Assembly: GCF_035593345.1 (NCBI RefSeq)
Contig: NZ_CP141606.1
Coordinates: 4,464,001 to 4,528,000 of the forward strand
DNA length: 64,000 nucleotides
Source: Lelliottia sp. JS-SCA-14
Lineage (GTDB): Bacteria; Pseudomonadota; Gammaproteobacteria; Enterobacterales; Enterobacteriaceae
Reading direction: 5' to 3'
The translations under genes were made by a program, and so were the position numbers. Below are positions 1 to 64,000 of the stretch, one piece after another. Under the pieces are notes generated by a model, which was not told the DNA's origin, made no database searches, and worked only from the letters and a program-made list of their open reading frames with translations. Positions within the stretch are counted from its first letter, which is position 1. Each line of letters begins with the position of its first letter.

Positions 1-225
1 GCCCTGTTTTTCCGTAAGTTCATTGATAACTTTTTCTTCACGGTCACGGAAACCTTCTTCGCCTTCTACATCGAAGACCCAGCCCACATCAGCTCCGGTT
101 CGTTTCTCAATCTCTTGATCAGAATCGTAAAATTCCATATTGAGTTGTTGAGCCAACTGGCGCCCAATAGTGCTTTTGCCGGCACCCATAGGCCCAACCA
201 GAAAGATATTGCGTTTCTCTGCCAT
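1..225 (-). CDS. aroK: Shikimate kinase I, N-terminal part (cut by window edge)
   Basis: Phosphorylates shikimate with ATP to shikimate 3-phosphate in the chorismate (aromatic amino acid) pathway; cytosolic. The visible 75 residues begin [20 protein letters not shown], with the Walker A P-loop GPMGAGKS near residues 11-18, then the DSDQEIEKR segment whose Asp binds shikimate. The start is the ATG at 225, which matches the E. coli start. The gene runs off the left edge, so the C-terminal two thirds are not seen. It lies downstream of the hof operon on the same strand, as in E. coli. The call is secure; AroL is less likely because the N-terminus and the hof-mrcA neighbourhood are those of aroK. 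Confidence 0.95.
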
Positions 226-522
226 TTTTTCGGTACTACTAAGACTATTCGTTAATGGTAATCCCCGCTGCGCAGACACTCAGCGTAGCAGGACATGAAC
301 TGAAACCTCATATGCGATAGTGCGAGAGTCAGACTAAAAATTATCTCAGTAGTCCTGCTTGTTTGGCAACTGATTAAATCACCACGCCAGATGCTTAAAG
401 CAACAAGAGGTAAGATTAGGAGAAGCTGAAACTCAAATCGGTACTCCTTGTATGCTAATTCATGCCTCACGTCAAACATCTGCAACAAACTGGATGCAAA
501 ATCCTCGCGGGGATCGTTTCCA
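226..522. promoter_or_regulatory. hofQ-aroK intergenic region
   Basis: There are 297 bases between the hofQ stop and the aroK start, both on the minus strand. No convincing ORF is present; short frames here have no recognisable protein. By analogy with E. coli, aroK promoters lie here, but I cannot pick a single convincing -35/-10 pair by eye. Confidence 0.4.
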
Positions 523-1764
523 TTATTGAATGCTAATCAGACGCGGCGTGATGAATACCACCAGCTCGCGCCGCTCATTATCCTTGCCATCGTGGCGAAA
601 GAGTTGCCCCACCCAGGGAATTCGCCCAAGTCCCGGAATCGCGTCACTGCCCGTTTTATTCTTTTGCGAGAAAATTCCGCCCAGCGCCAGCGTTTCACCG
701 CTTTTGACTTCCACCTGCGTTTCAATTTCTTGTTTATCTATCGCCAGCGTTTCGCCATCTGCCTGCTGTAAAACCTGGCCCGGCATGTTTTCGCTGATGT
801 GCAGTTTGAGTCGCACCCGGCCATTTGGCAGAACCACGGGCGTCACTTCCATTCCCAGAACCGCCTCTTTGAACTCCACGGAGGTCGCCCCGCTTTCGCC
901 GCTGGACACCTGATACGGAATTTCACTGCCCTGCTTGATGCTGGCGGGCTGCATATGCGACGCCAACAGCCGCGGGCTGGCGATGATCTCAAGCTGCTGC
1001 TTTTGCTCAAGCGCCGAGAGCTCCAGATCTAACAGTCGCCCGTTGATCCGCCCGATGTTGAACCCGACGTGGCTGGTGGCATCCGCAACGGAAACATCCG
1101 CCCCCAGCGTGGTGATCTGCCCGGGCGAGCCCGCGCTGCTCGCCTCGGCCAGATTCCATTTCACCCCCAGCTCTCGCAGACTTTTTTCATTAATCGTCAC
1201 GATATGCGCCGCCAGCTCCACCTGCGCCACAGGGAGATCCATCTGCTCGGCCCAGTGCTGCAGACTGTCCAGCACGCCGGGGATATCACACACCAGCAGG
1301 CGGTTAGTGCGTTTATCGACGGAGAGACTCCCCTTAGGACTGAGCTGTTTTTCTGCGGCTTTTTGTAGCTCGGTCGCATCGGCATAGGCGAAAGAGAGCG
1401 CACGTGAGGCCAGCGGCACATTCAGTTTCTGCCGGGTTTGCTCTTCTTCTTTTTGCGACTGCTGCTCCCGCGCCCACGTGGCCGTATTGATATAGAAAAT
1501 GCCACCCTCTTCCCGCAGCACCAGCCCGGCGCTGTTGGTAACGATTTGCAGCGCCTGCCGCCATGGAACACGCGTCAGATGCAGAGACAGCGAGCCGGTG
1601 ACATCGGGTGAGACAATCAGATTTCGATTCTCAAGCTCCACCAGGGACTGCAAAATTTGAACAACGGGTACGTCATCCACCGCCAGGGTGACGGGTTTTG
1701 GCGCGACGGCCCATGTCGGCATGCTGAGTATCATCAACAGGACGATTCGACTGACTATTTTCAT
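523..1764 (-). CDS. hofQ: HofQ, DNA-uptake secretin
   Basis: Outer-membrane secretin of the PilQ/ComE type, proposed in enterobacteria to let cells take up DNA as a nutrient. The 413 residues (E. coli about 412) start MKIVSRIVLLMILSMPTWA, a signal peptide, then an N-terminal secretin/STN-type domain and a C-terminal secretin domain with the VEVKSGETLALGGIF signature and a PGLGRIPWVGQLF segment near the end. An open frame extends further upstream, but the ATG at 1764 is preferred because the signal peptide begins there. It is the last gene of hofMNOPQ, and its start lies inside the 3' part of hofP. Confidence 0.93.
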   Translation of the reverse strand: MKIVSRIVLLMILSMPTWAVAPKPVTLAVDDVPVVQILQSLVELENRNLIVSPDVTGSLSLHLTRVPWRQALQIVTNSAGLVLREEGGIFYINTATWAREQQSQKEEEQTRQKLNVPLASRALSFAYADATELQKAAEKQLSPKGSLSVDKRTNRLLVCDIPGVLDSLQHWAEQMDLPVAQVELAAHIVTINEKSLRELGVKWNLAEASSAGSPGQITTLGADVSVADATSHVGFNIGRINGRLLDLELSALEQKQQLEIIASPRLLASHMQPASIKQGSEIPYQVSSGESGATSVEFKEAVLGMEVTPVVLPNGRVRLKLHISENMPGQVLQQADGETLAIDKQEIETQVEVKSGETLALGGIFSQKNKTGSDAIPGLGRIPWVGQLFRHDGKDNERRELVVFITPRLISIQ

Positions 1765-2077
1765 GCTTCGTTCCCTCTCGTGGCCATCGCCACTCTTTCG
1801 GCTCGCATCCTTCGCCGAGCCCGATAACCATTTCCGTTTCATTAACAGCCAGCACCTGCCAGCCCGCTGGCAGCCGCTCTTCCAGCCGGACACGATGCCA
1901 GCGCTGCTGTTCATCTTTGACCATGCCTACGGCGCTGCCGCCCTTGAGCATTCCCTGATACCGCCACTGGCCGAGCGCGCCTGTTGCGCAGCGGTCGTCC
2001 GGAGGGCGAAAGGGATCGCGCATTCCTGTGATGAGGAGCAGTGAACACACCAGCAATACGCGCAGTTCAGTTCGCAT
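1673..2077 (-). CDS. hofP: HofP, small DNA-utilization/pilus-assembly protein
   Basis: A 134-residue protein, matching the length I recall for E. coli HofP, with an N-terminal hydrophobic stretch (LRVLLVCSLLLITG) that is a signal peptide or membrane anchor, followed by a DPFRPP motif. PilP-like proteins carry a similar DPF region and bridge the inner-membrane complex to the secretin; that role here is inference. The ATG at 2077 gives the expected N-terminus MRTELRVLL. It overlaps the end of hofO by 11 bases and, unusually, runs 92 bases into hofQ in another frame. Confidence 0.85.
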   Translation of the reverse strand: MRTELRVLLVCSLLLITGMRDPFRPPDDRCATGALGQWRYQGMLKGGSAVGMVKDEQQRWHRVRLEERLPAGWQVLAVNETEMVIGLGEGCEPKEWRWPREGTKHENSQSNRPVDDTQHADMGRRAKTRHPGGG

Positions 2078-2528
2078 TTTGGCTCTCCACCTGCACAATC
2101 AGCTGGAGCCGCGCCCCCTCTGGCATCACGGAAAAACCGCTGATGCCCATTCCGCAGCGCGTAAGCCGCGCGAACAGCGGCGGGATCTGCATCCAGTCGG
2201 CATTCAGGGTTAACTCTCCGCCCTTCTCGCCGGGCAGCCAGTGAACCAGCCGCACGCCACCGGTCTGAAAATCCAGCGGCGAAAATGGCAACGTGACAGG
2301 CACAACAGATTCCGCCGGAACCAGATGGGGGTGCGCTTCGCTCACCCAGAGCGCGGCACGGGCCGACGCCGATTGGCTGCGCGAAGATTCAAGCAGTAAC
2401 CGCTGTTGGATTACCGGGTGCGCCAGCGTCAGATATGCTCCCAGCAGCACTACGCATGAACCCAGACCCCAGCAAAGAACCCGAGTGCGTAAGCGAAACG
2501 CATGCCAGCGTTCAGAGAAGATACGCAC
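2067..2528 (-). CDS. hofO: HofO, PilO-like inner-membrane protein
   Basis: A 153-residue protein (E. coli about 146) with one N-terminal membrane segment near residues 17-37 (VLCWGLGSCVVLLGAYLTL) and a periplasmic remainder, the PilO layout. It probably forms part of an inner-membrane alignment complex with HofM and HofN. The start is a GTG at 2528, three bases after the hofN stop, and the 3' end overlaps hofP by 11 bases, so the operon looks translationally coupled. Sequence conservation in this family is low; position and topology carry the assignment. Confidence 0.85.
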   Translation of the reverse strand: MRIFSERWHAFRLRTRVLCWGLGSCVVLLGAYLTLAHPVIQQRLLLESSRSQSASARAALWVSEAHPHLVPAESVVPVTLPFSPLDFQTGGVRLVHWLPGEKGGELTLNADWMQIPPLFARLTRCGMGISGFSVMPEGARLQLIVQVESQNAN

Positions 2529-2531
2529 GCT

Positions 2532-3035
2532 TCACCCCTGACTCGTGAGGGTAAAACTGAACGTCCAGCGCCCCTGAGCGTCCTGCTGCATTTCCCCCGC
2601 AGGCCCAATCATAAAACCGGGCAGCAGTTTGAGTGATTCCGCCAGCGCCGAGAGCGCCGACGGTGTCGCAGCAAACCCCGTTACTGTCAGGCGCGGCGGC
2701 TGGTAGCGAAGCTGCGTCAGCCACGCCTGCTCCGGCATGGCCGACGCGAGCGAAACCAGCGCCGGTTGCCAGTCGCGCAGTACCCTCTGCGGGTTTTGCA
2801 AAGGCACAGCCTGCCGCGCTTGCCACCGGGCGCGGTGGGCGTTCAGCTGCTGTTGTATCGCGGTGTCACTGGCCAGAAGCGTCTCAAGCGCACGCGCCTT
2901 TAGCCCATAGCCGGAACGCAGGATGTACGTTGCCATTAGAGCGATCAGCACCGAGCCGACAAAGAGCAACATCCAGAGTCGCCAGCAGGATTGCTGTCGC
3001 AGGTGTCGCCACGGCAGAAAGTTAGTCATGTTCAC
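2532..3035 (-). CDS. hofN: HofN, PilN-like inner-membrane protein
   Basis: A 167-residue protein (E. coli about 179). The N-terminus has the PilN-type cytoplasmic motif NFLPWR at residues 5-10, which in type IV pilus systems contacts the PilM/HofM protein, followed by a membrane segment near residues 20-40. A GTG start at 3035 overlaps the hofM TGA (GTGA), and the N-terminus aligns with E. coli HofN. Second gene of hofMNOPQ. Confidence 0.87.
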   Translation of the reverse strand: MNMTNFLPWRHLRQQSCWRLWMLLFVGSVLIALMATYILRSGYGLKARALETLLASDTAIQQQLNAHRARWQARQAVPLQNPQRVLRDWQPALVSLASAMPEQAWLTQLRYQPPRLTVTGFAATPSALSALAESLKLLPGFMIGPAGEMQQDAQGRWTFSFTLTSQG

Positions 3036-3814
3036 TCGAACAGTTCCCCCATCGCGAGGGCCAAAGCGACCGTGAAATCCGCGCTGTACTGGGGAAGCGG
3101 CGGCTGACAGCGCGCAAGCAAGCTAAAAGGATCGTGCTCCCCGACCGCAAAGAGCGCGATGTCATCCGGGCTCAGCGCTAACAGAGCTGCCAGCTCAGCC
3201 ACATTCTTCGCTTCATCGGCGCGTTTTCGCCCCCACTGGTGGCGCATCGCCCATAGCCAGTGCTGCCCGTCGCGCCAGGCCATGCAGTGAGCGGGAGGGT
3301 CAAGAAGCGGCAGGAAGTTCGCCAGCGCCGCGGCATCCGGCGTAATGGCCGCCACGTGCAGGCGCAGCGTTTCCGCGAGCGTTAACAGCGCCGCCACCTC
3401 TTTGTTTTGCGCCGCCGTCACGTGAAACGAGCGGCTAAAGGTGTCCTGCACGTAATCAAAGCAGAGCGCATCCGGAGCCATTTCGAGCTCGCGGGACATC
3501 GCCGACGCAATCCACGACGCCTGCTCGCTGTCGCGCAACGTCAGCGCCGGAGCGGGCAGCGTCTTTTGCAACGTGCGAGCAGCCGGAAACGCCATAAAGA
3601 TGCGGTGGTAATGGGGCAGCGTCTGGCTCCACTCGCTGAGCGCGGCAACCAGTTGTTGTGGATGGATTATTTGCCCGTCGCGGATGATTCCCGCTGCCAG
3701 CGGGATCTGCCACCAGCGGCGCAGATACCACCCGGTGCGCTCCTGGGTTATTGAGACGGCCAGAACACTATCTTGTTGAATGTGAACGCCTGTTCGCCAT
3801 GTTTTAAAAGCCAT
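3032..3814 (-). CDS. hofM: HofM, PilM-like ATPase-fold protein
   Basis: A 260-residue cytoplasmic protein (E. coli 259) related to PilM, an actin/FtsA-fold partner of PilN. Conserved features include the start MAFKTW, the segment FMAFPAARTLQKTLPAP and VTAAQNKEVAALLTLAE near the middle, and a C-terminal FTVALALAMGELFE. First gene of hofMNOPQ, divergent from mrcA, as in E. coli. In enterobacteria this operon is linked to catabolism of external DNA rather than a known pilus; that is family knowledge, not visible here. Confidence 0.92.
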   Translation of the reverse strand: MAFKTWRTGVHIQQDSVLAVSITQERTGWYLRRWWQIPLAAGIIRDGQIIHPQQLVAALSEWSQTLPHYHRIFMAFPAARTLQKTLPAPALTLRDSEQASWIASAMSRELEMAPDALCFDYVQDTFSRSFHVTAAQNKEVAALLTLAETLRLHVAAITPDAAALANFLPLLDPPAHCMAWRDGQHWLWAMRHQWGRKRADEAKNVAELAALLALSPDDIALFAVGEHDPFSLLARCQPPLPQYSADFTVALALAMGELFE

Positions 3815-3933
3815 GCTTTACGATCTCCTTATCGCCCGTCAGGTGACGGCTCTATCAATGCTTCAGGCTTGCCTTTATACTACCGCGCGATTGTTTAGAA
3901 ACTGCCCAAGTGAAACTAAATGGGAAATCTCCA
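3815..3933. promoter_or_regulatory. Divergent hofM-mrcA promoter region
   Basis: The 119 bases between the divergent genes hofM and mrcA must carry start signals for both. I see no operator that I can name. Confidence 0.4.
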
Positions 3934-6486
3934 GTGAAGTTCGTAAAGTATTTATTGATCCTTGCAGTCTGTTGCATTCTGCTGGGAGCAGGCTCGATTT
4001 ATGGTTTGTACAAATACATTGAGCCGCAACTACCCGATGTCGCCACACTGCGTGATGTGCGACTCCAGATCCCAATGCAGGTCTATAGCGCCGATGGCGA
4101 GTTGATCGCCCAGTACGGCGAAAAACGACGTATCCCGCTGACCCTTAACCAGATTCCGCCGGTGATGGTGAAAGCCTTTATCGCCACGGAAGACAGCCGT
4201 TTCTATGAGCACCACGGGGTCGATCCTGTGGGGATTTTCCGTGCCGCCAGCGTCGCGCTGTTCTCAGGTCACGCTTCTCAGGGTGCGAGTACCATCACTC
4301 AGCAGCTGGCGCGTAACTTCTTCCTGAGCCCGGAAAAAACCCTGACCCGTAAGATCAAAGAGGTGTTCCTTGCCATTCGCATCGAACAGCTCCTGAGCAA
4401 AGACGAGATCCTCGAGCTTTACCTCAACAAGATCTATCTGGGCTATCGCGCGTACGGCGTGGGCGCCGCGGCGCAGGTCTACTTCGGTAAACCTGTTGAA
4501 CAGCTGAGCTTAAGCGAGATGGCGACTATCGCCGGTCTGCCGAAAGCCCCGTCAACGTTCAACCCGCTCTACTCTCTCGACCGGGCGACTGCGCGTCGTA
4601 ACGTGGTGCTGTCGCGCATGCTGAGCGAAGGCTATATCACTCAGACCCAGTTCGATCAGGCGCGTAACGAAGCGATCGACGCTAACTATCACGCGCCGGA
4701 AATCGCCTTCTCGGCCCCGTATCTGACGGAAATGGTCCGCCAGGAGATGGTGAGCCGCTACGGCGAGAACGCGTATGAAGATGGATATCGCATCACCACC
4801 ACCATCACCCGCAAAGTGCAGCAGGCGGCACAGCAGGCGGTGCGTAACAACGTGATGGATTACGACATGCGCCACGGCTACCGCGGCCCGTCGAACGTGC
4901 TGTGGAAAGTGGGCGAAAGCGCATGGGATAGCAAAAAAATCATCGACTCCCTGAAAACGCTGCCGACCTACGGGCCGCTGTTGCCTGCGGTGGTGACCAG
5001 CGCTGATCCGCAGGAAGCGACGGCGATGATGGGCGACGGCACCTCCGTGTCGCTGCGGATGGACGGCATGCGCTGGGCGCGACCGTATCGCTCCGATACG
5101 GCGCAAGGCCCGACGCCGCGTAAAGTCACCGACGTCGTCCAGGCTGGACAACAAATCTGGGTCCGTCAGGTGAACGACGCCTGGTGGCTGGCGCAGGTTC
5201 CGGATGTGAACTCCGCGCTGGTCTCCATCAATCCGCAGAACGGGGCCGTGATGGCGCTGGTCGGTGGTTTTGATTTCAACCAGAGCAAATTCAACCGCGC
5301 CACTCAGGCGCTGCGTCAGGTCGGGTCGAACATCAAACCGTTCCTGTACACCGCGGCGATGGATAAAGGGCTGACGCTGGCGAGCATCCTCAACGATGTG
5401 CCGATTTCACGCTGGGATGCGGGTGCCGGTTCTGACTGGCAGCCGAAAAACTCCCCGCCGGAGTATTCCGGTCCAATCCGTTTACGTCAGGGTCTGGGAC
5501 AGTCGAAAAACGTGGTGATGGTCCGCGCGATGCGCGCGATGGGCGTCGATTACGCGGCAGAGTACCTGCAGCGCTTCGGCTTCCCGGCGCAGAACATTGT
5601 GCATACGGAATCCCTGGCCCTCGGCTCGGCATCCTTCACACCGCTGCAGGTAGCGCGTGGTTATTCCGTGATGGCCAACGGCGGTTTCCTGGTCGATCCG
5701 TACTTCATCAGCAAGATTGAAAACGATCAGGGCGGCGTGCTGTTTGAGGCGAAACCGAAAATCGCCTGTCCGGAATGCGATATTCCAGTGATTTACGGCG
5801 ATACGCCAAAATCAAACGTGCTGGAAAACAAAGACATGGAAGATGTGGCTCAGTCCCAGGAGCAGCAGAACACCGCCGTTCCGCAGCCGCAGCTGGAGCA
5901 GGCCAACCAGGCGCTGGTCGCTCAAAGCGGTGCGCAGGAATATGCGCCGCACGTGATCAACACCCCGCTGTCGTTCCTGATTAAGAGCGCCCTGAACACC
6001 AACATCTTTGGTGAGCCGGGCTGGCAGGGTACGGGCTGGCGTGCGGGCCGCGATCTGCAGCGCCACGATATCGGCGGCAAAACCGGGACTACCAACAGCT
6101 CGAAAGACGCCTGGTTCTCCGGCTACGGCCCTGGCGTGGTGACGTCTGTGTGGATTGGCTTCGACGATCACCGTCGTGATTTAGGCCGTACGACGGCATC
6201 CGGGGCGATTAAAGATCAGATTTCCGGCTACGAAGGCGGCGCGAAGAGTGCTCAGCCAGCCTGGGACGCTTACATGAAAGCGGTTCTCGAGGGCGTACCG
6301 GAGCAGCCGCTCACCCCGCCGCCAGGCGTGGTAACGGTGAATATCGATCGCAGCACCGGTCAGTTAGCCAACGGTGGCAACAGCCGCGCGGAATTCTTCA
6401 TTGAGGGCACGCAGCCTACGACGCAGGCGGTGCATGAGGTGGGAACCGAGTTGATTGATAACGGCGAGACGCACGAGTTGTTCTGA
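3934..6486 (+). CDS. mrcA: Penicillin-binding protein 1A (bifunctional peptidoglycan synthase)
   Basis: Polymerises lipid II into glycan strands and cross-links the stem peptides; inner-membrane anchored with a periplasmic body. It has 850 residues, exactly the E. coli length when the GTG at 3934 is used; an in-frame GTG at 3910 would add eight residues without family support. Membrane anchor about residues 5-27. Glycosyltransferase domain with catalytic Glu86 in the TEDSRFYEHHG motif. Transpeptidase domain with nucleophile Ser465 in SNIK and the K716-T-G box. OB-like region between the two. No truncation. Divergent from the hof operon, followed by a REP hairpin with a T-run that may terminate it. 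Confidence 0.98.
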   Translation: MKFVKYLLILAVCCILLGAGSIYGLYKYIEPQLPDVATLRDVRLQIPMQVYSADGELIAQYGEKRRIPLTLNQIPPVMVKAFIATEDSRFYEHHGVDPVGIFRAASVALFSGHASQGASTITQQLARNFFLSPEKTLTRKIKEVFLAIRIEQLLSKDEILELYLNKIYLGYRAYGVGAAAQVYFGKPVEQLSLSEMATIAGLPKAPSTFNPLYSLDRATARRNVVLSRMLSEGYITQTQFDQARNEAIDANYHAPEIAFSAPYLTEMVRQEMVSRYGENAYEDGYRITTTITRKVQQAAQQAVRNNVMDYDMRHGYRGPSNVLWKVGESAWDSKKIIDSLKTLPTYGPLLPAVVTSADPQEATAMMGDGTSVSLRMDGMRWARPYRSDTAQGPTPRKVTDVVQAGQQIWVRQVNDAWWLAQVPDVNSALVSINPQNGAVMALVGGFDFNQSKFNRATQALRQVGSNIKPFLYTAAMDKGLTLASILNDVPISRWDAGAGSDWQPKNSPPEYSGPIRLRQGLGQSKNVVMVRAMRAMGVDYAAEYLQRFGFPAQNIVHTESLALGSASFTPLQVARGYSVMANGGFLVDPYFISKIENDQGGVLFEAKPKIACPECDIPVIYGDTPKSNVLENKDMEDVAQSQEQQNTAVPQPQLEQANQALVAQSGAQEYAPHVINTPLSFLIKSALNTNIFGEPGWQGTGWRAGRDLQRHDIGGKTGTTNSSKDAWFSGYGPGVVTSVWIGFDDHRRDLGRTTASGAIKDQISGYEGGAKSAQPAWDAYMKAVLEGVPEQPLTPPPGVVTVNIDRSTGQLANGGNSRAEFFIEGTQPTTQAVHEVGTELIDNGETHELF

Positions 6487-6496
6487 CGGTCCTGAC

Positions 6497-6576
6497 GCCC
6501 GGCGGCGCGTTGCTTGCCGGGCCTACAAAACCTGATCGTAGGCCGGGTAAGGCGAAGCCGCCACCCGGCTTTTTTT
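6497..6576. repeat. Paired REP palindromes, second with T-run (possible mrcA terminator)
   Basis: Two REP-type imperfect palindromes lie tail to tail between mrcA and nudE: about 6497-6526 (GCCCGGCGGC ... GCCGGGCCTAC) and 6538-6569 (GTAGGCCGGGTAAGGCG ... CCACCCGGC). The second is followed by seven T on the plus strand, so it probably also ends mrcA transcription. Confidence 0.8.
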
Positions 6577-6581
6577 ATGGG

Positions 6582-7142
6582 CTACAAACGCCCCAGCCCT
6601 TTCAACCACTCCCGCACCAGGAACAGCGCACTCACGTTACGCGCTTCGTTAAAATCGGGCTCTTCCAGCAGATCCATCAGATGCGCCAGCGGCCAGCGCA
6701 CCTGCGGCAGCGGCTCAGGCTCATCCCCTTCCAGCTTTTCCGGGTAGAGATCTTCTGCCAGCACGATATTCATTTTGCTGGAGAAATAGGACGGGGCCAT
6801 GCTCAGTTTTTTCAGGAAAGTCAGGTCATGAGCGCCGAAGCCAACCTCTTCTTTCAGCTCGCGATTCGCGGCTTCGAAAACAGATTCACCCGGATCGATA
6901 AGCCCCTTAGAGAAACCCAATTCATAAGATTCGGTACCCACCGCATATTCACGGATCAGGATCAGGTGATCGTCCACAATGGGGATGATCATCACCGCTT
7001 CGCGCGTGGACGGGCGCATACGTTCATAGACGCGACGCACGCCGTTGCTGAACTCCAGATCGACACTTTCCACGGTAAACAGACGTGATTTGGCGACGGT
7101 TTCAACATTCAGAATGGTGGGCTTTTGTAAGGGTTTGCTCAT
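6582..7142 (-). CDS. nudE: NudE, ADP-ribose/nucleoside diphosphate hydrolase (Nudix)
   Basis: Hydrolyses ADP-ribose, Ap3A and NADH-type dinucleotides. It has 186 residues, identical in length to E. coli NudE, starting MSKPLQKPTILNVETVA. The Nudix box is complete: GLIDPGESVFEAANREL then KEEVGFG, with the metal-binding REL-KEE glutamates. An upstream in-frame extension exists, but the ATG at 7142 matches the family N-terminus. Convergent with mrcA and divergent from igaA. Confidence 0.96.
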   Translation of the reverse strand: MSKPLQKPTILNVETVAKSRLFTVESVDLEFSNGVRRVYERMRPSTREAVMIIPIVDDHLILIREYAVGTESYELGFSKGLIDPGESVFEAANRELKEEVGFGAHDLTFLKKLSMAPSYFSSKMNIVLAEDLYPEKLEGDEPEPLPQVRWPLAHLMDLLEEPDFNEARNVSALFLVREWLKGLGRL

Positions 7143-7463
7143 CTTGACGGGTCTTTGCTGTGTGAACTGAGTGCATTGTGCGATATGCCGCACGGTTTCG
7201 GCAATGTCAATCGCTGTTTATTTACATTTTTGCAACGTATCGTGAGTTAATCCTCATTTCCAGTCAAAAGTCAAGAGCTTGAAATAACTCCAGGAATTTG
7301 CTGATATCCCGCCTTCGTTGCCTTTGCTATTATCTCCGGTCACTGGGATGCGCTTCAAAACGCTCAAGTTCGACTCCATACTTGCCGATAGCCAACCACA
7401 GAGACTCATTCACGGTAAAAGGTGCAACTGACAACACCTGAAGATAAGTAAGATGGGGAAAGC
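7143..7463. promoter_or_regulatory. Divergent nudE-igaA region
   Basis: The 321 bases between the divergent genes nudE and igaA hold no supported ORF. They should contain both promoters; I see no named operator. AT-richness rises towards 7210-7340. Confidence 0.4.
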
Positions 7464-9602
7464 ATGAGCACCATTTTGATAATTTTCGCTGCTATGCTGG
7501 CCTGCGTATTGATCGCAGGGTGGTTATACAGGCGTCGGGCGCAACAGCGATATCGACTGCCTTTTTTAAACGCCTTTGCCGGTGCGACCACGCGCAAACT
7601 CGCGCCTGAAGAACGCAATGCGATCGAAAATTACCTCGAGACGTTGAACCGTGTCCAGCAGACGCCTGGCCCGACCGGCGCGACCGCCGCCCCTGTTTTC
7701 CTGAAGCTCAACGCCCAAAGCGATACCGTGCTGTGCGTCACGCGCTCGATTACCCGCTATGGCATTACCACCGACGATCCCAACAAGTGGCGCTACTATC
7801 TCGACTCGGTCGAGGTGCATCTCCCGCCGTTCTGGGAACAATACATTAATGACGAAAATAGCGTTGAGCTGATCCATACGGATTCCATCCCGCTGGTCAT
7901 CACCCTGAATGGTCATACCCTGAGCGAATATGTTCAGGAAGCGCCGCGCTTTGCGCTGGAACGCACCAGTTCCACACAGGCGTCGATCCGCGGTGAAGAG
8001 ACCGAGCAGATTGAGCTGCTTAACATTCGCCAGGAGACGCACGAAGAGTATGCCCTGAGCCGCCCGGACGGGATCCGCGAAGCGGTGCTGATCGTCGCCG
8101 CCTTCCTGCTCTTTTTCTTCTGCCTGATGACGCCAGACGTCTTTGCCCCGTGGCTCGCTGGCGGTGCCGTTCTGCTGCTGGCCGCTGGCCTGTGGGGATT
8201 GTTCGCCAAACCGGCCAAAACCACGCTGCGTGAAATCCACTGCCTGCGCGGCACGCCAAAGCGCTGGGGTCTGTTCGGTGAGAACGATCAGGAGCATATC
8301 AACAACATCTCCCTCGGGATTATCGATCTCATCTATCCGCGCCACTGGCAGCCGTGGATTGCCCAGGATTTAGGGCAAAAAACCGATATTGATATCTATC
8401 TCGACCGCCACGTGGTGCGGCAGGGGCGTTTCCTGTCCCTGCACGATGAAGTCAAAAACTTCCCGCTCCAGCACTGGTTGCGCAGTACCGTCATCGCCGG
8501 TGGCGCTGCCCTGGTGCTGGCGATGCTGATTCTGCTGGTGCCGCTCGATATGCCGATCAAATTCACCCTGTCGTGGATCAAAGGCGCGCAAACCGTTGAA
8601 GCCACCAGCGTTAACCAGCTGGAAGAGGCCGGCGTGCGCGTGGGCGATACCCTGAAGCTGAAAGGTACGGGCATGTGTAACATCCATGCGCCGGGCACCT
8701 GGAACACGCGTCAGAACTCGCCGTTTACGCCGTTTGATTGCTCGCAAATCATCTGGAACGACGCCCCGCCTCTGCCGCTGCCGGAGTCCGATACGGTCAG
8801 TAAAGCCACGGCCCTGACCCAGGCGCTGAACCGCCAGCTGCACCCCAAACCGGAAGACAACGCCCGCGTGAGCCAGTCTCTGCGCGCGGCGATTCAGAAA
8901 TCGGGCATGGTGCTGCTGGATGATTTTGGCGACATCGTGATGAAAACCCAGGATTTGTGTTCCGCCGAAGATGAGTGTGTGCGGCTCAAAAATGCGCTGG
9001 TGAATCTCGGGAACAGCAAAGACTGGGAGGCGCTGGTGAAACGCGCCGACGCGGGTCGACTCGACGGGGTGAACGTCCTGCTGCGCCCGGTCAGCGCCGA
9101 GTCGCTGGAGAACCTGGTCGCCACCTCAACTGCGCCTTTCGTGCAGCGTGAAACCACTCGCGCGGCCCAGGCGTTAAACAGCCCGGCTCCCGGCGGGTTT
9201 GTGATTGTCAGCGACGAGGGCAGCGATCTGGTCGATCAGCCTTATCCGCCGGTGGCGCTGTATGATTACCCGGCCCAGGAGCAATGGGGCGAGTTCCAGC
9301 GTCTGGCGCAAATGCTGATGCAGACGCCGTTCAGCGCCGAAGGGATTGTGACGGGGATCTTTACGGATGCCAACGGCACCCGCCACGTCGACCTGCACCG
9401 TATGCCGGACAGCGCCGGACTGTGGCGTTACATCGGCACCACCCTGCTGATGCTGGCGATGCTGGTGTGCATTGTCTGGAACGGTATCGCCGCCCTGCGC
9501 CGCTATCAGCGCTCGCGTACGCGTCTGGCCGACATCCAGCAGTACTACGACAACTGCCTCAATCCTAAACTCATCTCCGCACCGGAGAGCCTGATCGGAT
9601 AA
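7464..9602 (+). CDS. igaA: IgaA, inner-membrane regulator of the Rcs phosphorelay
   Basis: Restrains the Rcs envelope-stress phosphorelay by acting on RcsD in the inner membrane; essential in several enterobacteria unless rcs is inactive. It has 712 residues (E. coli YrfF 711). Membrane segments are visible at about residues 2-20, a pair near 205-250 (VLIVAAFLLFFFCLMTP and the LLLAAGLWGLF stretch), one near 340-360 (ALVLAMLILLVPL), and one near 655-675, giving the known cytoplasmic and large periplasmic domain arrangement. Start ATG 7464 has a GGGGAAAGC leader. First gene of the igaA-yrfG-hslR-hslO run. Confidence 0.95.
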   Translation: MSTILIIFAAMLACVLIAGWLYRRRAQQRYRLPFLNAFAGATTRKLAPEERNAIENYLETLNRVQQTPGPTGATAAPVFLKLNAQSDTVLCVTRSITRYGITTDDPNKWRYYLDSVEVHLPPFWEQYINDENSVELIHTDSIPLVITLNGHTLSEYVQEAPRFALERTSSTQASIRGEETEQIELLNIRQETHEEYALSRPDGIREAVLIVAAFLLFFFCLMTPDVFAPWLAGGAVLLLAAGLWGLFAKPAKTTLREIHCLRGTPKRWGLFGENDQEHINNISLGIIDLIYPRHWQPWIAQDLGQKTDIDIYLDRHVVRQGRFLSLHDEVKNFPLQHWLRSTVIAGGAALVLAMLILLVPLDMPIKFTLSWIKGAQTVEATSVNQLEEAGVRVGDTLKLKGTGMCNIHAPGTWNTRQNSPFTPFDCSQIIWNDAPPLPLPESDTVSKATALTQALNRQLHPKPEDNARVSQSLRAAIQKSGMVLLDDFGDIVMKTQDLCSAEDECVRLKNALVNLGNSKDWEALVKRADAGRLDGVNVLLRPVSAESLENLVATSTAPFVQRETTRAAQALNSPAPGGFVIVSDEGSDLVDQPYPPVALYDYPAQEQWGEFQRLAQMLMQTPFSAEGIVTGIFTDANGTRHVDLHRMPDSAGLWRYIGTTLLMLAMLVCIVWNGIAALRRYQRSRTRLADIQQYYDNCLNPKLISAPESLIG

Positions 9603-9664
9603 TACCGCTGCGCGACAGTTATGCTACCCTGTCGCGCACGTTTTCTGGCTGGAGAGTTCCCCTC

Positions 9665-10348
9665 ATGCATCTTGATATCGCCTGGCAGGACGTTGATACC
9701 GTCCTGCTGGATATGGACGGCACGCTGCTCGATCTCGCGTTTGATAATCACTTCTGGCAAAAGCTGGTGCCTGAGACCTATGGCGCGCAGCAGGGCATCA
9801 CTCCGGCAGAAGCGCAGGATTATATTCGCCAGCAGTATCACGCCGTGCAGCATACGCTAAACTGGTACTGCCTGGATTACTGGAGCGACAAGCTCGGCCT
9901 GGATATTTGCGCCATGACCACCGCGCAAGGGCCGAATGCGGTGCTGCGTGAAGATACGGTGCCTTTTCTCAATGCCCTGAAAGCGAGCGGCAAGCGCCGT
10001 ATTCTGCTGACTAACGCGCATCCGCATAATCTGGCCGTGAAGCTCGAACATACCGGGCTCGCGTCGCACCTTGATTTATTACTTTCCACCCACACATTTG
10101 GTTATCCGAAAGAGGATCAGCGATTGTGGCAGGCGGTGGCAGAAGAGACCGGTTTGCAGCCTGAAAGAACCCTGTTCATTGATGACAGTGAACCGATTCT
10201 GGATTCGGCGGCAACCTTCGGTATTCGCTATTGCCTGGGCGTGACGAATCCTGATTCCGGCCTGGCGGATAAAAGCTATCTGCGGCATCCGGCGCTGAAC
10301 GACTATCGCCGAATGATCCCCTCACTCAACGTGAAGGAGACGCCATGA
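9665..10348 (+). CDS. yrfG: YrfG, HAD-family GMP/IMP nucleotidase
   Basis: HAD-superfamily phosphatase that in E. coli acts on purine 5'-nucleotides (GMP, IMP); 227 residues (E. coli about 222). HAD motif I is DMDGTLLDL near residues 16-24 (nucleophile first Asp), motif II the ILLTNAH threonine, and motif IV is LFIDDSEPIL. Starts at ATG 9665 after a GGAGAG site. Its 3' end overlaps hslR by the ATGA tetranucleotide, so the two are probably co-translated. Confidence 0.93.
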   Translation: MHLDIAWQDVDTVLLDMDGTLLDLAFDNHFWQKLVPETYGAQQGITPAEAQDYIRQQYHAVQHTLNWYCLDYWSDKLGLDICAMTTAQGPNAVLREDTVPFLNALKASGKRRILLTNAHPHNLAVKLEHTGLASHLDLLLSTHTFGYPKEDQRLWQAVAEETGLQPERTLFIDDSEPILDSAATFGIRYCLGVTNPDSGLADKSYLRHPALNDYRRMIPSLNVKETP

Positions 10349-10746
10349 AAGACAAGCCCTCCGATGGGGTAAGACTGGATAAATGGCTGTGGGCCGCCCG
10401 TTTTTATAAAACGCGCGCCCTGGCCCGCGAAATGGTCGATGGCGGTAAGGTGCATTACAACGGGCAGCGCAGCAAGCCCAGTAAACTTGTCGAACTCAAT
10501 GCCACGCTGACCCTGCGTCAGGGTAACGATGAGCGCACGGTGATTATCAAAGCCGTTACCGAACAACGTCGCCCGGCTGCCGAAGCGGTCCTGATGTATG
10601 AAGAGACGACCGAGAGCGTTGAAAAGCGCGAGAAAGTGGCGCTGGCACGCAAGATGAATGCTCTGACCATGCCGCATCCGGACAGGCGACCGGATAAAAA
10701 AGAACGTCGCGACCTGATGAAATTTAAACACGGCGAACATGATTAA
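10345..10746 (+). CDS. hslR: Heat-shock protein Hsp15, ribosome rescue factor
   Basis: RNA-binding protein that recognises 50S subunits carrying a blocked nascent chain and promotes recycling. It has 133 residues with an S4 RNA-binding domain at about residues 9-70 ([16 protein letters not shown]) and a basic C-terminal tail. Start ATG 10345 overlaps the yrfG stop. Sits between yrfG and hslO, the heat-shock pair seen in E. coli. Confidence 0.96.
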
Positions 10747-10769
10747 TCGCCGTTCGAAGAGAGAAAATT

Positions 10770-11648
10770 ATGTCCCAACACGACCAATTACATCGCTATC
10801 TGTTTGAGCAATTTGCCGTTCGCGGCGAGCTGGTGACGGTATCCGAAACCTGGAAACAGATCCTCGAAAACCACAGCTATCCTCAGCCGGTGAAAAATAT
10901 TCTCGGCGAACTGCTGGTCGCAACCAGCCTGCTGACGGCGACGCTGAAGTTCGCAGGTGACATCACCGTGCAGCTGCAGGGCGATGGCCCGATGACCCTG
11001 GCGGTGATCAACGGCAACAACCAGCAGCAGATGCGCGGTGTGGCGCGCGTGCAGGGTGAGGTGCCGGAAGGTGCCGATCTGAAAACCCTGGTCGGCAACG
11101 GTTTCCTGGTGATCACCATTACCCCGGAAGAGGGCGAGCGCTATCAGGGCGTGGTGGGTCTGGAGGGCGATACGCTGGCCGCCTGCCTGGAAGATTACTT
11201 CCTGCGCTCCGAACAGCTGCCAACCCGCCTGTTTATCCGCACCGGCGAAGTGGACGACCAGCTGGCGGCGGGCGGTATGCTGCTGCAGGTTCTGCCTGCG
11301 CAGAATGCCCAGGGCAATGACTTCGAGCACCTGGCGACGCTGACCGAAACCATCAAAGCGGAAGAGCTGTTCACGCTGCCGGCGAACGAAGTGCTGTGGC
11401 GTCTGTATCACGAAGAAGAGGTCACGCTGTACGATCCGCAGGACGTCGAGTTCAAATGCACTTGTTCCCGTGAACGCTGTGCGGGCGCGCTGCGCACCCT
11501 GCCGGATGAAGAGATCGACAGCATCATGGCTGAAGATGGCGAAATCGATATGAACTGTGATTACTGTGGTTCTCACTACGTGTTCAATTCGATGGATATC
11601 GCCGAGATCCGCAACAACGCCTCCCCGGCGGATCCGCAGGTTCATTAA
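10770..11648 (+). CDS. hslO: Hsp33, redox-activated chaperone
   Basis: Holdase chaperone switched on by oxidative unfolding stress. It has 292 residues. The zinc/redox switch is intact: Cys230 and Cys232 (KCTCS) plus Cys263 and Cys266 (NCDYCG), which bind Zn when reduced and form disulfides when oxidised. Start ATG 10770 after a GAGAG site, 23 bases past hslR. Unlike E. coli as I recall it, no yhgE follows before pckA. Confidence 0.97.
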
Positions 11649-11655
11649 TGCCCCT

Positions 11656-11676
11656 CCCCTCACTTCCGGTGAGGGG
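11656..11676 (+). terminator. Hairpin after hslO
   Basis: CCCCTCAC and GTGAGGGG form an 8-bp perfect stem with a five-base loop just past the hslO stop. It lacks a strong U-run, so it may be a weak terminator or a 3'-end stabiliser. Confidence 0.45.
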
Positions 11677-11843
11677 AAATTTCCCCGTTTAGCTGAATCG
11701 TTTTTCGTAATGTAACCCTTACGTAACTTTCTTACATGTATGCGATTACATTCACATTCTTCCGGTTAAATGCTCCAGGATTTAACCTTTTGAGAACATT
11801 TCCCCCCACAAAAAAGCGAATCCTGCGATAATCCGCCCTGCTT

Positions 11844-11859
11844 CGTGACAGGAGTCACA
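11844..11859. promoter_or_regulatory. CRP-like site upstream of pckA
   Basis: CGTGACAGGAGTCACA has the GTGA-N6-TCAC arrangement of a CRP box with dyad symmetry, about 120 bases before the pckA start. pckA is known to be cAMP-CRP activated in E. coli, so the site makes sense. The rest of the 330-base hslO-pckA gap contains several TTACAT/GTAACC-like repeats near 11710-11755 and no ORF. Confidence 0.6.
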
Positions 11860-11978
11860 GCGTTTTCCGTCAGGAAGGGTTTTGTCCAGATACGTAAATC
11901 TATGAGCCCCGTCGCGGTTAACATCCTAAGAAAAACCCTACAATTTCAGGCAGTACATATTGGCTAAGGAGCAGTGAC

Positions 11979-13598
11979 ATGCGCGTTAAAGATTTAACCC
12001 CGCAAGATCTCAAGGCTTATGGTATCAACGACGTCCAGGAAATCGTCTACAACCCCGATTACGCTACGCTGTATCAGGAAGAGCTCAATCCAGCACTGGA
12101 AGGATACGAGCGAGGTGTGTTGACGAACACTGGTGCTATCGCCGTGGACACCGGGATTTTCACCGGCCGTTCGCCGAAAGATAAGTATATCGTCCGTGAC
12201 GACACCACCCGCGACACGCTGTGGTGGGCAGATAAGGGCAAAGGGAAGAACGACAACAAACCGCTCTCCCAGGAGACCTGGCAGCATCTGAAAGGACTCG
12301 TCACGCATCAACTCTCCGGCAAGCGTCTGTTCATTATTGATGCCTTCTGTGGCGCCAATGCCGACACCCGTCTCTCCGTTCGTTTTGTGACCGAAGTCGC
12401 CTGGCAGGCGCATTTCGTGAAGAACATGTTTATTCGCCCGACCGATGAAGAGTTACAGGATTTCGAGCCTGATTTCATCGTGATGAACGGCGCGAAATGC
12501 ACCAACCCGCAGTGGAAAGAGCAGGGCCTGAACTCAGAAAACTTCATCGCCTTCAACCTGACCGAGCGCATCCAGCTGATTGGCGGCACCTGGTACGGCG
12601 GCGAAATGAAGAAAGGAATGTTCTCGGTGATGAACTACCTGCTGCCGCTGCAGGGCATCGCCTCCATGCACTGCTCCGCCAACGTCGGTGAAGAGGGTGA
12701 CGTGGCGGTGTTCTTTGGCCTCTCCGGCACCGGCAAAACCACCCTGTCCACCGATCCTAAGCGCCGTCTGATTGGCGACGATGAACACGGCTGGGACGAT
12801 GACGGCGTGTTTAACTTTGAAGGTGGCTGCTACGCCAAAACGATCCGTCTGTCGGCAGAAGCGGAACCGGACATTTACGGCGCCATCCGTCGCGATGCGC
12901 TGCTGGAAAACGTCACCGTGCTCGCCGATGGCACCGTCGATTTTGACGATGCGTCGAAAACCGAAAACACCCGCGTGTCTTATCCGATCTATCACATCGA
13001 TAACATCGTGAAACCGGTGTCGAAAGCGGGCCACGCGTCGAAAGTGATCTTCCTGACCGCCGATGCCTTTGGCGTGCTGCCTCCGGTCTCTCGCCTGACG
13101 GCCAGCCAGACGCAGTATCACTTCCTGTCGGGCTTTACCGCCAAACTGGCCGGTACCGAGCGCGGCGTGACCGAGCCAACCCCAACCTTCTCCGCCTGCT
13201 TCGGCGCGGCATTCCTGTCGCTGCACCCGACGCAGTACGCCGAAGTGCTGGTGAAACGCATGCAGGCCGCTGGCGCGCAGGCGTATCTGGTGAACACGGG
13301 CTGGAACGGAACGGGCAAACGCATCTCCATCAAAGATACGCGCGCGATTATCGACGCGATCATCGATGGTTCGCTGGACGATGCGGAAACCTTCACCCTG
13401 CCGATGTTCGATCTGGCGATCCCAACGGCGCTGCCAGGCGTGGATACCCATATCCTCGACCCGCGCAACACCTACGGTTCACCGGAGCAGTGGCAAGAGA
13501 AGGCCGAAACGCTGGCGAAGCTGTTTATTGAAAACTTTGAGAAGTATACCGATACGCCAGCGGGTGCGGCGTTGGTGAGTGCGGGACCAAGGTTGTAA
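11979..13598 (+). CDS. pckA: Phosphoenolpyruvate carboxykinase (ATP)
   Basis: Converts oxaloacetate and ATP to phosphoenolpyruvate, CO2 and ADP, the first committed step of gluconeogenesis. It has 539 residues (E. coli 540). Nucleotide-binding kinase-1a motif GLSGTGKTT at 247-255 (Lys253), followed by [19 protein letters not shown] with metal- and phosphate-binding acidic residues. Start ATG 11979 with a GGAG site. Followed by a REP and an intrinsic terminator shared with envZ in the convergent gap. Confidence 0.98.
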
Positions 13599-13604
13599 GC
13601 ACAA

Positions 13605-13636
13605 TGTCGGGTGGCGCTTCGCTTACCCGACCTACG
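13605..13636. repeat. REP-like palindrome after pckA
   Basis: GTCGGGTGGCGCTTCGCTTA followed by CCCGACCTAC is a REP-type inverted repeat directly after the pckA stop. Confidence 0.7.
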
Positions 13637-13656
13637 GGATGCTTTGTTCCCTACAA

Positions 13657-13683
13657 AAACGGCAACCGAGGGTTGCCGTTTTG
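13657..13683. terminator. Bidirectional terminator between pckA and envZ
   Basis: The stem AACGGCAACC / GGTTGCCGTT with a short loop is flanked by A-rich and T-rich tracts on both sides, so it can end pckA from the left and envZ from the right. The same stem sequence recurs elsewhere in the window. Confidence 0.8.
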
Positions 13684-13693
13684 CACTGACTTT

Positions 13694-13725
13694 GTAGGCC
13701 GGGTAAGGCGTAGCCGCCACCCGGC
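13694..13725. repeat. REP palindrome next to envZ 3' end
   Basis: GTAGGCCGGGTAAGGCGTAG followed by CCGCCACCCGGC, a canonical REP unit, immediately before the envZ stop. Confidence 0.8.
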
Positions 13726-13731
13726 TTGTTT

Positions 13732-15794
<2,063 letters not shown>

Positions 15795-16026
15795 TGTATG
15801 TACTCCCAAAGGCCCGGATAGTATTTCAGTACGTATTCTAAAAAAGTACGCGTCTGCGACCAGCTAAATCTGGTATAAATTCTAGTCGAAATTGTTACAA
15901 AGCATATTTAACAGGAGCTTATCTGCACATTTCATCACATAACTCATTATTAATCCTGTCTGTTAAGCTATGTGGTACGTAATGTGCCTAATGCCAGTCA
16001 TTGAGTAGAGTCTTAAAGGTCACACC
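15795..16026. promoter_or_regulatory. Divergent ompR-greB promoter region
   Basis: The 232-base AT-rich gap between divergent genes must hold the ompR promoters and the greB promoter. No ORF is supported, and I cannot assign a specific operator by eye. Confidence 0.45.
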
Positions 16027-16500
16027 ATGAAAACGCCGCTGATCACCCGCGAAGGGTACGAAAAACTCAAAAAAGAGATGGATTACCTCTGGCGCGAAGA
16101 ACGTCCGGAAGTGACCAAAAAAGTCACCTGGGCGGCCAGCCTCGGCGACCGCAGCGAAAACGCTGACTATCAGTATAATAAAAAACGCCTGCGTGAGATT
16201 GACAGGCGCGTCCGTTATCTCACTAAATGCCTTGAAAACCTACGAATCGTTGATTATTCCCCGCAGCAGGAAGGCAAAGTGTTCTTCGGCGCGTGGGTGG
16301 AAATCGAGAACGACGACGGCAATACCCGACGTTTTCGCATCGTCGGCTACGATGAAATTTTCGGTCGTAAGGATTACATCTCCATCGACTCGCCGATGGC
16401 CCGCGCGCTGCTGAAAAAGGAAGTCGGCGATTTAGCCATCGTCCAGACGCCCGCCGGAGAAGCCAGCTGGTACGTCAACGAAATTGAGTACGTTAAATAG
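16027..16500 (+). CDS. greB: GreB, transcript cleavage factor
   Basis: Binds the RNA polymerase secondary channel and stimulates cleavage of backtracked transcripts. It has 157 residues (E. coli 158). N-terminal coiled coil with the acidic tip pair in NADYQYNKKRLREID and the usual MKTPLITREGYEKL start; C-terminal FKBP-like domain with SPMARALLKKEVGD. The YNKKRLREIDRR basic stretch fits GreB better than GreA. Start ATG 16027. Confidence 0.96.
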   Translation: MKTPLITREGYEKLKKEMDYLWREERPEVTKKVTWAASLGDRSENADYQYNKKRLREIDRRVRYLTKCLENLRIVDYSPQQEGKVFFGAWVEIENDDGNTRRFRIVGYDEIFGRKDYISIDSPMARALLKKEVGDLAIVQTPAGEASWYVNEIEYVK

Positions 16501-16587
16501 TCCGAGAGCACCCTCCACGGCTGGCATTTTCGCGTGTCAGCCCGTATAACTATCCCCCTGTTTTTCGACAAACCAGATGACAAAGCC

Positions 16588-18915
16588 ATGATGAAAGATT
16601 CGCTCTGCCGCATTATTGCGGGTGAACTTCAGGCCAGAGCCGAACAGGTAGAAGCTGCCGTTCGCCTGCTTGATGAAGGGAACACCGTGCCGTTTATTGC
16701 ACGTTATCGTAAGGAAGTCACCGGCGGTCTGGATGACACGCAGCTGCGCAACCTGGAGACCCGTCTGGGCTACCTGCGCGAGCTGGAAGACCGTCGTCAG
16801 GCCATTCTCAAATCCATCGGCGAGCAGGGCAAACTGACCGATGCGCTGGCAGGTGCCATCAACGGTACGATGAGCAAAACCGAGCTCGAAGACCTCTATC
16901 TGCCATATAAACCGAAGCGCCGCACCCGCGGGCAGATTGCGATTGAAGCAGGCCTTGAGCCGCTGGCCGATCTGCTGTGGACCACGCCGTCGCACGATCC
17001 GGAAACGGAAGCCGCGAAATTTATCGACGCGGACAAAGGCATCGCCGACACCAAAGCGGCCCTCGACGGCGCGCGCTATATCCTGATGGAGCGTTTCGCC
17101 GAAGACGCCGCGCTGCTCTCCAAAGTGCGTGATTATCTGTGGAAAAATGCCCACATCGTCTCGACCGTGGTGAGCGGAAAAGAAGAGGAAGGCGCGAAAT
17201 TCCGCGACTACTTCGACCATCACGAACCGATCTCCACCGCCCCGTCGCACCGCGCGCTGGCGATGTTCCGCGGCCGCAACGAAGGCGTGCTGCAGCTCTC
17301 CCTCAATGCCGACCCGCAGTTCGACGAGCCGCCGAAAGAGAGTTACTGCGAGCAGATTATTACCGACCATCTCGGTCTGCGCCTGAACAACGCCCCGGCA
17401 GACAGCTGGCGCAAAGGCGTGGTGAGCTGGACCTGGCGCATCAAGGTGCTGATGCACCTCGAAACTGAACTGATGGGCACCGTGCGCGAACGCGCGGAAG
17501 ACGAAGCGATCAACGTTTTCGCCCGTAACCTGCACGATCTGCTGATGGCCGCCCCGGCGGGACTGCGCGCCACCATGGGTCTCGATCCGGGCCTGCGTAC
17601 CGGCGTGAAAGTGGCCGTGGTCGACGGCACCGGCAAACTGGTCGCTACCGACACCATCTATCCACACACCGGCCAGGCCGCGAAAGCCGCGGTGGTGGTC
17701 GCCGCGTTGTGTGAAAAATACAACGTCGAGCTGGTGGCGATCGGTAACGGTACCGCATCGCGCGAAACCGAACGCTTCTTCCTCGACGTACAAGAGCAGT
17801 TCCCGAAAGTCACCGCTCAGAAAGTGATCGTCAGCGAAGCCGGTGCGTCGGTCTATTCCGCGTCCGAACTGGCGGCGCTGGAGTTCCCGGATCTCGACGT
17901 TTCCCTGCGCGGTGCGGTCTCTATCGCCCGTCGTCTGCAGGATCCGCTGGCAGAGCTGGTGAAAATCGATCCGAAATCCATCGGTGTGGGCCAGTACCAG
18001 CACGACGTCAGCCAGACTCAGCTGGCGCGCCGTCTGGATGCGGTGGTGGAAGACTGCGTAAACGCCGTCGGCGTGGACCTGAATACCGCTTCCGTTGCGC
18101 TTTTAACCCGCGTGGCGGGCTTAACCCGCATGATGGCGCAGAACATCGTCGCCTGGCGTGATGAGAACGGTCAGTTCCAGAACCGCCAGCAGCTGCTGAA
18201 AGTAAGCCGTCTGGGGCCGAAAGCCTTCGAACAGTGCGCAGGCTTCCTGCGTATCAACCACGGCGATAACCCGCTGGACGCCTCAACCGTCCACCCGGAA
18301 GCTTATCCGGTGGTGGAGCGCATTCTGGCCGCCACGCAGCAGGCGCTGAAAGATCTGATGGGCAACAGCACCAACCTACGCGACCTGCGCGCCGTTGACT
18401 TCACCGACGATAAATTCGGCGTACCGACCGTCACCGACATCATCAAAGAGCTGGAAAAACCAGGCCGCGACCCGCGCCCTGAGTTTAAAACCGCGAAATT
18501 CGCCGAAGGCGTGGAGACGATGAAGGATCTGCAGCCGGGCATGGTGCTGGAAGGCGCGGTCACTAACGTCACTAACTTTGGTGCCTTTGTCGACATCGGC
18601 GTGCATCAGGATGGTCTGGTGCATATCTCGTCGCTGGCCGATAAATTCGTGGAAGACCCGCACACGGTGGTCAAAGCGGGCGATATCGTGAAGGTGAAAG
18701 TGCTGGAAGTGGATATGCAGCGTAAGCGCATCGCCCTGACCATGCGCCTTGACGAACAGCCGGGCGAAACCAATGCTCGCCGCAGTAACAGCGGTGGTGC
18801 ACGCGATCAGTCCCGTCCGGCAGCCAAAGCCGCGAAACCCCGCCCTCAGGCCCAGCCTGCCGGTAACAGCGCGATGATGGATGCGCTGGCCGCCGCAATG
18901 GGCAAGAAACGCTAA
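16588..18915 (+). CDS. yhgF: Tex/YhgF, S1-domain transcription accessory protein
   Basis: Tex-family nucleic-acid-binding protein affecting transcription; cytosolic. It has 775 residues (E. coli 773). In order: N-terminal helical region, a YqgF/RNase H-like fold ([14 protein letters not shown]), helix-hairpin-helix repeats ([16 protein letters not shown] and [18 protein letters not shown]), and a C-terminal S1 domain at about 650-720 ([20 protein letters not shown]). A basic tail ends AAAMGKKR. The ATG at 16588 ([14 protein letters not shown]) matches the family; an open extension to 16534 has no homology support. Confidence 0.96.
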
Positions 18916-18924
18916 TGTCCCGCG

Positions 18925-18975
18925 CGTTTGCCCGGCCAATTCATAGGCCGGGCAAACGCAGTGCCGCCCGGCAGC
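18925..18975. repeat. Long perfect hairpin plus REP-like half after tex
   Basis: CGTTTGCCCGGCC (18925-18937) and GGCCGGGCAAACG (18946-18958) form a 13-bp perfect stem with an 8-base loop, followed by a REP-like GCCGCCCGGC. It is placed to end tex transcription, although no U-run follows. Confidence 0.7.
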
Positions 18976-19121
18976 CAGACCGCACCCTTCAAAATAAATA
19001 AGAACGTACTCACTCATTTAATATGAATCAGGGAACCGATTTCATATCCATATTTAAACCATCGTTTATCACTTAGTTAACAAATTAATTTTTCAAACCT
19101 CATTCACCATCTCAATAAATA

Positions 19122-19135
19122 TTGAGCAAGGTCAA
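19122..19135. promoter_or_regulatory. FNR-like site upstream of feoA
   Basis: TTGAGCAAGGTCAA fits the FNR pattern TTGAT-N4-ATCAA with nearly complete dyad symmetry. feo is anaerobically induced by FNR in E. coli. It lies 118 bases before feoA. Confidence 0.65.
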
Positions 19136-19192
19136 ACAGTCCTCGAATTAATGTCCATATGAACATCCCGTCACATTTTAAATATTGCTGAT

Positions 19193-19211
19193 AGAAACCA
19201 TTCTCATTATC
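19193..19211. promoter_or_regulatory. Fur-box-like site upstream of feoA
   Basis: AGAAACCATTCTCATTATC; its complement begins GATAATGAGAATGG, about 13 of 19 matches to the Fur consensus by eye. Fits iron repression of feoABC. The remainder of the 338-base tex-feoA gap is AT-rich and without ORFs. Confidence 0.6.
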
Positions 19212-19253
19212 ATGAATCTGTCGATTATTTAACCTTCGGTCAAAGTGGTCTCT

Positions 19254-19481
19254 ATGCAATTCACACCAGACAGTGCCTGGAAAATTACCGGTTTTGCCCG
19301 CGAAATTAGCCCGGCGTATCGTCAGAAGCTGCTGTCACTAGGCATGCTGCCAGGCTCCTCGTTTCAGGTTGTGCGCATCGCGCCGCTGGGCGATCCCATC
19401 CATATCGAAACCCGTCGCGTCAATCTGGTATTGCGTAAGAAAGACCTCGCGTTATTAGAAGTCGAAGCTTTAGTCCGATAA
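19254..19481 (+). CDS. feoA: FeoA, ferrous iron transport accessory protein
   Basis: Small cytosolic SH3-like protein needed for full FeoB iron(II) transport. It has 75 residues, same as E. coli, starting [18 protein letters not shown] and containing the [12 protein letters not shown] turn and [17 protein letters not shown] strand region. ATG 19254 is chosen over an in-frame GTG three codons upstream because of family alignment. First gene of feoABC, 30 bases before feoB. Confidence 0.96.
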
Positions 19482-19511
19482 ACCGCCAGCTGTTAGACCG
19501 AGTCTAAAACA

Positions 19512-21830
19512 ATGAAAAAATTAACCATTGGCTTAATTGGTAATCCTAATTCAGGCAAGACAACCTTATTTAATCAGTTAACGGGCGCACGTCAGCGCGT
19601 CGGTAACTGGGCCGGTGTGACCGTTGAACGCAAAGAAGGTCAATTCTCCACGACCGACCATCAGGTCACCCTTGTAGATCTTCCCGGCACTTATTCGCTC
19701 ACAACGATTTCGTCGCAGACCTCTCTCGATGAACAGATTGCCTGTCACTATATTCTGAGCGGCGACGCGGATTTACTGATTAACGTCGTCGACGCTTCCA
19801 ATCTCGAGCGTAACCTGTACCTGACGCTGCAACTGCTGGAGCTGGGCATTCCGTGCATTGTGGCGCTGAACATGCTCGATATCGCCGAGAAGCAAAAAAT
19901 CCGCATCGACATCGATGCGCTTTCCGCACGCCTTGGCTGCCCGGTGATCCCGCTGGTCTCCACCCGCGCGCGGGGCATTGATGCGCTGAAACTGGCCGTC
20001 GATCGCCATACGGGCAATACGGATCTCGAACTGGTGCATTATCCGCAGCCGTTGGTGCGCGAGGCCGGAATTCTGGCGCAGGAGATGGCCCACGCCATGC
20101 CACAGAAACAGCGCAACTGGCTCGGGCTGCAAATGCTGGAAGGCGATATCTACAGCCGCAGCTACGCGGGCGATGCGGCGCAGAAGCTGGATATGTCGCT
20201 GGCGCGCCTGAGCGAAGAGCTGGACGATCCGGCGCTGCACATCGCCGACGCGCGTTATCAAAGTATCGCCGCCATCTGTGAAGTGGTCAGTAACACCCTG
20301 ACCGCTGAGCCGAGCCGTTTCACCGCCGCCGTTGATAAAATTATTCTCAACCGTTTCCTCGGCTTGCCGATCTTCCTGTTGGTGATGTACCTGATGTTCC
20401 TCCTCGCCATCAACATCGGTGGCGCGCTGCAGCCGCTGTTTGATGTCGGCTCGGTGGCGATCTTCATTCACGGTCTGCAATGGCTGGGCTACACCCTGCA
20501 CTTCCCGGAATGGCTGACGATTTTCCTCGCCCAGGGGCTGGGTGGCGGTATCAACACCGTCCTGCCGCTGGTACCGCAGATCGGCATGATGTATCTGTTC
20601 CTCTCCTTCCTTGAGGATTCCGGCTATATGGCCCGCGCGGCCTTCGTGATGGACCGCCTGATGCAGGCCCTCGGTCTGCCGGGTAAATCCTTCGTGCCAC
20701 TGATTGTCGGCTTTGGCTGTAACGTCCCATCGGTTATGGGCGCGCGAACACTCGATGCGCCGCGCGAACGTCTGATGACCATCATGATGGCGCCGTTTAT
20801 GTCCTGCGGCGCGCGTCTGGCGATCTTCGCGGTCTTCGCAGCGGCGTTCTTCGGCCAGGAGGGCGCGCTGGCGGTCTTCTCCCTGTACCTGCTGGGTATC
20901 GTGATGGCGATTTTGACCGGCCTGATGCTCAAACACACCATCATGCGCGGCGAAGCGTCGCCGTTTGTGATGGAGCTGCCGGTCTACCACGTTCCGCACA
21001 TCAAAAGCCTGCTGATCCAGACCTGGCAGCGCCTGAAAGGCTTCGTTCTGCGCGCCGGTAAGGTGATTGTGATTGTCAGCATTTTCCTGAGCGCTCTGAA
21101 CAGCTTTACCCTCAGCGGCCAGGCGGCGGATAACATCAACGACTCGGCGCTGGCCTCCGTCAGCCGCGTCATCACCCCGCTGTTCAAGCCGATTGGCGTT
21201 CACGAAGATAACTGGCAGGCGACCGTCGGACTGTTCACCGGCGCGATGGCGAAAGAGGTGGTGGTCGGTACGCTGAATACGCTCTATACGGCGGAAAATA
21301 TTCAGGAAGAGGAGTTTAATCCGGCGGAATTCCACCTCGGTGACGAACTGCTGAGCGCGGTGGATGACACCTGGCAGAGCCTGAAAGACACCATCAGCCT
21401 GAGCGTACTGGCCAACCCCATTGAAGCCAGCAAAGGCGATGGGGAAATGGCGACCGGTGCGATGGGCGTGATGAGCCAGAAATTTGGCAGCGCGTCTGCA
21501 GCCTATAGCTACCTGATCTTCGTCCTGCTCTACATTCCGTGCATTTCCGTGATGGGGGCGATTGCCCGCGAGTCCAGCCGCGGCTGGATGGGCTTCTCGG
21601 TCCTGTGGGGGCTGAACATCGCTTACTCACTGGCGACGGTGTTCTATCAGGCGACCAACTTCAGCGCTCACCCACGCTACAGCCTGGTGTGCATTCTGGC
21701 GGTGGTGTTGTTTAACGTTGTACTCATCGGCCTGTTGCGCCGGGCGCGTAGCCGCGTGGACGTTAATCTGCTGGCGACCAATAAAACCGCGGCAAGCTGC
21801 TGCAACAGCCCGGCTGGCGACTGCCACTAA
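19512..21830 (+). CDS. feoB: FeoB, GTP-gated ferrous iron transporter
   Basis: Main Fe(II) importer of the inner membrane. It has 772 residues (E. coli 773). N-terminal G domain: G1 GNPNSGKTT at about 10-18, G3 DLPGTYS, G4 NMLD; then a helical regulatory domain; C-terminal membrane domain with Gate motifs containing GCNVPS and CIPCISVMGA-type segments and many hydrophobic helices from about 280. C-terminal tail ends with a Cys pair and His (AASCCN ... DCH). Middle gene of feoABC. Confidence 0.98.
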   Translation: MKKLTIGLIGNPNSGKTTLFNQLTGARQRVGNWAGVTVERKEGQFSTTDHQVTLVDLPGTYSLTTISSQTSLDEQIACHYILSGDADLLINVVDASNLERNLYLTLQLLELGIPCIVALNMLDIAEKQKIRIDIDALSARLGCPVIPLVSTRARGIDALKLAVDRHTGNTDLELVHYPQPLVREAGILAQEMAHAMPQKQRNWLGLQMLEGDIYSRSYAGDAAQKLDMSLARLSEELDDPALHIADARYQSIAAICEVVSNTLTAEPSRFTAAVDKIILNRFLGLPIFLLVMYLMFLLAINIGGALQPLFDVGSVAIFIHGLQWLGYTLHFPEWLTIFLAQGLGGGINTVLPLVPQIGMMYLFLSFLEDSGYMARAAFVMDRLMQALGLPGKSFVPLIVGFGCNVPSVMGARTLDAPRERLMTIMMAPFMSCGARLAIFAVFAAAFFGQEGALAVFSLYLLGIVMAILTGLMLKHTIMRGEASPFVMELPVYHVPHIKSLLIQTWQRLKGFVLRAGKVIVIVSIFLSALNSFTLSGQAADNINDSALASVSRVITPLFKPIGVHEDNWQATVGLFTGAMAKEVVVGTLNTLYTAENIQEEEFNPAEFHLGDELLSAVDDTWQSLKDTISLSVLANPIEASKGDGEMATGAMGVMSQKFGSASAAYSYLIFVLLYIPCISVMGAIARESSRGWMGFSVLWGLNIAYSLATVFYQATNFSAHPRYSLVCILAVVLFNVVLIGLLRRARSRVDVNLLATNKTAASCCNSPAGDCH

Positions 21831-21842
21831 GAGGTGAATGCG

Positions 21843-22079
21843 ATGGCATCGATGATTCAGCTTCGTGATTTACTGGCACTGCAGGGACGAATGGAGGCCC
21901 GGCAGCTGAGCCAGTCCCTGCACACGCCGCAGCCGATGATCGATGCCATGCTCGAAAGAATGGAAGCCATGGGCAAAGCCGTGCGGATTCAGGAAGAAGC
22001 GGAGGGCTGTTTGTCAGGGAGCTGCAAAAGATGCCCGGAAGGGAAAGCGTGTCTGCGGGAGTGGTGGGCACTGCGCTGA
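21843..22079 (+). CDS. feoC: FeoC, winged-helix Feo accessory protein
   Basis: Small winged-helix protein that protects FeoB from proteolysis and can bind an iron-sulfur cluster in some species. It has 78 residues, same as E. coli, with an N-terminal HTH-like region and a C-terminal cysteine group [17 protein letters not shown] 21843 is chosen over the GTG at 21834 on length and alignment. Twelve bases after feoB. Confidence 0.94.
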
Positions 22080-22087
22080 GGGATGAG

Positions 22088-22115
22088 TACCGGGTGAACA
22101 CAGCATCACCCGGTA
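22088..22115. terminator. Bidirectional hairpin between feoC and the DUF1471 gene
   Basis: TACCGGGTGA / TCACCCGGTA is a 10-bp perfect stem with an 8-base loop in the short convergent gap. No long U-run on either side. Confidence 0.55.
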
Positions 22116-22122
22116 TTGCTCA

Positions 22123-22398
22123 TTACTTGTATACGTCTGCAGTAGCGTGAACGTTTTTCTCGCCTTTGTTCGCGCTGGTCACTACAAAGTATGTTCCGCC
22201 TAACTCATCCGCTTTTTTCGACAATTCTTTGCGCGCATCCATTGGCGCCGTTGTATTTGAAGTGGTGATCTCACCCAGTTTCGTCAGATTCATCTCTTTA
22301 ACTTTGTCTTTTTCCAGCTCTTTCGCTGCAAACACGCCAAATGACAGAGACCCAATAACCAGTGATGTAACAATTCCTGTAACAAGTTTCATAACCAT
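22123..22398 (-). CDS. DUF1471 (YhcN/BhsA-like) small secreted protein
   Basis: A 91-residue protein with a clear signal peptide (KLVTGIVTSLVIGSLSFGVFA), giving a mature periplasmic protein of about 65 residues. The C-terminal half has the DUF1471 pattern: a short strand, helix DARKELSKKADELGG, then YFVVTSA and a terminal ATADVYK strand. Relatives (YhcN, BhsA, McbA) respond to acid, peroxide or biofilm conditions; the function here is not known. The first ATG is at 22398; the second, at 22392, gives MKLVTG like other family members and is a real alternative. It occupies the place where K-12 has rpnA. Confidence 0.8.
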   Translation of the reverse strand: MVMKLVTGIVTSLVIGSLSFGVFAAKELEKDKVKEMNLTKLGEITTSNTTAPMDARKELSKKADELGGTYFVVTSANKGEKNVHATADVYK

Positions 22399-22503
22399 TA
22401 CTCTCCATAGGTTTGTTGTTTTGATTATCGTAGGCTCAACCGCCGCAACGACACTTGAAGTATTGTTGCGGCATGAAACTTTTGCCAGTGGATTAGAAAA
22501 TAA

Positions 22504-23277
22504 TCAGTTTAAACGTTGACTTAACGCAGTCAGCGCCGCGCAAAAGGCCGCCGGATGCGACACTAAAGGCGCGTGCGCGGCCTTCGCAATGACCAGCGAT
22601 TCGCTCTGCGGCCACAGTTCATCCAGCATCGGCACCACTTTGCGCGGCACCAGCCCATCGAGATACCCGTAGATACGCAGATGCGGCACGGCAAGCGCAG
22701 CGAGGGGTTCGCGCAGGTCGATGGTTTTCAGGATCTCCAGCCCGCCGTTGAGCACCTCGACGTCAGGCATCGGAAGCGCCAGCACCGCACTTTTGAGCAT
22801 CCGCGCATCCTGGCGTGCCGTTTCAGTGCCCATCGTTTGCAGCGCCAGAAAACGCTCGACCGTGCGTTTAAAATCTTCACTCAGCTGTTGCTGGAACCCG
22901 GCTAACACTTCCGGCTTGATGCCTGGCCACTCATCCCGCGCCGCAAAGCATGGGGATGACGCCACCGTCACCAGCGCCTGAACGCGCTCCGGGTGCGTGA
23001 GGGCAATCTGACTGGCCACCAGCCCGCCGAGACTCCAGCCGAGCCAAATCGCTTTTTGCGGCGCGCGTTCCAGAACCGCCTGCGCCATCTCGTCGAGCGG
23101 CATCGCGCCAAAGCCGTGGCTGCGGCCAAATCCAGGCAGATCAACCAGATGCAGCCTAAATTGCGAGGCCAGTTCCTCCTGAATGCAATGCCAGACTTCG
23201 GCGTTCAGCCCCCATCCGTGCAGCAGCACAAGATCAACATTTCCCGTGCCCGTGGTCTGCCACCAAAGATTGTTCAT
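22504..23277 (-). CDS. bioH: BioH, pimeloyl-ACP methyl ester carboxylesterase
   Basis: Removes the methyl group from pimeloyl-ACP methyl ester, closing the BioC-BioH route of pimelate synthesis for biotin. It has 257 residues (E. coli 256). Alpha/beta hydrolase: oxyanion-hole LLHGWG near 18-23, nucleophile Ser82 in GWSLGG, Asp in YLDGLVP and His in [11 protein letters not shown] near 235. Divergent from gntX, as in E. coli. Confidence 0.96.
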
Positions 23278-23314
23278 CGGTTAGGATTCTCTTTTTTCAA
23301 CAAGGAAGTTGCCC

Positions 23315-23998
23315 ATGCTATCAGTGCCTGGCTTGTGCTGGCTATGCCGAATGCCGCTCAGAATGAGCCACTGGGGGATCTGCTCCGTTTGCACGCGCGC
23401 GTTCGCGCGCCGTTCGCCCTGCTGCCCGCAGTGCGGTTTACCGGCGATAAGCGTCGACCTCCCCTGCGGTCGATGTCTGCAAAAACCGCCGCCATGGAGT
23501 GCCCTGGTGGCGGTCGATAATTACGTTCGACCTTTAAGTGGGTTGATTCATAAGTTGAAGTTTTCCCGCCAGTGCCAGCTGGCGGTGCCGCTTGCACGTC
23601 TGTTAGTGCTCGCGGTTTTGCAGGCCCGGCGCACGCGAGATTTACCGGCTGTGAATCTGCTGATCGGCGTGCCGCTGCACCGACGTCGACACTGGCGTCG
23701 CGGCTACAATCAGAGCGATCTGTTATGCCGTCCGCTGGCCCACTGGCTGCGCTGTAGCTGGCAGCCGGAAGCGCTGAAACGCATCCGAACCACGGCGGTG
23801 CAGCATCAGTTGAGCGCCCGATCGCGCAAAAGGAATCTTAAAAACGCCTTTCGCCTTGAATTAGCGGTCAAGGGCCGCCATATCGCGATTGTGGATGATG
23901 TCGTCACGACCGGCAGCACCGTGGCAGAGCTTTCCCGACTGCTTTTGCAAAGCGGCGCAGCGACGGTTCAGGTATGGTGTTTGTGTCGCACCTTGTAG
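23315..23998 (+). CDS. gntX: GntX/ComF-family phosphoribosyltransferase-like protein
   Basis: ComF-like protein, linked in enterobacteria to use of external DNA; the gnt name is historical. It has 227 residues, as in E. coli. N-terminal zinc-finger-like cysteines (CWLCRMPL, CSVC, CPQCGLP, CGRCLQ) precede a PRTase-type domain with the PRPP loop VDDVVTTGSTVAEL near 195-208. ATG 23315 (MLSVPGLCWLC) matches the family. Divergent from bioH and upstream of nfuA. Confidence 0.93.
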   Translation: MLSVPGLCWLCRMPLRMSHWGICSVCTRAFARRSPCCPQCGLPAISVDLPCGRCLQKPPPWSALVAVDNYVRPLSGLIHKLKFSRQCQLAVPLARLLVLAVLQARRTRDLPAVNLLIGVPLHRRRHWRRGYNQSDLLCRPLAHWLRCSWQPEALKRIRTTAVQHQLSARSRKRNLKNAFRLELAVKGRHIAIVDDVVTTGSTVAELSRLLLQSGAATVQVWCLCRTL

Positions 23999-24059
23999 CC
24001 CTTTTCCGATGGGCGTATTATTATACCCAGGTAATTTAGTCAACTATTAGGCCAAAGCT

Positions 24060-24635
24060 ATGATCCGTATTTCCGATTCTGCACAATCACACTTTGCCAA
24101 ACTGCTGGCAAATCAGGAAGAAGGGACGCAGATCCGCGTGTTTGTGATTAATCCAGGCACTCCGAATGCAGAATGCGGTGTCTCTTATTGTCCTCCGGAC
24201 GCTGTGGAAGCATCTGACACTGCCCTGAAATTTGAGCAGCTCACCGCCTATGTCGATGAGTTAAGCGCGCCATATCTTGATGACGCAGAGATCGATTTTG
24301 TTACCGATCAGCTGGGTTCTCAGCTGACGCTGAAAGCACCGAACGCGAAAATGCGCAAAGTGTCCGACGATGCGCCGCTGATGGAGCGCGTGGAGTACCT
24401 GCTGCAGTCGCAGATCAACCCGCAGCTGGCTGGCCACGGCGGTAAAGTGACGCTGATGGAAATCACCGATGACGGTTTGGCGATCCTGCAGTTTGGCGGC
24501 GGCTGTAACGGCTGTTCCATGGTCGACGTAACCCTGAAAGAAGGGATCGAGAAGCAGATGCTGAACGAGTTCCCTGAGCTGAAAGGTGTGCGCGATCTGA
24601 CCGAACACCAGCGCGGCGAGCACTCTTACTACTGA
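24060..24635 (+). CDS. nfuA: NfuA, iron-sulfur cluster carrier
   Basis: Delivers [4Fe-4S] clusters to targets such as aconitase and lipoyl synthase under iron limitation or oxidative stress. It has 191 residues, same as E. coli: an N-terminal degenerate A-type carrier domain and a C-terminal Nfu domain whose cluster ligands are Cys149 and Cys152 in GGCNGCSM. Start ATG 24060. Sits near feo and ryhB, other iron functions in the window. Confidence 0.97.
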
Positions 24636-24650
24636 GTTCCCGTCTGTCTT

Positions 24651-24781
24651 TGCCGGGTGGCGGCTTCGCCTTACCCGGCCTAAAGTTCGAGGCTTTTGTA
24701 GGCCCGGTAAGCGTAGCGCCACCGGGCAAATGACCGCACACAACATCCAGGCCGGGTACGGCGTTACCGCCACCCGGCTTT
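24651..24781. repeat. Cluster of three REP palindromes after nfuA
   Basis: Three REP-type units in a row: about 24651-24682, 24698-24728 and 24750-24779, all built from CCGGGT/ACCCGG-type stems. They fill the nfuA side of the 407-base gap before gntT; the gntT side holds the operators listed separately. Confidence 0.8.
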
Positions 24782-24866
24782 TGTTTGCCCGCTCCTCCCC
24801 TCCCCATATGTTGACCTGCGTCTCATAATTCAAATTTTGCCCGCCCAGGTGATTCTCAATCCGTGT

Positions 24867-24882
24867 ATGTTACCCGTATCAT
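24867..24882. promoter_or_regulatory. GntR operator 1 of gntT
   Basis: ATGTTACCCGTATCAT fits the GntR palindrome ATGTTA-CCGG-TAACAT with two changes in the right half. gntT in E. coli has two such operators. Confidence 0.75.
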
Positions 24883-25005
24883 TCTCATGGGCACTAAGCA
24901 TCCTCATAACAGCCGACTAAACTCAATAGTTTTGCAGGCAATCAGTATTAGTGCCGTTAATTCTCTGTTCCCAGTTGGGACAATCGGAAATTGTCGTCGA
25001 AACAA

Positions 25006-25024
25006 TGACGTTACCCATAACAAT
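25006..25024. promoter_or_regulatory. GntR operator 2 of gntT
   Basis: TGACGTTACCCATAACAAT contains the GTTACC-TAAC core of a GntR site about 20 bases before the gntT start, so bound GntR would block transcription or elongation. Confidence 0.65.
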
Positions 25025-25042
25025 TGAAAGGCCAGGTCAATC

Positions 25043-26359
25043 ATGCCATTAGTTATCGTCGCTATCGGTGTTGTCTTATTACTGCTCTTGATGATCCGTT
25101 TCAAACTGAACGGCTTCATCGCTCTGGTTCTGGTGGCACTTGCAGTCGGTCTGATGCAAGGGATGCCGCTGGTGAAAGTCATCAGCTCCATCAAAGCAGG
25201 TGTGGGCGGAACGCTCGGCAGCCTGGCGCTGATTATGGGCTTCGGTGCCATGCTCGGCAAAATGCTGGCAGACTGCGGGGGCGCACAGCGCATCGCGACC
25301 ACGCTGATTGCCAAATTTGGTAAACAACACATTCAGTGGGCAGTAGTGTTAACCGGTTTTACCGTCGGTTTCGCGCTGTTCTATGAAGTCGGCTTCGTGC
25401 TGATGCTGCCGCTGGTCTTCACCATCGCAGCTGCGGCGAATATTCCGTTGCTGTATGTGGGCGTGCCGATGGCCGCTGCGCTGTCCGTGACTCACGGCTT
25501 CCTGCCGCCGCACCCGGGCCCGACCGCTATCGCGACTATCTTCCACGCGGATATGGGTAAAACCCTGCTGTTCGGTACCATTCTGGCGATCCCAACGGTT
25601 ATTCTGGCCGGCCCGGTGTTTGCGCGCTGCCTGAAAGGTATCGACAAGCCAATTCCGGAAGGTCTGTACAGCGCCAAAACCTTCAGCGAAGAGGAGATGC
25701 CAAGCTTTGGCGTCAGCGTCTGGACCTCTCTGGTGCCGGTCGTGCTGATGGCGATGCGCGCCGTGGCCGAAATGGTGCTGCCAAAAGGTCACGCGTTCCT
25801 GTCTGTCGCGGAGTTCCTCGGTGACCCGGTGATGGCGACGCTGATTGCCGTCCTGATTGCCCTCTTCACCTTCGGTCTGAACCGCGGTCGTAACATGGAT
25901 CAGATCAACGAAACCCTCGGCTCTGCCATCAAAATTATCGCCATGATGCTGTTGATCATCGGCGGTGGCGGTGCGTTCAAGCAGGTTCTGGTGGACAGCG
26001 GCGTGGACAAATACATCGCTTCCATGATGCATGAAACCAACATCTCGCCAATTCTGATGGCCTGGTCGATTGCCGCCGTGCTGCGTATTGCGCTGGGTTC
26101 TGCGACCGTTGCGGCGATTACCGCGGGCGGGATCGTGGCACCGCTGATTGCGACCACCGGCGTGAGCCCGGAGCTGATGGTTATCGCGGTGGGTTCCGGT
26201 AGCGTGATTTTCTCCCACGTGAACGATCCAGGTTTCTGGCTGTTCAAGGAGTACTTCAACCTGACCATCGGTGAGACCATCAAGTCCTGGTCGATGCTGG
26301 AAACGATTATCTCCGTGTGCGGCCTGATTGGGTGTCTGCTGTTGGGGATGGTGGTTTAA
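25043..26359 (+). CDS. gntT: GntT, high-affinity gluconate:H+ symporter
   Basis: Inner-membrane gluconate permease of the GntP family. It has 438 residues, same as E. coli, with about 12-14 hydrophobic segments; conserved stretches include GFFYEVGF-like ALFYEVGFVLMLPLV, THGFLPPHPGP and SGSVIFSHVNDPGFW. Start ATG 25043 after a GAAAGG site. Two upstream GntR operators predict induction by gluconate. Convergent with malQ. Confidence 0.97.
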   Translation: MPLVIVAIGVVLLLLLMIRFKLNGFIALVLVALAVGLMQGMPLVKVISSIKAGVGGTLGSLALIMGFGAMLGKMLADCGGAQRIATTLIAKFGKQHIQWAVVLTGFTVGFALFYEVGFVLMLPLVFTIAAAANIPLLYVGVPMAAALSVTHGFLPPHPGPTAIATIFHADMGKTLLFGTILAIPTVILAGPVFARCLKGIDKPIPEGLYSAKTFSEEEMPSFGVSVWTSLVPVVLMAMRAVAEMVLPKGHAFLSVAEFLGDPVMATLIAVLIALFTFGLNRGRNMDQINETLGSAIKIIAMMLLIIGGGGAFKQVLVDSGVDKYIASMMHETNISPILMAWSIAAVLRIALGSATVAAITAGGIVAPLIATTGVSPELMVIAVGSGSVIFSHVNDPGFWLFKEYFNLTIGETIKSWSMLETIISVCGLIGCLLLGMVV

Positions 26360-26367
26360 GGTAAAAA

Positions 26368-26400
26368 AGCCGGGTGGCGGCTGCGCCTTACCCGGCCTAC
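26368..26400. repeat. REP palindrome after gntT
   Basis: GCCGGGTGGCGGCTGCGCC followed by TTACCCGGCCTAC, a canonical REP unit directly past the gntT stop. Confidence 0.8.
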
Positions 26401-26411
26401 AAGGTAAATGC

Positions 26412-26439
26412 AAAACGGCAACCAAAGGTTGCCGTTTTT
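26412..26439. terminator. gntT/malQ convergent terminator
   Basis: AAAACGGCAACC-aaa-GGTTGCCGTTTTT: a 12-bp perfect stem, triloop and T-run in both directions. It has the GGTAAATGCAAAA-like left flank and a CTCTCCC repeat on its right, the composite seen at other sites. Confidence 0.85.
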
Positions 26440-26448
26440 AATGTTTTC

Positions 26449-26471
26449 GCCCTCTCCCAAAGGGTGAGGGC
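26449..26471. repeat. Short CTCTCCC-type repeat
   Basis: GCCCTCTCCCAAAGGGTGAG then GGC: a short, diverged member of the CTCTCCC family adjoining the gntT terminator. Confidence 0.6.
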
Positions 26472-26498
26472 ATCAGACCGCACCCGCCGGGCTTGTTC

Positions 26499-28577
26499 TC
26501 ACTTCTTCGCTTTTCTGCGCTTATCTAAATCCTTAATCAGCTTGTTCACGCCGTCGTCGGCAAACATCTTCTCAAGGGTGGTAGACAGTTTGCGCCGCCA
26601 GTTTTTATACTGATAGCTGGTGCCCGGAATGTTCACCGGCTCCGCCATCCCCAGCCAGTCTTCCGGCTGCAGGCCAAGCAGGGCGCTATTGCTGTCGGCA
26701 ATATAGCGCTGCATCCCGCGATTCAGGGTCCCCGTCATCGCCATTAGCGAGGCTTTATGTCCGGTGCGTTTTGGCAAGCAGCCGTGCTTGTGCAGCGCGT
26801 CCAGCAGACCCTGTTTTGCCAGCTCGCGGTCCTGATACAGCCCGCGCAGCACCACTTCATCGGGATACAAACCTAGCGTTTTGCCAAGCGTGAGATCGCC
26901 ACTTTCCCAATAGCCTCGCAGCGTAGGAAGATCATGCGTTGTCGCGACAGCCATTGATTGTTCAGGATACGCTTTCGGCGAACGGAACGTCTTCTCATGG
27001 TCACTTTCGAAATAGAGTACTTTGTATGAATAAACGCCACTCTCGCGTAATTTGCTGACGATTTCAACCGGCACGGTGCCGAGGTCTTCGCCAATCACCA
27101 TGCAGCTGTGGCGCTGACTTTCCAGCGCAAGAATCGACAGCAGATCGTCCACCGGGTAATGCACGTAAGCCCCGTGATCCGCCGTTTCACCGTAAGGGAT
27201 CCACCACAGGCGCAGCACGGACATCACGTGGTCGATACGCAGCGCCCCGCAGTTTTGCATATTGGCGCGCAGCAGATCGATAAAAGGTTCGTACCCACGC
27301 GCAGCCATCACGTGCGGGTCCATCGGCGGCAGACCCCAGTTCTGGCCCAGCGGGCCGAGGATATCCGGCGGTGCGCCCACAGAGGCTTTCAGGCAGTACA
27401 GCTCGCGGTCACACCAGGTTTCGGCTCCCCCTTCCGCCACGCCCACCGCCAGATCGCGATACAGACCGATCGGCATGTCGTAGCCCTGGCTCTCCTGCCA
27501 GCAGGCAGCAAACTGGCTGTAGGCCAGCCACTGCAGCCACAGGAAGAAATCCACTTCGTCGGCGTGTTTTTTGCAGAAGGCTTTCACCTCCGGAGAATCC
27601 ACCGACTGATACGCTTCCGGCCACACCGGCCAGCCCCAGCGCATTTCGTCCTCTTTCACCTGATACGCATGCAGGGCGTCGAACGCCGCCTGCCAGTAAA
27701 GGCTGTCGCCTTCCTGGGCGACGAACTGACGAAACGCGTTCATCTGTTCGTCCGTGCGCTTAGCGAAGCGTTTCCAGGTCATGCGCAGGGCGGCCATTTT
27801 CAGGGCGGTAACCGTCGCGTAGTCGACCCAGTCGGCGTCGCGCGCCTGTTTCAGGGTGTGCTGAGTGGTGCTCATCTTCCACCACTCCTGCGCCTCTTTA
27901 CTGTTTTTGAAATCGTCCAGCGCGTTGACGTCGATATAAATCACGTTCAGCCAGCGGCGGGACGACGGGCTGTACGGGCTGGCGCTTTCCGGGTTAGCCG
28001 GATAGAGGGCGTGGATCGGGTTGAGGCCGATAAACGCCCCGCCGCGTTTGCCCACGTCCGCCAGCATTTTTTTCAGATCGCCGAAGTCGCCGATCCCCCA
28101 GTTGTCGTCCGAACGCAGCGTATAGAGCTGCACGCAGGCGCCCCACAGCTTTTTGCCTTCGAGCAGCGCCTGCGGCTCGTAGCAGCGTTTCGGCGCGATG
28201 ATCACCCGGCAATGAAAACGATGGTCGCCCTGATTCAGCGTCAGGGTGTGATAACCCTGCGGCAGTTTCGCAGGAAGGTTGAGCGCTTTCCCACCCGTGG
28301 CATGGCCTTTGTGCTGCTGGCCCTCTTCGGTGGTTAACAGCCAGCTGAACTCGCCGCTGCCGTCTACCGGCAGCGACATTTTCTTGCCCGCGGTGAACAC
28401 TTTCACCCCAGGAACTGGCGCTCCCGCCGCTTTCGCGACGGGCGTGGCCTTGTGCATGGCATCCAGCAAACGTCTTTTGGTTTCAGCGCCAATTGACTGC
28501 GGTTTGCCGTGAGCATTGATGTAACTGGGGCTGATCCCCGCCGCCAGCGCGGCATTATCCAGACGTTTGCTCTCCAT
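26499..28577 (-). CDS. malQ: 4-alpha-glucanotransferase (amylomaltase)
   Basis: Transfers glucan segments between maltodextrins, releasing glucose and making longer chains for MalP; cytosolic. It has 692 residues (E. coli 694), glycoside hydrolase family 77. An N-terminal extension precedes the TIM barrel; catalytic-site motifs include ALRIDHVMSVLRLWW (nucleophile Asp), VIGEDLGTVP (acid/base Glu) and ATTHDLPTLRGYW (transition-state Asp). Start ATG 28577, nine bases after malP; second gene of malPQ, MalT-activated. Confidence 0.97.
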   Translation of the reverse strand: MESKRLDNAALAAGISPSYINAHGKPQSIGAETKRRLLDAMHKATPVAKAAGAPVPGVKVFTAGKKMSLPVDGSGEFSWLLTTEEGQQHKGHATGGKALNLPAKLPQGYHTLTLNQGDHRFHCRVIIAPKRCYEPQALLEGKKLWGACVQLYTLRSDDNWGIGDFGDLKKMLADVGKRGGAFIGLNPIHALYPANPESASPYSPSSRRWLNVIYIDVNALDDFKNSKEAQEWWKMSTTQHTLKQARDADWVDYATVTALKMAALRMTWKRFAKRTDEQMNAFRQFVAQEGDSLYWQAAFDALHAYQVKEDEMRWGWPVWPEAYQSVDSPEVKAFCKKHADEVDFFLWLQWLAYSQFAACWQESQGYDMPIGLYRDLAVGVAEGGAETWCDRELYCLKASVGAPPDILGPLGQNWGLPPMDPHVMAARGYEPFIDLLRANMQNCGALRIDHVMSVLRLWWIPYGETADHGAYVHYPVDDLLSILALESQRHSCMVIGEDLGTVPVEIVSKLRESGVYSYKVLYFESDHEKTFRSPKAYPEQSMAVATTHDLPTLRGYWESGDLTLGKTLGLYPDEVVLRGLYQDRELAKQGLLDALHKHGCLPKRTGHKASLMAMTGTLNRGMQRYIADSNSALLGLQPEDWLGMAEPVNIPGTSYQYKNWRRKLSTTLEKMFADDGVNKLIKDLDKRRKAKK

Positions 28578-28586
28578 CGCGCTTCC

Positions 28587-30980
28587 TTAGCGTTTTGCCT
28601 GCCAGATACGGGCCTGATAATCACGAATTGAACGGTCAGAGCTGAACATCCCGCAGCGGGCGGTATTCAGAATGCACGCGCGCGTCCAGGCGTCCTGATC
28701 GCGGTAGAGCACGTCGACCTGCTTCTGCGCTTCCACGTAGGCGGTGAAGTCCGCCATCACCAGATACGGGTCGCCGCCCTGTTTGCCGATGCTGTGCAGC
28801 ATCTGGTCGAAGGCGTGTTTGTCGCCATCGCTGTATTTGCCGCTTTCCAGCTCTTTGAGCACCGCATCGAGCACTTTGTCTTTCTTGCGCCATTTCACCG
28901 GGTCGTAGCCTTTGGCTTTCAGGGCTTTCACCTGCTCGACCGTGTGACCGAAGATAAAGATGTTCTCCTCGCCCACCTGCTCGGCGATTTCAACGTTCGC
29001 GCCGTCCAGGGTGCCGACGGTTAACGCGCCGTTCAGGGCCAGCTTCATGTTGCCGGTGCCGGACGCCTCTTTGCCCGCCGTCGAAATCTGCTCGGAGATA
29101 TCCGCCGCCGGGATCAGCATTTCAGCCGCCGACACGCAATAATCCGGCAGGAACACCACTTTCAGCTTATCGCCGACCTTCGGATCGTTGTTCACCGCTT
29201 CGGCCACTTTGTTGATGGCGAGGATGATGTTCTTCGCCAGGTAGTAGCCAGGCGCCGCTTTAGCACCGAACAGGAACACGCGCGGCACGCGGTCGGCGTT
29301 CGGGTTCTCGCGGATCTCTTTGTACAGCGCCAGAATGTGCAGCAGGTTCAGGTGCTGACGCTTGTACTCGTGCAGGCGTTTGATCTGGATATCAAAAATC
29401 GCGTTCGGGCTGATTTCAATCCCGGTACGCACTTTCACGAACGCCGCGAGGCGCACTTTGTTCTCTTGTTTGATGGCCTGATATTTCTGACGGAACTTCG
29501 CGTCGTCAGCCTGTTTTTCCAGGTTGATCAGTTGGTCGAGATCGTTGGCCCACTCTTTCTTGAGGGTTTTATCCAGCAGCGCGGCCAGCGCCGGGTTGCA
29601 CTGTTTGATCCATCGGCGCGGCGTGATGCCGTTGGTGACGTTATGGAACTTGTTCGGCCACAGCTGGTGATATTCCGGGAACAGATCTTTAACCACCAGA
29701 TCCGAGTGCAGCGCCGCCACACCGTTCACCGCAAAGCCGCTGACCACGCACATGTTCGCCATGCGCACCTGTTTGTCGTGCACAACGGCCAGTTTCGCCC
29801 AGACCGCTTTGTCGCCCGGCCAGGTTTTGCTCACCAGCACTTTGAACTGGTCGTTGATCTGATTGATGATCTGCATGTGGCGCGGCAGGAGCGCTTTCAC
29901 CAGCTTCTCGTCCCAGCACTCCAGCGCTTCAGGCATCAGTGTGTGGTTGGTGTACGCGAAGGTACGGCTGGTGATCGCCCAGGCCGCATCCCAGCTCAGC
30001 TGGTGCTCGTCGAGCAGCACGCGCAGCAGTTCCGGAATGGCGATGGTCGGGTGAGTGTCGTTCAGCTGAATCACTTCGTAATCCGCCAGCTCAGAGAGCT
30101 TACGGCCCGCCAGATGGTGGCGACGCAGGATATCCGCCACAGAACAGGCGCACTGGAAATACTGCTGCATCAGGCGCAGCTTTTTACCCGCCAGATGGTT
30201 GTCGTTCGGGTAGAGAACTTTAGTCAGCTTCTCGGCGTCGATGCCCTGCTGCTCGGCACGCAGGAAATCGCCGTCGTTAAATTTGGTCAGGTTGAACGGA
30301 TGGGCGTGCTTCGCCTGCCACAGGCGCAGGGGCTGCGCGACGCCGTTACGATAGCCCAGCACCGGCAGATCCCAGGCTTCACCGGTGATGACAAAACCCG
30401 GCTCCCAGTGGCCTTGTTTAGACACTTTCCCGCCAATCCCGACGTGGACGTCGAGCTGCGCATTATGGCGGAACCACGGATAGCTGCCGCGATGCCAGTC
30501 GTCCGGGGCTTCAATCTGATGCCCGTCGTCAAAGGACTGGCGGAACAGGCCGTACTGATAGTTCAGGCCATAGCCGATGGCGGATTGCCCCACCGTCGCC
30601 ATCGAATCGAGGAAACAGGCCGCCAGACGCCCCAGCCCGCCGTTGCCCAGGCCTGGGTCAGTCTCTTCCTCCAGCAGATCGGTCAGGTTCACGTTGTGCT
30701 CATTCAGCACGTCGCTCACCTCCTGATACCAGCCGAGGTTCAGCAGATTGTTGCCGGTCAGACGACCAATCAGGAATTCCATCGAGATGTAGTTCACATG
30801 ACGCTGGTTTTTCACCGGCTTCGCCGCCGGCTGCGCGCTGAGCAGTTCGGCCAGCGCACCGCTCACGGCTTGCCACCACTGATGAGGAGTCATCTCCTCT
30901 GCGGCGTGCAAACCAAAACGCTGCCACTGACGCGTCAGGGCAGCCTGGAACTGAGCTTTGTTGAAGGTAGGCTGTGACAT
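28587..30980 (-). CDS. malP: Maltodextrin phosphorylase
   Basis: Phosphorolyses maltodextrins to glucose-1-phosphate with PLP. It has 797 residues, same as E. coli, starting [15 protein letters not shown] at ATG 30980; an upstream open extension of 49 codons covers the promoter and is rejected. The glycogen phosphorylase signature [20 protein letters not shown] carries the PLP lysine. Closely similar to GlgP at 39.5-42 kb. First gene of malPQ. Confidence 0.97.
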
Positions 30981-31044
30981 AGGGAATCGGCATCCTGTAG
31001 AGAAAGAAAAAAATATTGGCGCTAGTGTGCCAGGCTCATTCCCC

Positions 31045-31097
31045 CTCTTCCTCCTCCTGTCGGGGATTAGACAGGGAGGAGTAGCGGGGATGAGCGT
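31045..31097. promoter_or_regulatory. MalT-box cluster of the malPQ promoter
   Basis: Several purine-rich hexamer-type boxes lie here: GGGGATTAG (31062), GGAGGAG (31075) and GGGGATGAGC (31086) on the plus strand, and GGAGGAGG on the minus strand (31051-31058). They resemble the MalT motif GGGGA(T/G)GAGG and sit about 70-120 bases before malP. This is the one clear element in the malP half of the 589-base malP-malT gap. Confidence 0.65.
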
Positions 31098-31425
31098 AAA
31101 AGTGTGATCAAGGCCACTCTTGAGCATAGATCGAGTGTGCCTTTATGGCGCGAGGATAAACGGGAAGAGTGTCAAATAAATGAAATGCAGTTTCGGATGA
31201 AATTAACATCAGCAGAAATGATTGCTTACCAGGAATAATATTTCTCTGTTTTAGGCCTTTCTCAGAGGGTTATTTTCCCGGCACAACTATACCGGATATT
31301 TATTAACTTTGTGGTGAGAATCGCCTTATGAAACCAGTTTCAGGATAAGCGCACCAAATGCATACAAGCCAGCATCCATGCGGGATATAGGGCATCTCAG
31401 AAAGTTCCCGGTCAATGAGAAATAA

Positions 31426-31447
31426 TTTTGTGACAGAGTGCAAATTA
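31426..31447. promoter_or_regulatory. CRP site of malT
   Basis: Core TGTGACAGAGTGCAAA (31429-31444): the TGTGA half is perfect and the other half diverged, closely resembling the CRP site I remember at E. coli malT. It lies about 125-145 bases before malT. Confidence 0.75.
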
Positions 31448-31470
31448 AGGGACACAAAAGTCGGACATAA

Positions 31471-34275
<2,805 letters not shown>

Positions 34276-34280
34276 TTCAT

Positions 34281-34311
34281 TGCCCGGTGGCGCTACGCTT
34301 ACCGGGCCTAC
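34281..34311. repeat. REP palindrome between malT and glpR
   Basis: GCCCGGTGGCGCTACGCTTA then CCGGGCCTAC. This short convergent gap is where K-12 carries rtcBAR. Confidence 0.75.
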
Positions 34312-34327
34312 GGTTATGTTCGGCCGC

Positions 34328-35086
34328 TCAACACAACTCTAACTGTAAATTGTTATCCTTAATCACCTGCAACACCCCCGTCGGTGGCATGACGTCGGTG
34401 TACACCGCATTCACCATGCTGATGCTGCCCATGTTTACCATCGCGTTACGGCCGAACTTCGAGTGATCCACCACCAGCATCACGTGGCGGGAGTTCTCGA
34501 TAATCGCCCGCTTGGTGCGCACTTCATGGTAATCAAACTCCAGCAGCGAACCATCGCTGTCGATGCCACTGATCCCGAGGATGCCGAAATCGAGGCGGAA
34601 CTGAGAGATAAAGTCGAGCGTCGCTTCGCCGATGATCCCCCCGTCACGACTGCGCAGTTCGCCGCCCGCCAGAATGATGCGAAAATCCTCTTTCTGCATC
34701 AGGGTATTTGCCACGTTGAGGTTGTTGGTCACCACGCGCAGGTTTTCATGGTTGAGCAACGCATGGGCTACCGCTTCCGGCGTGGTGCCGATATCAATAA
34801 ACAGCGTCGCGCCGTTGGGGATTTGGCTCGCCACTTTCGCCGCGATACGCTCTTTCTCTGCGGTTTGCGTCGCCTTGCGATCGTGCCAGGAAGTGTTCAC
34901 AGAGCTCGACGGCAACGCCGCGCCGCCGTGGTGGCGCAGAATGCGGTTCTGATCGGCCAGGTCGTTGAGATCGCGACGAATGGTCTGCGGGCTGACGGCG
35001 AACTGCTCGACCAGCTCTTCGGTGCTGACGTATCCCTGCTTTTTAACCAGTTCGATAATGGCGTCATGACGTTGCGTTTGTTTCAT
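34328..35086 (-). CDS. glpR: GlpR, glycerol-3-phosphate repressor
   Basis: DeoR-family repressor of the glp regulon, released by sn-glycerol-3-phosphate. It has 252 residues, same as E. coli. N-terminal HTH at about 3-58 (GYVSTEELVEQFAVSPQTIRRDL is split by the usual turn), then the DeoR sugar-phosphate sensor domain (DIGTTPEAVAHAL, GGELRSRDGGIIG). The ATG at 35086 (MKQTQRHDAIIEL) fits; an upstream extension overlaps glpG. Last gene of glpEGR. K-12 MG1655 carries a glpR frameshift, but this copy reads through without a break. Confidence 0.96.
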   Translation of the reverse strand: MKQTQRHDAIIELVKKQGYVSTEELVEQFAVSPQTIRRDLNDLADQNRILRHHGGAALPSSSVNTSWHDRKATQTAEKERIAAKVASQIPNGATLFIDIGTTPEAVAHALLNHENLRVVTNNLNVANTLMQKEDFRIILAGGELRSRDGGIIGEATLDFISQFRLDFGILGISGIDSDGSLLEFDYHEVRTKRAIIENSRHVMLVVDHSKFGRNAMVNMGSISMVNAVYTDVMPPTGVLQVIKDNNLQLELC

Positions 35087-35102
35087 GAAATATCCCTGGG
35101 AA

Positions 35103-35933
35103 TTATGTTCGTTTTCGCGCATTCAGCGTATCGGCAAACGCCATCGCCAGCCCTACGGCCAGCCCGGCAACGTGCGCGCCGTTGGCGATAGACATACCAA
35201 ACAGATCAAACCATCCGGCAATTAGCCATATTAACGCAAAGGTTATTAAACCACGTTGCAGATAGATGCCGCTTTCGGGGTCACGTTCGCCACGCAGCCA
35301 GACGTAGCCCATTAATGCGTATACCACACCCGACAAACCACCGAACCACGGGCCGCTAAACTTGTGCTGTACATAGCCGCTTAACAGGGCGCTGATTACG
35401 GTGATGACAATGAGTTTCCCGGTGCCGAGACGCTTCTCCACCGCCCCGCCGAGATACCACCACCACAGCAGGTTAAAGAGAATATGCAGCACCGAAAAGT
35501 GCATCAGGGCGTGGCTGAAATAGCGCCAGACGTCAAACTGCACCGAGGCGTCATACGGCCAGGCGAGAGCGATCATCACCTGCTGGTCGCCGACCACGTT
35601 CATGATGATAAACACCAGAATACAGGCCGCCATCAGCAGCAGGGTAAAGGGCCCGGCGCGCTCGCGCACGGTGGCTAAGAAAGGGAAACGCTGATAATGC
35701 AGCCCGCTGTCCGTGTGGCCGGAGGTCCAGCTGGCCGCCAGATAGCGCGGGTCGGCAGGGTTTTCCAGAAAACGCGCCAGCTCGGTGTTGACGAAATTCG
35801 CCTGGCTCTCATCAGCCAGCCAGACGTCGGTCTGCGTATGCTGTTGAATCGTCAGGATCACACCCTGCGTCGCCATGTAATCGACAAACGCCTGAGCGAC
35901 GCGCGGGTTGGTAAAAGAGGTAATCATCAGCAT
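35103..35933 (-). CDS. glpG: GlpG, rhomboid intramembrane serine protease
   Basis: Cleaves membrane-spanning substrates within the inner membrane. It has 276 residues, same as E. coli. An N-terminal cytosolic domain (about 1-75) is followed by six membrane helices; catalytic dyad Ser201 ([11 protein letters not shown]) and His254 (NGAHVAGL), with the [19 protein letters not shown] helix carrying the oxyanion-supporting His and Asn. ATG 35933 (MLMITSF) chosen on alignment. Middle gene of glpEGR. Confidence 0.97.
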
Positions 35934-35980
35934 GGGCGGCAGTCGCTTATTTCCGTACAAAAGAAAACAGTATAACGATC

Positions 35981-36313
35981 TCAGCCGCCAAAGGCGTGTT
36001 CAACTTCCGCCGGGAAATGCCGATGCCAGGCGTCAAAGCCGCCGTCGACGCTGTAGACCGCGTCATAGCCCTGCTGGAGCAGATACTGCGCGGCACCTTT
36101 GCTGCTGTTGCCGTGATAGCACATCACCATCACCGGGGTTTCAAAGTCGTTATCGCGCATAAACGCGCCCAGGGTGTCGTTGGTCAGATGAAACGCGCCC
36201 GGCGTGTGGCCCATCGCATAGCTTTGCGGATCGCGAATATCCACCAGGACCGCCTTTCCCTGGTGCATCTTCTGGTGGGCTTCTTCTACATTAATGCATT
36301 CAAACTGTTCCAT
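35981..36313 (-). CDS. glpE: GlpE, thiosulfate sulfurtransferase
   Basis: Single-domain rhodanese that transfers sulfur from thiosulfate to cyanide or thioredoxin; cytosolic. It has 110 residues (E. coli 108). Active-site Cys65 in the loop CYHGNSSKG, with the [17 protein letters not shown]2A-like motif. The ATG at 36313 is used; the open frame upstream runs through intergenic repeats. First gene of glpEGR. Confidence 0.96.
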
Positions 36314-36340
36314 TTTGCTCTCTTTCTTTTCATTTATCTG

Positions 36341-36388
36341 GTGCGGTCTGGTGCCCTCACCCCGGCCCTCTCCCACAGGGAGAGGGAG
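36341..36388. repeat. CTCTCCC-type repeat in glpE leader (copy B)
   Basis: GTGCGGTCTGGTGCCCTCAC then CCCGGCCCTCTCCCACAGGG and AGAGGGAGC. It matches the IS110 target at 36442 except for one base (CACAGGG instead of CACGGGG). Confidence 0.8.
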
Positions 36389-36396
36389 CAAACACC

Positions 36397-36424
36397 AAAA
36401 ACGGCAACCAGGTTGCCGTTTTGC
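36397..36424. terminator. Terminator hairpin inside the glpE-glpD divergent gap
   Basis: Stem AACGGCAACC / GGTTGCCGTT with a T-run on both strands, between two CTCTCCC repeats. Neither neighbour ends here: glpE and glpD diverge, so on the minus strand it would lie in the glpEGR leader. Confidence 0.75.
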
Positions 36425-36434
36425 TTTTACCTCG

Positions 36435-36468
36435 GCCTCACCCCGGCCCTCTCCCACGGGGAGAGGGG
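36435..36468. repeat. CTCTCCC-type repeat (copy C), intact predicted IS110 target
   Basis: CCTCACCCCGGCCCTCTCCC then ACGGGGAGAGGGGG. The core 36442-36460 is identical to the sequence rebuilt at the IS110 insertion site. Confidence 0.85.
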
Positions 36469-36582
36469 GAAAACTATTTTACCGCGTAGTGTACGTCGTC
36501 GCGGCGGCGAAACGCCATTATGTTATCTCTATCACTCAAAATTGTTTTTTTGATGTTACCAAAAGCGCGTTCGTTTGCTATT

Positions 36583-36600
36583 ATGAGCGATATCGAACAT
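36583..36600. promoter_or_regulatory. GlpR operator at glpD
   Basis: ATGAGCGATATCGAACAT is a near-perfect palindrome of the GlpR half site ATGTTCGATA, 34-51 bases before the glpD start, overlapping its promoter region. A second, weaker half (TTTAACGAAAG) follows. Confidence 0.7.
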
Positions 36601-36633
36601 TTCTGAGCTTTAACGAAAGTGCGTGAGGGTGAC

Positions 36634-38142
36634 ATGGAAACCAAAGATCTGATTGTGATAGGCGGGGGCATTAACGGTGCCGGTATTGCGGCAGATGCCG
36701 CAGGACGCGGATTATCTGTACTGATGCTGGAAGCCAACGATCTCGCCTGCGCGACCTCGTCCGCCAGCTCCAAACTGATCCACGGCGGCCTGCGCTACCT
36801 GGAACACTACGAATTCCGCCTGGTCAGCGAAGCACTGGCCGAGCGCGAAGTGCTGCTGAAAATGGCCCCTCATCTGGCGATCCCGATGCGTTTTCGTCTG
36901 CCTCATCGCCCGCATCTGCGTCCGGCGTGGATGATCCGCATTGGTCTGTTTATGTACGATCACCTGGGGAAACGGACCAGTCTGCCGAGCTCGACTGGTT
37001 TGCGTTTTGGCTCAGAATCGGTTCTGAAACCGGAAATCGTGCGCGGTTTCGAATATTCCGACTGCTGGGTGGACGATGCGCGCCTGGTGCTGGCGAATGC
37101 CCAGATGGTGGTGCAGAAGGATGGCGAGGTGAAAACCCGCACTCGCGCCACCGCCGCACGCCGTGAAAACGGGCTGTGGATCGTCGAAGCGGAAGATATC
37201 GATACCGGCGAGAAGTTTAGCTGGCAGGCGCGCGGTCTGGTCAACGCCACCGGCCCGTGGGTGAAACAGTTCTTTGACGATGGCATGAAACTGCCTTCGC
37301 CGTACGGTATCCGCCTGATCAAGGGCAGCCATATCGTGGTGCCGCGCGTGCATACGCAGAAGCAGGCGTACATTCTGCAAAACGAAGATAAGCGCATCGT
37401 GTTTGTGATCCCGTGGATGGATGAGTTTTCGATCATCGGCACCACCGACGTGGAGTACAAAGGCGATCCGAAGAACGTCGAAATCGACGAGAGCGAAATC
37501 GGCTATCTGCTGAAAGTCTATAACGCGCACTTTAAGAAACAGCTGGGGCGCGATGACGTGGTCTGGACTTATTCCGGCGTGCGTCCGCTGTGCGATGACG
37601 AATCCGATTCACCGCAGGCGATCACCCGCGACTATACGCTGGATATTCATGACGTTGACGGTCAGGCACCGCTGCTGTCGGTGTTTGGCGGCAAGCTGAC
37701 GACCTATCGTAAGCTGGCGGAAAGTGCGATGGAAAAACTGACGCCGTACTACAAAGGCATCGGCCCGGCGTGGACCAAAGGCGCGACGCTGCCTGGCGGC
37801 GATATCGGTAGCGATCGCGATGACTTCGCGGCAAAACTGCGCCGTCGTTATCCGTTTATTACCGAATCCATGGCCCGCCATTACGCGCGCACTTACGGCA
37901 GCAATACGGACTTAATCCTGGGTGATGCCAAAACGCTGGCCGATCTCGGGGAACATTTTGGTCATGAGCTGTACGAAGCCGAGCTGCGTTACCTGGTGGA
38001 GCACGAGTGGGTGCGCCGTCTGGACGATGCGATCTGGCGTCGTACCAAAGAAGGGATGTGGCTGGATGCGGAACAGCAATCGCGCGTGGCGCAATGGCTG
38101 GTGCAAAATGCGGGAAAGCGTGAGTTGTCGTTAGCGTCGTGA
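36634..38142 (+). CDS. glpD: Aerobic glycerol-3-phosphate dehydrogenase
   Basis: Membrane-associated FAD enzyme that oxidises glycerol-3-phosphate to dihydroxyacetone phosphate and reduces ubiquinone. It has 502 residues (E. coli 501). FAD dinucleotide fold at the N-terminus (VIGGGINGAGIAADAAGRG), then SSKLIHGGLRYLEHYEF, WMDEFSIIGTTDVEY, and the C-terminal DAO_C domain. ATG 36634 follows GAGGGTGAC. Repressed by GlpR through the upstream operator. An IS110 element lies downstream. Confidence 0.98.
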   Translation: METKDLIVIGGGINGAGIAADAAGRGLSVLMLEANDLACATSSASSKLIHGGLRYLEHYEFRLVSEALAEREVLLKMAPHLAIPMRFRLPHRPHLRPAWMIRIGLFMYDHLGKRTSLPSSTGLRFGSESVLKPEIVRGFEYSDCWVDDARLVLANAQMVVQKDGEVKTRTRATAARRENGLWIVEAEDIDTGEKFSWQARGLVNATGPWVKQFFDDGMKLPSPYGIRLIKGSHIVVPRVHTQKQAYILQNEDKRIVFVIPWMDEFSIIGTTDVEYKGDPKNVEIDESEIGYLLKVYNAHFKKQLGRDDVVWTYSGVRPLCDDESDSPQAITRDYTLDIHDVDGQAPLLSVFGGKLTTYRKLAESAMEKLTPYYKGIGPAWTKGATLPGGDIGSDRDDFAAKLRRRYPFITESMARHYARTYGSNTDLILGDAKTLADLGEHFGHELYEAELRYLVEHEWVRRLDDAIWRRTKEGMWLDAEQQSRVAQWLVQNAGKRELSLAS

Positions 38143-38166
38143 GTTTAAGTGAGAACACCGAACGGT

Positions 38167-38236
38167 CCCCTCTCCCTTGAGGGAGAGGGTTAGGGTGAGG
38201 GGGAAAAGTGCGCGCTGGTGCCCTCACCCCGGCCCT
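38167..38236. repeat. Tandem CTCTCCC repeats, the second split by the IS
   Basis: A complete unit (CCCCTCTCCCTTGAGGGAGA then GGGTTAGGGTGAGG, 38167-38201) is followed by the left half of a second (GTGCCCTCACCCCGGCCCT, ending 38236). The right half resumes at 39435 (CTCTCCCACGGGGAGAGGG). Confidence 0.85.
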
Positions 38237-38244
38237 TATGTCTT

Positions 38245-38430
38245 GATCTTCTCCGCTTCTGCGGAGAAGATCCCCGACTGATCATCGGGAGGTTACCGGT
38301 GAGCATCACCCGGCCCTGGTGCCACTGAGCCCGTGGGAGAGATTATGCCCCGGTAACCTGTTTCCCTGTCGCCTCAAGACCGAACGGTATCCTGTGCCCT
38401 GAGCACCCACATATAAGGATGGTCCGGCGA
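38245..38430 (+). ncRNA. Predicted IS110 bridge RNA
   Basis: Parts in order: hairpin 38245-38272 (12-bp perfect stem GATCTTCTCCGC / GCGGAGAAGATC, loop TTCT). Target loop closed by GGTTACCGG (38291-38299) / CCGGTAACC (38350-38358), holding CCCGGCCCT (38309-38317), identical to the left target flank, and CCCGTGGGAGAG (38330-38341), complementary to the right flank. Donor loop closed by TCGCC/GGCGA and GACC/GGTC, holding ACGGTATC (38384-38391), identical to the right IS end plus one core base, and ATAAG (38413-38417), complementary to core CT plus the left IS end. The two-loop design follows the bridge/seekRNA model for IS110 elements. Ends and folding are by eye. Confidence 0.8.
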
Positions 38431-38456
38431 TATTATTCATAAGGTTACGGAGTGCC

Positions 38457-39419
38457 ATGATGGAGCTTATTCCTGTCGGCGTTGATATCGCCAAACTCAA
38501 ATTTGATGTCGCCGTCCTGCTGCCTAATCAGAAATACAAAACCAAAAAATTCCCCAACACCTCTGCCGGATGCCGCGAGTTCCTCAGCTGGCTGGCACGT
38601 TTTGGCGACTGCCATGTCTGCATGGAAGCGACGGGCTGCTACAGCACTGAACTTGCCACCCTGCTGGCCGATAACGGCTGCTGTGTCAGCCTCGAAAATC
38701 CCGCCCGCATACACGCGTTTGGCAATACGGAGCTGACCCGCAACAAAACGGACAAAAGTGATGCGGCACTGATAGCCCGCTACTGCGCCCTGTATCAACC
38801 CGCCCCCTGGTATCCTGCGCCGCTGAGCGAGCGTCAGCTGACGGCGCTGGTACGCCACCTGCGTAATCTGGAAGAGATGCGGCAGATGGAGATGAACCGC
38901 CTTGAAGCAGCCGACGAGGTCATTGTTCCCTCACTGCATGAACACGTTGCCATGCTGGATGAACTGATTGACGAAACACGAAAAAAAATCAGCCAGCACA
39001 TCGATGATAACCCTGACCTGAAGCGGGACAGGGAACTGCTGAAGAGCATCCCCGGGATCGGTGAAATGCTGAGCGTGAGCCTGCTGGCGTTCGCGGGTAA
39101 TCTGAGACGGTTCAGTGACAGTAAGGCACTGGTGGCTTACGCCGGGCTGAATCCACGGCGCTGTGAGTCGGGGATGTGGAAAGGAAAGAGCAGGCTGTCA
39201 AAAGTAGGTCACGCAGAGCTGCGCAGTGCCCTGTATATGCCGGCAGTGGTGGCGGGTAGGTGCAATGAGGTGGTGAAGAATCTGATGGACAGGCTGGCAG
39301 CGAGAGGAAAAACAGGGAAGGAACGCGTATGTGCCGGGATGAGAAAACTGCTCCAGCTGGCTTATGGCGTGGTGAAATCCGGACGAGAATTTAATGCTGA
39401 AATACCGCTTGCCGGATAA
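38457..39419 (+). CDS. IS110-family transposase (DEDD, RNA-guided recombinase type)
   Basis: 320 residues. N-terminal RuvC-like DEDD domain with Asp10 (VGVDIAK), Glu57 (CMEATG), Asp99 and Asp102 (TDKSD); a coiled-coil-like middle (about 135-180); C-terminal Transposase_20 domain with SIPGIGEMLS and a GLNPRRCESG motif whose Ser238 corresponds to the family's catalytic serine. All key residues are present and the frame is unbroken, so it looks active. Two ATG codons in a row (38457, 38460); the second has the better distance from GGAG. The stop lies 15 bases from the right IS end. Confidence 0.93.
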   Translation: MMELIPVGVDIAKLKFDVAVLLPNQKYKTKKFPNTSAGCREFLSWLARFGDCHVCMEATGCYSTELATLLADNGCCVSLENPARIHAFGNTELTRNKTDKSDAALIARYCALYQPAPWYPAPLSERQLTALVRHLRNLEEMRQMEMNRLEAADEVIVPSLHEHVAMLDELIDETRKKISQHIDDNPDLKRDRELLKSIPGIGEMLSVSLLAFAGNLRRFSDSKALVAYAGLNPRRCESGMWKGKSRLSKVGHAELRSALYMPAVVAGRCNEVVKNLMDRLAARGKTGKERVCAGMRKLLQLAYGVVKSGREFNAEIPLAG

Positions 39420-39437
39420 CCGACAAGACGGTATCTC
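39409..39437 (+). promoter_or_regulatory. Right-end half of a junction promoter of the IS
   Basis: TTGCCG (39409-39414) then 17 bases then TAT at the IS end. On an excised circle TAT joins CT-T of the left end to give TATCTT, a -35/-10 pair with 17-base spacing. In the integrated state the hexamer reads TATCTC and points out of the element towards the glgP 3' end. Confidence 0.65.
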
Positions 39438-39455
39438 TCCCACGGGGAGAGGGAG
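39435..39455. repeat. Right half of the CTCTCCC repeat interrupted by the IS
   Basis: CTCTCCCACGGGGAGAGGG resumes directly after the IS end and includes the duplicated CT core. Confidence 0.85.
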
Positions 39456-39464
39456 AAAACACTA

Positions 39465-39490
39465 AAAAGGCAACCTTACGGTTGCCTTTT
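39465..39490. terminator. Terminator after glgP (and originally glpD)
   Basis: AAAAGGCAACC-ttac-GGTTGCCTTTT, an 11-bp perfect stem with T-runs both ways. A partial REP unit (GCAGCCGCCACCCGGC plus T-run, 39502-39520) lies between it and the glgP stop. Confidence 0.85.
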
Positions 39491-39523
39491 GCTTTTACCT
39501 TGCAGCCGCCACCCGGCTTTTTT

Positions 39524-41986
<2,463 letters not shown>

Positions 41987-43423
41987 TTATGACATCAAGC
42001 GTTGATAAAGATCGCGGTACGACTGCGCCGCAACGTGCCAACTAAAGTCCATCGCCATCGCCTGACGTTGCACGAAACGCCACAAAGAGGGACGCGACCA
42101 CAGAACAAATGCCCGCCGAATCGCCCGCAGCAGCGACCAGGCATTGCTGTCTTCAAAGGCAAACCCGGTGGCGATACCGTCGGCCAGATTCTCCAGCGAC
42201 GTATCCGACACCGTATCCGCCAGCCCGCCGGTGCGACGCACCAGCGGCAGCGTGCCGTATTTAAGTCCATACAGCTGGGTTAAGCCGCACGGCTCAAAGC
42301 GGCTCGGGACCAGGATGACGTCCGCGCCGCCCATAATTCGGTGCGAGAACGCTTCGTGATACCCAATCTGCACGCCAACCTGGCCTGGATGCTCAGCGGC
42401 GGCGGCAAGGAAACCTTCCTGCAACACCGGATCGCCCGCGCCCAACAGCGCCAGCTGGCCGCCCTGCTCGAGCAGGCCCGGCAGCGCTTCCAGCACCAGA
42501 TCCAGCCCTTTCTGGCTGGTCAGGCGGCTGACCACGGCAAACAGCGGCACTTTGTCGTTCACCTTCAGCCCCATCGCAATCTGCAGCTGACGTTTGTTCT
42601 CGGCTTTGTCTTCCACCGAATCACGGCTGTAGCGCGAGGCCAGCAAAAGGTCCGTTTCCGGACTCCAGATTTTTTCGTCCACGCCGTTGAGAATGCCCGA
42701 CAGGCGTCCTTCCCGATGGCGCTGGCGCAGCAGCCCTTCCATGCCGTAGCCAAACTCCGGCTCGGTGATTTCGCGCGCGTAAGTCGGGCTGACCGCCGTG
42801 ATGTGATCGGCGTAGTACAGCCCCGCCTTCAGGAACGAAATCTGGCCGTTAAACTCCAGCCCGTGCATGTTATAGAACGACCATGGCAGATCGATGTCAT
42901 TCATATGATGGGCGTAGTACATGCCCTGATACGCCAGGTTGTGCACCGTAAACACCGACTTTGCCGGGTGGCCGCGCGCCGCCAGATAGGCAGGTGCCAG
43001 CCCGGCGTGCCAGTCGTGCGCATGCACGATCTCCGGGCGCCAGAACGGGTCAAGCCCGACCGCCATCTCCGCCCCCACCCAGCCGAGCAGGGCAAAACGC
43101 AGCACGTTGTCGGTATAGGCGAATAAGTTCGTATCGTGGTACGGGCTCCCCGGACGATCGTACAGATGCGGGGCATCAATCAGATAGACGCCGACGCCGT
43201 TGTAATGGCCAAACAGCAGGGTGATGCGCCCGGCGAACGTGTCGCGACGGGTGACCACCTGCGCGTCAGGGATGCCGCGACGGAGATCGGGAAAAGCCGG
43301 CAGCAGCACGCGGGTGTCGATGCCTTCCGCAATTTGTGCCGCCGGTAATGCGCCCAGTACATCCGCCAGCCCGCCCGTTTTCAGCAGCGGGAACATCTCA
43401 GAACATACATGTAAAACCTGCAT
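41987..43423 (-). CDS. glgA: Glycogen synthase (ADP-glucose)
   Basis: Adds glucose from ADP-glucose to the growing alpha-1,4 chain. It has 478 residues (E. coli 477), glycosyltransferase family 5, GT-B fold. The ADP-glucose-binding KTGGLADV motif is at about 15-22, and the C-terminal [19 protein letters not shown] plus the RTGGLADTV motif are intact. The ATG overlaps the glgC stop by one base (TAATG), so coupling is likely. Confidence 0.98.
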
Positions 43424-44718
43424 TATCGCTCCTGTTTGACCTGCAGTTTGCGCAGCATTTCACGCGTGACCAGCACGATGCCTTCTTCTGAGCGGTAGAA
43501 GCGGCGAGCGTCTTCCTCCGCATTCTCCCCGATGACCATCCCTTCCGGGATCACACAGGCGCGGTCGATAACACAGCGGCGCAGGCGACACGAGCGCCCG
43601 ACCCACACGTCCGGCAGCAGTACCGACGAGTCGATATTGCAGAAGGAGTTCACCCGCACGCGCGGGAAGAGCACCGACTGCACCACCACCGAGCCCGAAA
43701 TGATGCACCCGCCCGACACCAGCGAGTTCAGCGTCATGCCGTGGCTACCGGAACGGTCCTGCACGAATTTGGCCGGCGGCAGCGATTCCATGTGGGTGCG
43801 AATCGGCCAGTTCTGGTCGTACATATCCAGTTCAGGAGTGACGGAAGCCAAATCGAGGTTAGCCTTCCAGTACGCTTCAAGGGTTCCCACATCGCGCCAG
43901 TACGGCTCGGCATCCGGGTCAGACTGAACACAGGACAGCGGGAAAGGATGTGCATAAGCCATGCCAGCTTTGGTGATTTTCGGGATGATATCTTTGCCAA
44001 AATCGTGGCTCGAATTTTCGTCCTTGTCGTCCTCTTCCAGCAGCTCATAAAGATAATCAGCATCAAAGATATAGATGCCCATACTGGCGAGGGATTTGGT
44101 CGCGTCCGTCGGCATGGTCGGCGGGTTAGCCGGTTTTTCGACGAAATCGATAATCTTGTCGTTCTCGTCCACGTCCATCACGCCAAACGCCGTCGCTTCC
44201 GCAACGGGCACCGGCAGACACGCCACGGTGCAACGCGCCCCTTTTTCGACGTGGTCGATGAGCATGTGGGAGTAGTCTTGCTTATAGATATGGTCGCCCG
44301 CGAGGATCACGATGTATTCCGCGCCGTAGCGGCGGATGATGTCGAGGTTTTGCGTGACCGCATCGGCGGTGCCACGATACCAGTTTTCACCGTGCACGCG
44401 CTGCTGCGCCGGGAGCAGATCGACAAACTCGTTCATCTCTTCGCTGAAGAAGGACCAGCCGCGCTGGATATGCTGCACCAGGGTGTGCGACTGATACTGC
44501 GTAATCACGCCGATACGGCGGATACCGGAGTTCAGGCAGTTGGAGAGTGCAAAATCGATAATACGGAACTTACCACCAAAGTGAACGGCAGGCTTGGCGC
44601 GCTTGATGGTCAAATCTTTAAGACGGGTACCGCGCCCACCAGCAAGTATCAGCGCAACCGTTTTTAAGGGTAACTGGCGCGCCAACATCAAGGGATCGTT
44701 CTTCTCTAATCTCACCAT
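43423..44718 (-). CDS. glgC: Glucose-1-phosphate adenylyltransferase
   Basis: Makes ADP-glucose from glucose-1-phosphate and ATP, the regulated step of glycogen synthesis (fructose-1,6-bisphosphate activates, AMP inhibits). It has 431 residues, same as E. coli. Nucleotidyltransferase loop [15 protein letters not shown] near 24-38, activator Lys in [18 protein letters not shown], substrate lysine region FVEKPANPP, and a C-terminal left-handed beta-helix with hexapeptide-like repeats. ATG 44718 ([14 protein letters not shown]) chosen over an upstream in-frame start 12 codons away on alignment. Confidence 0.98.
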
Positions 44719-44735
44719 GACTAACTCCTTTTTTA

Positions 44736-46709
44736 TCATCTTTGGAATACGCACACTCCGTGTGCAGGCCCATGCCAGACAGCCATTACCACCGGATTAT
44801 CCTCTCCGGCAAATGGGGAGATGGCGCGCCATTCTCCTTCAGGTAAAACAATCTCTGCGACGTCTTGCGTCGCGTTTAACGTGATAAGCCAGTTATCCGA
44901 CAGTAAGATTTGCAGGCACGGGATCCCGTGCTGCCACTCTTGTGGACTGAGCGGTTGTGCCTCTTTATTCAGCCAGCGAACGTTGCCGTCTCCCTCTTCC
45001 CACCAGCTGTCCGCCGTGAGCGCCGGGATCTGTTTACGCAGATGGATGAGTGCAGCGGTAAAGTGAGTCAACCCGCTGTTCGCCTGTTCCCAGTCGAGCC
45101 AGGTCAGGGCGTTATCCTGGCAATACGCATTGTTATTGCCGTGCTGGCTGTGACCGAGTTCGTCACCCGCCAGCAGCATTGGCGTTCCCTGCGAAAGCAG
45201 CAGCGTGGTCAGCAGGGCATGCACGCTGGCGCGCCGCCGCTCGATGACATCCTGACTGCCGCCTAACCCTTCTATACCATGATTAAAGCTATGGTTATTG
45301 TTAGTCCCATCGCGGTTTTCTTCCCCGTTTGCCTCATTGTGTTTCTGATTGAAACAAACGCAGTCGCGCAGAGTAAATCCGTCGTGCGCCGTCACCAGAT
45401 TAACGCTGGCTGACGGTTTTCTGCCGCTGTTCCTGAACACATCGCTGGACGCAGCAAATCGCCCGGCAAATTCGCCAAGTGACAAACCTCGCTCCAGCCA
45501 AAAACGACGCGCCCCGTCGCGATAGTGATCGTTCCACTCCGCAAACAGCGGCGGGAAATTCCCCACCTGATAGCCGCCGTCACCGATATCCCAGGGCTCG
45601 GCGATCAGCTTGACGCGTGACAGCACCGGACAGTTTTTGATTGCTTCGAACAGCGGAGCCTGCTGGCTGAACATCGGCGTTCGGCCCATCACAGATGCCA
45701 GATCGAAGCGGAAACCGTCGATATGGAAAGTCTCAACCCAGGATTTCAGGCACTGGTAGGCAAAGTCCGCCACCGCCGGATGACTGAGATTGAGCGTGTT
45801 ACCGCAACCGGTCCAGTTGTGGTAATCACCATCCTCCCTGATCCAATAATAGCTACGGTTATCGATTCCGCGCATCGAGAGCGTCGGTCCGTCGAGATCC
45901 AGCTCCGCGCTGTGGTTCAGCACCACGTCGAGAATCACCTCGATTCCGGCCTGGTGCAGGGCTTTCACCGCATCGCGAAACTCGTCGCGGGCGCGCTCCG
46001 GATGCGAGGCATAGCGCGGATCGAGGGCAAACATCGCCAGCGGGTTATAGCCCCAGTAGTTGGTCAGCCCGAGGCGCATCAGGCGCGGCTCGGAGGCAAA
46101 ATGGGCCACCGGCAGCAGCTCGAGCGCGGTGATACCCAGATGCTTGAGGTAAGCGATCATCACCGGGTGACCGAGCGCCTTGTAGGTGCCGCGGATCTCC
46201 TGTGGGATCGCCGGATGCAGATACGTCAGCCCTTTGACGTGGGCTTCGTAGATAACGGTGCTGCCCCACGGCGTGGCGGGCGGGGCGTCGTCTTCCCAGT
46301 CGTAGGTGTCGCTGACGACGATACTTTTCGGCGCAATCCCCGCGCTGTCGCGCGGCTCAGGGTCGTGGTCACCGTCAAAGTACAGCGGATCGTCTCTGAC
46401 CTCGCCTTCCACGCGCAGGGCGCACGGGTCAACGAGCAGTTTCGCCGGGTTAAAGCGCAGCCCCTGCGACGGCTCCCACGGGCCATGCACGCGAAAACCG
46501 TAGCGCAAGCCGGGCCGCCCGTCGGCCAGGAAACCGTGCCAGATATCCCCGCTGCGCTCTGGAAGATCGTAGCGGTATTCATTCCCCTCGCCGTCAAACA
46601 CACAGAGTTCCACCCGTTCCGCGTGGGCGGAAAAGAGAGTGAAGTTCACCCCTTTGCCGTCAAACGTTGCCCCCAGCGGAGCGGGTTTGCCTGCCGTGAG
46701 TTGCGTCAT
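44736..46709 (-). CDS. glgX: Glycogen debranching enzyme
   Basis: Hydrolyses alpha-1,6 branches left after GlgP has shortened the outer chains. It has 657 residues, same as E. coli, GH13 isoamylase type: N-terminal CBM48 ([20 protein letters not shown]), barrel motifs [24 protein letters not shown] (nucleophile Asp), LIAEPWD (acid Glu) and [11 protein letters not shown]. Start ATG 46709 overlaps the glgB stop; the upstream frame reads into glgB and is rejected. Confidence 0.97.
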
Positions 46710-48892
46710 TTGCCCTCCCGAACCAGCCAGATAGTCGAGAGCGGTGGCAGCGTGATGCTCAGAGAGTTTGGACGACCGTGGCTTTCCCACTCGTCGCTAT
46801 GAACGCTCCCGCCGTTACCCGCGTTGCTGCCGTGATAGTGGCTGGAGTCGGTATTGAGAATTTCGCGCCATCTGCCCGGCTGGTTGATACCGAAGCGATA
46901 GTGCTGGCGCGGCACCGGCGTGAAGTTGCTGGCGACGATGATTTCGTTCCCTTCCCGATCGCGGCGCACGAAGATCAGCACCGAGCGTTCGTGGTCATCG
47001 ACCACCAGCCACTCGAAGCCGTAGGAGTCGAAGTCCAGCTCGTGCAGGGCTTTGTGGTGACGATAGGTCAGGTTGAGGTCGCGCACCAGACGCTGAACGC
47101 CGTGGTGCCAGTTATCACCGCCCTCCAGCAGATGCCAGTCGAGGCTCGAATCGTGGTTCCATTCGCGGCCCTGAGCGAATTCGTTGCCCATGAACAGCAG
47201 CTTTTTGCCAGGGAAGGCAAACATCCAGCCGTAATAGGCGCGCATGTTGGCAAAGCGCTGCCACGCGTCGCCCGGCATGCGGTCGAGAATCGATTTTTTG
47301 CCGTGGACCACTTCGTCGTGGGACAGCGGCAGGACAAAGTTTTCGGTGCTGTTGTAGAGCATCCCGAAGGTCAGTTTGTCGTGGTGATACTGACGATAGA
47401 CCGGGTCGAGTTTGAAGTAGTCGAGAGTGTCGTGCATCCAGCCAAGGTTCCACTTGTACCAGAAGCCCAGCCCGCCCATCGCAGGCGGACGCGACACGCC
47501 GGGGAAGTCGGTCGACTCTTCGGCCATCGTCACCGCGCCTTCGACCTGCTCGCCGAGAATGCGGTTGGTGCTGCGCAGGAACTCAATGGCTTCGAGGTTT
47601 TCACGCCCGCCGTATTCGTTCGGGATCCACTCGCCCTCTTTGCGGCTGTAGTCGCGGTAGATCATCGACGCCACGGCATCCACGCGCAGGGCGTCGATAC
47701 CGAAGCGTTCAATCCAGTACAGGGCGTTGCCCACCAGATAGTTCGCCACTTCGCGGCGGCCGTAGTTGTAGATCAGGGTATTCCAGTCCTGATGGAAGCC
47801 TTCGCGCGGGTCGCTGTGCTCGTACAGGTTGGTGCCGTCAAACTGGGACAGACCAAAATCATCCGACGGGAAATGGCCCGGTACCCAGTCGAGGATCACG
47901 CTCAGCCCGGCGGCGTGCGCGGCATTGATGAAATAGCGGAAGTCATCGCGTGTGCCGAAGCGGCGCGTCGGCGCGTACAGCCCGGTCGGCTGATAGCCCC
48001 AGCTGCCGTCGAACGGGTGTTCGTTGATCGGCAGCAGTTCCAGGTGGGTAAAACCCATCCATTTGGCGTACGGCACCAGCTGATCCGCCAGCTCGCGATA
48101 GCTCAACCAGAAGTTGTTGTCCGTGTGGCGACGCCAGGAGCCGAGGTGTACTTCATAGATGGAGATCGGCGCGTCGAAGCGGTTGGCCTGTTTGCGCTCT
48201 TCGGTCTGCACGATTTTCTCGGGCAGGCCGCAAATCAGCGAGGCGGTGTCCGGGCGCATTTGCGCTTCGAAGGCGTAAGGGTCGGCTTTCACCCGCAGCT
48301 GACCGTGGGCGTCGATCATTTCGAATTTGTAGAGCTGCCCGTTGTGCGCGCCGGGGATGAACAGTTCCCAGATCCCCGATTCACGCCGCAGGCGCATCGG
48401 GTGGCGGCGACCGTCCCAGTAGTTGAACTGCCCGACCACCGACACGCGCTGCGCGTTCGGTGCCCAGACGGAGAATCGCGTTCCGGTGATGCCGTCCATC
48501 GTATCGGCGTGCGCGCCGAGAGTTTCGTAGGGGCGAAGATGGGTGCCTTCAGAGAGCAGCCAGGCGTCCATCTCCTGCAACAGCGGACCAAAACTATAGG
48601 GGTCGTCAATCAGGTTTTCGTGGCCATGCCAGAGCACGGCGAGCTGATAGCGGAACAGGTTCTTGCGACGCGGGATCGCGCCGGAGAAGAAACCGCGCGA
48701 ATCGAGGCACTCGAGCTTGCCTACCTTGCGGCCGGTTTTCGGTTCAATTACCCACACCTCGGTGGCGTCGGGTAACAGTGCGCGGACTTCCAGTCCGTCT
48801 TCCGTACGGTGCATACCTAATACAGAAAAGGGGTCAGCAAAATGACCCGCAATTAGCGCATTTATCACGTCTCTATCAATACGATCGGACAT
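46706..48892 (-). CDS. glgB: 1,4-alpha-glucan branching enzyme
   Basis: Creates alpha-1,6 branches in glycogen. It has 728 residues, same as E. coli, GH13 with a duplicated N-terminal carbohydrate-binding region (second CBM48 near 120-210) and barrel motifs [23 protein letters not shown] (nucleophile Asp), [10 protein letters not shown] (acid Glu) and [13 protein letters not shown] 48892 ([18 protein letters not shown]) preferred over ATG 48901. First gene of the glg operon. Confidence 0.98.
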
Positions 48893-49098
48893 GGTATTCA
48901 TCCTGTTTTTTCTAATGTCGCCCTATTTAAGCGCTCCGGTGCGACTTTTAATGTGACCTGAACGACGCAGACATTCTTCATCCTCTTCTGCTCCGTCCCA
49001 CCCTCAGGTAAGAAATGACTCTTCCTTAAAGCATAGCCAACGACGAAATGACTCCTGATAAAAATTGAAAGCTCGGCGCAGAACGCTGGGTTACGCGC

Positions 49099-49124
49099 AA
49101 AAAAAGGGGGTGAAAATCACCCCC
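49099..49124 (-). terminator. Intrinsic terminator of asd
   Basis: On the minus strand, GGGGGTGA-ttt-TCACCCCC is followed by seven T, about 15 bases past the asd stop. The 247-base glgB-asd gap otherwise has no gene; it should also carry the glgB promoter. Confidence 0.88.
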
Positions 49125-49139
49125 GGTATTCGCAAATTG

Positions 49140-50246
49140 TTAGGCCAGCTGTCGCAACATGCGGCGAAGCGGTTCGGCGGCGCCCCACAGGAGCTGGTCT
49201 CCGACGGTGAAGGCCGAGAGATACTCCGGCCCCATGTTCAGCTTACGCAGGCGACCCACCGGCGTGGTCAGCGTGCCGGTGACGGCAGCAGGGGTCAGTT
49301 CGCGCATGGTGATATCGCGATCGTTTGGCACCACTTTCGCCCACGGATTGTGTGCAGCCAGCAGCTCTTCGACGGTCGGAATAGACACATCTTTTTTCAG
49401 TTTAATGGTGAAAGCCTGGCTGTGGCAGCGCAGCGCGCCGACGCGCACGCACAGACCGTCAACCGGAATCACCGAAGAGGTGCTGAGGATTTTGTTGGTC
49501 TCGGCCTGGCCTTTCCACTCTTCGCGGCTCTGGCCGTTCTCGAGCTGTTTGTCGATCCACGGGATCAGGCTGCCCGCCAGCGGAACGCCGAAGTTATCGA
49601 CCGGCAGTTCACCAGAACGTGAAAGTGCCGTGACTTTGCGTTCGATATCCAGAATCGCCGAGGCCGGGTTCGCCAGCTCGTCAGCGACGTGGCTGTGCAG
49701 GTGACCCATCTGGGCCAGCAGTTCGCGCATGTGGCGCGCGCCGCCGCCGGATGCGGCCTGGTAAGTCGCAACGGAGACCCACTCCACCAGATCCTGCGCG
49801 AACAGGCCGCCCAGGGACATCAGCATCAGGCTGACGGTGCAGTTACCGCCGACAAAGGTTTTGACGCCGTTGTTCAGTCCGTGGGTGATGACATCCTGGT
49901 TCACCGGGTCGAGAATAATGATCGCGTCGTCTTTCATACGCAGAGAGGAAGCGGCGTCAATCCAGTAACCCTGCCAGCCGCTTTCACGAAGCTTTGGATA
50001 GATTTCGTTGGTATAATCGCCGCCCTGGCAGGTCACTATAATATCAAGTGCCTTCAGCGCTTCCAGATTAAAGGCGTCCTGAAGCGTGCCCGTAGAGGCA
50101 CCGCCGAACGCGGGCGCTGCTTGCCCGAACTGGGAAGTGGAGAAGAAGACCGGGCGGATGGCGTCAAAATCGCGCTCTTCGATCATGCGTTGCATGAGGA
50201 CAGAGCCGACCATACCGCGCCAGCCGATAAAACCAACGTTTTTCAT
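49140..50246 (-). CDS. asd: Aspartate-semialdehyde dehydrogenase
   Basis: NADPH-dependent reduction of aspartyl phosphate to aspartate semialdehyde, the branch point to lysine/diaminopimelate, threonine and methionine. It has 368 residues (E. coli 367). Rossmann start [20 protein letters not shown], catalytic Cys in [13 protein letters not shown] near 135, and [14 protein letters not shown] 50246; an upstream extension of 28 codons lacks homology. Divergent from yhgN. Confidence 0.97.
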
Positions 50247-50421
50247 AAAATATGTTCCTGCAGAGGTGTGTGCTGTGTGTGTCAACCCGTATCCAACGGG
50301 TATAGCCTTCACATTACAAAATGCAGCCAAAGTCGCAAGTGAAATTAATCAATGATTGCGCTGCGATCAGTAATACCACTAATTACAATAGAAACCACAG
50401 GGTTTATCAGGGATACAAATA

Positions 50422-51015
50422 ATGACTGAAATCATTTCCGCGGCGGTGCTTTTGATCCTGATTATGGATCCGCTTGGGAACCTGCCCATCTTTATGTCGG
50501 TGCTGAAACACACCGAGCCAAAGCGCCGTCGGGCGATCATGATCCGCGAGCTGCTCATCGCCCTGCTGGTGATGTTTATCTTCCTGTTCGCGGGGGAGAA
50601 GATCCTCGCGTTCCTGAATTTGCGCGCCGAGACGGTCTCGATTTCCGGCGGCATTATTCTGTTCCTGATCGCGATTAAGATGATTTTCCCGAGCGCCGAA
50701 GGGAGCAGCAGCGGTCTGCCTGCGGGCGAAGAGCCGTTTATCGTACCGCTGGCGATCCCGCTGGTCGCCGGGCCGACGATTCTGGCGACGCTGATGCTGT
50801 TGTCACATCAGTATCCGAATCAGATGAGCCATCTGGTGATTGCCCTGCTGATCGCCTGGGGCGGGACTTTTATCATCCTGCTGCAGTCGTCGCTGTTCCT
50901 GCGCCTGCTCGGTGAGAAAGGGGTGAACGCGCTGGAGCGTCTGATGGGGTTGATTCTGGTGATGATGGCGACGCAGATGTTCCTGGACGGGATTCGGGCG
51001 TGGATGAAAGGCTAG
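50422..51015 (+). CDS. yhgN: YhgN, MarC-family inner-membrane protein
   Basis: A 197-residue integral membrane protein of the MarC/UPF0056 family with about six hydrophobic helices (residues about 5-25, 42-62, 70-88, 105-125, 140-160, 170-192). Conserved DPLGNLPIF and PLAIPLVAGPTILATL stretches are present. No transport substrate is known. Start ATG 50422. Between asd and gntU, as in E. coli. Confidence 0.93.
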   Translation: MTEIISAAVLLILIMDPLGNLPIFMSVLKHTEPKRRRAIMIRELLIALLVMFIFLFAGEKILAFLNLRAETVSISGGIILFLIAIKMIFPSAEGSSSGLPAGEEPFIVPLAIPLVAGPTILATLMLLSHQYPNQMSHLVIALLIAWGGTFIILLQSSLFLRLLGEKGVNALERLMGLILVMMATQMFLDGIRAWMKG

Positions 51016-51023
51016 GTAAAAGC

Positions 51024-51050
51024 AAAATGGTCACGCCAGTGACCATTTTT
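51024..51050. terminator. yhgN terminator
   Basis: AAAATGGTCAC-gcca-GTGACCATTTTT: an 11-bp stem with a T-run. Flanks GGTAAAAGC and TTGGTGTTTGCACCCTCTCC match the composite terminator/CTCTCCC unit seen elsewhere. Confidence 0.85.
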
Positions 51051-51059
51051 GGTGTTTGC

Positions 51060-51147
51060 ACCCTCTCCCCGTGGGAGAGGGCCGGGGTGAGGGCATCAGC
51101 GTGCGCATTTCCCCCTCACCCTAACCCTCTCCCTCAAGGGAGAGGGA
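51060..51147. repeat. Pair of CTCTCCC-type repeats between yhgN and gntU
   Basis: Unit 1 (51060-51094) reads ACCCTCTCCCCGTGGGAGAG then GGCCGGGGTGAGGG; on the minus strand it contains an exact copy of the IS110 target (51068-51086). Unit 2 (51111-51147) is the diverged form CCCCTCACCCTAACCCTCTC then CCTCAAGGGAGAGGG. Confidence 0.85.
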
Positions 51148-51159
51148 ATCGATCGGTGA

Positions 51160-52500
51160 TCAACTCAGCAGCGAAAACGCAATCATCCCGACAATCGCCC
51201 CTGTTGTGCCGAGGATGGTTTCCATCAGCGTCCAGGTTTTCAGGGTTTGTGCTTCGGTTGCGCCGGTAAATTTACCGAACAGCCAGAAGCCGGCGTCGTT
51301 CACGTGGGAGACCACAATCGAACCGCCCGCGATACAGATAGACAATGCCGCCATCTGCGCGCCAGAGTAGTTCAGCTGTTCAATCACCGGCATCACCAGG
51401 CCAACCGCCGTCAGGCAAGCGACCGTCGCAGAACCCTGAATGATACGTACCGCCGCCGCCAGCACGAAGCAGGTCACGGCAATCGGTAAGCCCATCCCGG
51501 TCAGCGCTTCGCCCAGCGCCGGACCGACACCAGAATCCACCAGCACTTGCTTGAACACGCCGCCCGCACCGATCACCAGCAGAATAATCCCAGCCGGTTG
51601 CAGCGCCGCGCCGCAGATTTCCATCACGCGATCTTTCGGCATGCCCTGACGCATCGCCAGGCCGTAAATCGCCACCAGACAGGCCACCAGAATCGCGGTG
51701 AACGGATGGCCGATAAACTCGAACCATTCGTAAGTGCTGGAACCGACCGGCACAAAGCGCGCGGCGATGGTTTTCAGACCCACCAGCACTAAAGGCAGCA
51801 GGATCAGCGACAGGCTAAAGCCGAAGGACGGCATTTTGCCCTCGCCCAGGTGCGGCTCGGTGATGTCATCAGGAATGTGCAGCTCAACGTAGCGGCTGAT
51901 AAAGTTGCCCCACAGCGGCCCGGCAATAATCATCCCCGGGATCGCCGCGCACAGGCCAATCAAAATCATCCAGCCAAAATCGGCGTGCATCTGCGAGGCC
52001 AGCAGCATTGGCGCAGGCCCAGGCAGCAGAAACGCTGCGGCCGCCGCCACGCCCGCAAACAGCGGAATCACCAGCTTCACGAGGTTAGTGCCCGTGTGAC
52101 GCGCCATCGAGAACGCGACGCTAATCAGCAGCACTACGGCCACTTCGAAGAACAGCGGCAGCGCGCAAATCAGACCGGCCAGACCAATCGCATAGTGCGC
52201 GCGGCTGTGGCCGAAGGATTTGAGCATCTTGACGGCAATCTGATCGACCGCGCCCGTCTCATGCAAAATCTTGCCAAACATCGCGCCGAGCGCGACCACA
52301 ATCGCCAGGAAACCCAGCGTGCCTCCCATCCCTTTTTCCATCGTCGCTGCGATTTTATCGAGCGGCATACCGGAAAAGAGACCTGCACCAATAGAAACCA
52401 CCATCAAAGCGACGAAGGCATGCATACGCGCCTTCATCACTAAAAACAGCAGCAGCAAAACGGAGCCGACTGCTGTCAAAACAAGCGTTAATGTACTCAC
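51160..52500 (-). CDS. gntU: GntU, low-affinity gluconate transporter
   Basis: GntP-family gluconate:H+ symporter of the inner membrane with about 12 hydrophobic segments; 446 residues, same as E. coli. Conserved motifs include LPLFFEVAVVLLISVAF, FLLPGPAPMLLA and GGSIVVSHVNDAGFWLFG. The start is a GTG at 52500, three bases after the gntK stop. Second gene of gntKU, GntR-controlled. Confidence 0.96.
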   Translation of the reverse strand: MSTLTLVLTAVGSVLLLLFLVMKARMHAFVALMVVSIGAGLFSGMPLDKIAATMEKGMGGTLGFLAIVVALGAMFGKILHETGAVDQIAVKMLKSFGHSRAHYAIGLAGLICALPLFFEVAVVLLISVAFSMARHTGTNLVKLVIPLFAGVAAAAAFLLPGPAPMLLASQMHADFGWMILIGLCAAIPGMIIAGPLWGNFISRYVELHIPDDITEPHLGEGKMPSFGFSLSLILLPLVLVGLKTIAARFVPVGSSTYEWFEFIGHPFTAILVACLVAIYGLAMRQGMPKDRVMEICGAALQPAGIILLVIGAGGVFKQVLVDSGVGPALGEALTGMGLPIAVTCFVLAAAVRIIQGSATVACLTAVGLVMPVIEQLNYSGAQMAALSICIAGGSIVVSHVNDAGFWLFGKFTGATEAQTLKTWTLMETILGTTGAIVGMIAFSLLS

Positions 52501-52503
52501 TGC

Positions 52504-53031
52504 TTACTGCCTTTTTTTAATGACCTCAATGGTGCTGGCAACAACACCGTCCAGCGGCTGATCGATATCGACGATCAGAACATCGCTTTCGTCTGCACCC
52601 GGTTCCTGCAGTGCGTCAAACTGCGTCACCAGCATTTGGGTCTTGAAGAAGTGACCTTTACGGGCTTTCAGACGACTTTCGATCACGTCGAAATCGCCTT
52701 TCAGATAGATAAAGGAGAGGTTTGGATTACCGTCACGCAGCAGGTCGCGATAGGTCTTTTTCAGCGCGGAGCAGACAATCAGCGACACTTTGTTGGTGCG
52801 CTGCATCGCAAACGCGGCATCGTTCAGCGCCTGTAACCACGGCTTACGATCGTCGTCGTTCAGCGGCTCGCCAGCGGCCATTTTGGTGATGTTGCTGCGC
52901 GGGTGGAGGAAGTCGCCATCCAGAAATGCAGCCTGGAGTTGATGCGCCACTTCACTGGCGACGGCAGATTTACCGCTACCGGAAACGCCCATCAGAACGT
53001 AAACGTGGTGATCGAGATTTGTCGTGCTCAA
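52504..53031 (-). CDS. gntK: Gluconate kinase
   Basis: Phosphorylates D-gluconate to 6-phosphogluconate, feeding the Entner-Doudoroff and pentose phosphate routes. It has 175 residues, same as E. coli, with the P-loop GVSGSGKSAVA near 15-25 and the GDFLHP segment. The start is a TTG at 53031 preceded by GAGGGG at good spacing and giving STTNLDHHVYVLMG; the longer frame from the TTG at 53049 begins before that ribosome site and is unlikely. First gene of gntKU, repressed by GntR through two upstream operators. Confidence 0.96.
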   Translation of the reverse strand: MSTTNLDHHVYVLMGVSGSGKSAVASEVAHQLQAAFLDGDFLHPRSNITKMAAGEPLNDDDRKPWLQALNDAAFAMQRTNKVSLIVCSALKKTYRDLLRDGNPNLSFIYLKGDFDVIESRLKARKGHFFKTQMLVTQFDALQEPGADESDVLIVDIDQPLDGVVASTIEVIKKRQ

Positions 53032-53048
53032 AGGGTGCCCCTCAGTCA

Positions 53049-53079
53049 ATTGTTACGGGTAACAGTTATCGGTAACATT
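53049..53079. promoter_or_regulatory. Tandem GntR operators upstream of gntK
   Basis: Two palindromes side by side: TTGTTACGGGTAACAG and AGTTATCGGTAACATT (on the minus strand the latter begins AATGTTACCGATAAC). Both fit the GntR consensus, with centres about 15 bases apart, just before gntK. Confidence 0.8.
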
Positions 53080-53157
53080 GTCCTGCCGGGGCTATGGAGA
53101 AGCAATATCCATTCGTGCGCGAAGTGAATAAGTGTGAGCTACTTCAAATTTGTCAGA

Positions 53158-54153
53158 CTAAATTGATCCACCCGGTGACAAGGTGAAACCTAAATCTAAC
53201 ATTTTAGGCGTCACGACTTCACCACGAATGCGCGCCAGCAGGCGTTCCGCACCGATACGGCCCATGCGTTCGCGCGGCGTCAGGACGCTCGCCAGACGGG
53301 GTTCCATCACCTGTCCGATATCGTGGCCGTGGAAACCGGCAATCGCCATATCGTCAGGGATTTTCAGCCCCAGGCGCTGACACTCAAAGGCTGCGCCGAC
53401 CGCAAGGTCATCGTTGGTACAGAAGATACCATCAAGCTGGGGATACTCGCGCCTGGCCTGACGCATCAGCTCAATACCGGACGAGTAGGAAGAGGATTGC
53501 TCCACCATCACGCTGTACGGCGTTAAGTTGGCATCGAGCATGGCCTGCTCGTATCCCTTCTGTTTGATGATAGTACGTTCGTCGAGACGTGCGCCCAGAT
53601 AGGCGACGTGGCGGTGACCGCGCGCGAGGATGGTAGCGGTCATCTGACGCGCGGCTTCGAAGTTATCGAACCCGACGGCGATATCCAGGCACGGGGACTG
53701 GCTGTCCATCAGCTCGACCACCGGAATACCGGCGACTTCAATCATCTTCAGGGTACGAGGTGTGTGAGTACGTTCCGTTAAGATCAGGCCGTCGATGTTC
53801 CAGGAGAGCATCGATTCAAGACGTTCCTCTTCCAGTTCCGGTTTGTACCCGTAGTGCGCGAGCATGGTCTGATAACCGTAGGCGTCGGTGACGCTTTCGA
53901 TTCCGCGCAGCACTTCGGCGAAGACCTGGTTGGTTAAGGACGGAAGCAGAACACCGACCGCACGGCTGGTGGCATTGGAGAGAATATCGGGCGCGCGGTT
54001 GGGGATATAACCCAGTTCATCGAGAGCAGCGGCAATCTTGCCACGCAACGCCAGGGAAACCTGTTCCGGGTTACGCAAAAAGCGGCTGACCGTCATTTTG
54101 GTTACACCGACGCGATCGGCCACATCCTGAAGTACGGGTCGTTTCTTTTTCAT
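53158..54153 (-). CDS. gntR: GntR, gluconate repressor (LacI family)
   Basis: Represses gntT, gntKU and Entner-Doudoroff genes; released by gluconate. It has 331 residues, same as E. coli. N-terminal LacI HTH (VLQDVADRVGVTKMTVSRFL) with the hinge helix near 50-60, then a periplasmic-binding-protein-like sensor domain. Start ATG 54153. The gntR-gntK gap contains the tandem operators, so autoregulation is unlikely but gntKU control is clear. Confidence 0.97.
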   Translation of the reverse strand: MKKKRPVLQDVADRVGVTKMTVSRFLRNPEQVSLALRGKIAAALDELGYIPNRAPDILSNATSRAVGVLLPSLTNQVFAEVLRGIESVTDAYGYQTMLAHYGYKPELEEERLESMLSWNIDGLILTERTHTPRTLKMIEVAGIPVVELMDSQSPCLDIAVGFDNFEAARQMTATILARGHRHVAYLGARLDERTIIKQKGYEQAMLDANLTPYSVMVEQSSSYSSGIELMRQARREYPQLDGIFCTNDDLAVGAAFECQRLGLKIPDDMAIAGFHGHDIGQVMEPRLASVLTPRERMGRIGAERLLARIRGEVVTPKMLDLGFTLSPGGSI

Positions 54154-54207
54154 CGTCCTGAGAGAAACCTTTAATGAGACATTCTCTCAGTTTATCACGG
54201 ACAAAGG

Positions 54208-54238
54208 CCAACCTTCCCCGTCAAATGGGGAAGGTTGG
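54208..54238. terminator. Strong hairpin between yhhW and gntR
   Basis: CCAACCTTCCCC and GGGGAAGGTTGG make a 12-bp perfect stem with a 7-base loop just past the yhhW stop. T-richness follows only on the plus strand, so for yhhW it is an imperfect terminator. Confidence 0.55.
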
Positions 54239-54246
54239 GGATTTAT

Positions 54247-54942
54247 TTATACAGGAGGCAAATCAAACAGCAGAATTTCACTTTCGCTGTCGGCATGAAC
54301 GGACAACGCCTGCTCATCCCAAATCGCCAGACCGTCGGCGGTGGTGGCTTTGGTGCCGTTAATGGTCACTTCACCTTTTACCACCTGGATCCACACGCGG
54401 CGGTTCGCGGCAATCTGATGCACAGACTGTTCGTTTTTCGCCAGCGCCCAGCGGTACAGCTCCATATCCTGATGCACTTTCAGGGAGCCATCGCGCGCAT
54501 CCGGAGAAAGCACCAGCTGTTTGCCCTGCAGGGCGTCAAAGCGGCGCTGCTCGTAGCGCGGCGTGATGCCGGTTTCTTCTGGAATGATCCAGATTTGATA
54601 CAGGTGCAGTTTGTCGGTTTTGCTCGGGTTGTACTCCGAGTGACGCACCCCGGTACCGGCGCTCATAATCTGGAACTCACCGGCCGGAACCTGCTCTTCG
54701 TTACCCATGCTGTCTTTGTGCGCTACGGCCCCTTCCAGCACATAGGTCAGGATTTCCATGTCTTTGTGCGGATGGGTACCGAAGCCCTGCCCTGCGTCAA
54801 TCACGTCATCGTTAATCACGCGCAGTGCCGAGAAGCCCATGAAGTTCGGGTCGTAATAGTCCGCGAACGAGAAGGTATGCCATGAGTCCAGCCAGCCATG
54901 ATTTGCGTGACCACGATCGCCTGCTTTACGTAAAAAGATCAT
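54247..54942 (-). CDS. yhhW: YhhW, pirin-like quercetin 2,3-dioxygenase
   Basis: Bicupin pirin-family protein; the E. coli homologue cleaves quercetin in vitro, physiological role unknown. It has 231 residues, same as E. coli. N-terminal cupin metal-site motifs GQGFGTHPHKDMEILTYVL and AGTGVRHSEYNP supply the His and Glu ligands; the C-terminal cupin is degenerate. Start ATG 54942. Confidence 0.94.
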   Translation of the reverse strand: MIFLRKAGDRGHANHGWLDSWHTFSFADYYDPNFMGFSALRVINDDVIDAGQGFGTHPHKDMEILTYVLEGAVAHKDSMGNEEQVPAGEFQIMSAGTGVRHSEYNPSKTDKLHLYQIWIIPEETGITPRYEQRRFDALQGKQLVLSPDARDGSLKVHQDMELYRWALAKNEQSVHQIAANRRVWIQVVKGEVTINGTKATTADGLAIWDEQALSVHADSESEILLFDLPPV

Positions 54943-55016
54943 TGTTTTTCACCCCAGTTCGTTTCGATGGAGTAAGTGTGGACGCAAACCGCCTGGGATC
55001 ATAGAGGGTGAAAATT

Positions 55017-55057
55017 GACTCCTCTGTTCAAAAATTATGAACAAGCACAGAGGAGTC
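55017..55057. terminator. Hairpin after yhhX
   Basis: GACTCCTCTGT (55017-55027) and ACAGAGGAGTC (55047-55057) pair perfectly, followed on the minus strand by AATTTTC. Probable yhhX terminator. Confidence 0.55.
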
Positions 55058-55065
55058 GATTGGGC

Positions 55066-56103
55066 TTACTTCGCGAGGGTAATCGTGGCAGGAGTTGCCT
55101 GCTCGAACCCGCGTTCGAGGATCTCCAGATTGGTCAGAACTTCAGATTCCTTGACGTAATTCGGGGCGCCGGTCGTTATTGTCGCAAACAAGGCATCGTA
55201 GACGCGGCCATAGTCGCCGGTTTCCGGCGTAAGCGCCTCTTTCACCGTCACGCCGTCGCGATTAACGTACTCCAGCTGGCCTACCGATCCATCCGCCGCA
55301 AAGCCCGGTTCGCCCGGCATGATATTGGCTTTCAGGCTGGTCTCCTGCTGGTCGATACCGTATTTGATAAACGAGCCGCGGGTGCCGTGAACGATAAATT
55401 TCGGGTAGTCGGTTTTCACCAGATGGCTGGTTTTAACGATCGCTTTCAGGTCGCCGTAGAACAGCTGGGCTTCGAAAGTGTCGTCCGGGTTGGCTTTGTT
55501 GCGCAGGCTGCGAATGTCGTAGGCGACGTGATCCGGGCGGCCAAACAGGGAGATGATCTGGTCCATGGTGTGTACGCCCAGACCGTAAAACGCGCCGTCC
55601 TGCGGCAGACCCGCTTTGGTTTCCGCCACCGGACGATACATGTCGAAATGGCTTTCGATCTCGACGATATCCCCCAGCTTACCGCTCTCAATGGCCTGTT
55701 TTGCCAGCAGGAAGCAGGTATCAAAGCGACGGTTCTGGTACGGCGTGACGGTCAGTCCTTTGCTTTTTGCCAGCGCGAACAGTTCTTTCGCTTCCGCCAT
55801 GGTCGGGGTGAAGGGTTTTTCCACCAGCACGTTTTTACCCGCTTCCAGCGCGCGTTTCGCGTACTCAAAGTGGCTGTCGGCGTGGGTACAGACGATCACC
55901 AGTTTGACCTGAGGATCGTTTAAGACCTCATCAAGATCGCTGGTGAAATGAATATGGGAATACTGCGGGGACTGCTCTTCCGGCTTCGCATGGCGGCGGA
56001 AGATGTGCGCCACATGCCAGCTGTCTTTACGGTTGAGAACATACGGAAGGTGATAGCGGGTGGTGCTTTTACCAAATCCAATAAATGCGCAATGTAATGT
56101 CAT
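55066..56103 (-). CDS. yhhX: YhhX, Gfo/Idh/MocA-family oxidoreductase
   Basis: NAD(P)-dependent oxidoreductase of unknown substrate; 345 residues, same as E. coli. N-terminal Rossmann fold (CAFIGFGKSTTRYHLPYVL), then VLVEKPFTPTMAEAKELF with the EKP catalytic-lysine motif near 97-99, and a C-terminal alpha/beta domain with DGAFYGLGVHTMDQ. Start ATG 56103. Downstream of ryhB on the same strand. Confidence 0.94.
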   Translation of the reverse strand: MTLHCAFIGFGKSTTRYHLPYVLNRKDSWHVAHIFRRHAKPEEQSPQYSHIHFTSDLDEVLNDPQVKLVIVCTHADSHFEYAKRALEAGKNVLVEKPFTPTMAEAKELFALAKSKGLTVTPYQNRRFDTCFLLAKQAIESGKLGDIVEIESHFDMYRPVAETKAGLPQDGAFYGLGVHTMDQIISLFGRPDHVAYDIRSLRNKANPDDTFEAQLFYGDLKAIVKTSHLVKTDYPKFIVHGTRGSFIKYGIDQQETSLKANIMPGEPGFAADGSVGQLEYVNRDGVTVKEALTPETGDYGRVYDALFATITTGAPNYVKESEVLTNLEILERGFEQATPATITLAK

Positions 56104-56221
56104 GGCTCAGTCCTTGTTAAGGTTGCTGGGACTACCATAGCGCAAGTTTTCTCATCGCCCCAACAAATGCTCGCGCAACAGCCGTCGGCGGCGCAGCCAG
56201 TTTGCGCACGGCAAGCGCGCA

Positions 56222-56256
56222 GCAACCGGAGCGTACTTAATGTACGTGAGGATTGC
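56222..56256. other. Structured element in the yhhX leader
   Basis: GCAACCGGAGCGTACTTAAT then GTACGTGAGGATTGC can fold with outer GCAA/TTGC and inner CGTAC/GTACG stems. It sits between the ryhB terminator and yhhX in a GC-rich stretch (about 56160-56275) without a supported gene. Confidence 0.4.
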
Positions 56257-56306
56257 GAGCACTTCCCGGGGGCAAAATGGCAAGTAAGCCAGGCTGAAAC
56301 AGGATA

Positions 56307-56399
56307 AAAAAAAGCCAGCTAGAAGCTGGCTAAAGTAATACTGGAAGCAATGTGAGCAATGTCGTGCTTTCAGGTTTCCGTAGAGGTCTTCCTGAACGC
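56307..56399 (-). ncRNA. ryhB: RyhB, iron-responsive small RNA
   Basis: Hfq-dependent sRNA that silences mRNAs of iron-using proteins when iron is scarce. The minus strand reads GCGTTCAGGAAGACCTCTAC and onward through the conserved unpaired core GAAAGCACGACATTGCTCAC and CATTGCTTCCAGTATTACTT, ending in the terminator stem AGCCAGC / GCTGGCT plus eight T. Only the 5' hairpin and the terminator loop differ from the K-12 RNA as I recall it. Location between yhhX and yhhY is the K-12 one, and a Fur box overlaps the promoter. Confidence 0.95.
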
Positions 56400-56401
56400 G
56401 A

Positions 56402-56420
56402 GACAATAATAATCATTCTC
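56402..56420. promoter_or_regulatory. Fur box of ryhB
   Basis: GACAATAATAATCATTCTC matches the 19-bp Fur consensus GATAATGATAATCATTATC at 16 positions, immediately upstream of the ryhB start. Confidence 0.85.
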
Positions 56421-56518
56421 ATTCGCACTTGTCCAATGTTTTTTGCAAAAAAGTGAGTTGACTCACCTTTCAAACTCCATGATGTTAAAGAGGACATTAA
56501 CCTAACGAGGATGAAGGA

Positions 56519-57007
56519 ATGAGTGAGATAGTGATACGCCACGCTGAACCGAAAGATTACGACGCGATTCGTCAGATCCACGCGCAGCCGGAGGTGTATC
56601 ACAACACGCTACAGGTTCCTCATCCTTCCGAAGAGATGTGGCATAACCGGCTAGCGGAACGCGTCGGCGTGAAACAGCTGGTGGCCTGCATTGACGGTAT
56701 CGTGGTCGGCCATCTGAGCATTGAAGTGACACAGCGTCCGCGCCGTAGCCACGTGGCGGATTTTGGTATCTGCGTCGGTGCCCAGTGGCACAACCGCGGC
56801 GTCGCCAGCGCGCTGATCCGCACCATGATTGATATGTGCGACAACTGGCTGCGCGTCGACCGTATTGAGCTGACGGTGTTTGTCGACAACGAACCGGCGG
56901 TCGCGGTATACCGCAAGTTTGGTTTTGAAATCGAAGGGACCGGGAAGAAATATGCCTTGCGTAACGGCGAGTATGTGGATGCGTATTATATGGCGCGGGT
57001 GAAATAG
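56519..57007 (+). CDS. yhhY: YhhY, GNAT-family amino acid N-acetyltransferase
   Basis: A 162-residue GNAT acetyltransferase, same length as E. coli YhhY, which acetylates some amino acids such as methionine and phenylalanine derivatives. Acetyl-CoA-binding motif A is GAQWHNRGVASALIRTM near 85-101, followed by NEPAVAVYRKFGFEIEGTG near 124-142. Start ATG 56519 after an AACGAGGATGAAGG leader. Followed by a REP before ggt. Confidence 0.93.
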   Translation: MSEIVIRHAEPKDYDAIRQIHAQPEVYHNTLQVPHPSEEMWHNRLAERVGVKQLVACIDGIVVGHLSIEVTQRPRRSHVADFGICVGAQWHNRGVASALIRTMIDMCDNWLRVDRIELTVFVDNEPAVAVYRKFGFEIEGTGKKYALRNGEYVDAYYMARVK

Positions 57008-57026
57008 TCCCGCGCCGGGCAATTTT

Positions 57027-57058
57027 GTAGGCCGGGTAAGGCGAAGCCGCCACCCGGC
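57027..57058. repeat. REP palindrome between yhhY and ggt
   Basis: GTAGGCCGGGTAAGGCGAAG then CCGCCACCCGGC in the convergent gap. Confidence 0.8.
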
Positions 57059-57067
57059 AACAACCCA

Positions 57068-58813
57068 CTAATACCCTGCCGTCAAATCATCCACCGACCG
57101 CGGATCCGATGCCCCGGAAAGCGTACCGTCGGGCGCGACCACAATACTCTGCGTACTGCCCATCGCCTCTTTCACCACCACTTTCTGCCCGCGCTGCTCC
57201 AGCAACTTGATGGTATCCGGGCTAAAGCCCTTCTCTACCCGCAGTTCGTCCGGCAGCCACTGATGGTGGAAACGCGGTGCGTTGGTCGCTTCGGCCACGT
57301 TCATGCCGAAATCAATGCTGTTGACCACCATCTGCAGCACCGTGGTGATAATGCGGCTCCCGCCTGGGCTACCCGTCACCAGCCAGGTTTTACCGTCTTT
57401 CACCACAATGGTTGGTGACATGGACGACAGCGGACGTTTCTTCGGCCCGACGGCATTCGCATCGCCGCCCACCAGACCGTAGACGTTCGGCACGCCCGGT
57501 TTAGCGGAGAAATCATCCATCTCGTTATTGAGCAAAATCCCACTGTTCCCCGCCACAATCCCGGCGCCAAACACCGTGTTAAGCGTGTAAGTCACCGCCA
57601 CCGCGTTCCCGTCTTTATCCACCACCGAGAAGTGAGTGGTCTGGTTGCTCTCGTACGGTGCCAGTTTGCCGGGGCGGATCTGGCTGGACGGCTTGGCTTT
57701 GTTGATATCAATCTGATCCGCCAGCGATTTGGCGTAGGCTTTGTTGGTCAGCGCCTGCCACGGCACTTTGACAAAATCCGGATCGCCGAGGTATTCCGAG
57801 CGGTCGGCGTAGGCAAATTTTTCCGCCTCAGCCATCACCTGCATCGCATCGGCGCTACCGAAGCCAAATTTGTGCATATCGAAGTTTTCAAGAATATTGA
57901 GGATCTGCACGATGTGGATCCCGCCGGAGGACGGCGGCGGCATGGAGAACACCTGATACCCGCGATACTCCCCGCTGATTGGCGTGCGCTCCACCGCTTT
58001 GTACTCCGCCAGATCCGCTTTGGTGATAAGCCCGCCGTTCTTCTGCATCTCGTCGGCAATCTGATCGGCAATCGCCCCTTTGTAGAAGGCGTCCGGGCCG
58101 TTTTCGGCGATCAGCTCCAGGCTTTTGGCGAGGTTGGCCTGCACCAGTTTATCGCCCTTCTTCAGCGGCTCGCCGTCCTTCCAGAAGATGGCTTTGCTGT
58201 TTTCGTGATTCGGGATCACTTCGCTACCGTAAGTTTTGAGATCGTCCGCCAGGGCGTCATTGACCACAAACCCGTCGCGCGCCAGTTTGATGGCAGGTTG
58301 AACCACTTTGTTCAGCGGCAGCGTGCCGTATTTTTCCAGCGCCAGCGAGAAGCCAGCGACCGTGCCCGGCGTGCCGCTCGCCAGATGCGACGTCAGGGAT
58401 TTTTTACTGTCCGGATTGCCCTGCTCGTCGAGGAACATATCCCGCGAGGCCTGATTCGGCGCCATTTCACGGAAGTCGATAGCCGTGGTATTGCCGTCTT
58501 TGGTGCGCAGCAGCATAAAGCCCCCGCCGCCAAGATTCCCCGCCTGCGGATGGGTCACCGCCAGCGCATACCCCACCGCCACCGCCGCATCGACCGCATT
58601 ACCGCCCTGTTTGAGAATATCCACGCCGACCTGCGTGGCCATCGCGTCCACCGACGCCACCATCCCCTGCTTCGCGCGCACGGGATGAAACACATCTTCT
58701 TCCACGCCGTAGGAGACCGGCGGTGCGGCAGGCGGGTTCGCCGCCACGGTGAATGTCCCGCCCGCCATCAGCGCAGCGATCGCTACCCAGCGCAAAAACG
58801 TTGGTCTTATCAT
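57068..58813 (-). CDS. ggt: Gamma-glutamyltranspeptidase (periplasmic)
   Basis: Hydrolyses glutathione and transfers gamma-glutamyl groups; the precursor cuts itself into large and small subunits. It has 581 residues (E. coli 580). Signal peptide about 1-25 (WVAIAALMAGGTFTVAA), large subunit with NLGGGGFMLLRTKDG, and the autoprocessing nucleophile Thr392 at the start of TTHFSVVD. The substrate-site PLSSMSPTIV and PGGSRIITTVLQ are intact. Start ATG 58813. Confidence 0.97.
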   Translation of the reverse strand: MIRPTFLRWVAIAALMAGGTFTVAANPPAAPPVSYGVEEDVFHPVRAKQGMVASVDAMATQVGVDILKQGGNAVDAAVAVGYALAVTHPQAGNLGGGGFMLLRTKDGNTTAIDFREMAPNQASRDMFLDEQGNPDSKKSLTSHLASGTPGTVAGFSLALEKYGTLPLNKVVQPAIKLARDGFVVNDALADDLKTYGSEVIPNHENSKAIFWKDGEPLKKGDKLVQANLAKSLELIAENGPDAFYKGAIADQIADEMQKNGGLITKADLAEYKAVERTPISGEYRGYQVFSMPPPSSGGIHIVQILNILENFDMHKFGFGSADAMQVMAEAEKFAYADRSEYLGDPDFVKVPWQALTNKAYAKSLADQIDINKAKPSSQIRPGKLAPYESNQTTHFSVVDKDGNAVAVTYTLNTVFGAGIVAGNSGILLNNEMDDFSAKPGVPNVYGLVGGDANAVGPKKRPLSSMSPTIVVKDGKTWLVTGSPGGSRIITTVLQMVVNSIDFGMNVAEATNAPRFHHQWLPDELRVEKGFSPDTIKLLEQRGQKVVVKEAMGSTQSIVVAPDGTLSGASDPRSVDDLTAGY

Positions 58814-58935
58814 TGTTGTTCTCCAGGTGAAGGGATCCAGATTCCCGTTTAAGCCTGGTTCACAACTCCTAAAAAATCATCGTAGTGGCGGATTCGGGGT
58901 AAACTTAAGAGAAGCCTCAGAAGGAGGAGATGAGA

Positions 58936-59313
58936 ATGAAACGTTACTTGATCTTAACGGCACTGCTTCCGTTCGCCGTGCTCGCACAGCCACTCAATAC
59001 CATGAACAACCCGAACCAGCCGGGGTATGAGATCCCGAGCCAGCAGCGGATGCAGACCCAGATGTTGGGCCAACAGCAGCAGCAAAAAGGGATGTTGAAC
59101 CAGCAGCTGAAAACCCAGACTCAGCTTCAGCAGCAGAGCCTGCAAAATCAGATGAATAACAATACGCAGATGATTCAGCAGGGCCAGCCGCGCGTGCAGC
59201 CGTTGCCGAATACCAACGGTGGGATGTTAAGCGGCGGGACGAGCGACGGTCAGCAGCAACATATGCTGCCGCCGCGCTCGAACGGCGATATGCTCAATAA
59301 TCCGCAGAATTAA
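58936..59313 (+). CDS. yhhA: YhhA, Gln/Asn-rich secreted protein
   Basis: A 125-residue protein (E. coli about 146) of unknown function with a signal peptide ([16 protein letters not shown]) and a low-complexity mature part holding about 29 Gln plus many Asn and Met. The family pattern [20 protein letters not shown] and terminal [12 protein letters not shown] are kept. ATG 58936 sits eight bases after GGAGG, better than ATG 58930. Its end overlaps the ugpQ 3' end by 20 bases in tail-to-tail orientation. Confidence 0.88.
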
Positions 59314-60043
59314 AGTTCGGGCCAATCACGTCAATCGCATCGGTGCAGATGCAGTCCACGCCCCAGCGCAGCAGCTGTGCCGCTCGCTGGGGTTTATTCA
59401 CCGTATAGACCAGGATGTGCAGTCCGGCGTCTTTGAGCATCTTCACGCGCGCTTCGTCCAGCAGGCGGTGATTCAGGTGGATCGACACACACTCTAAGCG
59501 GGTGGTCAGCTCGCGCCAGTCGTCACGCCATTCATCCAGCAGTAATCCGCGCGGCAGTTCCGGCGTGGCGGCTTGTGCTGCTTCCAGAGCGTCGATTTCA
59601 AACGACGACAGCAGCGGCGCGGTCATCCCTTCCCACAATTCACGCGCGGCGAGGGCAATCACTTTGCCCGTAAGCGGCCCGGTGCCGGTGGTGGGTTTGA
59701 TTTCGATATTGGCCATCATCCCGTGCTGACGACAGCGATCCGCCACTTCCGCCAGCAGCGGCAGCGGTTCGCCTTTGAACTCGCCGCTGAACCAGCTTCC
59801 GGCGTCCACTTTCAGCAGATCGCGCCACGGCAGATCGCCCGCCACGCCCCAGCCGTTGCTGGTGCGCTCGAGGTTATCGTCGTGCAGCAGGAAAATTTCG
59901 CCATCTTTCGATAGCTTGGCGTCGAACTCGATCATCTGATGACCGTAATACGCGCCCTTATCAATTGCTGCCAGAGTGTTTTCCGGTGCTCGTTTCCCGC
60001 CGCCACGGTGGGCGACGATGTGAGGGTATGGCCAGTTACTCAT
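59294..60043 (-). CDS. ugpQ: UgpQ, glycerophosphodiester phosphodiesterase (cytosolic)
   Basis: Splits glycerophosphodiesters imported by Ugp into glycerol-3-phosphate and an alcohol. It has 249 residues (E. coli 247). GDPD catalytic motifs [16 protein letters not shown] (His and Arg) and [20 protein letters not shown] (Glu, Asp, general acid His) are near the N-terminus; no signal peptide, unlike GlpQ. Start overlaps the ugpC stop (ATGA). Last gene of ugpBAECQ. Confidence 0.97.
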
Positions 60044-61110
60044 ACGCGTTGTCCTGTTTCACCATCAAATAAGTGCAGGTGATTTTCCGGCAGATGCAGC
60101 CACAGCGTGCTGCCCGCCTTTGGGCGTTCCTGATGCGCCAGACGCACCACCAGCTTTTGATCGCCCCAGCGTCCGTGCGCCAGGTTGTCGGCACCCAGCA
60201 TCTCCAGCGTGTCCATCACCAGGGGCACGCCGCCTTCCGCCTGCGAGCTTAACGCAATATGTTCCGGGCGGATACCGAGCGTCATTTTACGCCCGGCGTA
60301 GCCGCGATAAAACCAGTTCACCGGCAGCGCCATGCCGCTCTCCAGCTCAAAATGGGTGCCCGCGTTGCTGATGCGTCCCTCCAGCAGGTTCATCGCCGGG
60401 CTGCCGATAAAGCTGGCGACAAAACGGCTGGCCGGCTTTTCGTAAACTTCCACCGGGGTGCCGATCTGCTCGGCGATGCCTTTGTTCATCACCATCACGC
60501 GCTGGGCGAGGGTCATGGCTTCGACCTGATCGTGGGTGACGTACAGGGAGGTGGTTTTCAGGCGACGATGCAGATGTTGCAGTTCAAGACGCATCTGCAC
60601 GCGCAGTTTGGCGTCGAGGTTAGAGAGCGGTTCGTCGAACAGGAACACCGCCGGATCGCGCACGATCGCCCGGCCCATCGCCACGCGCTGGCGCTGGCCG
60701 CCGGAGAGCTCGCGCGGTCTGCGTTTCAGCAGGCCGTCCAGCTCCAGAATGCGCGCTGCCTCTTTCACTTTCTCTTCGATATGCCCCTTGCCCATCCCGC
60801 GGATTTTCAGGCCCCAGGCCATGTTTTCTTCCACGCTCATGTGCGGATAGAGGGCGTAGTTCTGGAACACCATTGCGATCCCGCGATCTTTCGGCTCCAT
60901 TTCGGTGACGCGCTGGCGGTCGATCCAGATATCACCGCTGGTCACGCGCTCAAGCCCGGCGACCATACGCAGCAGCGTCGATTTCCCGCAGCCGGACGGG
61001 CCGACCATCACGATAAATTCGCCGTCCGCCACGTCGAGCGTCAGGGGTTGAATCACCTGGTTTTTGCCGTCCCAGCTTTTGGTGACTGCCTGTAGTTTTA
61101 ATCCTGCCAT
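60040..61110 (-). CDS. ugpC: UgpC, ATPase of the sn-glycerol-3-phosphate ABC importer
   Basis: MalK-type ABC ATPase powering UgpAE. It has 356 residues, same as E. coli. Walker [10 protein letters not shown] near 37-45, Q loop, signature LSGGQRQRV, Walker [14 protein letters not shown], switch His in VTHDQVEAM; the C-terminal regulatory TOBE region follows from about 235. ATG 61110 ([15 protein letters not shown]) chosen over a start four codons upstream. Confidence 0.97.
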
Positions 61111-61111
61111 C

Positions 61112-61957
61112 TTATTTCTCACTGTCTACTAAACCGCGCACGAACGCGCGCTGCATGGCTAAAACGATAACGACCGGGGGGATCAGCGTGAGCAGCATCG
61201 CCGCCATCACCTGGTTCCAGAGAGTGGTGCCTTCGCCGGTGGCGATCATGCCTTTGATGCCCGCCACGGCGGTGCCGAGATTGACGTCCTGCACAATCAG
61301 CAGCGGCCACAGATACTGGTTCCAGCCGTAGATAAAGGTGATGACGAACAGCGCCGCGAGGTTGGTTTTGGAAAGCGGCAAAACGATGTCGCGGAAGAAG
61401 CGCATCGGCGAAGCACCGTCGATTCGCGCCGCTTCAATCAGTTCGTCCGGCAGAGTCATAAAGAACTGGCGGAACAGGAAAGTCGCTGTCGCCGAGGCCA
61501 TCAGCGGCAGCGTCAGGCCCGCGTAGCTGTCGAGCATCCCGAGATTGGCGATCACTTCCACGGTCGGGAAAATACGCACTTCGACCGGCAGCATCAGGGT
61601 GATAAAAATCATCCAGAAGAAGAGGTTACGCAGGGGAAAGCGGAACCAGACGATGGCAAAGGCCGAGAGCATCGACACCACGATTTTGCCGACGGTAATG
61701 CCAAACGCCATGATGAAACTGTTGAGCATCATCAGCCAGAACGGCGCGCTGTTGGCCCCGACGCCCTGGGTCCAGATGGTCGCCATATTCTCGAAAAGAT
61801 GACCGCCAGGAACCAGCGTCATCGGCGTGTCGAAGACGGCTTTGGTATCAAGCGTAGCGGCGACAAAGGCCACGTACAGCGGGAAGAGGATGACGATGAT
61901 CCCGAGAATCAACATGGTGTGGCTGAAAATCGTCAGCCCCGGACGGTTCTCAATCAT
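61112..61957 (-). CDS. ugpE: UgpE, permease subunit
   Basis: Inner-membrane permease of the glycerol-3-phosphate importer; 281 residues, same as E. coli. Six membrane segments, first near 12-32, and the cytoplasmic EAA loop contacting UgpC ([20 protein letters not shown]). ATG 61957 overlaps the ugpA stop (ATGA), and one base separates its end from ugpC. Confidence 0.97.
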
Positions 61958-62841
61958 TGGTAACGCACCTTACTTTCGACATAGCGGAACTGAACCACCG
62001 TCAGCACAATCACCAGGCCCATCAGCACCACGGACTGCGCGGCAGAGGCCGAGAGATCCAGACCGGCAAAGCCTTCGCGATAGATTTTGTAGATAAGCGT
62101 GGTGGTCGCCTGCACCGGTCCACCGGCGGTGGCGGCGTCGATCACCGGGAAGGTGTCGAAGAAGGCATAGACCAGGTTGACCACCAGCAGAAAGAAACTC
62201 ACGGGTGCAATCAGCGGCAGCGCCAGTTTGAAGAAGCGGCGAATCGGCCCCGCGCCGTCAATCGCGGCGGCTTCGACCAGCGATCGCGGAATGGATTGCA
62301 GGGCGGCGAAGAAGAACAGGAAGTTGTAGCTGATCTGCTTCCACACCGAGGCGAAGACCACCAGGAACATCGCCTGGCCGCTGTTCTGGGCGTGGTTCCA
62401 GTCGTAGCCAAATTCACCGAGGAAATGGGTGATCAGCCCGCGCCCTGGGTTAAAGAGGAAGATCCACAGCACGGCGGCGACGGCGGGTGCCACGGCGTAG
62501 GGCAGCAGCATCAGGGTCTGATACAGGCGGCTGCCGCGCACCACGTAATCCACCAGCGCGGCGAAAAACAGGGAGACCACGAGACCGCTGACGGTGACCA
62601 GGGCGCTGAATTTGATCGTCGTCCAGAAGGAGTCGAGGTAATAGCTGTCGTGGAACAGCGCGGTGAAGTTATCCAGGCCGACAAACTGGCTGGAGAGCCC
62701 GAACGGATCGACGCTTTGCACCGAGTACCACAGCGCTTCGCCCGCAGGCCAGATGAAAAAGATAACGGTGATAATCAGCTGCGGGGCGACCAGCAAATAG
62801 GGCAGCCAGCGCGAACGGAATACCGGACGGGATGATGACAT
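61954..62841 (-). CDS. ugpA: UgpA, permease subunit
   Basis: Partner permease to UgpE; 295 residues, same as E. coli. Six membrane segments beginning [20 protein letters not shown], and EAA loop [20 protein letters not shown]. Start ATG 62841. Separated from ugpB by a 159-base gap of repeats rather than direct contact. Confidence 0.97.
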
Positions 62842-62864
62842 AGCGGGACTCTTTTCCAGAAAAC

Positions 62865-62993
62865 GCCGGGTGGCGGCTTCGCCTTACCCGGCCTACAAGG
62901 TGCATTTTCTCCCTCTCCCCGTGGGAGAGGGTTGGGGTGAGGGCATCAGCCCGCACTAAACCTGTAGGCCGGATAAGCGCAACGCCATCCGGC
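62865..62993. repeat. REP and CTCTCCC repeats between ugpB and ugpA
   Basis: Three units fill the gap inside the ugp operon: a REP (about 62865-62896), a CTCTCCC unit (62909-62943, CCCTCTCCCCGTGGGAGAGG then GTTGGGGTGAGGG) and a second REP-like GTAGGCCGGATAAGCGCAAC then GCCATCCGGC (62963-62993). Such intra-operon REPs often mark mRNA stability differences between a binding protein and its permease genes. Confidence 0.8.
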
Positions 62994-63000
62994 AAAAGCA

Positions 63001-64000
63001 TTAAGACTTCGTCGACTGCTCAAAGCGGCGCAGCAGCTGATTCCCGCGCTCTACCGCGGAATCCAGCGCCTGCTGTGGCGTTTTCTTACCGGTCCAGACG
63101 CTTTCCAGCTCTTCATCCACAATGGTACGAATTTGCGGCATGTTGCCCAGACGCAGACCTTTGGTGAACGGTAACGGCGGCTTGTTCAGCATCTGGCGCG
63201 TGGCGATATCGGCACCTGGGTTTTTGTCGTAGAAGCCCTGCTCGCGCGTCAGGTCATAAGCGGCTTTGGTGATCGGCAGATAGCCGGTCTTCTGGTGCCA
63301 CTCGGCGGCGTTTTCAGGTTTCGCGAGGAAGTCGAGGAACTCCGCCACGCCTTTATAGGTGCCATTGTCTTTGCCCTGCATCACCCACAGGCTCGCTCCG
63401 CCGATGATGGCGTTCTGCGGCGCGCCTTTGACGTCGGCGTCGTAAGGCATCATGCCCACGCCGTAGTTGAATTTGGCGTAGTGACGGATATCCGCCAGCG
63501 ACCCGGAAGAGGCGGTAGTGATGGCGCAGTCGCCGTTGTAGAACTTCTCGGTGGATTCGTCTTTACGCCCGAAGTAGCTGAAATCGCCCTTCTTGTTCAG
63601 CGCTTCCAGTAGGGCGATGTGTTTCACCTGCTCCGGCTTGTTGAACTCGAGTACCGCGTCGGTGCCGTCAAAGCCGTTGTTTTTGGTGGCGACCGGCAGA
63701 CCGTGCCAGGCGCTGAAGTTTTCGATCTGGATCCAGCCCTGCCAGCCGCTGGCGTAGCCACACTTCATGCCCGCGGCTTTCAGTTTGGCGGTGTACTCCG
63801 CCAGATCCTGCCAGGTTTTCGGCGGCTGATCCGGGTTTAAACCGGCTTTTTTGAAGGCGTCTTTGTTGTAGTACAGCACCGGCGTGGAGCTGTTAAACGG
63901 CTGAGACAGCAAATGCCCGGTTTTTGAATCGGTGTAGTAACCGGACACCGTTGGCACGAACTGGGATTCATCGAAGTTAATGCCCGCGTCTTTAAACACT
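63001..64000 (-). CDS. ugpB: UgpB, periplasmic glycerol-3-phosphate binding protein, C-terminal part (cut by window edge)
   Basis: Substrate-binding protein for sn-glycerol-3-phosphate and glycerophosphodiesters. The 333 codons seen cover the C-terminal three quarters of a roughly 438-residue protein; the signal peptide and start lie beyond 64000. Family stretches include [38 protein letters not shown] and [20 protein letters not shown]. First gene of ugpBAECQ; Pho and CRP control sites would be outside the window. Confidence 0.97.

Follow-up and report, generated by a model that had tools for sequence, protein, structure and literature searches.

That IS110 elements have bridge RNAs was published in 2024 (PMC11208160), and the roles of the catalytic residues have been described for IS621, an E. 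coli element of the IS110 group (PMC11208158). Landing in repeats was reported while the RNA guides were still unknown: ISPpu9, ISPpu10, ISPa11 and ISRm19 are IS110 elements that do so, like the element described here, although in other repeat families (PMC1525189). ISPa11, which belongs to the IS1111 group, lands in the REP sequences of P. aeruginosa (PMC11187229). The repeat of interest here is TMECO, an intrastrand triplex motif that occurs as type A (TTA) and type B (CCG), with triplex formation published for E. coli TMECO sequences in vitro (PMC4666352). In E. coli K-12 five inverted pairs are described, always A with B, and the highest copy number was reported in Enterobacter asburiae (PMC4666352). 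According to its describers, transposase or integrase remnants were never found around TMECO in E. coli (PMC4666352).

We analysed a 64,000-nucleotide stretch of DNA from Lelliottia sp. JS-SCA-14, hereafter the window. It holds a 1198-bp, IS621-like element of the IS110 group at 38237-39434, set between two CT cores. The original prediction had placed an IS110 element at 38237-39446; its identity and its start were correct, whereas its end has to be moved to 39434, since 39446 takes in 12 bases of the target. The element and its surroundings comprise the following features.

38237..39434, plus strand: IS110-group element, 1198 bp (five copies with the same ends)
38168..38201, plus strand: uninterrupted TMECO type A repeat beside the insertion, with TTA in its second loop (sequence; motif as in PMC4666352)
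38221..38236, minus strand: part of the interrupted TMECO type B repeat that lies left of the element, including the left core CT at 38235-38236 (sequence; orthologous empty site L125)
38237..38456, plus strand: left noncoding end, 220 nt
38245..38272, plus strand: perfect hairpin of 12 bp, close to the left terminus and ahead of the predicted bridge RNA
38457..39419, plus strand: IS110 recombinase, 320 aa
39420..39434, plus strand: right noncoding end, 15 nt, final bases GGTAT
39435..39453, minus strand: part of the interrupted TMECO type B repeat that lies right of the element, including the right core CT at 39435-39436

The 320-aa product has the DEDD RuvC-like domain PF01548 and the domain PF02371 with its conserved serine, and it scores 226.7 bits against the NCBIfam model for IS110 RNA-guided transposases (cut-off, 140). 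It is 48% identical to the IS621 protein, and the solved structures found among its relatives are IS621 (8wt6; E 6.8e-79) and ISCro4 (9t56; E 8.9e-78). Residues D10, E57, D99, D102, S238 and G239 align with residues of IS621, a copy of which is part of the alignment, and all six are unchanged in 20 of the 21 aligned rows, the last row having a gap. The four acidic residues and the candidate catalytic Ser238 of the original prediction are thus among those that align with the IS621 catalytic residues. Scoring of 8,000 candidates from public databases, with the best 120 of 2,638 matches considered, revealed relatives nearer than IS621; the closest among the matches listed are 94% (a metagenome), 86% (Cedecea) and 85% (Enterobacter sp. 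SA197) identical. At the DNA level, searches of plasmids and E. coli genomes for near matches yielded no copy of the element, and the viral contigs scanned held no relative, while a scan of genome contigs gave four.

The left noncoding end is predicted to fold into a 5' stem-loop, followed by a target loop and then a donor loop, with guides in both loops.

38265..38440, plus strand: predicted bridge RNA, ends approximate (fold, covariation, model match to IS621)
38273..38289, plus strand: 5' stem-loop of the bridge RNA (fold, covariation)
38290..38359, plus strand: target-binding loop plus closing stem (fold, covariation)
38309..38317, plus strand: left target guide, 9/9 to 38228-38236
38330..38341, plus strand: right target guide, 12/12 complementary to 39435-39446
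38342..38343, plus strand: handshake guide AT in the target loop, fitting the donor AT at 39433-39434 (AGAT here in 21/21 aligned rows)
38367..38432, plus strand: donor-binding loop plus closing stem (fold, covariation)
38384..38392, plus strand: left donor guide, 8/9 to 39428-39436, with the mismatch in the core
38413..38417, plus strand: right donor guide, 5/5 complementary to CTTAT at 38235-38239

The fold energy of 38240-38450 gave a z score of -3.32, and that of the predicted RNA proper (38265-38440) was only mildly unusual (z = -1.64), which counts against it. Rfam at its gathering cut-offs reported no bridge RNA in the window; its only match there was the small RNA RyhB (56306-56371, minus strand, 83 bits). 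An RNA model of our own was built from six elements; its E-values are rough. It matched the left ends in 20/20 other loci given (E 4e-6 to 2.5e-18; L018, a relative from the genome contigs, entered this search), the IS621 copies among them at E 6e-12. By this model, the covariance search proposed with the original prediction places the left end in one RNA family with that of IS621. Over 19 distinct rows, 87% of the cells pair and 38 of the 43 pairs show two-sided changes, in an alignment that was fitted to the structure and so favours it; its covariation score was 0.657, compared with at most 0.117 for slid controls. For an unfitted alignment of six sequences, RNAalifold gave 18 of 43. No sigma-70-like promoter was found in the integrated element, which also counts against the RNA, and the best promoter candidate at the modelled circle junction has only 8 of 12 consensus bases.

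The guide matches described in the original prediction all hold when the sequence is read again: CCCGGCCCT at 38309-38317 equals 38228-38236, and CCCGTGGGAGAG at 38330-38341 is the exact reverse complement of 39435-39446. Both guides do lie inside one stem-closed loop, but the stem has 10 bp (38290-38299 with 38350-38359) rather than the 9 bp first given. Both matches in order never arose in 200,000 first-order Markov resamples of the left end; counted one by one, the left match turned up 1,055 times and the 12-nt match on the right 24 times. The left match is frequent because the region is rich in C; taken alone it is weak evidence, whereas the left and right matches as a pair are strong evidence. 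The AGAT at the end of the right guide agrees with the core and handshake guide of IS621 (PMC11208158). In the donor loop, read by eye, G at 38418 can pair with target base C7, but A at 38419 cannot pair with C6.

The source genome (two contigs, 5.0 Mb) has five copies of the element. Their first 318 bp, which include the whole bridge region, are identical, and the other four copies differ from the window copy at 0, 7, 7 and 12 positions, all inside the gene. These differences are silent, since the five proteins are identical. All five copies share one guide, and all are inserted at an identical point in one intergenic repeat. Each has a long same-strand frame that ends 22 to 94 nt before the insertion, and the sites look intergenic by sequence. 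When the sites are read empty, four of the five have frames of 92 to 350 aa that span the junction. The longest of these (L003) is antisense to a long neighbouring frame; we took them all for non-genes.

DNA matches to the element were found in 6 of 61 genomes of the genus, those in G024, G792 and G796 being short or weak. Genome G812, of the same species, contains at least seven partial copies at contig ends (7/7 candidates scored) and a further copy at glgP, revealed by locus L123. The three left ends found there have both guides unchanged, and the seven junctions all lie in the same repeat. Copies with the same guides at unrelated targets had been named as the observation that would speak against RNA guidance; instead, 5/5 copies in the source genome and 7/7 scored contig-end junctions in G812 share one target. 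At least two left sites of G812 are absent from the five of the source genome, suggesting that the element may have moved recently in the species. In G016, a further species, seven contig-end junctions also lie in this repeat; the contigs there stop short of the guide, and a search for the gene gave nothing. The glg genes beside the element in the window find their best match at the DNA level in an E. asburiae record (87% identical), which would suggest Enterobacter as the genus. glgP is present in 61/61 genomes of the genus, and of 30 glgP loci compared, 28 lack the element and two (source genome and G812) have it. One empty locus, L125, has the same inverted repeat pair with an uninterrupted CCCTCACCCCGGCCCTCTCCC, and the comparison shows a clean, scarless insertion in which CT alone was doubled. 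At the other glgP loci compared, the repeat is often missing or of a different type. A separate observation concerns G792, where an isolated 51-bp palindrome (L115, 1497-1547) is made of two inverted copies of the left terminus of the element and takes in the target CCCT without an IS body; it is a deletion remnant or a miniature derivative.

Judged by its sequence, the target repeat of the five copies is the published intrastrand triplex motif TMECO: the pattern CCCTCNCCC N3-6 GGGNGAGGG N3 GGGNGAGGG (PMC4666352) is present in the five empty sites when the opposite strand is read. Among the papers listed by literature searches, which took in few subscription journals, none linked an intrastrand triplex or triplex motif to an insertion sequence, IS110, bridge RNA or seekRNA. 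The source genome has 127 exact matches to CCCTCACCCNNNCCCTCTCCC, and among the 100 of these that were listed, 43 have TAA and 22 CGG; a slightly looser pattern gives 31 unoccupied CGG sites. The five occupied sites are type B (four CGG, one CGA), though type A (TAA) is commoner. To the right, the flank of the insertions varies past CTCTCCC.

We then asked whether guides and targets change together across the family. Element ends were set by the conserved donor termini and not by the match to the target, a rule made after the sequences had been seen; a scan with free ends was dropped in its favour, as it gave many chance matches. The test comprised 21 rows. Loci whose end was missing or unrecognised (L090, L094, L095, L096, L100 and L108-L112) stayed outside it, as did L018-L020 and two own copies, L001 (the window copy) and L004; L017 was the only one of the four genome-contig relatives used for guides. 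Of the 21 rows, three are further own copies; in 17 of the 21 the guides score higher on their own target than on any that clearly differs from it. In the other four (L084:2830, L098, L101 and L091) the own target has no such advantage, which counts against guidance. Over 15 diverse representatives, the own-target sum was 214, while permutations averaged 162 (sd 8.6; maximum, 196), none of 20,000 reaching the own value. With the columns fixed by the RNA model, 10 elements scored 138, whereas 50,000 permutations averaged 94 and never exceeded 132; with the core left out, the values were 99/130 and a mean of 55 (P = 2e-5). As a positive control, the IS621 copy L106 yielded guides ATCAGGCCT and CTACGCAG, in agreement with the natural target (PMC11208160).

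Two further multi-copy genomes gave mixed results. In G867, 4/4 copies match the left guide at 8/9, yet no more than 3-4 of 8 positions fit the right guide, and in the symbiont genome G939 the left guide is fully fitted by two of five copies and at only 3-5 of 9 positions by the other three, with right flanks fitting at 5/8 in 5/5; the poor fits count against guidance. Rearrangement among many copies could explain these misfits, but this is a guess. The three G939 copies are L158, L164 and L167, and the left flank of L164 resembles an IS110 right end. Elsewhere, an inverted copy of its own left terminus (L098, 1414-1430, minus strand) lies beside a 44%-identical element of another gammaproteobacterial family, which sits in a CCCTCTCC/GAGAGGGG repeat resembling the triplex motif. 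The plasmid IS110 elements of L108-L112 all (5/5) lie directly behind a gene for antirestriction or ardA, and this suggests another fixed target.

The closest comparison is provided by a sister element in G1119, a genome from a different genus of the same family. Its protein is 82.5% identical and its left end about 91% alike, and its closing stem has three two-sided pair changes relative to the window element. Its left guide is CCTAACCCT, with TAA, while its right guide is the same and its donor guides are identical. Its sites have TAA four times and CAA once (5 of 13 candidate places scored). In the reading of left ends that yielded the sister's guide, L156, L161 and L168 gave none by the rule applied there; L161 was scored later. 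Of the left sites in the own species, four have CGG, while CGA, CAA and CTG are each found once. Hence the co-variation of guide segments with flanks that the original prediction called for is seen across diverged elements, and it includes a sister in which the left-guide triplet and the sites have both changed.

These numbers are small. TAA use is 0/7 in the own species and 4/5 in the sister (Fisher, 0.010), at a similar supply of TAA (62/150 and 40/100). The backgrounds come from the repeats listed: 100/127 for the source genome, 50/131 for G812, 100/112 for G016 and 100/265 for G1119. Against the 62/150, 0/7 has P = 0.024. In G016, whose guide lies beyond the contig ends, the left sites have TGG, TAG, CAG and CGG; adding these four gives TAA 0/11 (Fisher, 0.008), and over the same 11 sites the mismatches to CGG sum to 8, compared with 19 expected (P = 0.004). 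When G-U-type pairs are allowed, 6/7 own-species sites fit, compared with 70/150 listed repeats, a weak difference (P = 0.043). For the sister, the probability of at least 4/5 TAA in G1119 is 0.087, and no CGG was found among the 100 of 265 repeats listed there, so host supply partly sets its choice. A natural three-letter guide change appears to split the two repeat types.

Very probably, then, this is a mobile IS110-group element related to IS621, whose target-loop guides would direct it to type B TMECO repeats. What can be read directly in the DNA is its anatomy, the complementarity of guides to target and donor, a conserved predicted RNA fold, the same-site copies and the change of guide with target. 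The earlier proposal of an RNA-guided element that landed where its guide directs gains support from the same-site copies, the variation of guides with flanks and the RNA family shared with IS621. If it works as IS621 does, the excised circle would make the bridge RNA from the left end, and a tetramer of the recombinase would hold it. The target loop would pair with CCCGGCC-CT-CTCCC of a type B TMECO and the donor loop with the element's own joined ends, and the DEDD/Ser238 chemistry would exchange strands at the CT core. The outcome would be a clean insertion into an intergenic repeat.

Alternatively, what attracts insertion might be less the sequence of the repeat than its folded or triplex structure, with the guide only fine-tuning it. 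The own-species junctions all lie in one structured motif and the right flank is variable beyond CTCTCCC, as such an attraction would have it. Types A and B should fold alike, however, and yet TAA is used by the sister and not by the own species; many relatives, compared by sequence, use quite different targets as well. We consider this unlikely. Recognition of the repeat by the recombinase protein, with incidental loop matches, has a parallel in IS1397 and ISKpn1 of the IS3 family, for which protein-driven REP targeting has been suggested (PMC1525189). It is extremely improbable here, since among diverged elements a different target goes with different loop segments, and the sister changes guide and sites together while its right guide and donor guides stay the same. 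Homologous recombination between repeats, instead of transposition, might also have spread the copies, given that the repeats are numerous and that two pairs of copies (L001 with L002, L003 with L004) are near-identical. This too is very unlikely: the junctions keep exactly to the 2-bp core, the homology on either side is short, and the G812 left sites are not all among those of the source genome.

With guided insertion as the preferred reading, the element is a mobile partner for a triplex repeat whose describers, in E. coli, never found transposase remnants nearby (PMC4666352). It may be, and we offer this tentatively, that bridge-RNA elements of one clade have become specialists of intrastrand-triplex repeats and divide these by a change of three letters in one guide (CGG for type B, TAA for type A), and that RNA-guided insertion, excision and inversion between hundreds of sites explain part of the instability ascribed to the triplex alone. 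A role for RNA-guided recombination in the instability of TMECO loci becomes testable. The two sisters form a natural near-minimal pair, with similar left ends and the same landing motif but a differing guide triplet and a differing type of repeat occupied, and they make mismatch tolerance and the natural re-programming of bridge RNAs testable in living genomes.

Among known systems, the IS1111 group with its seekRNAs (ISEc11, ISPa11) shares DEDD recombinases and a guide RNA in a noncoding end (PMC11187229). Its guide RNA lies in the right end, whereas here it is predicted in the left; placement in that group was rejected, as the right end has only 15 nt, compared with 220 nt on the left, and the RNA model matches in the left end. 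ISCro4 (PDB 9t56) is similar as a solved relative by recombinase sequence. The nearest counterpart is IS621 (PDB 8wt6), which has in common with this element the recombinase family, the CT core, the same catalytic residues, a bridge RNA, here predicted, in the left end with the target loop before the donor loop, and landing in a high-copy intergenic repeat, REP in its case. Unlike IS621, the element described here has other guides and is found in TMECO, with a right target guide that matches over 12 bases, an extra 12-bp hairpin at the left terminus and its short right end. What is new here is the target class, named as an IS110 target in none of the papers listed, and the natural near-minimal guide pair.
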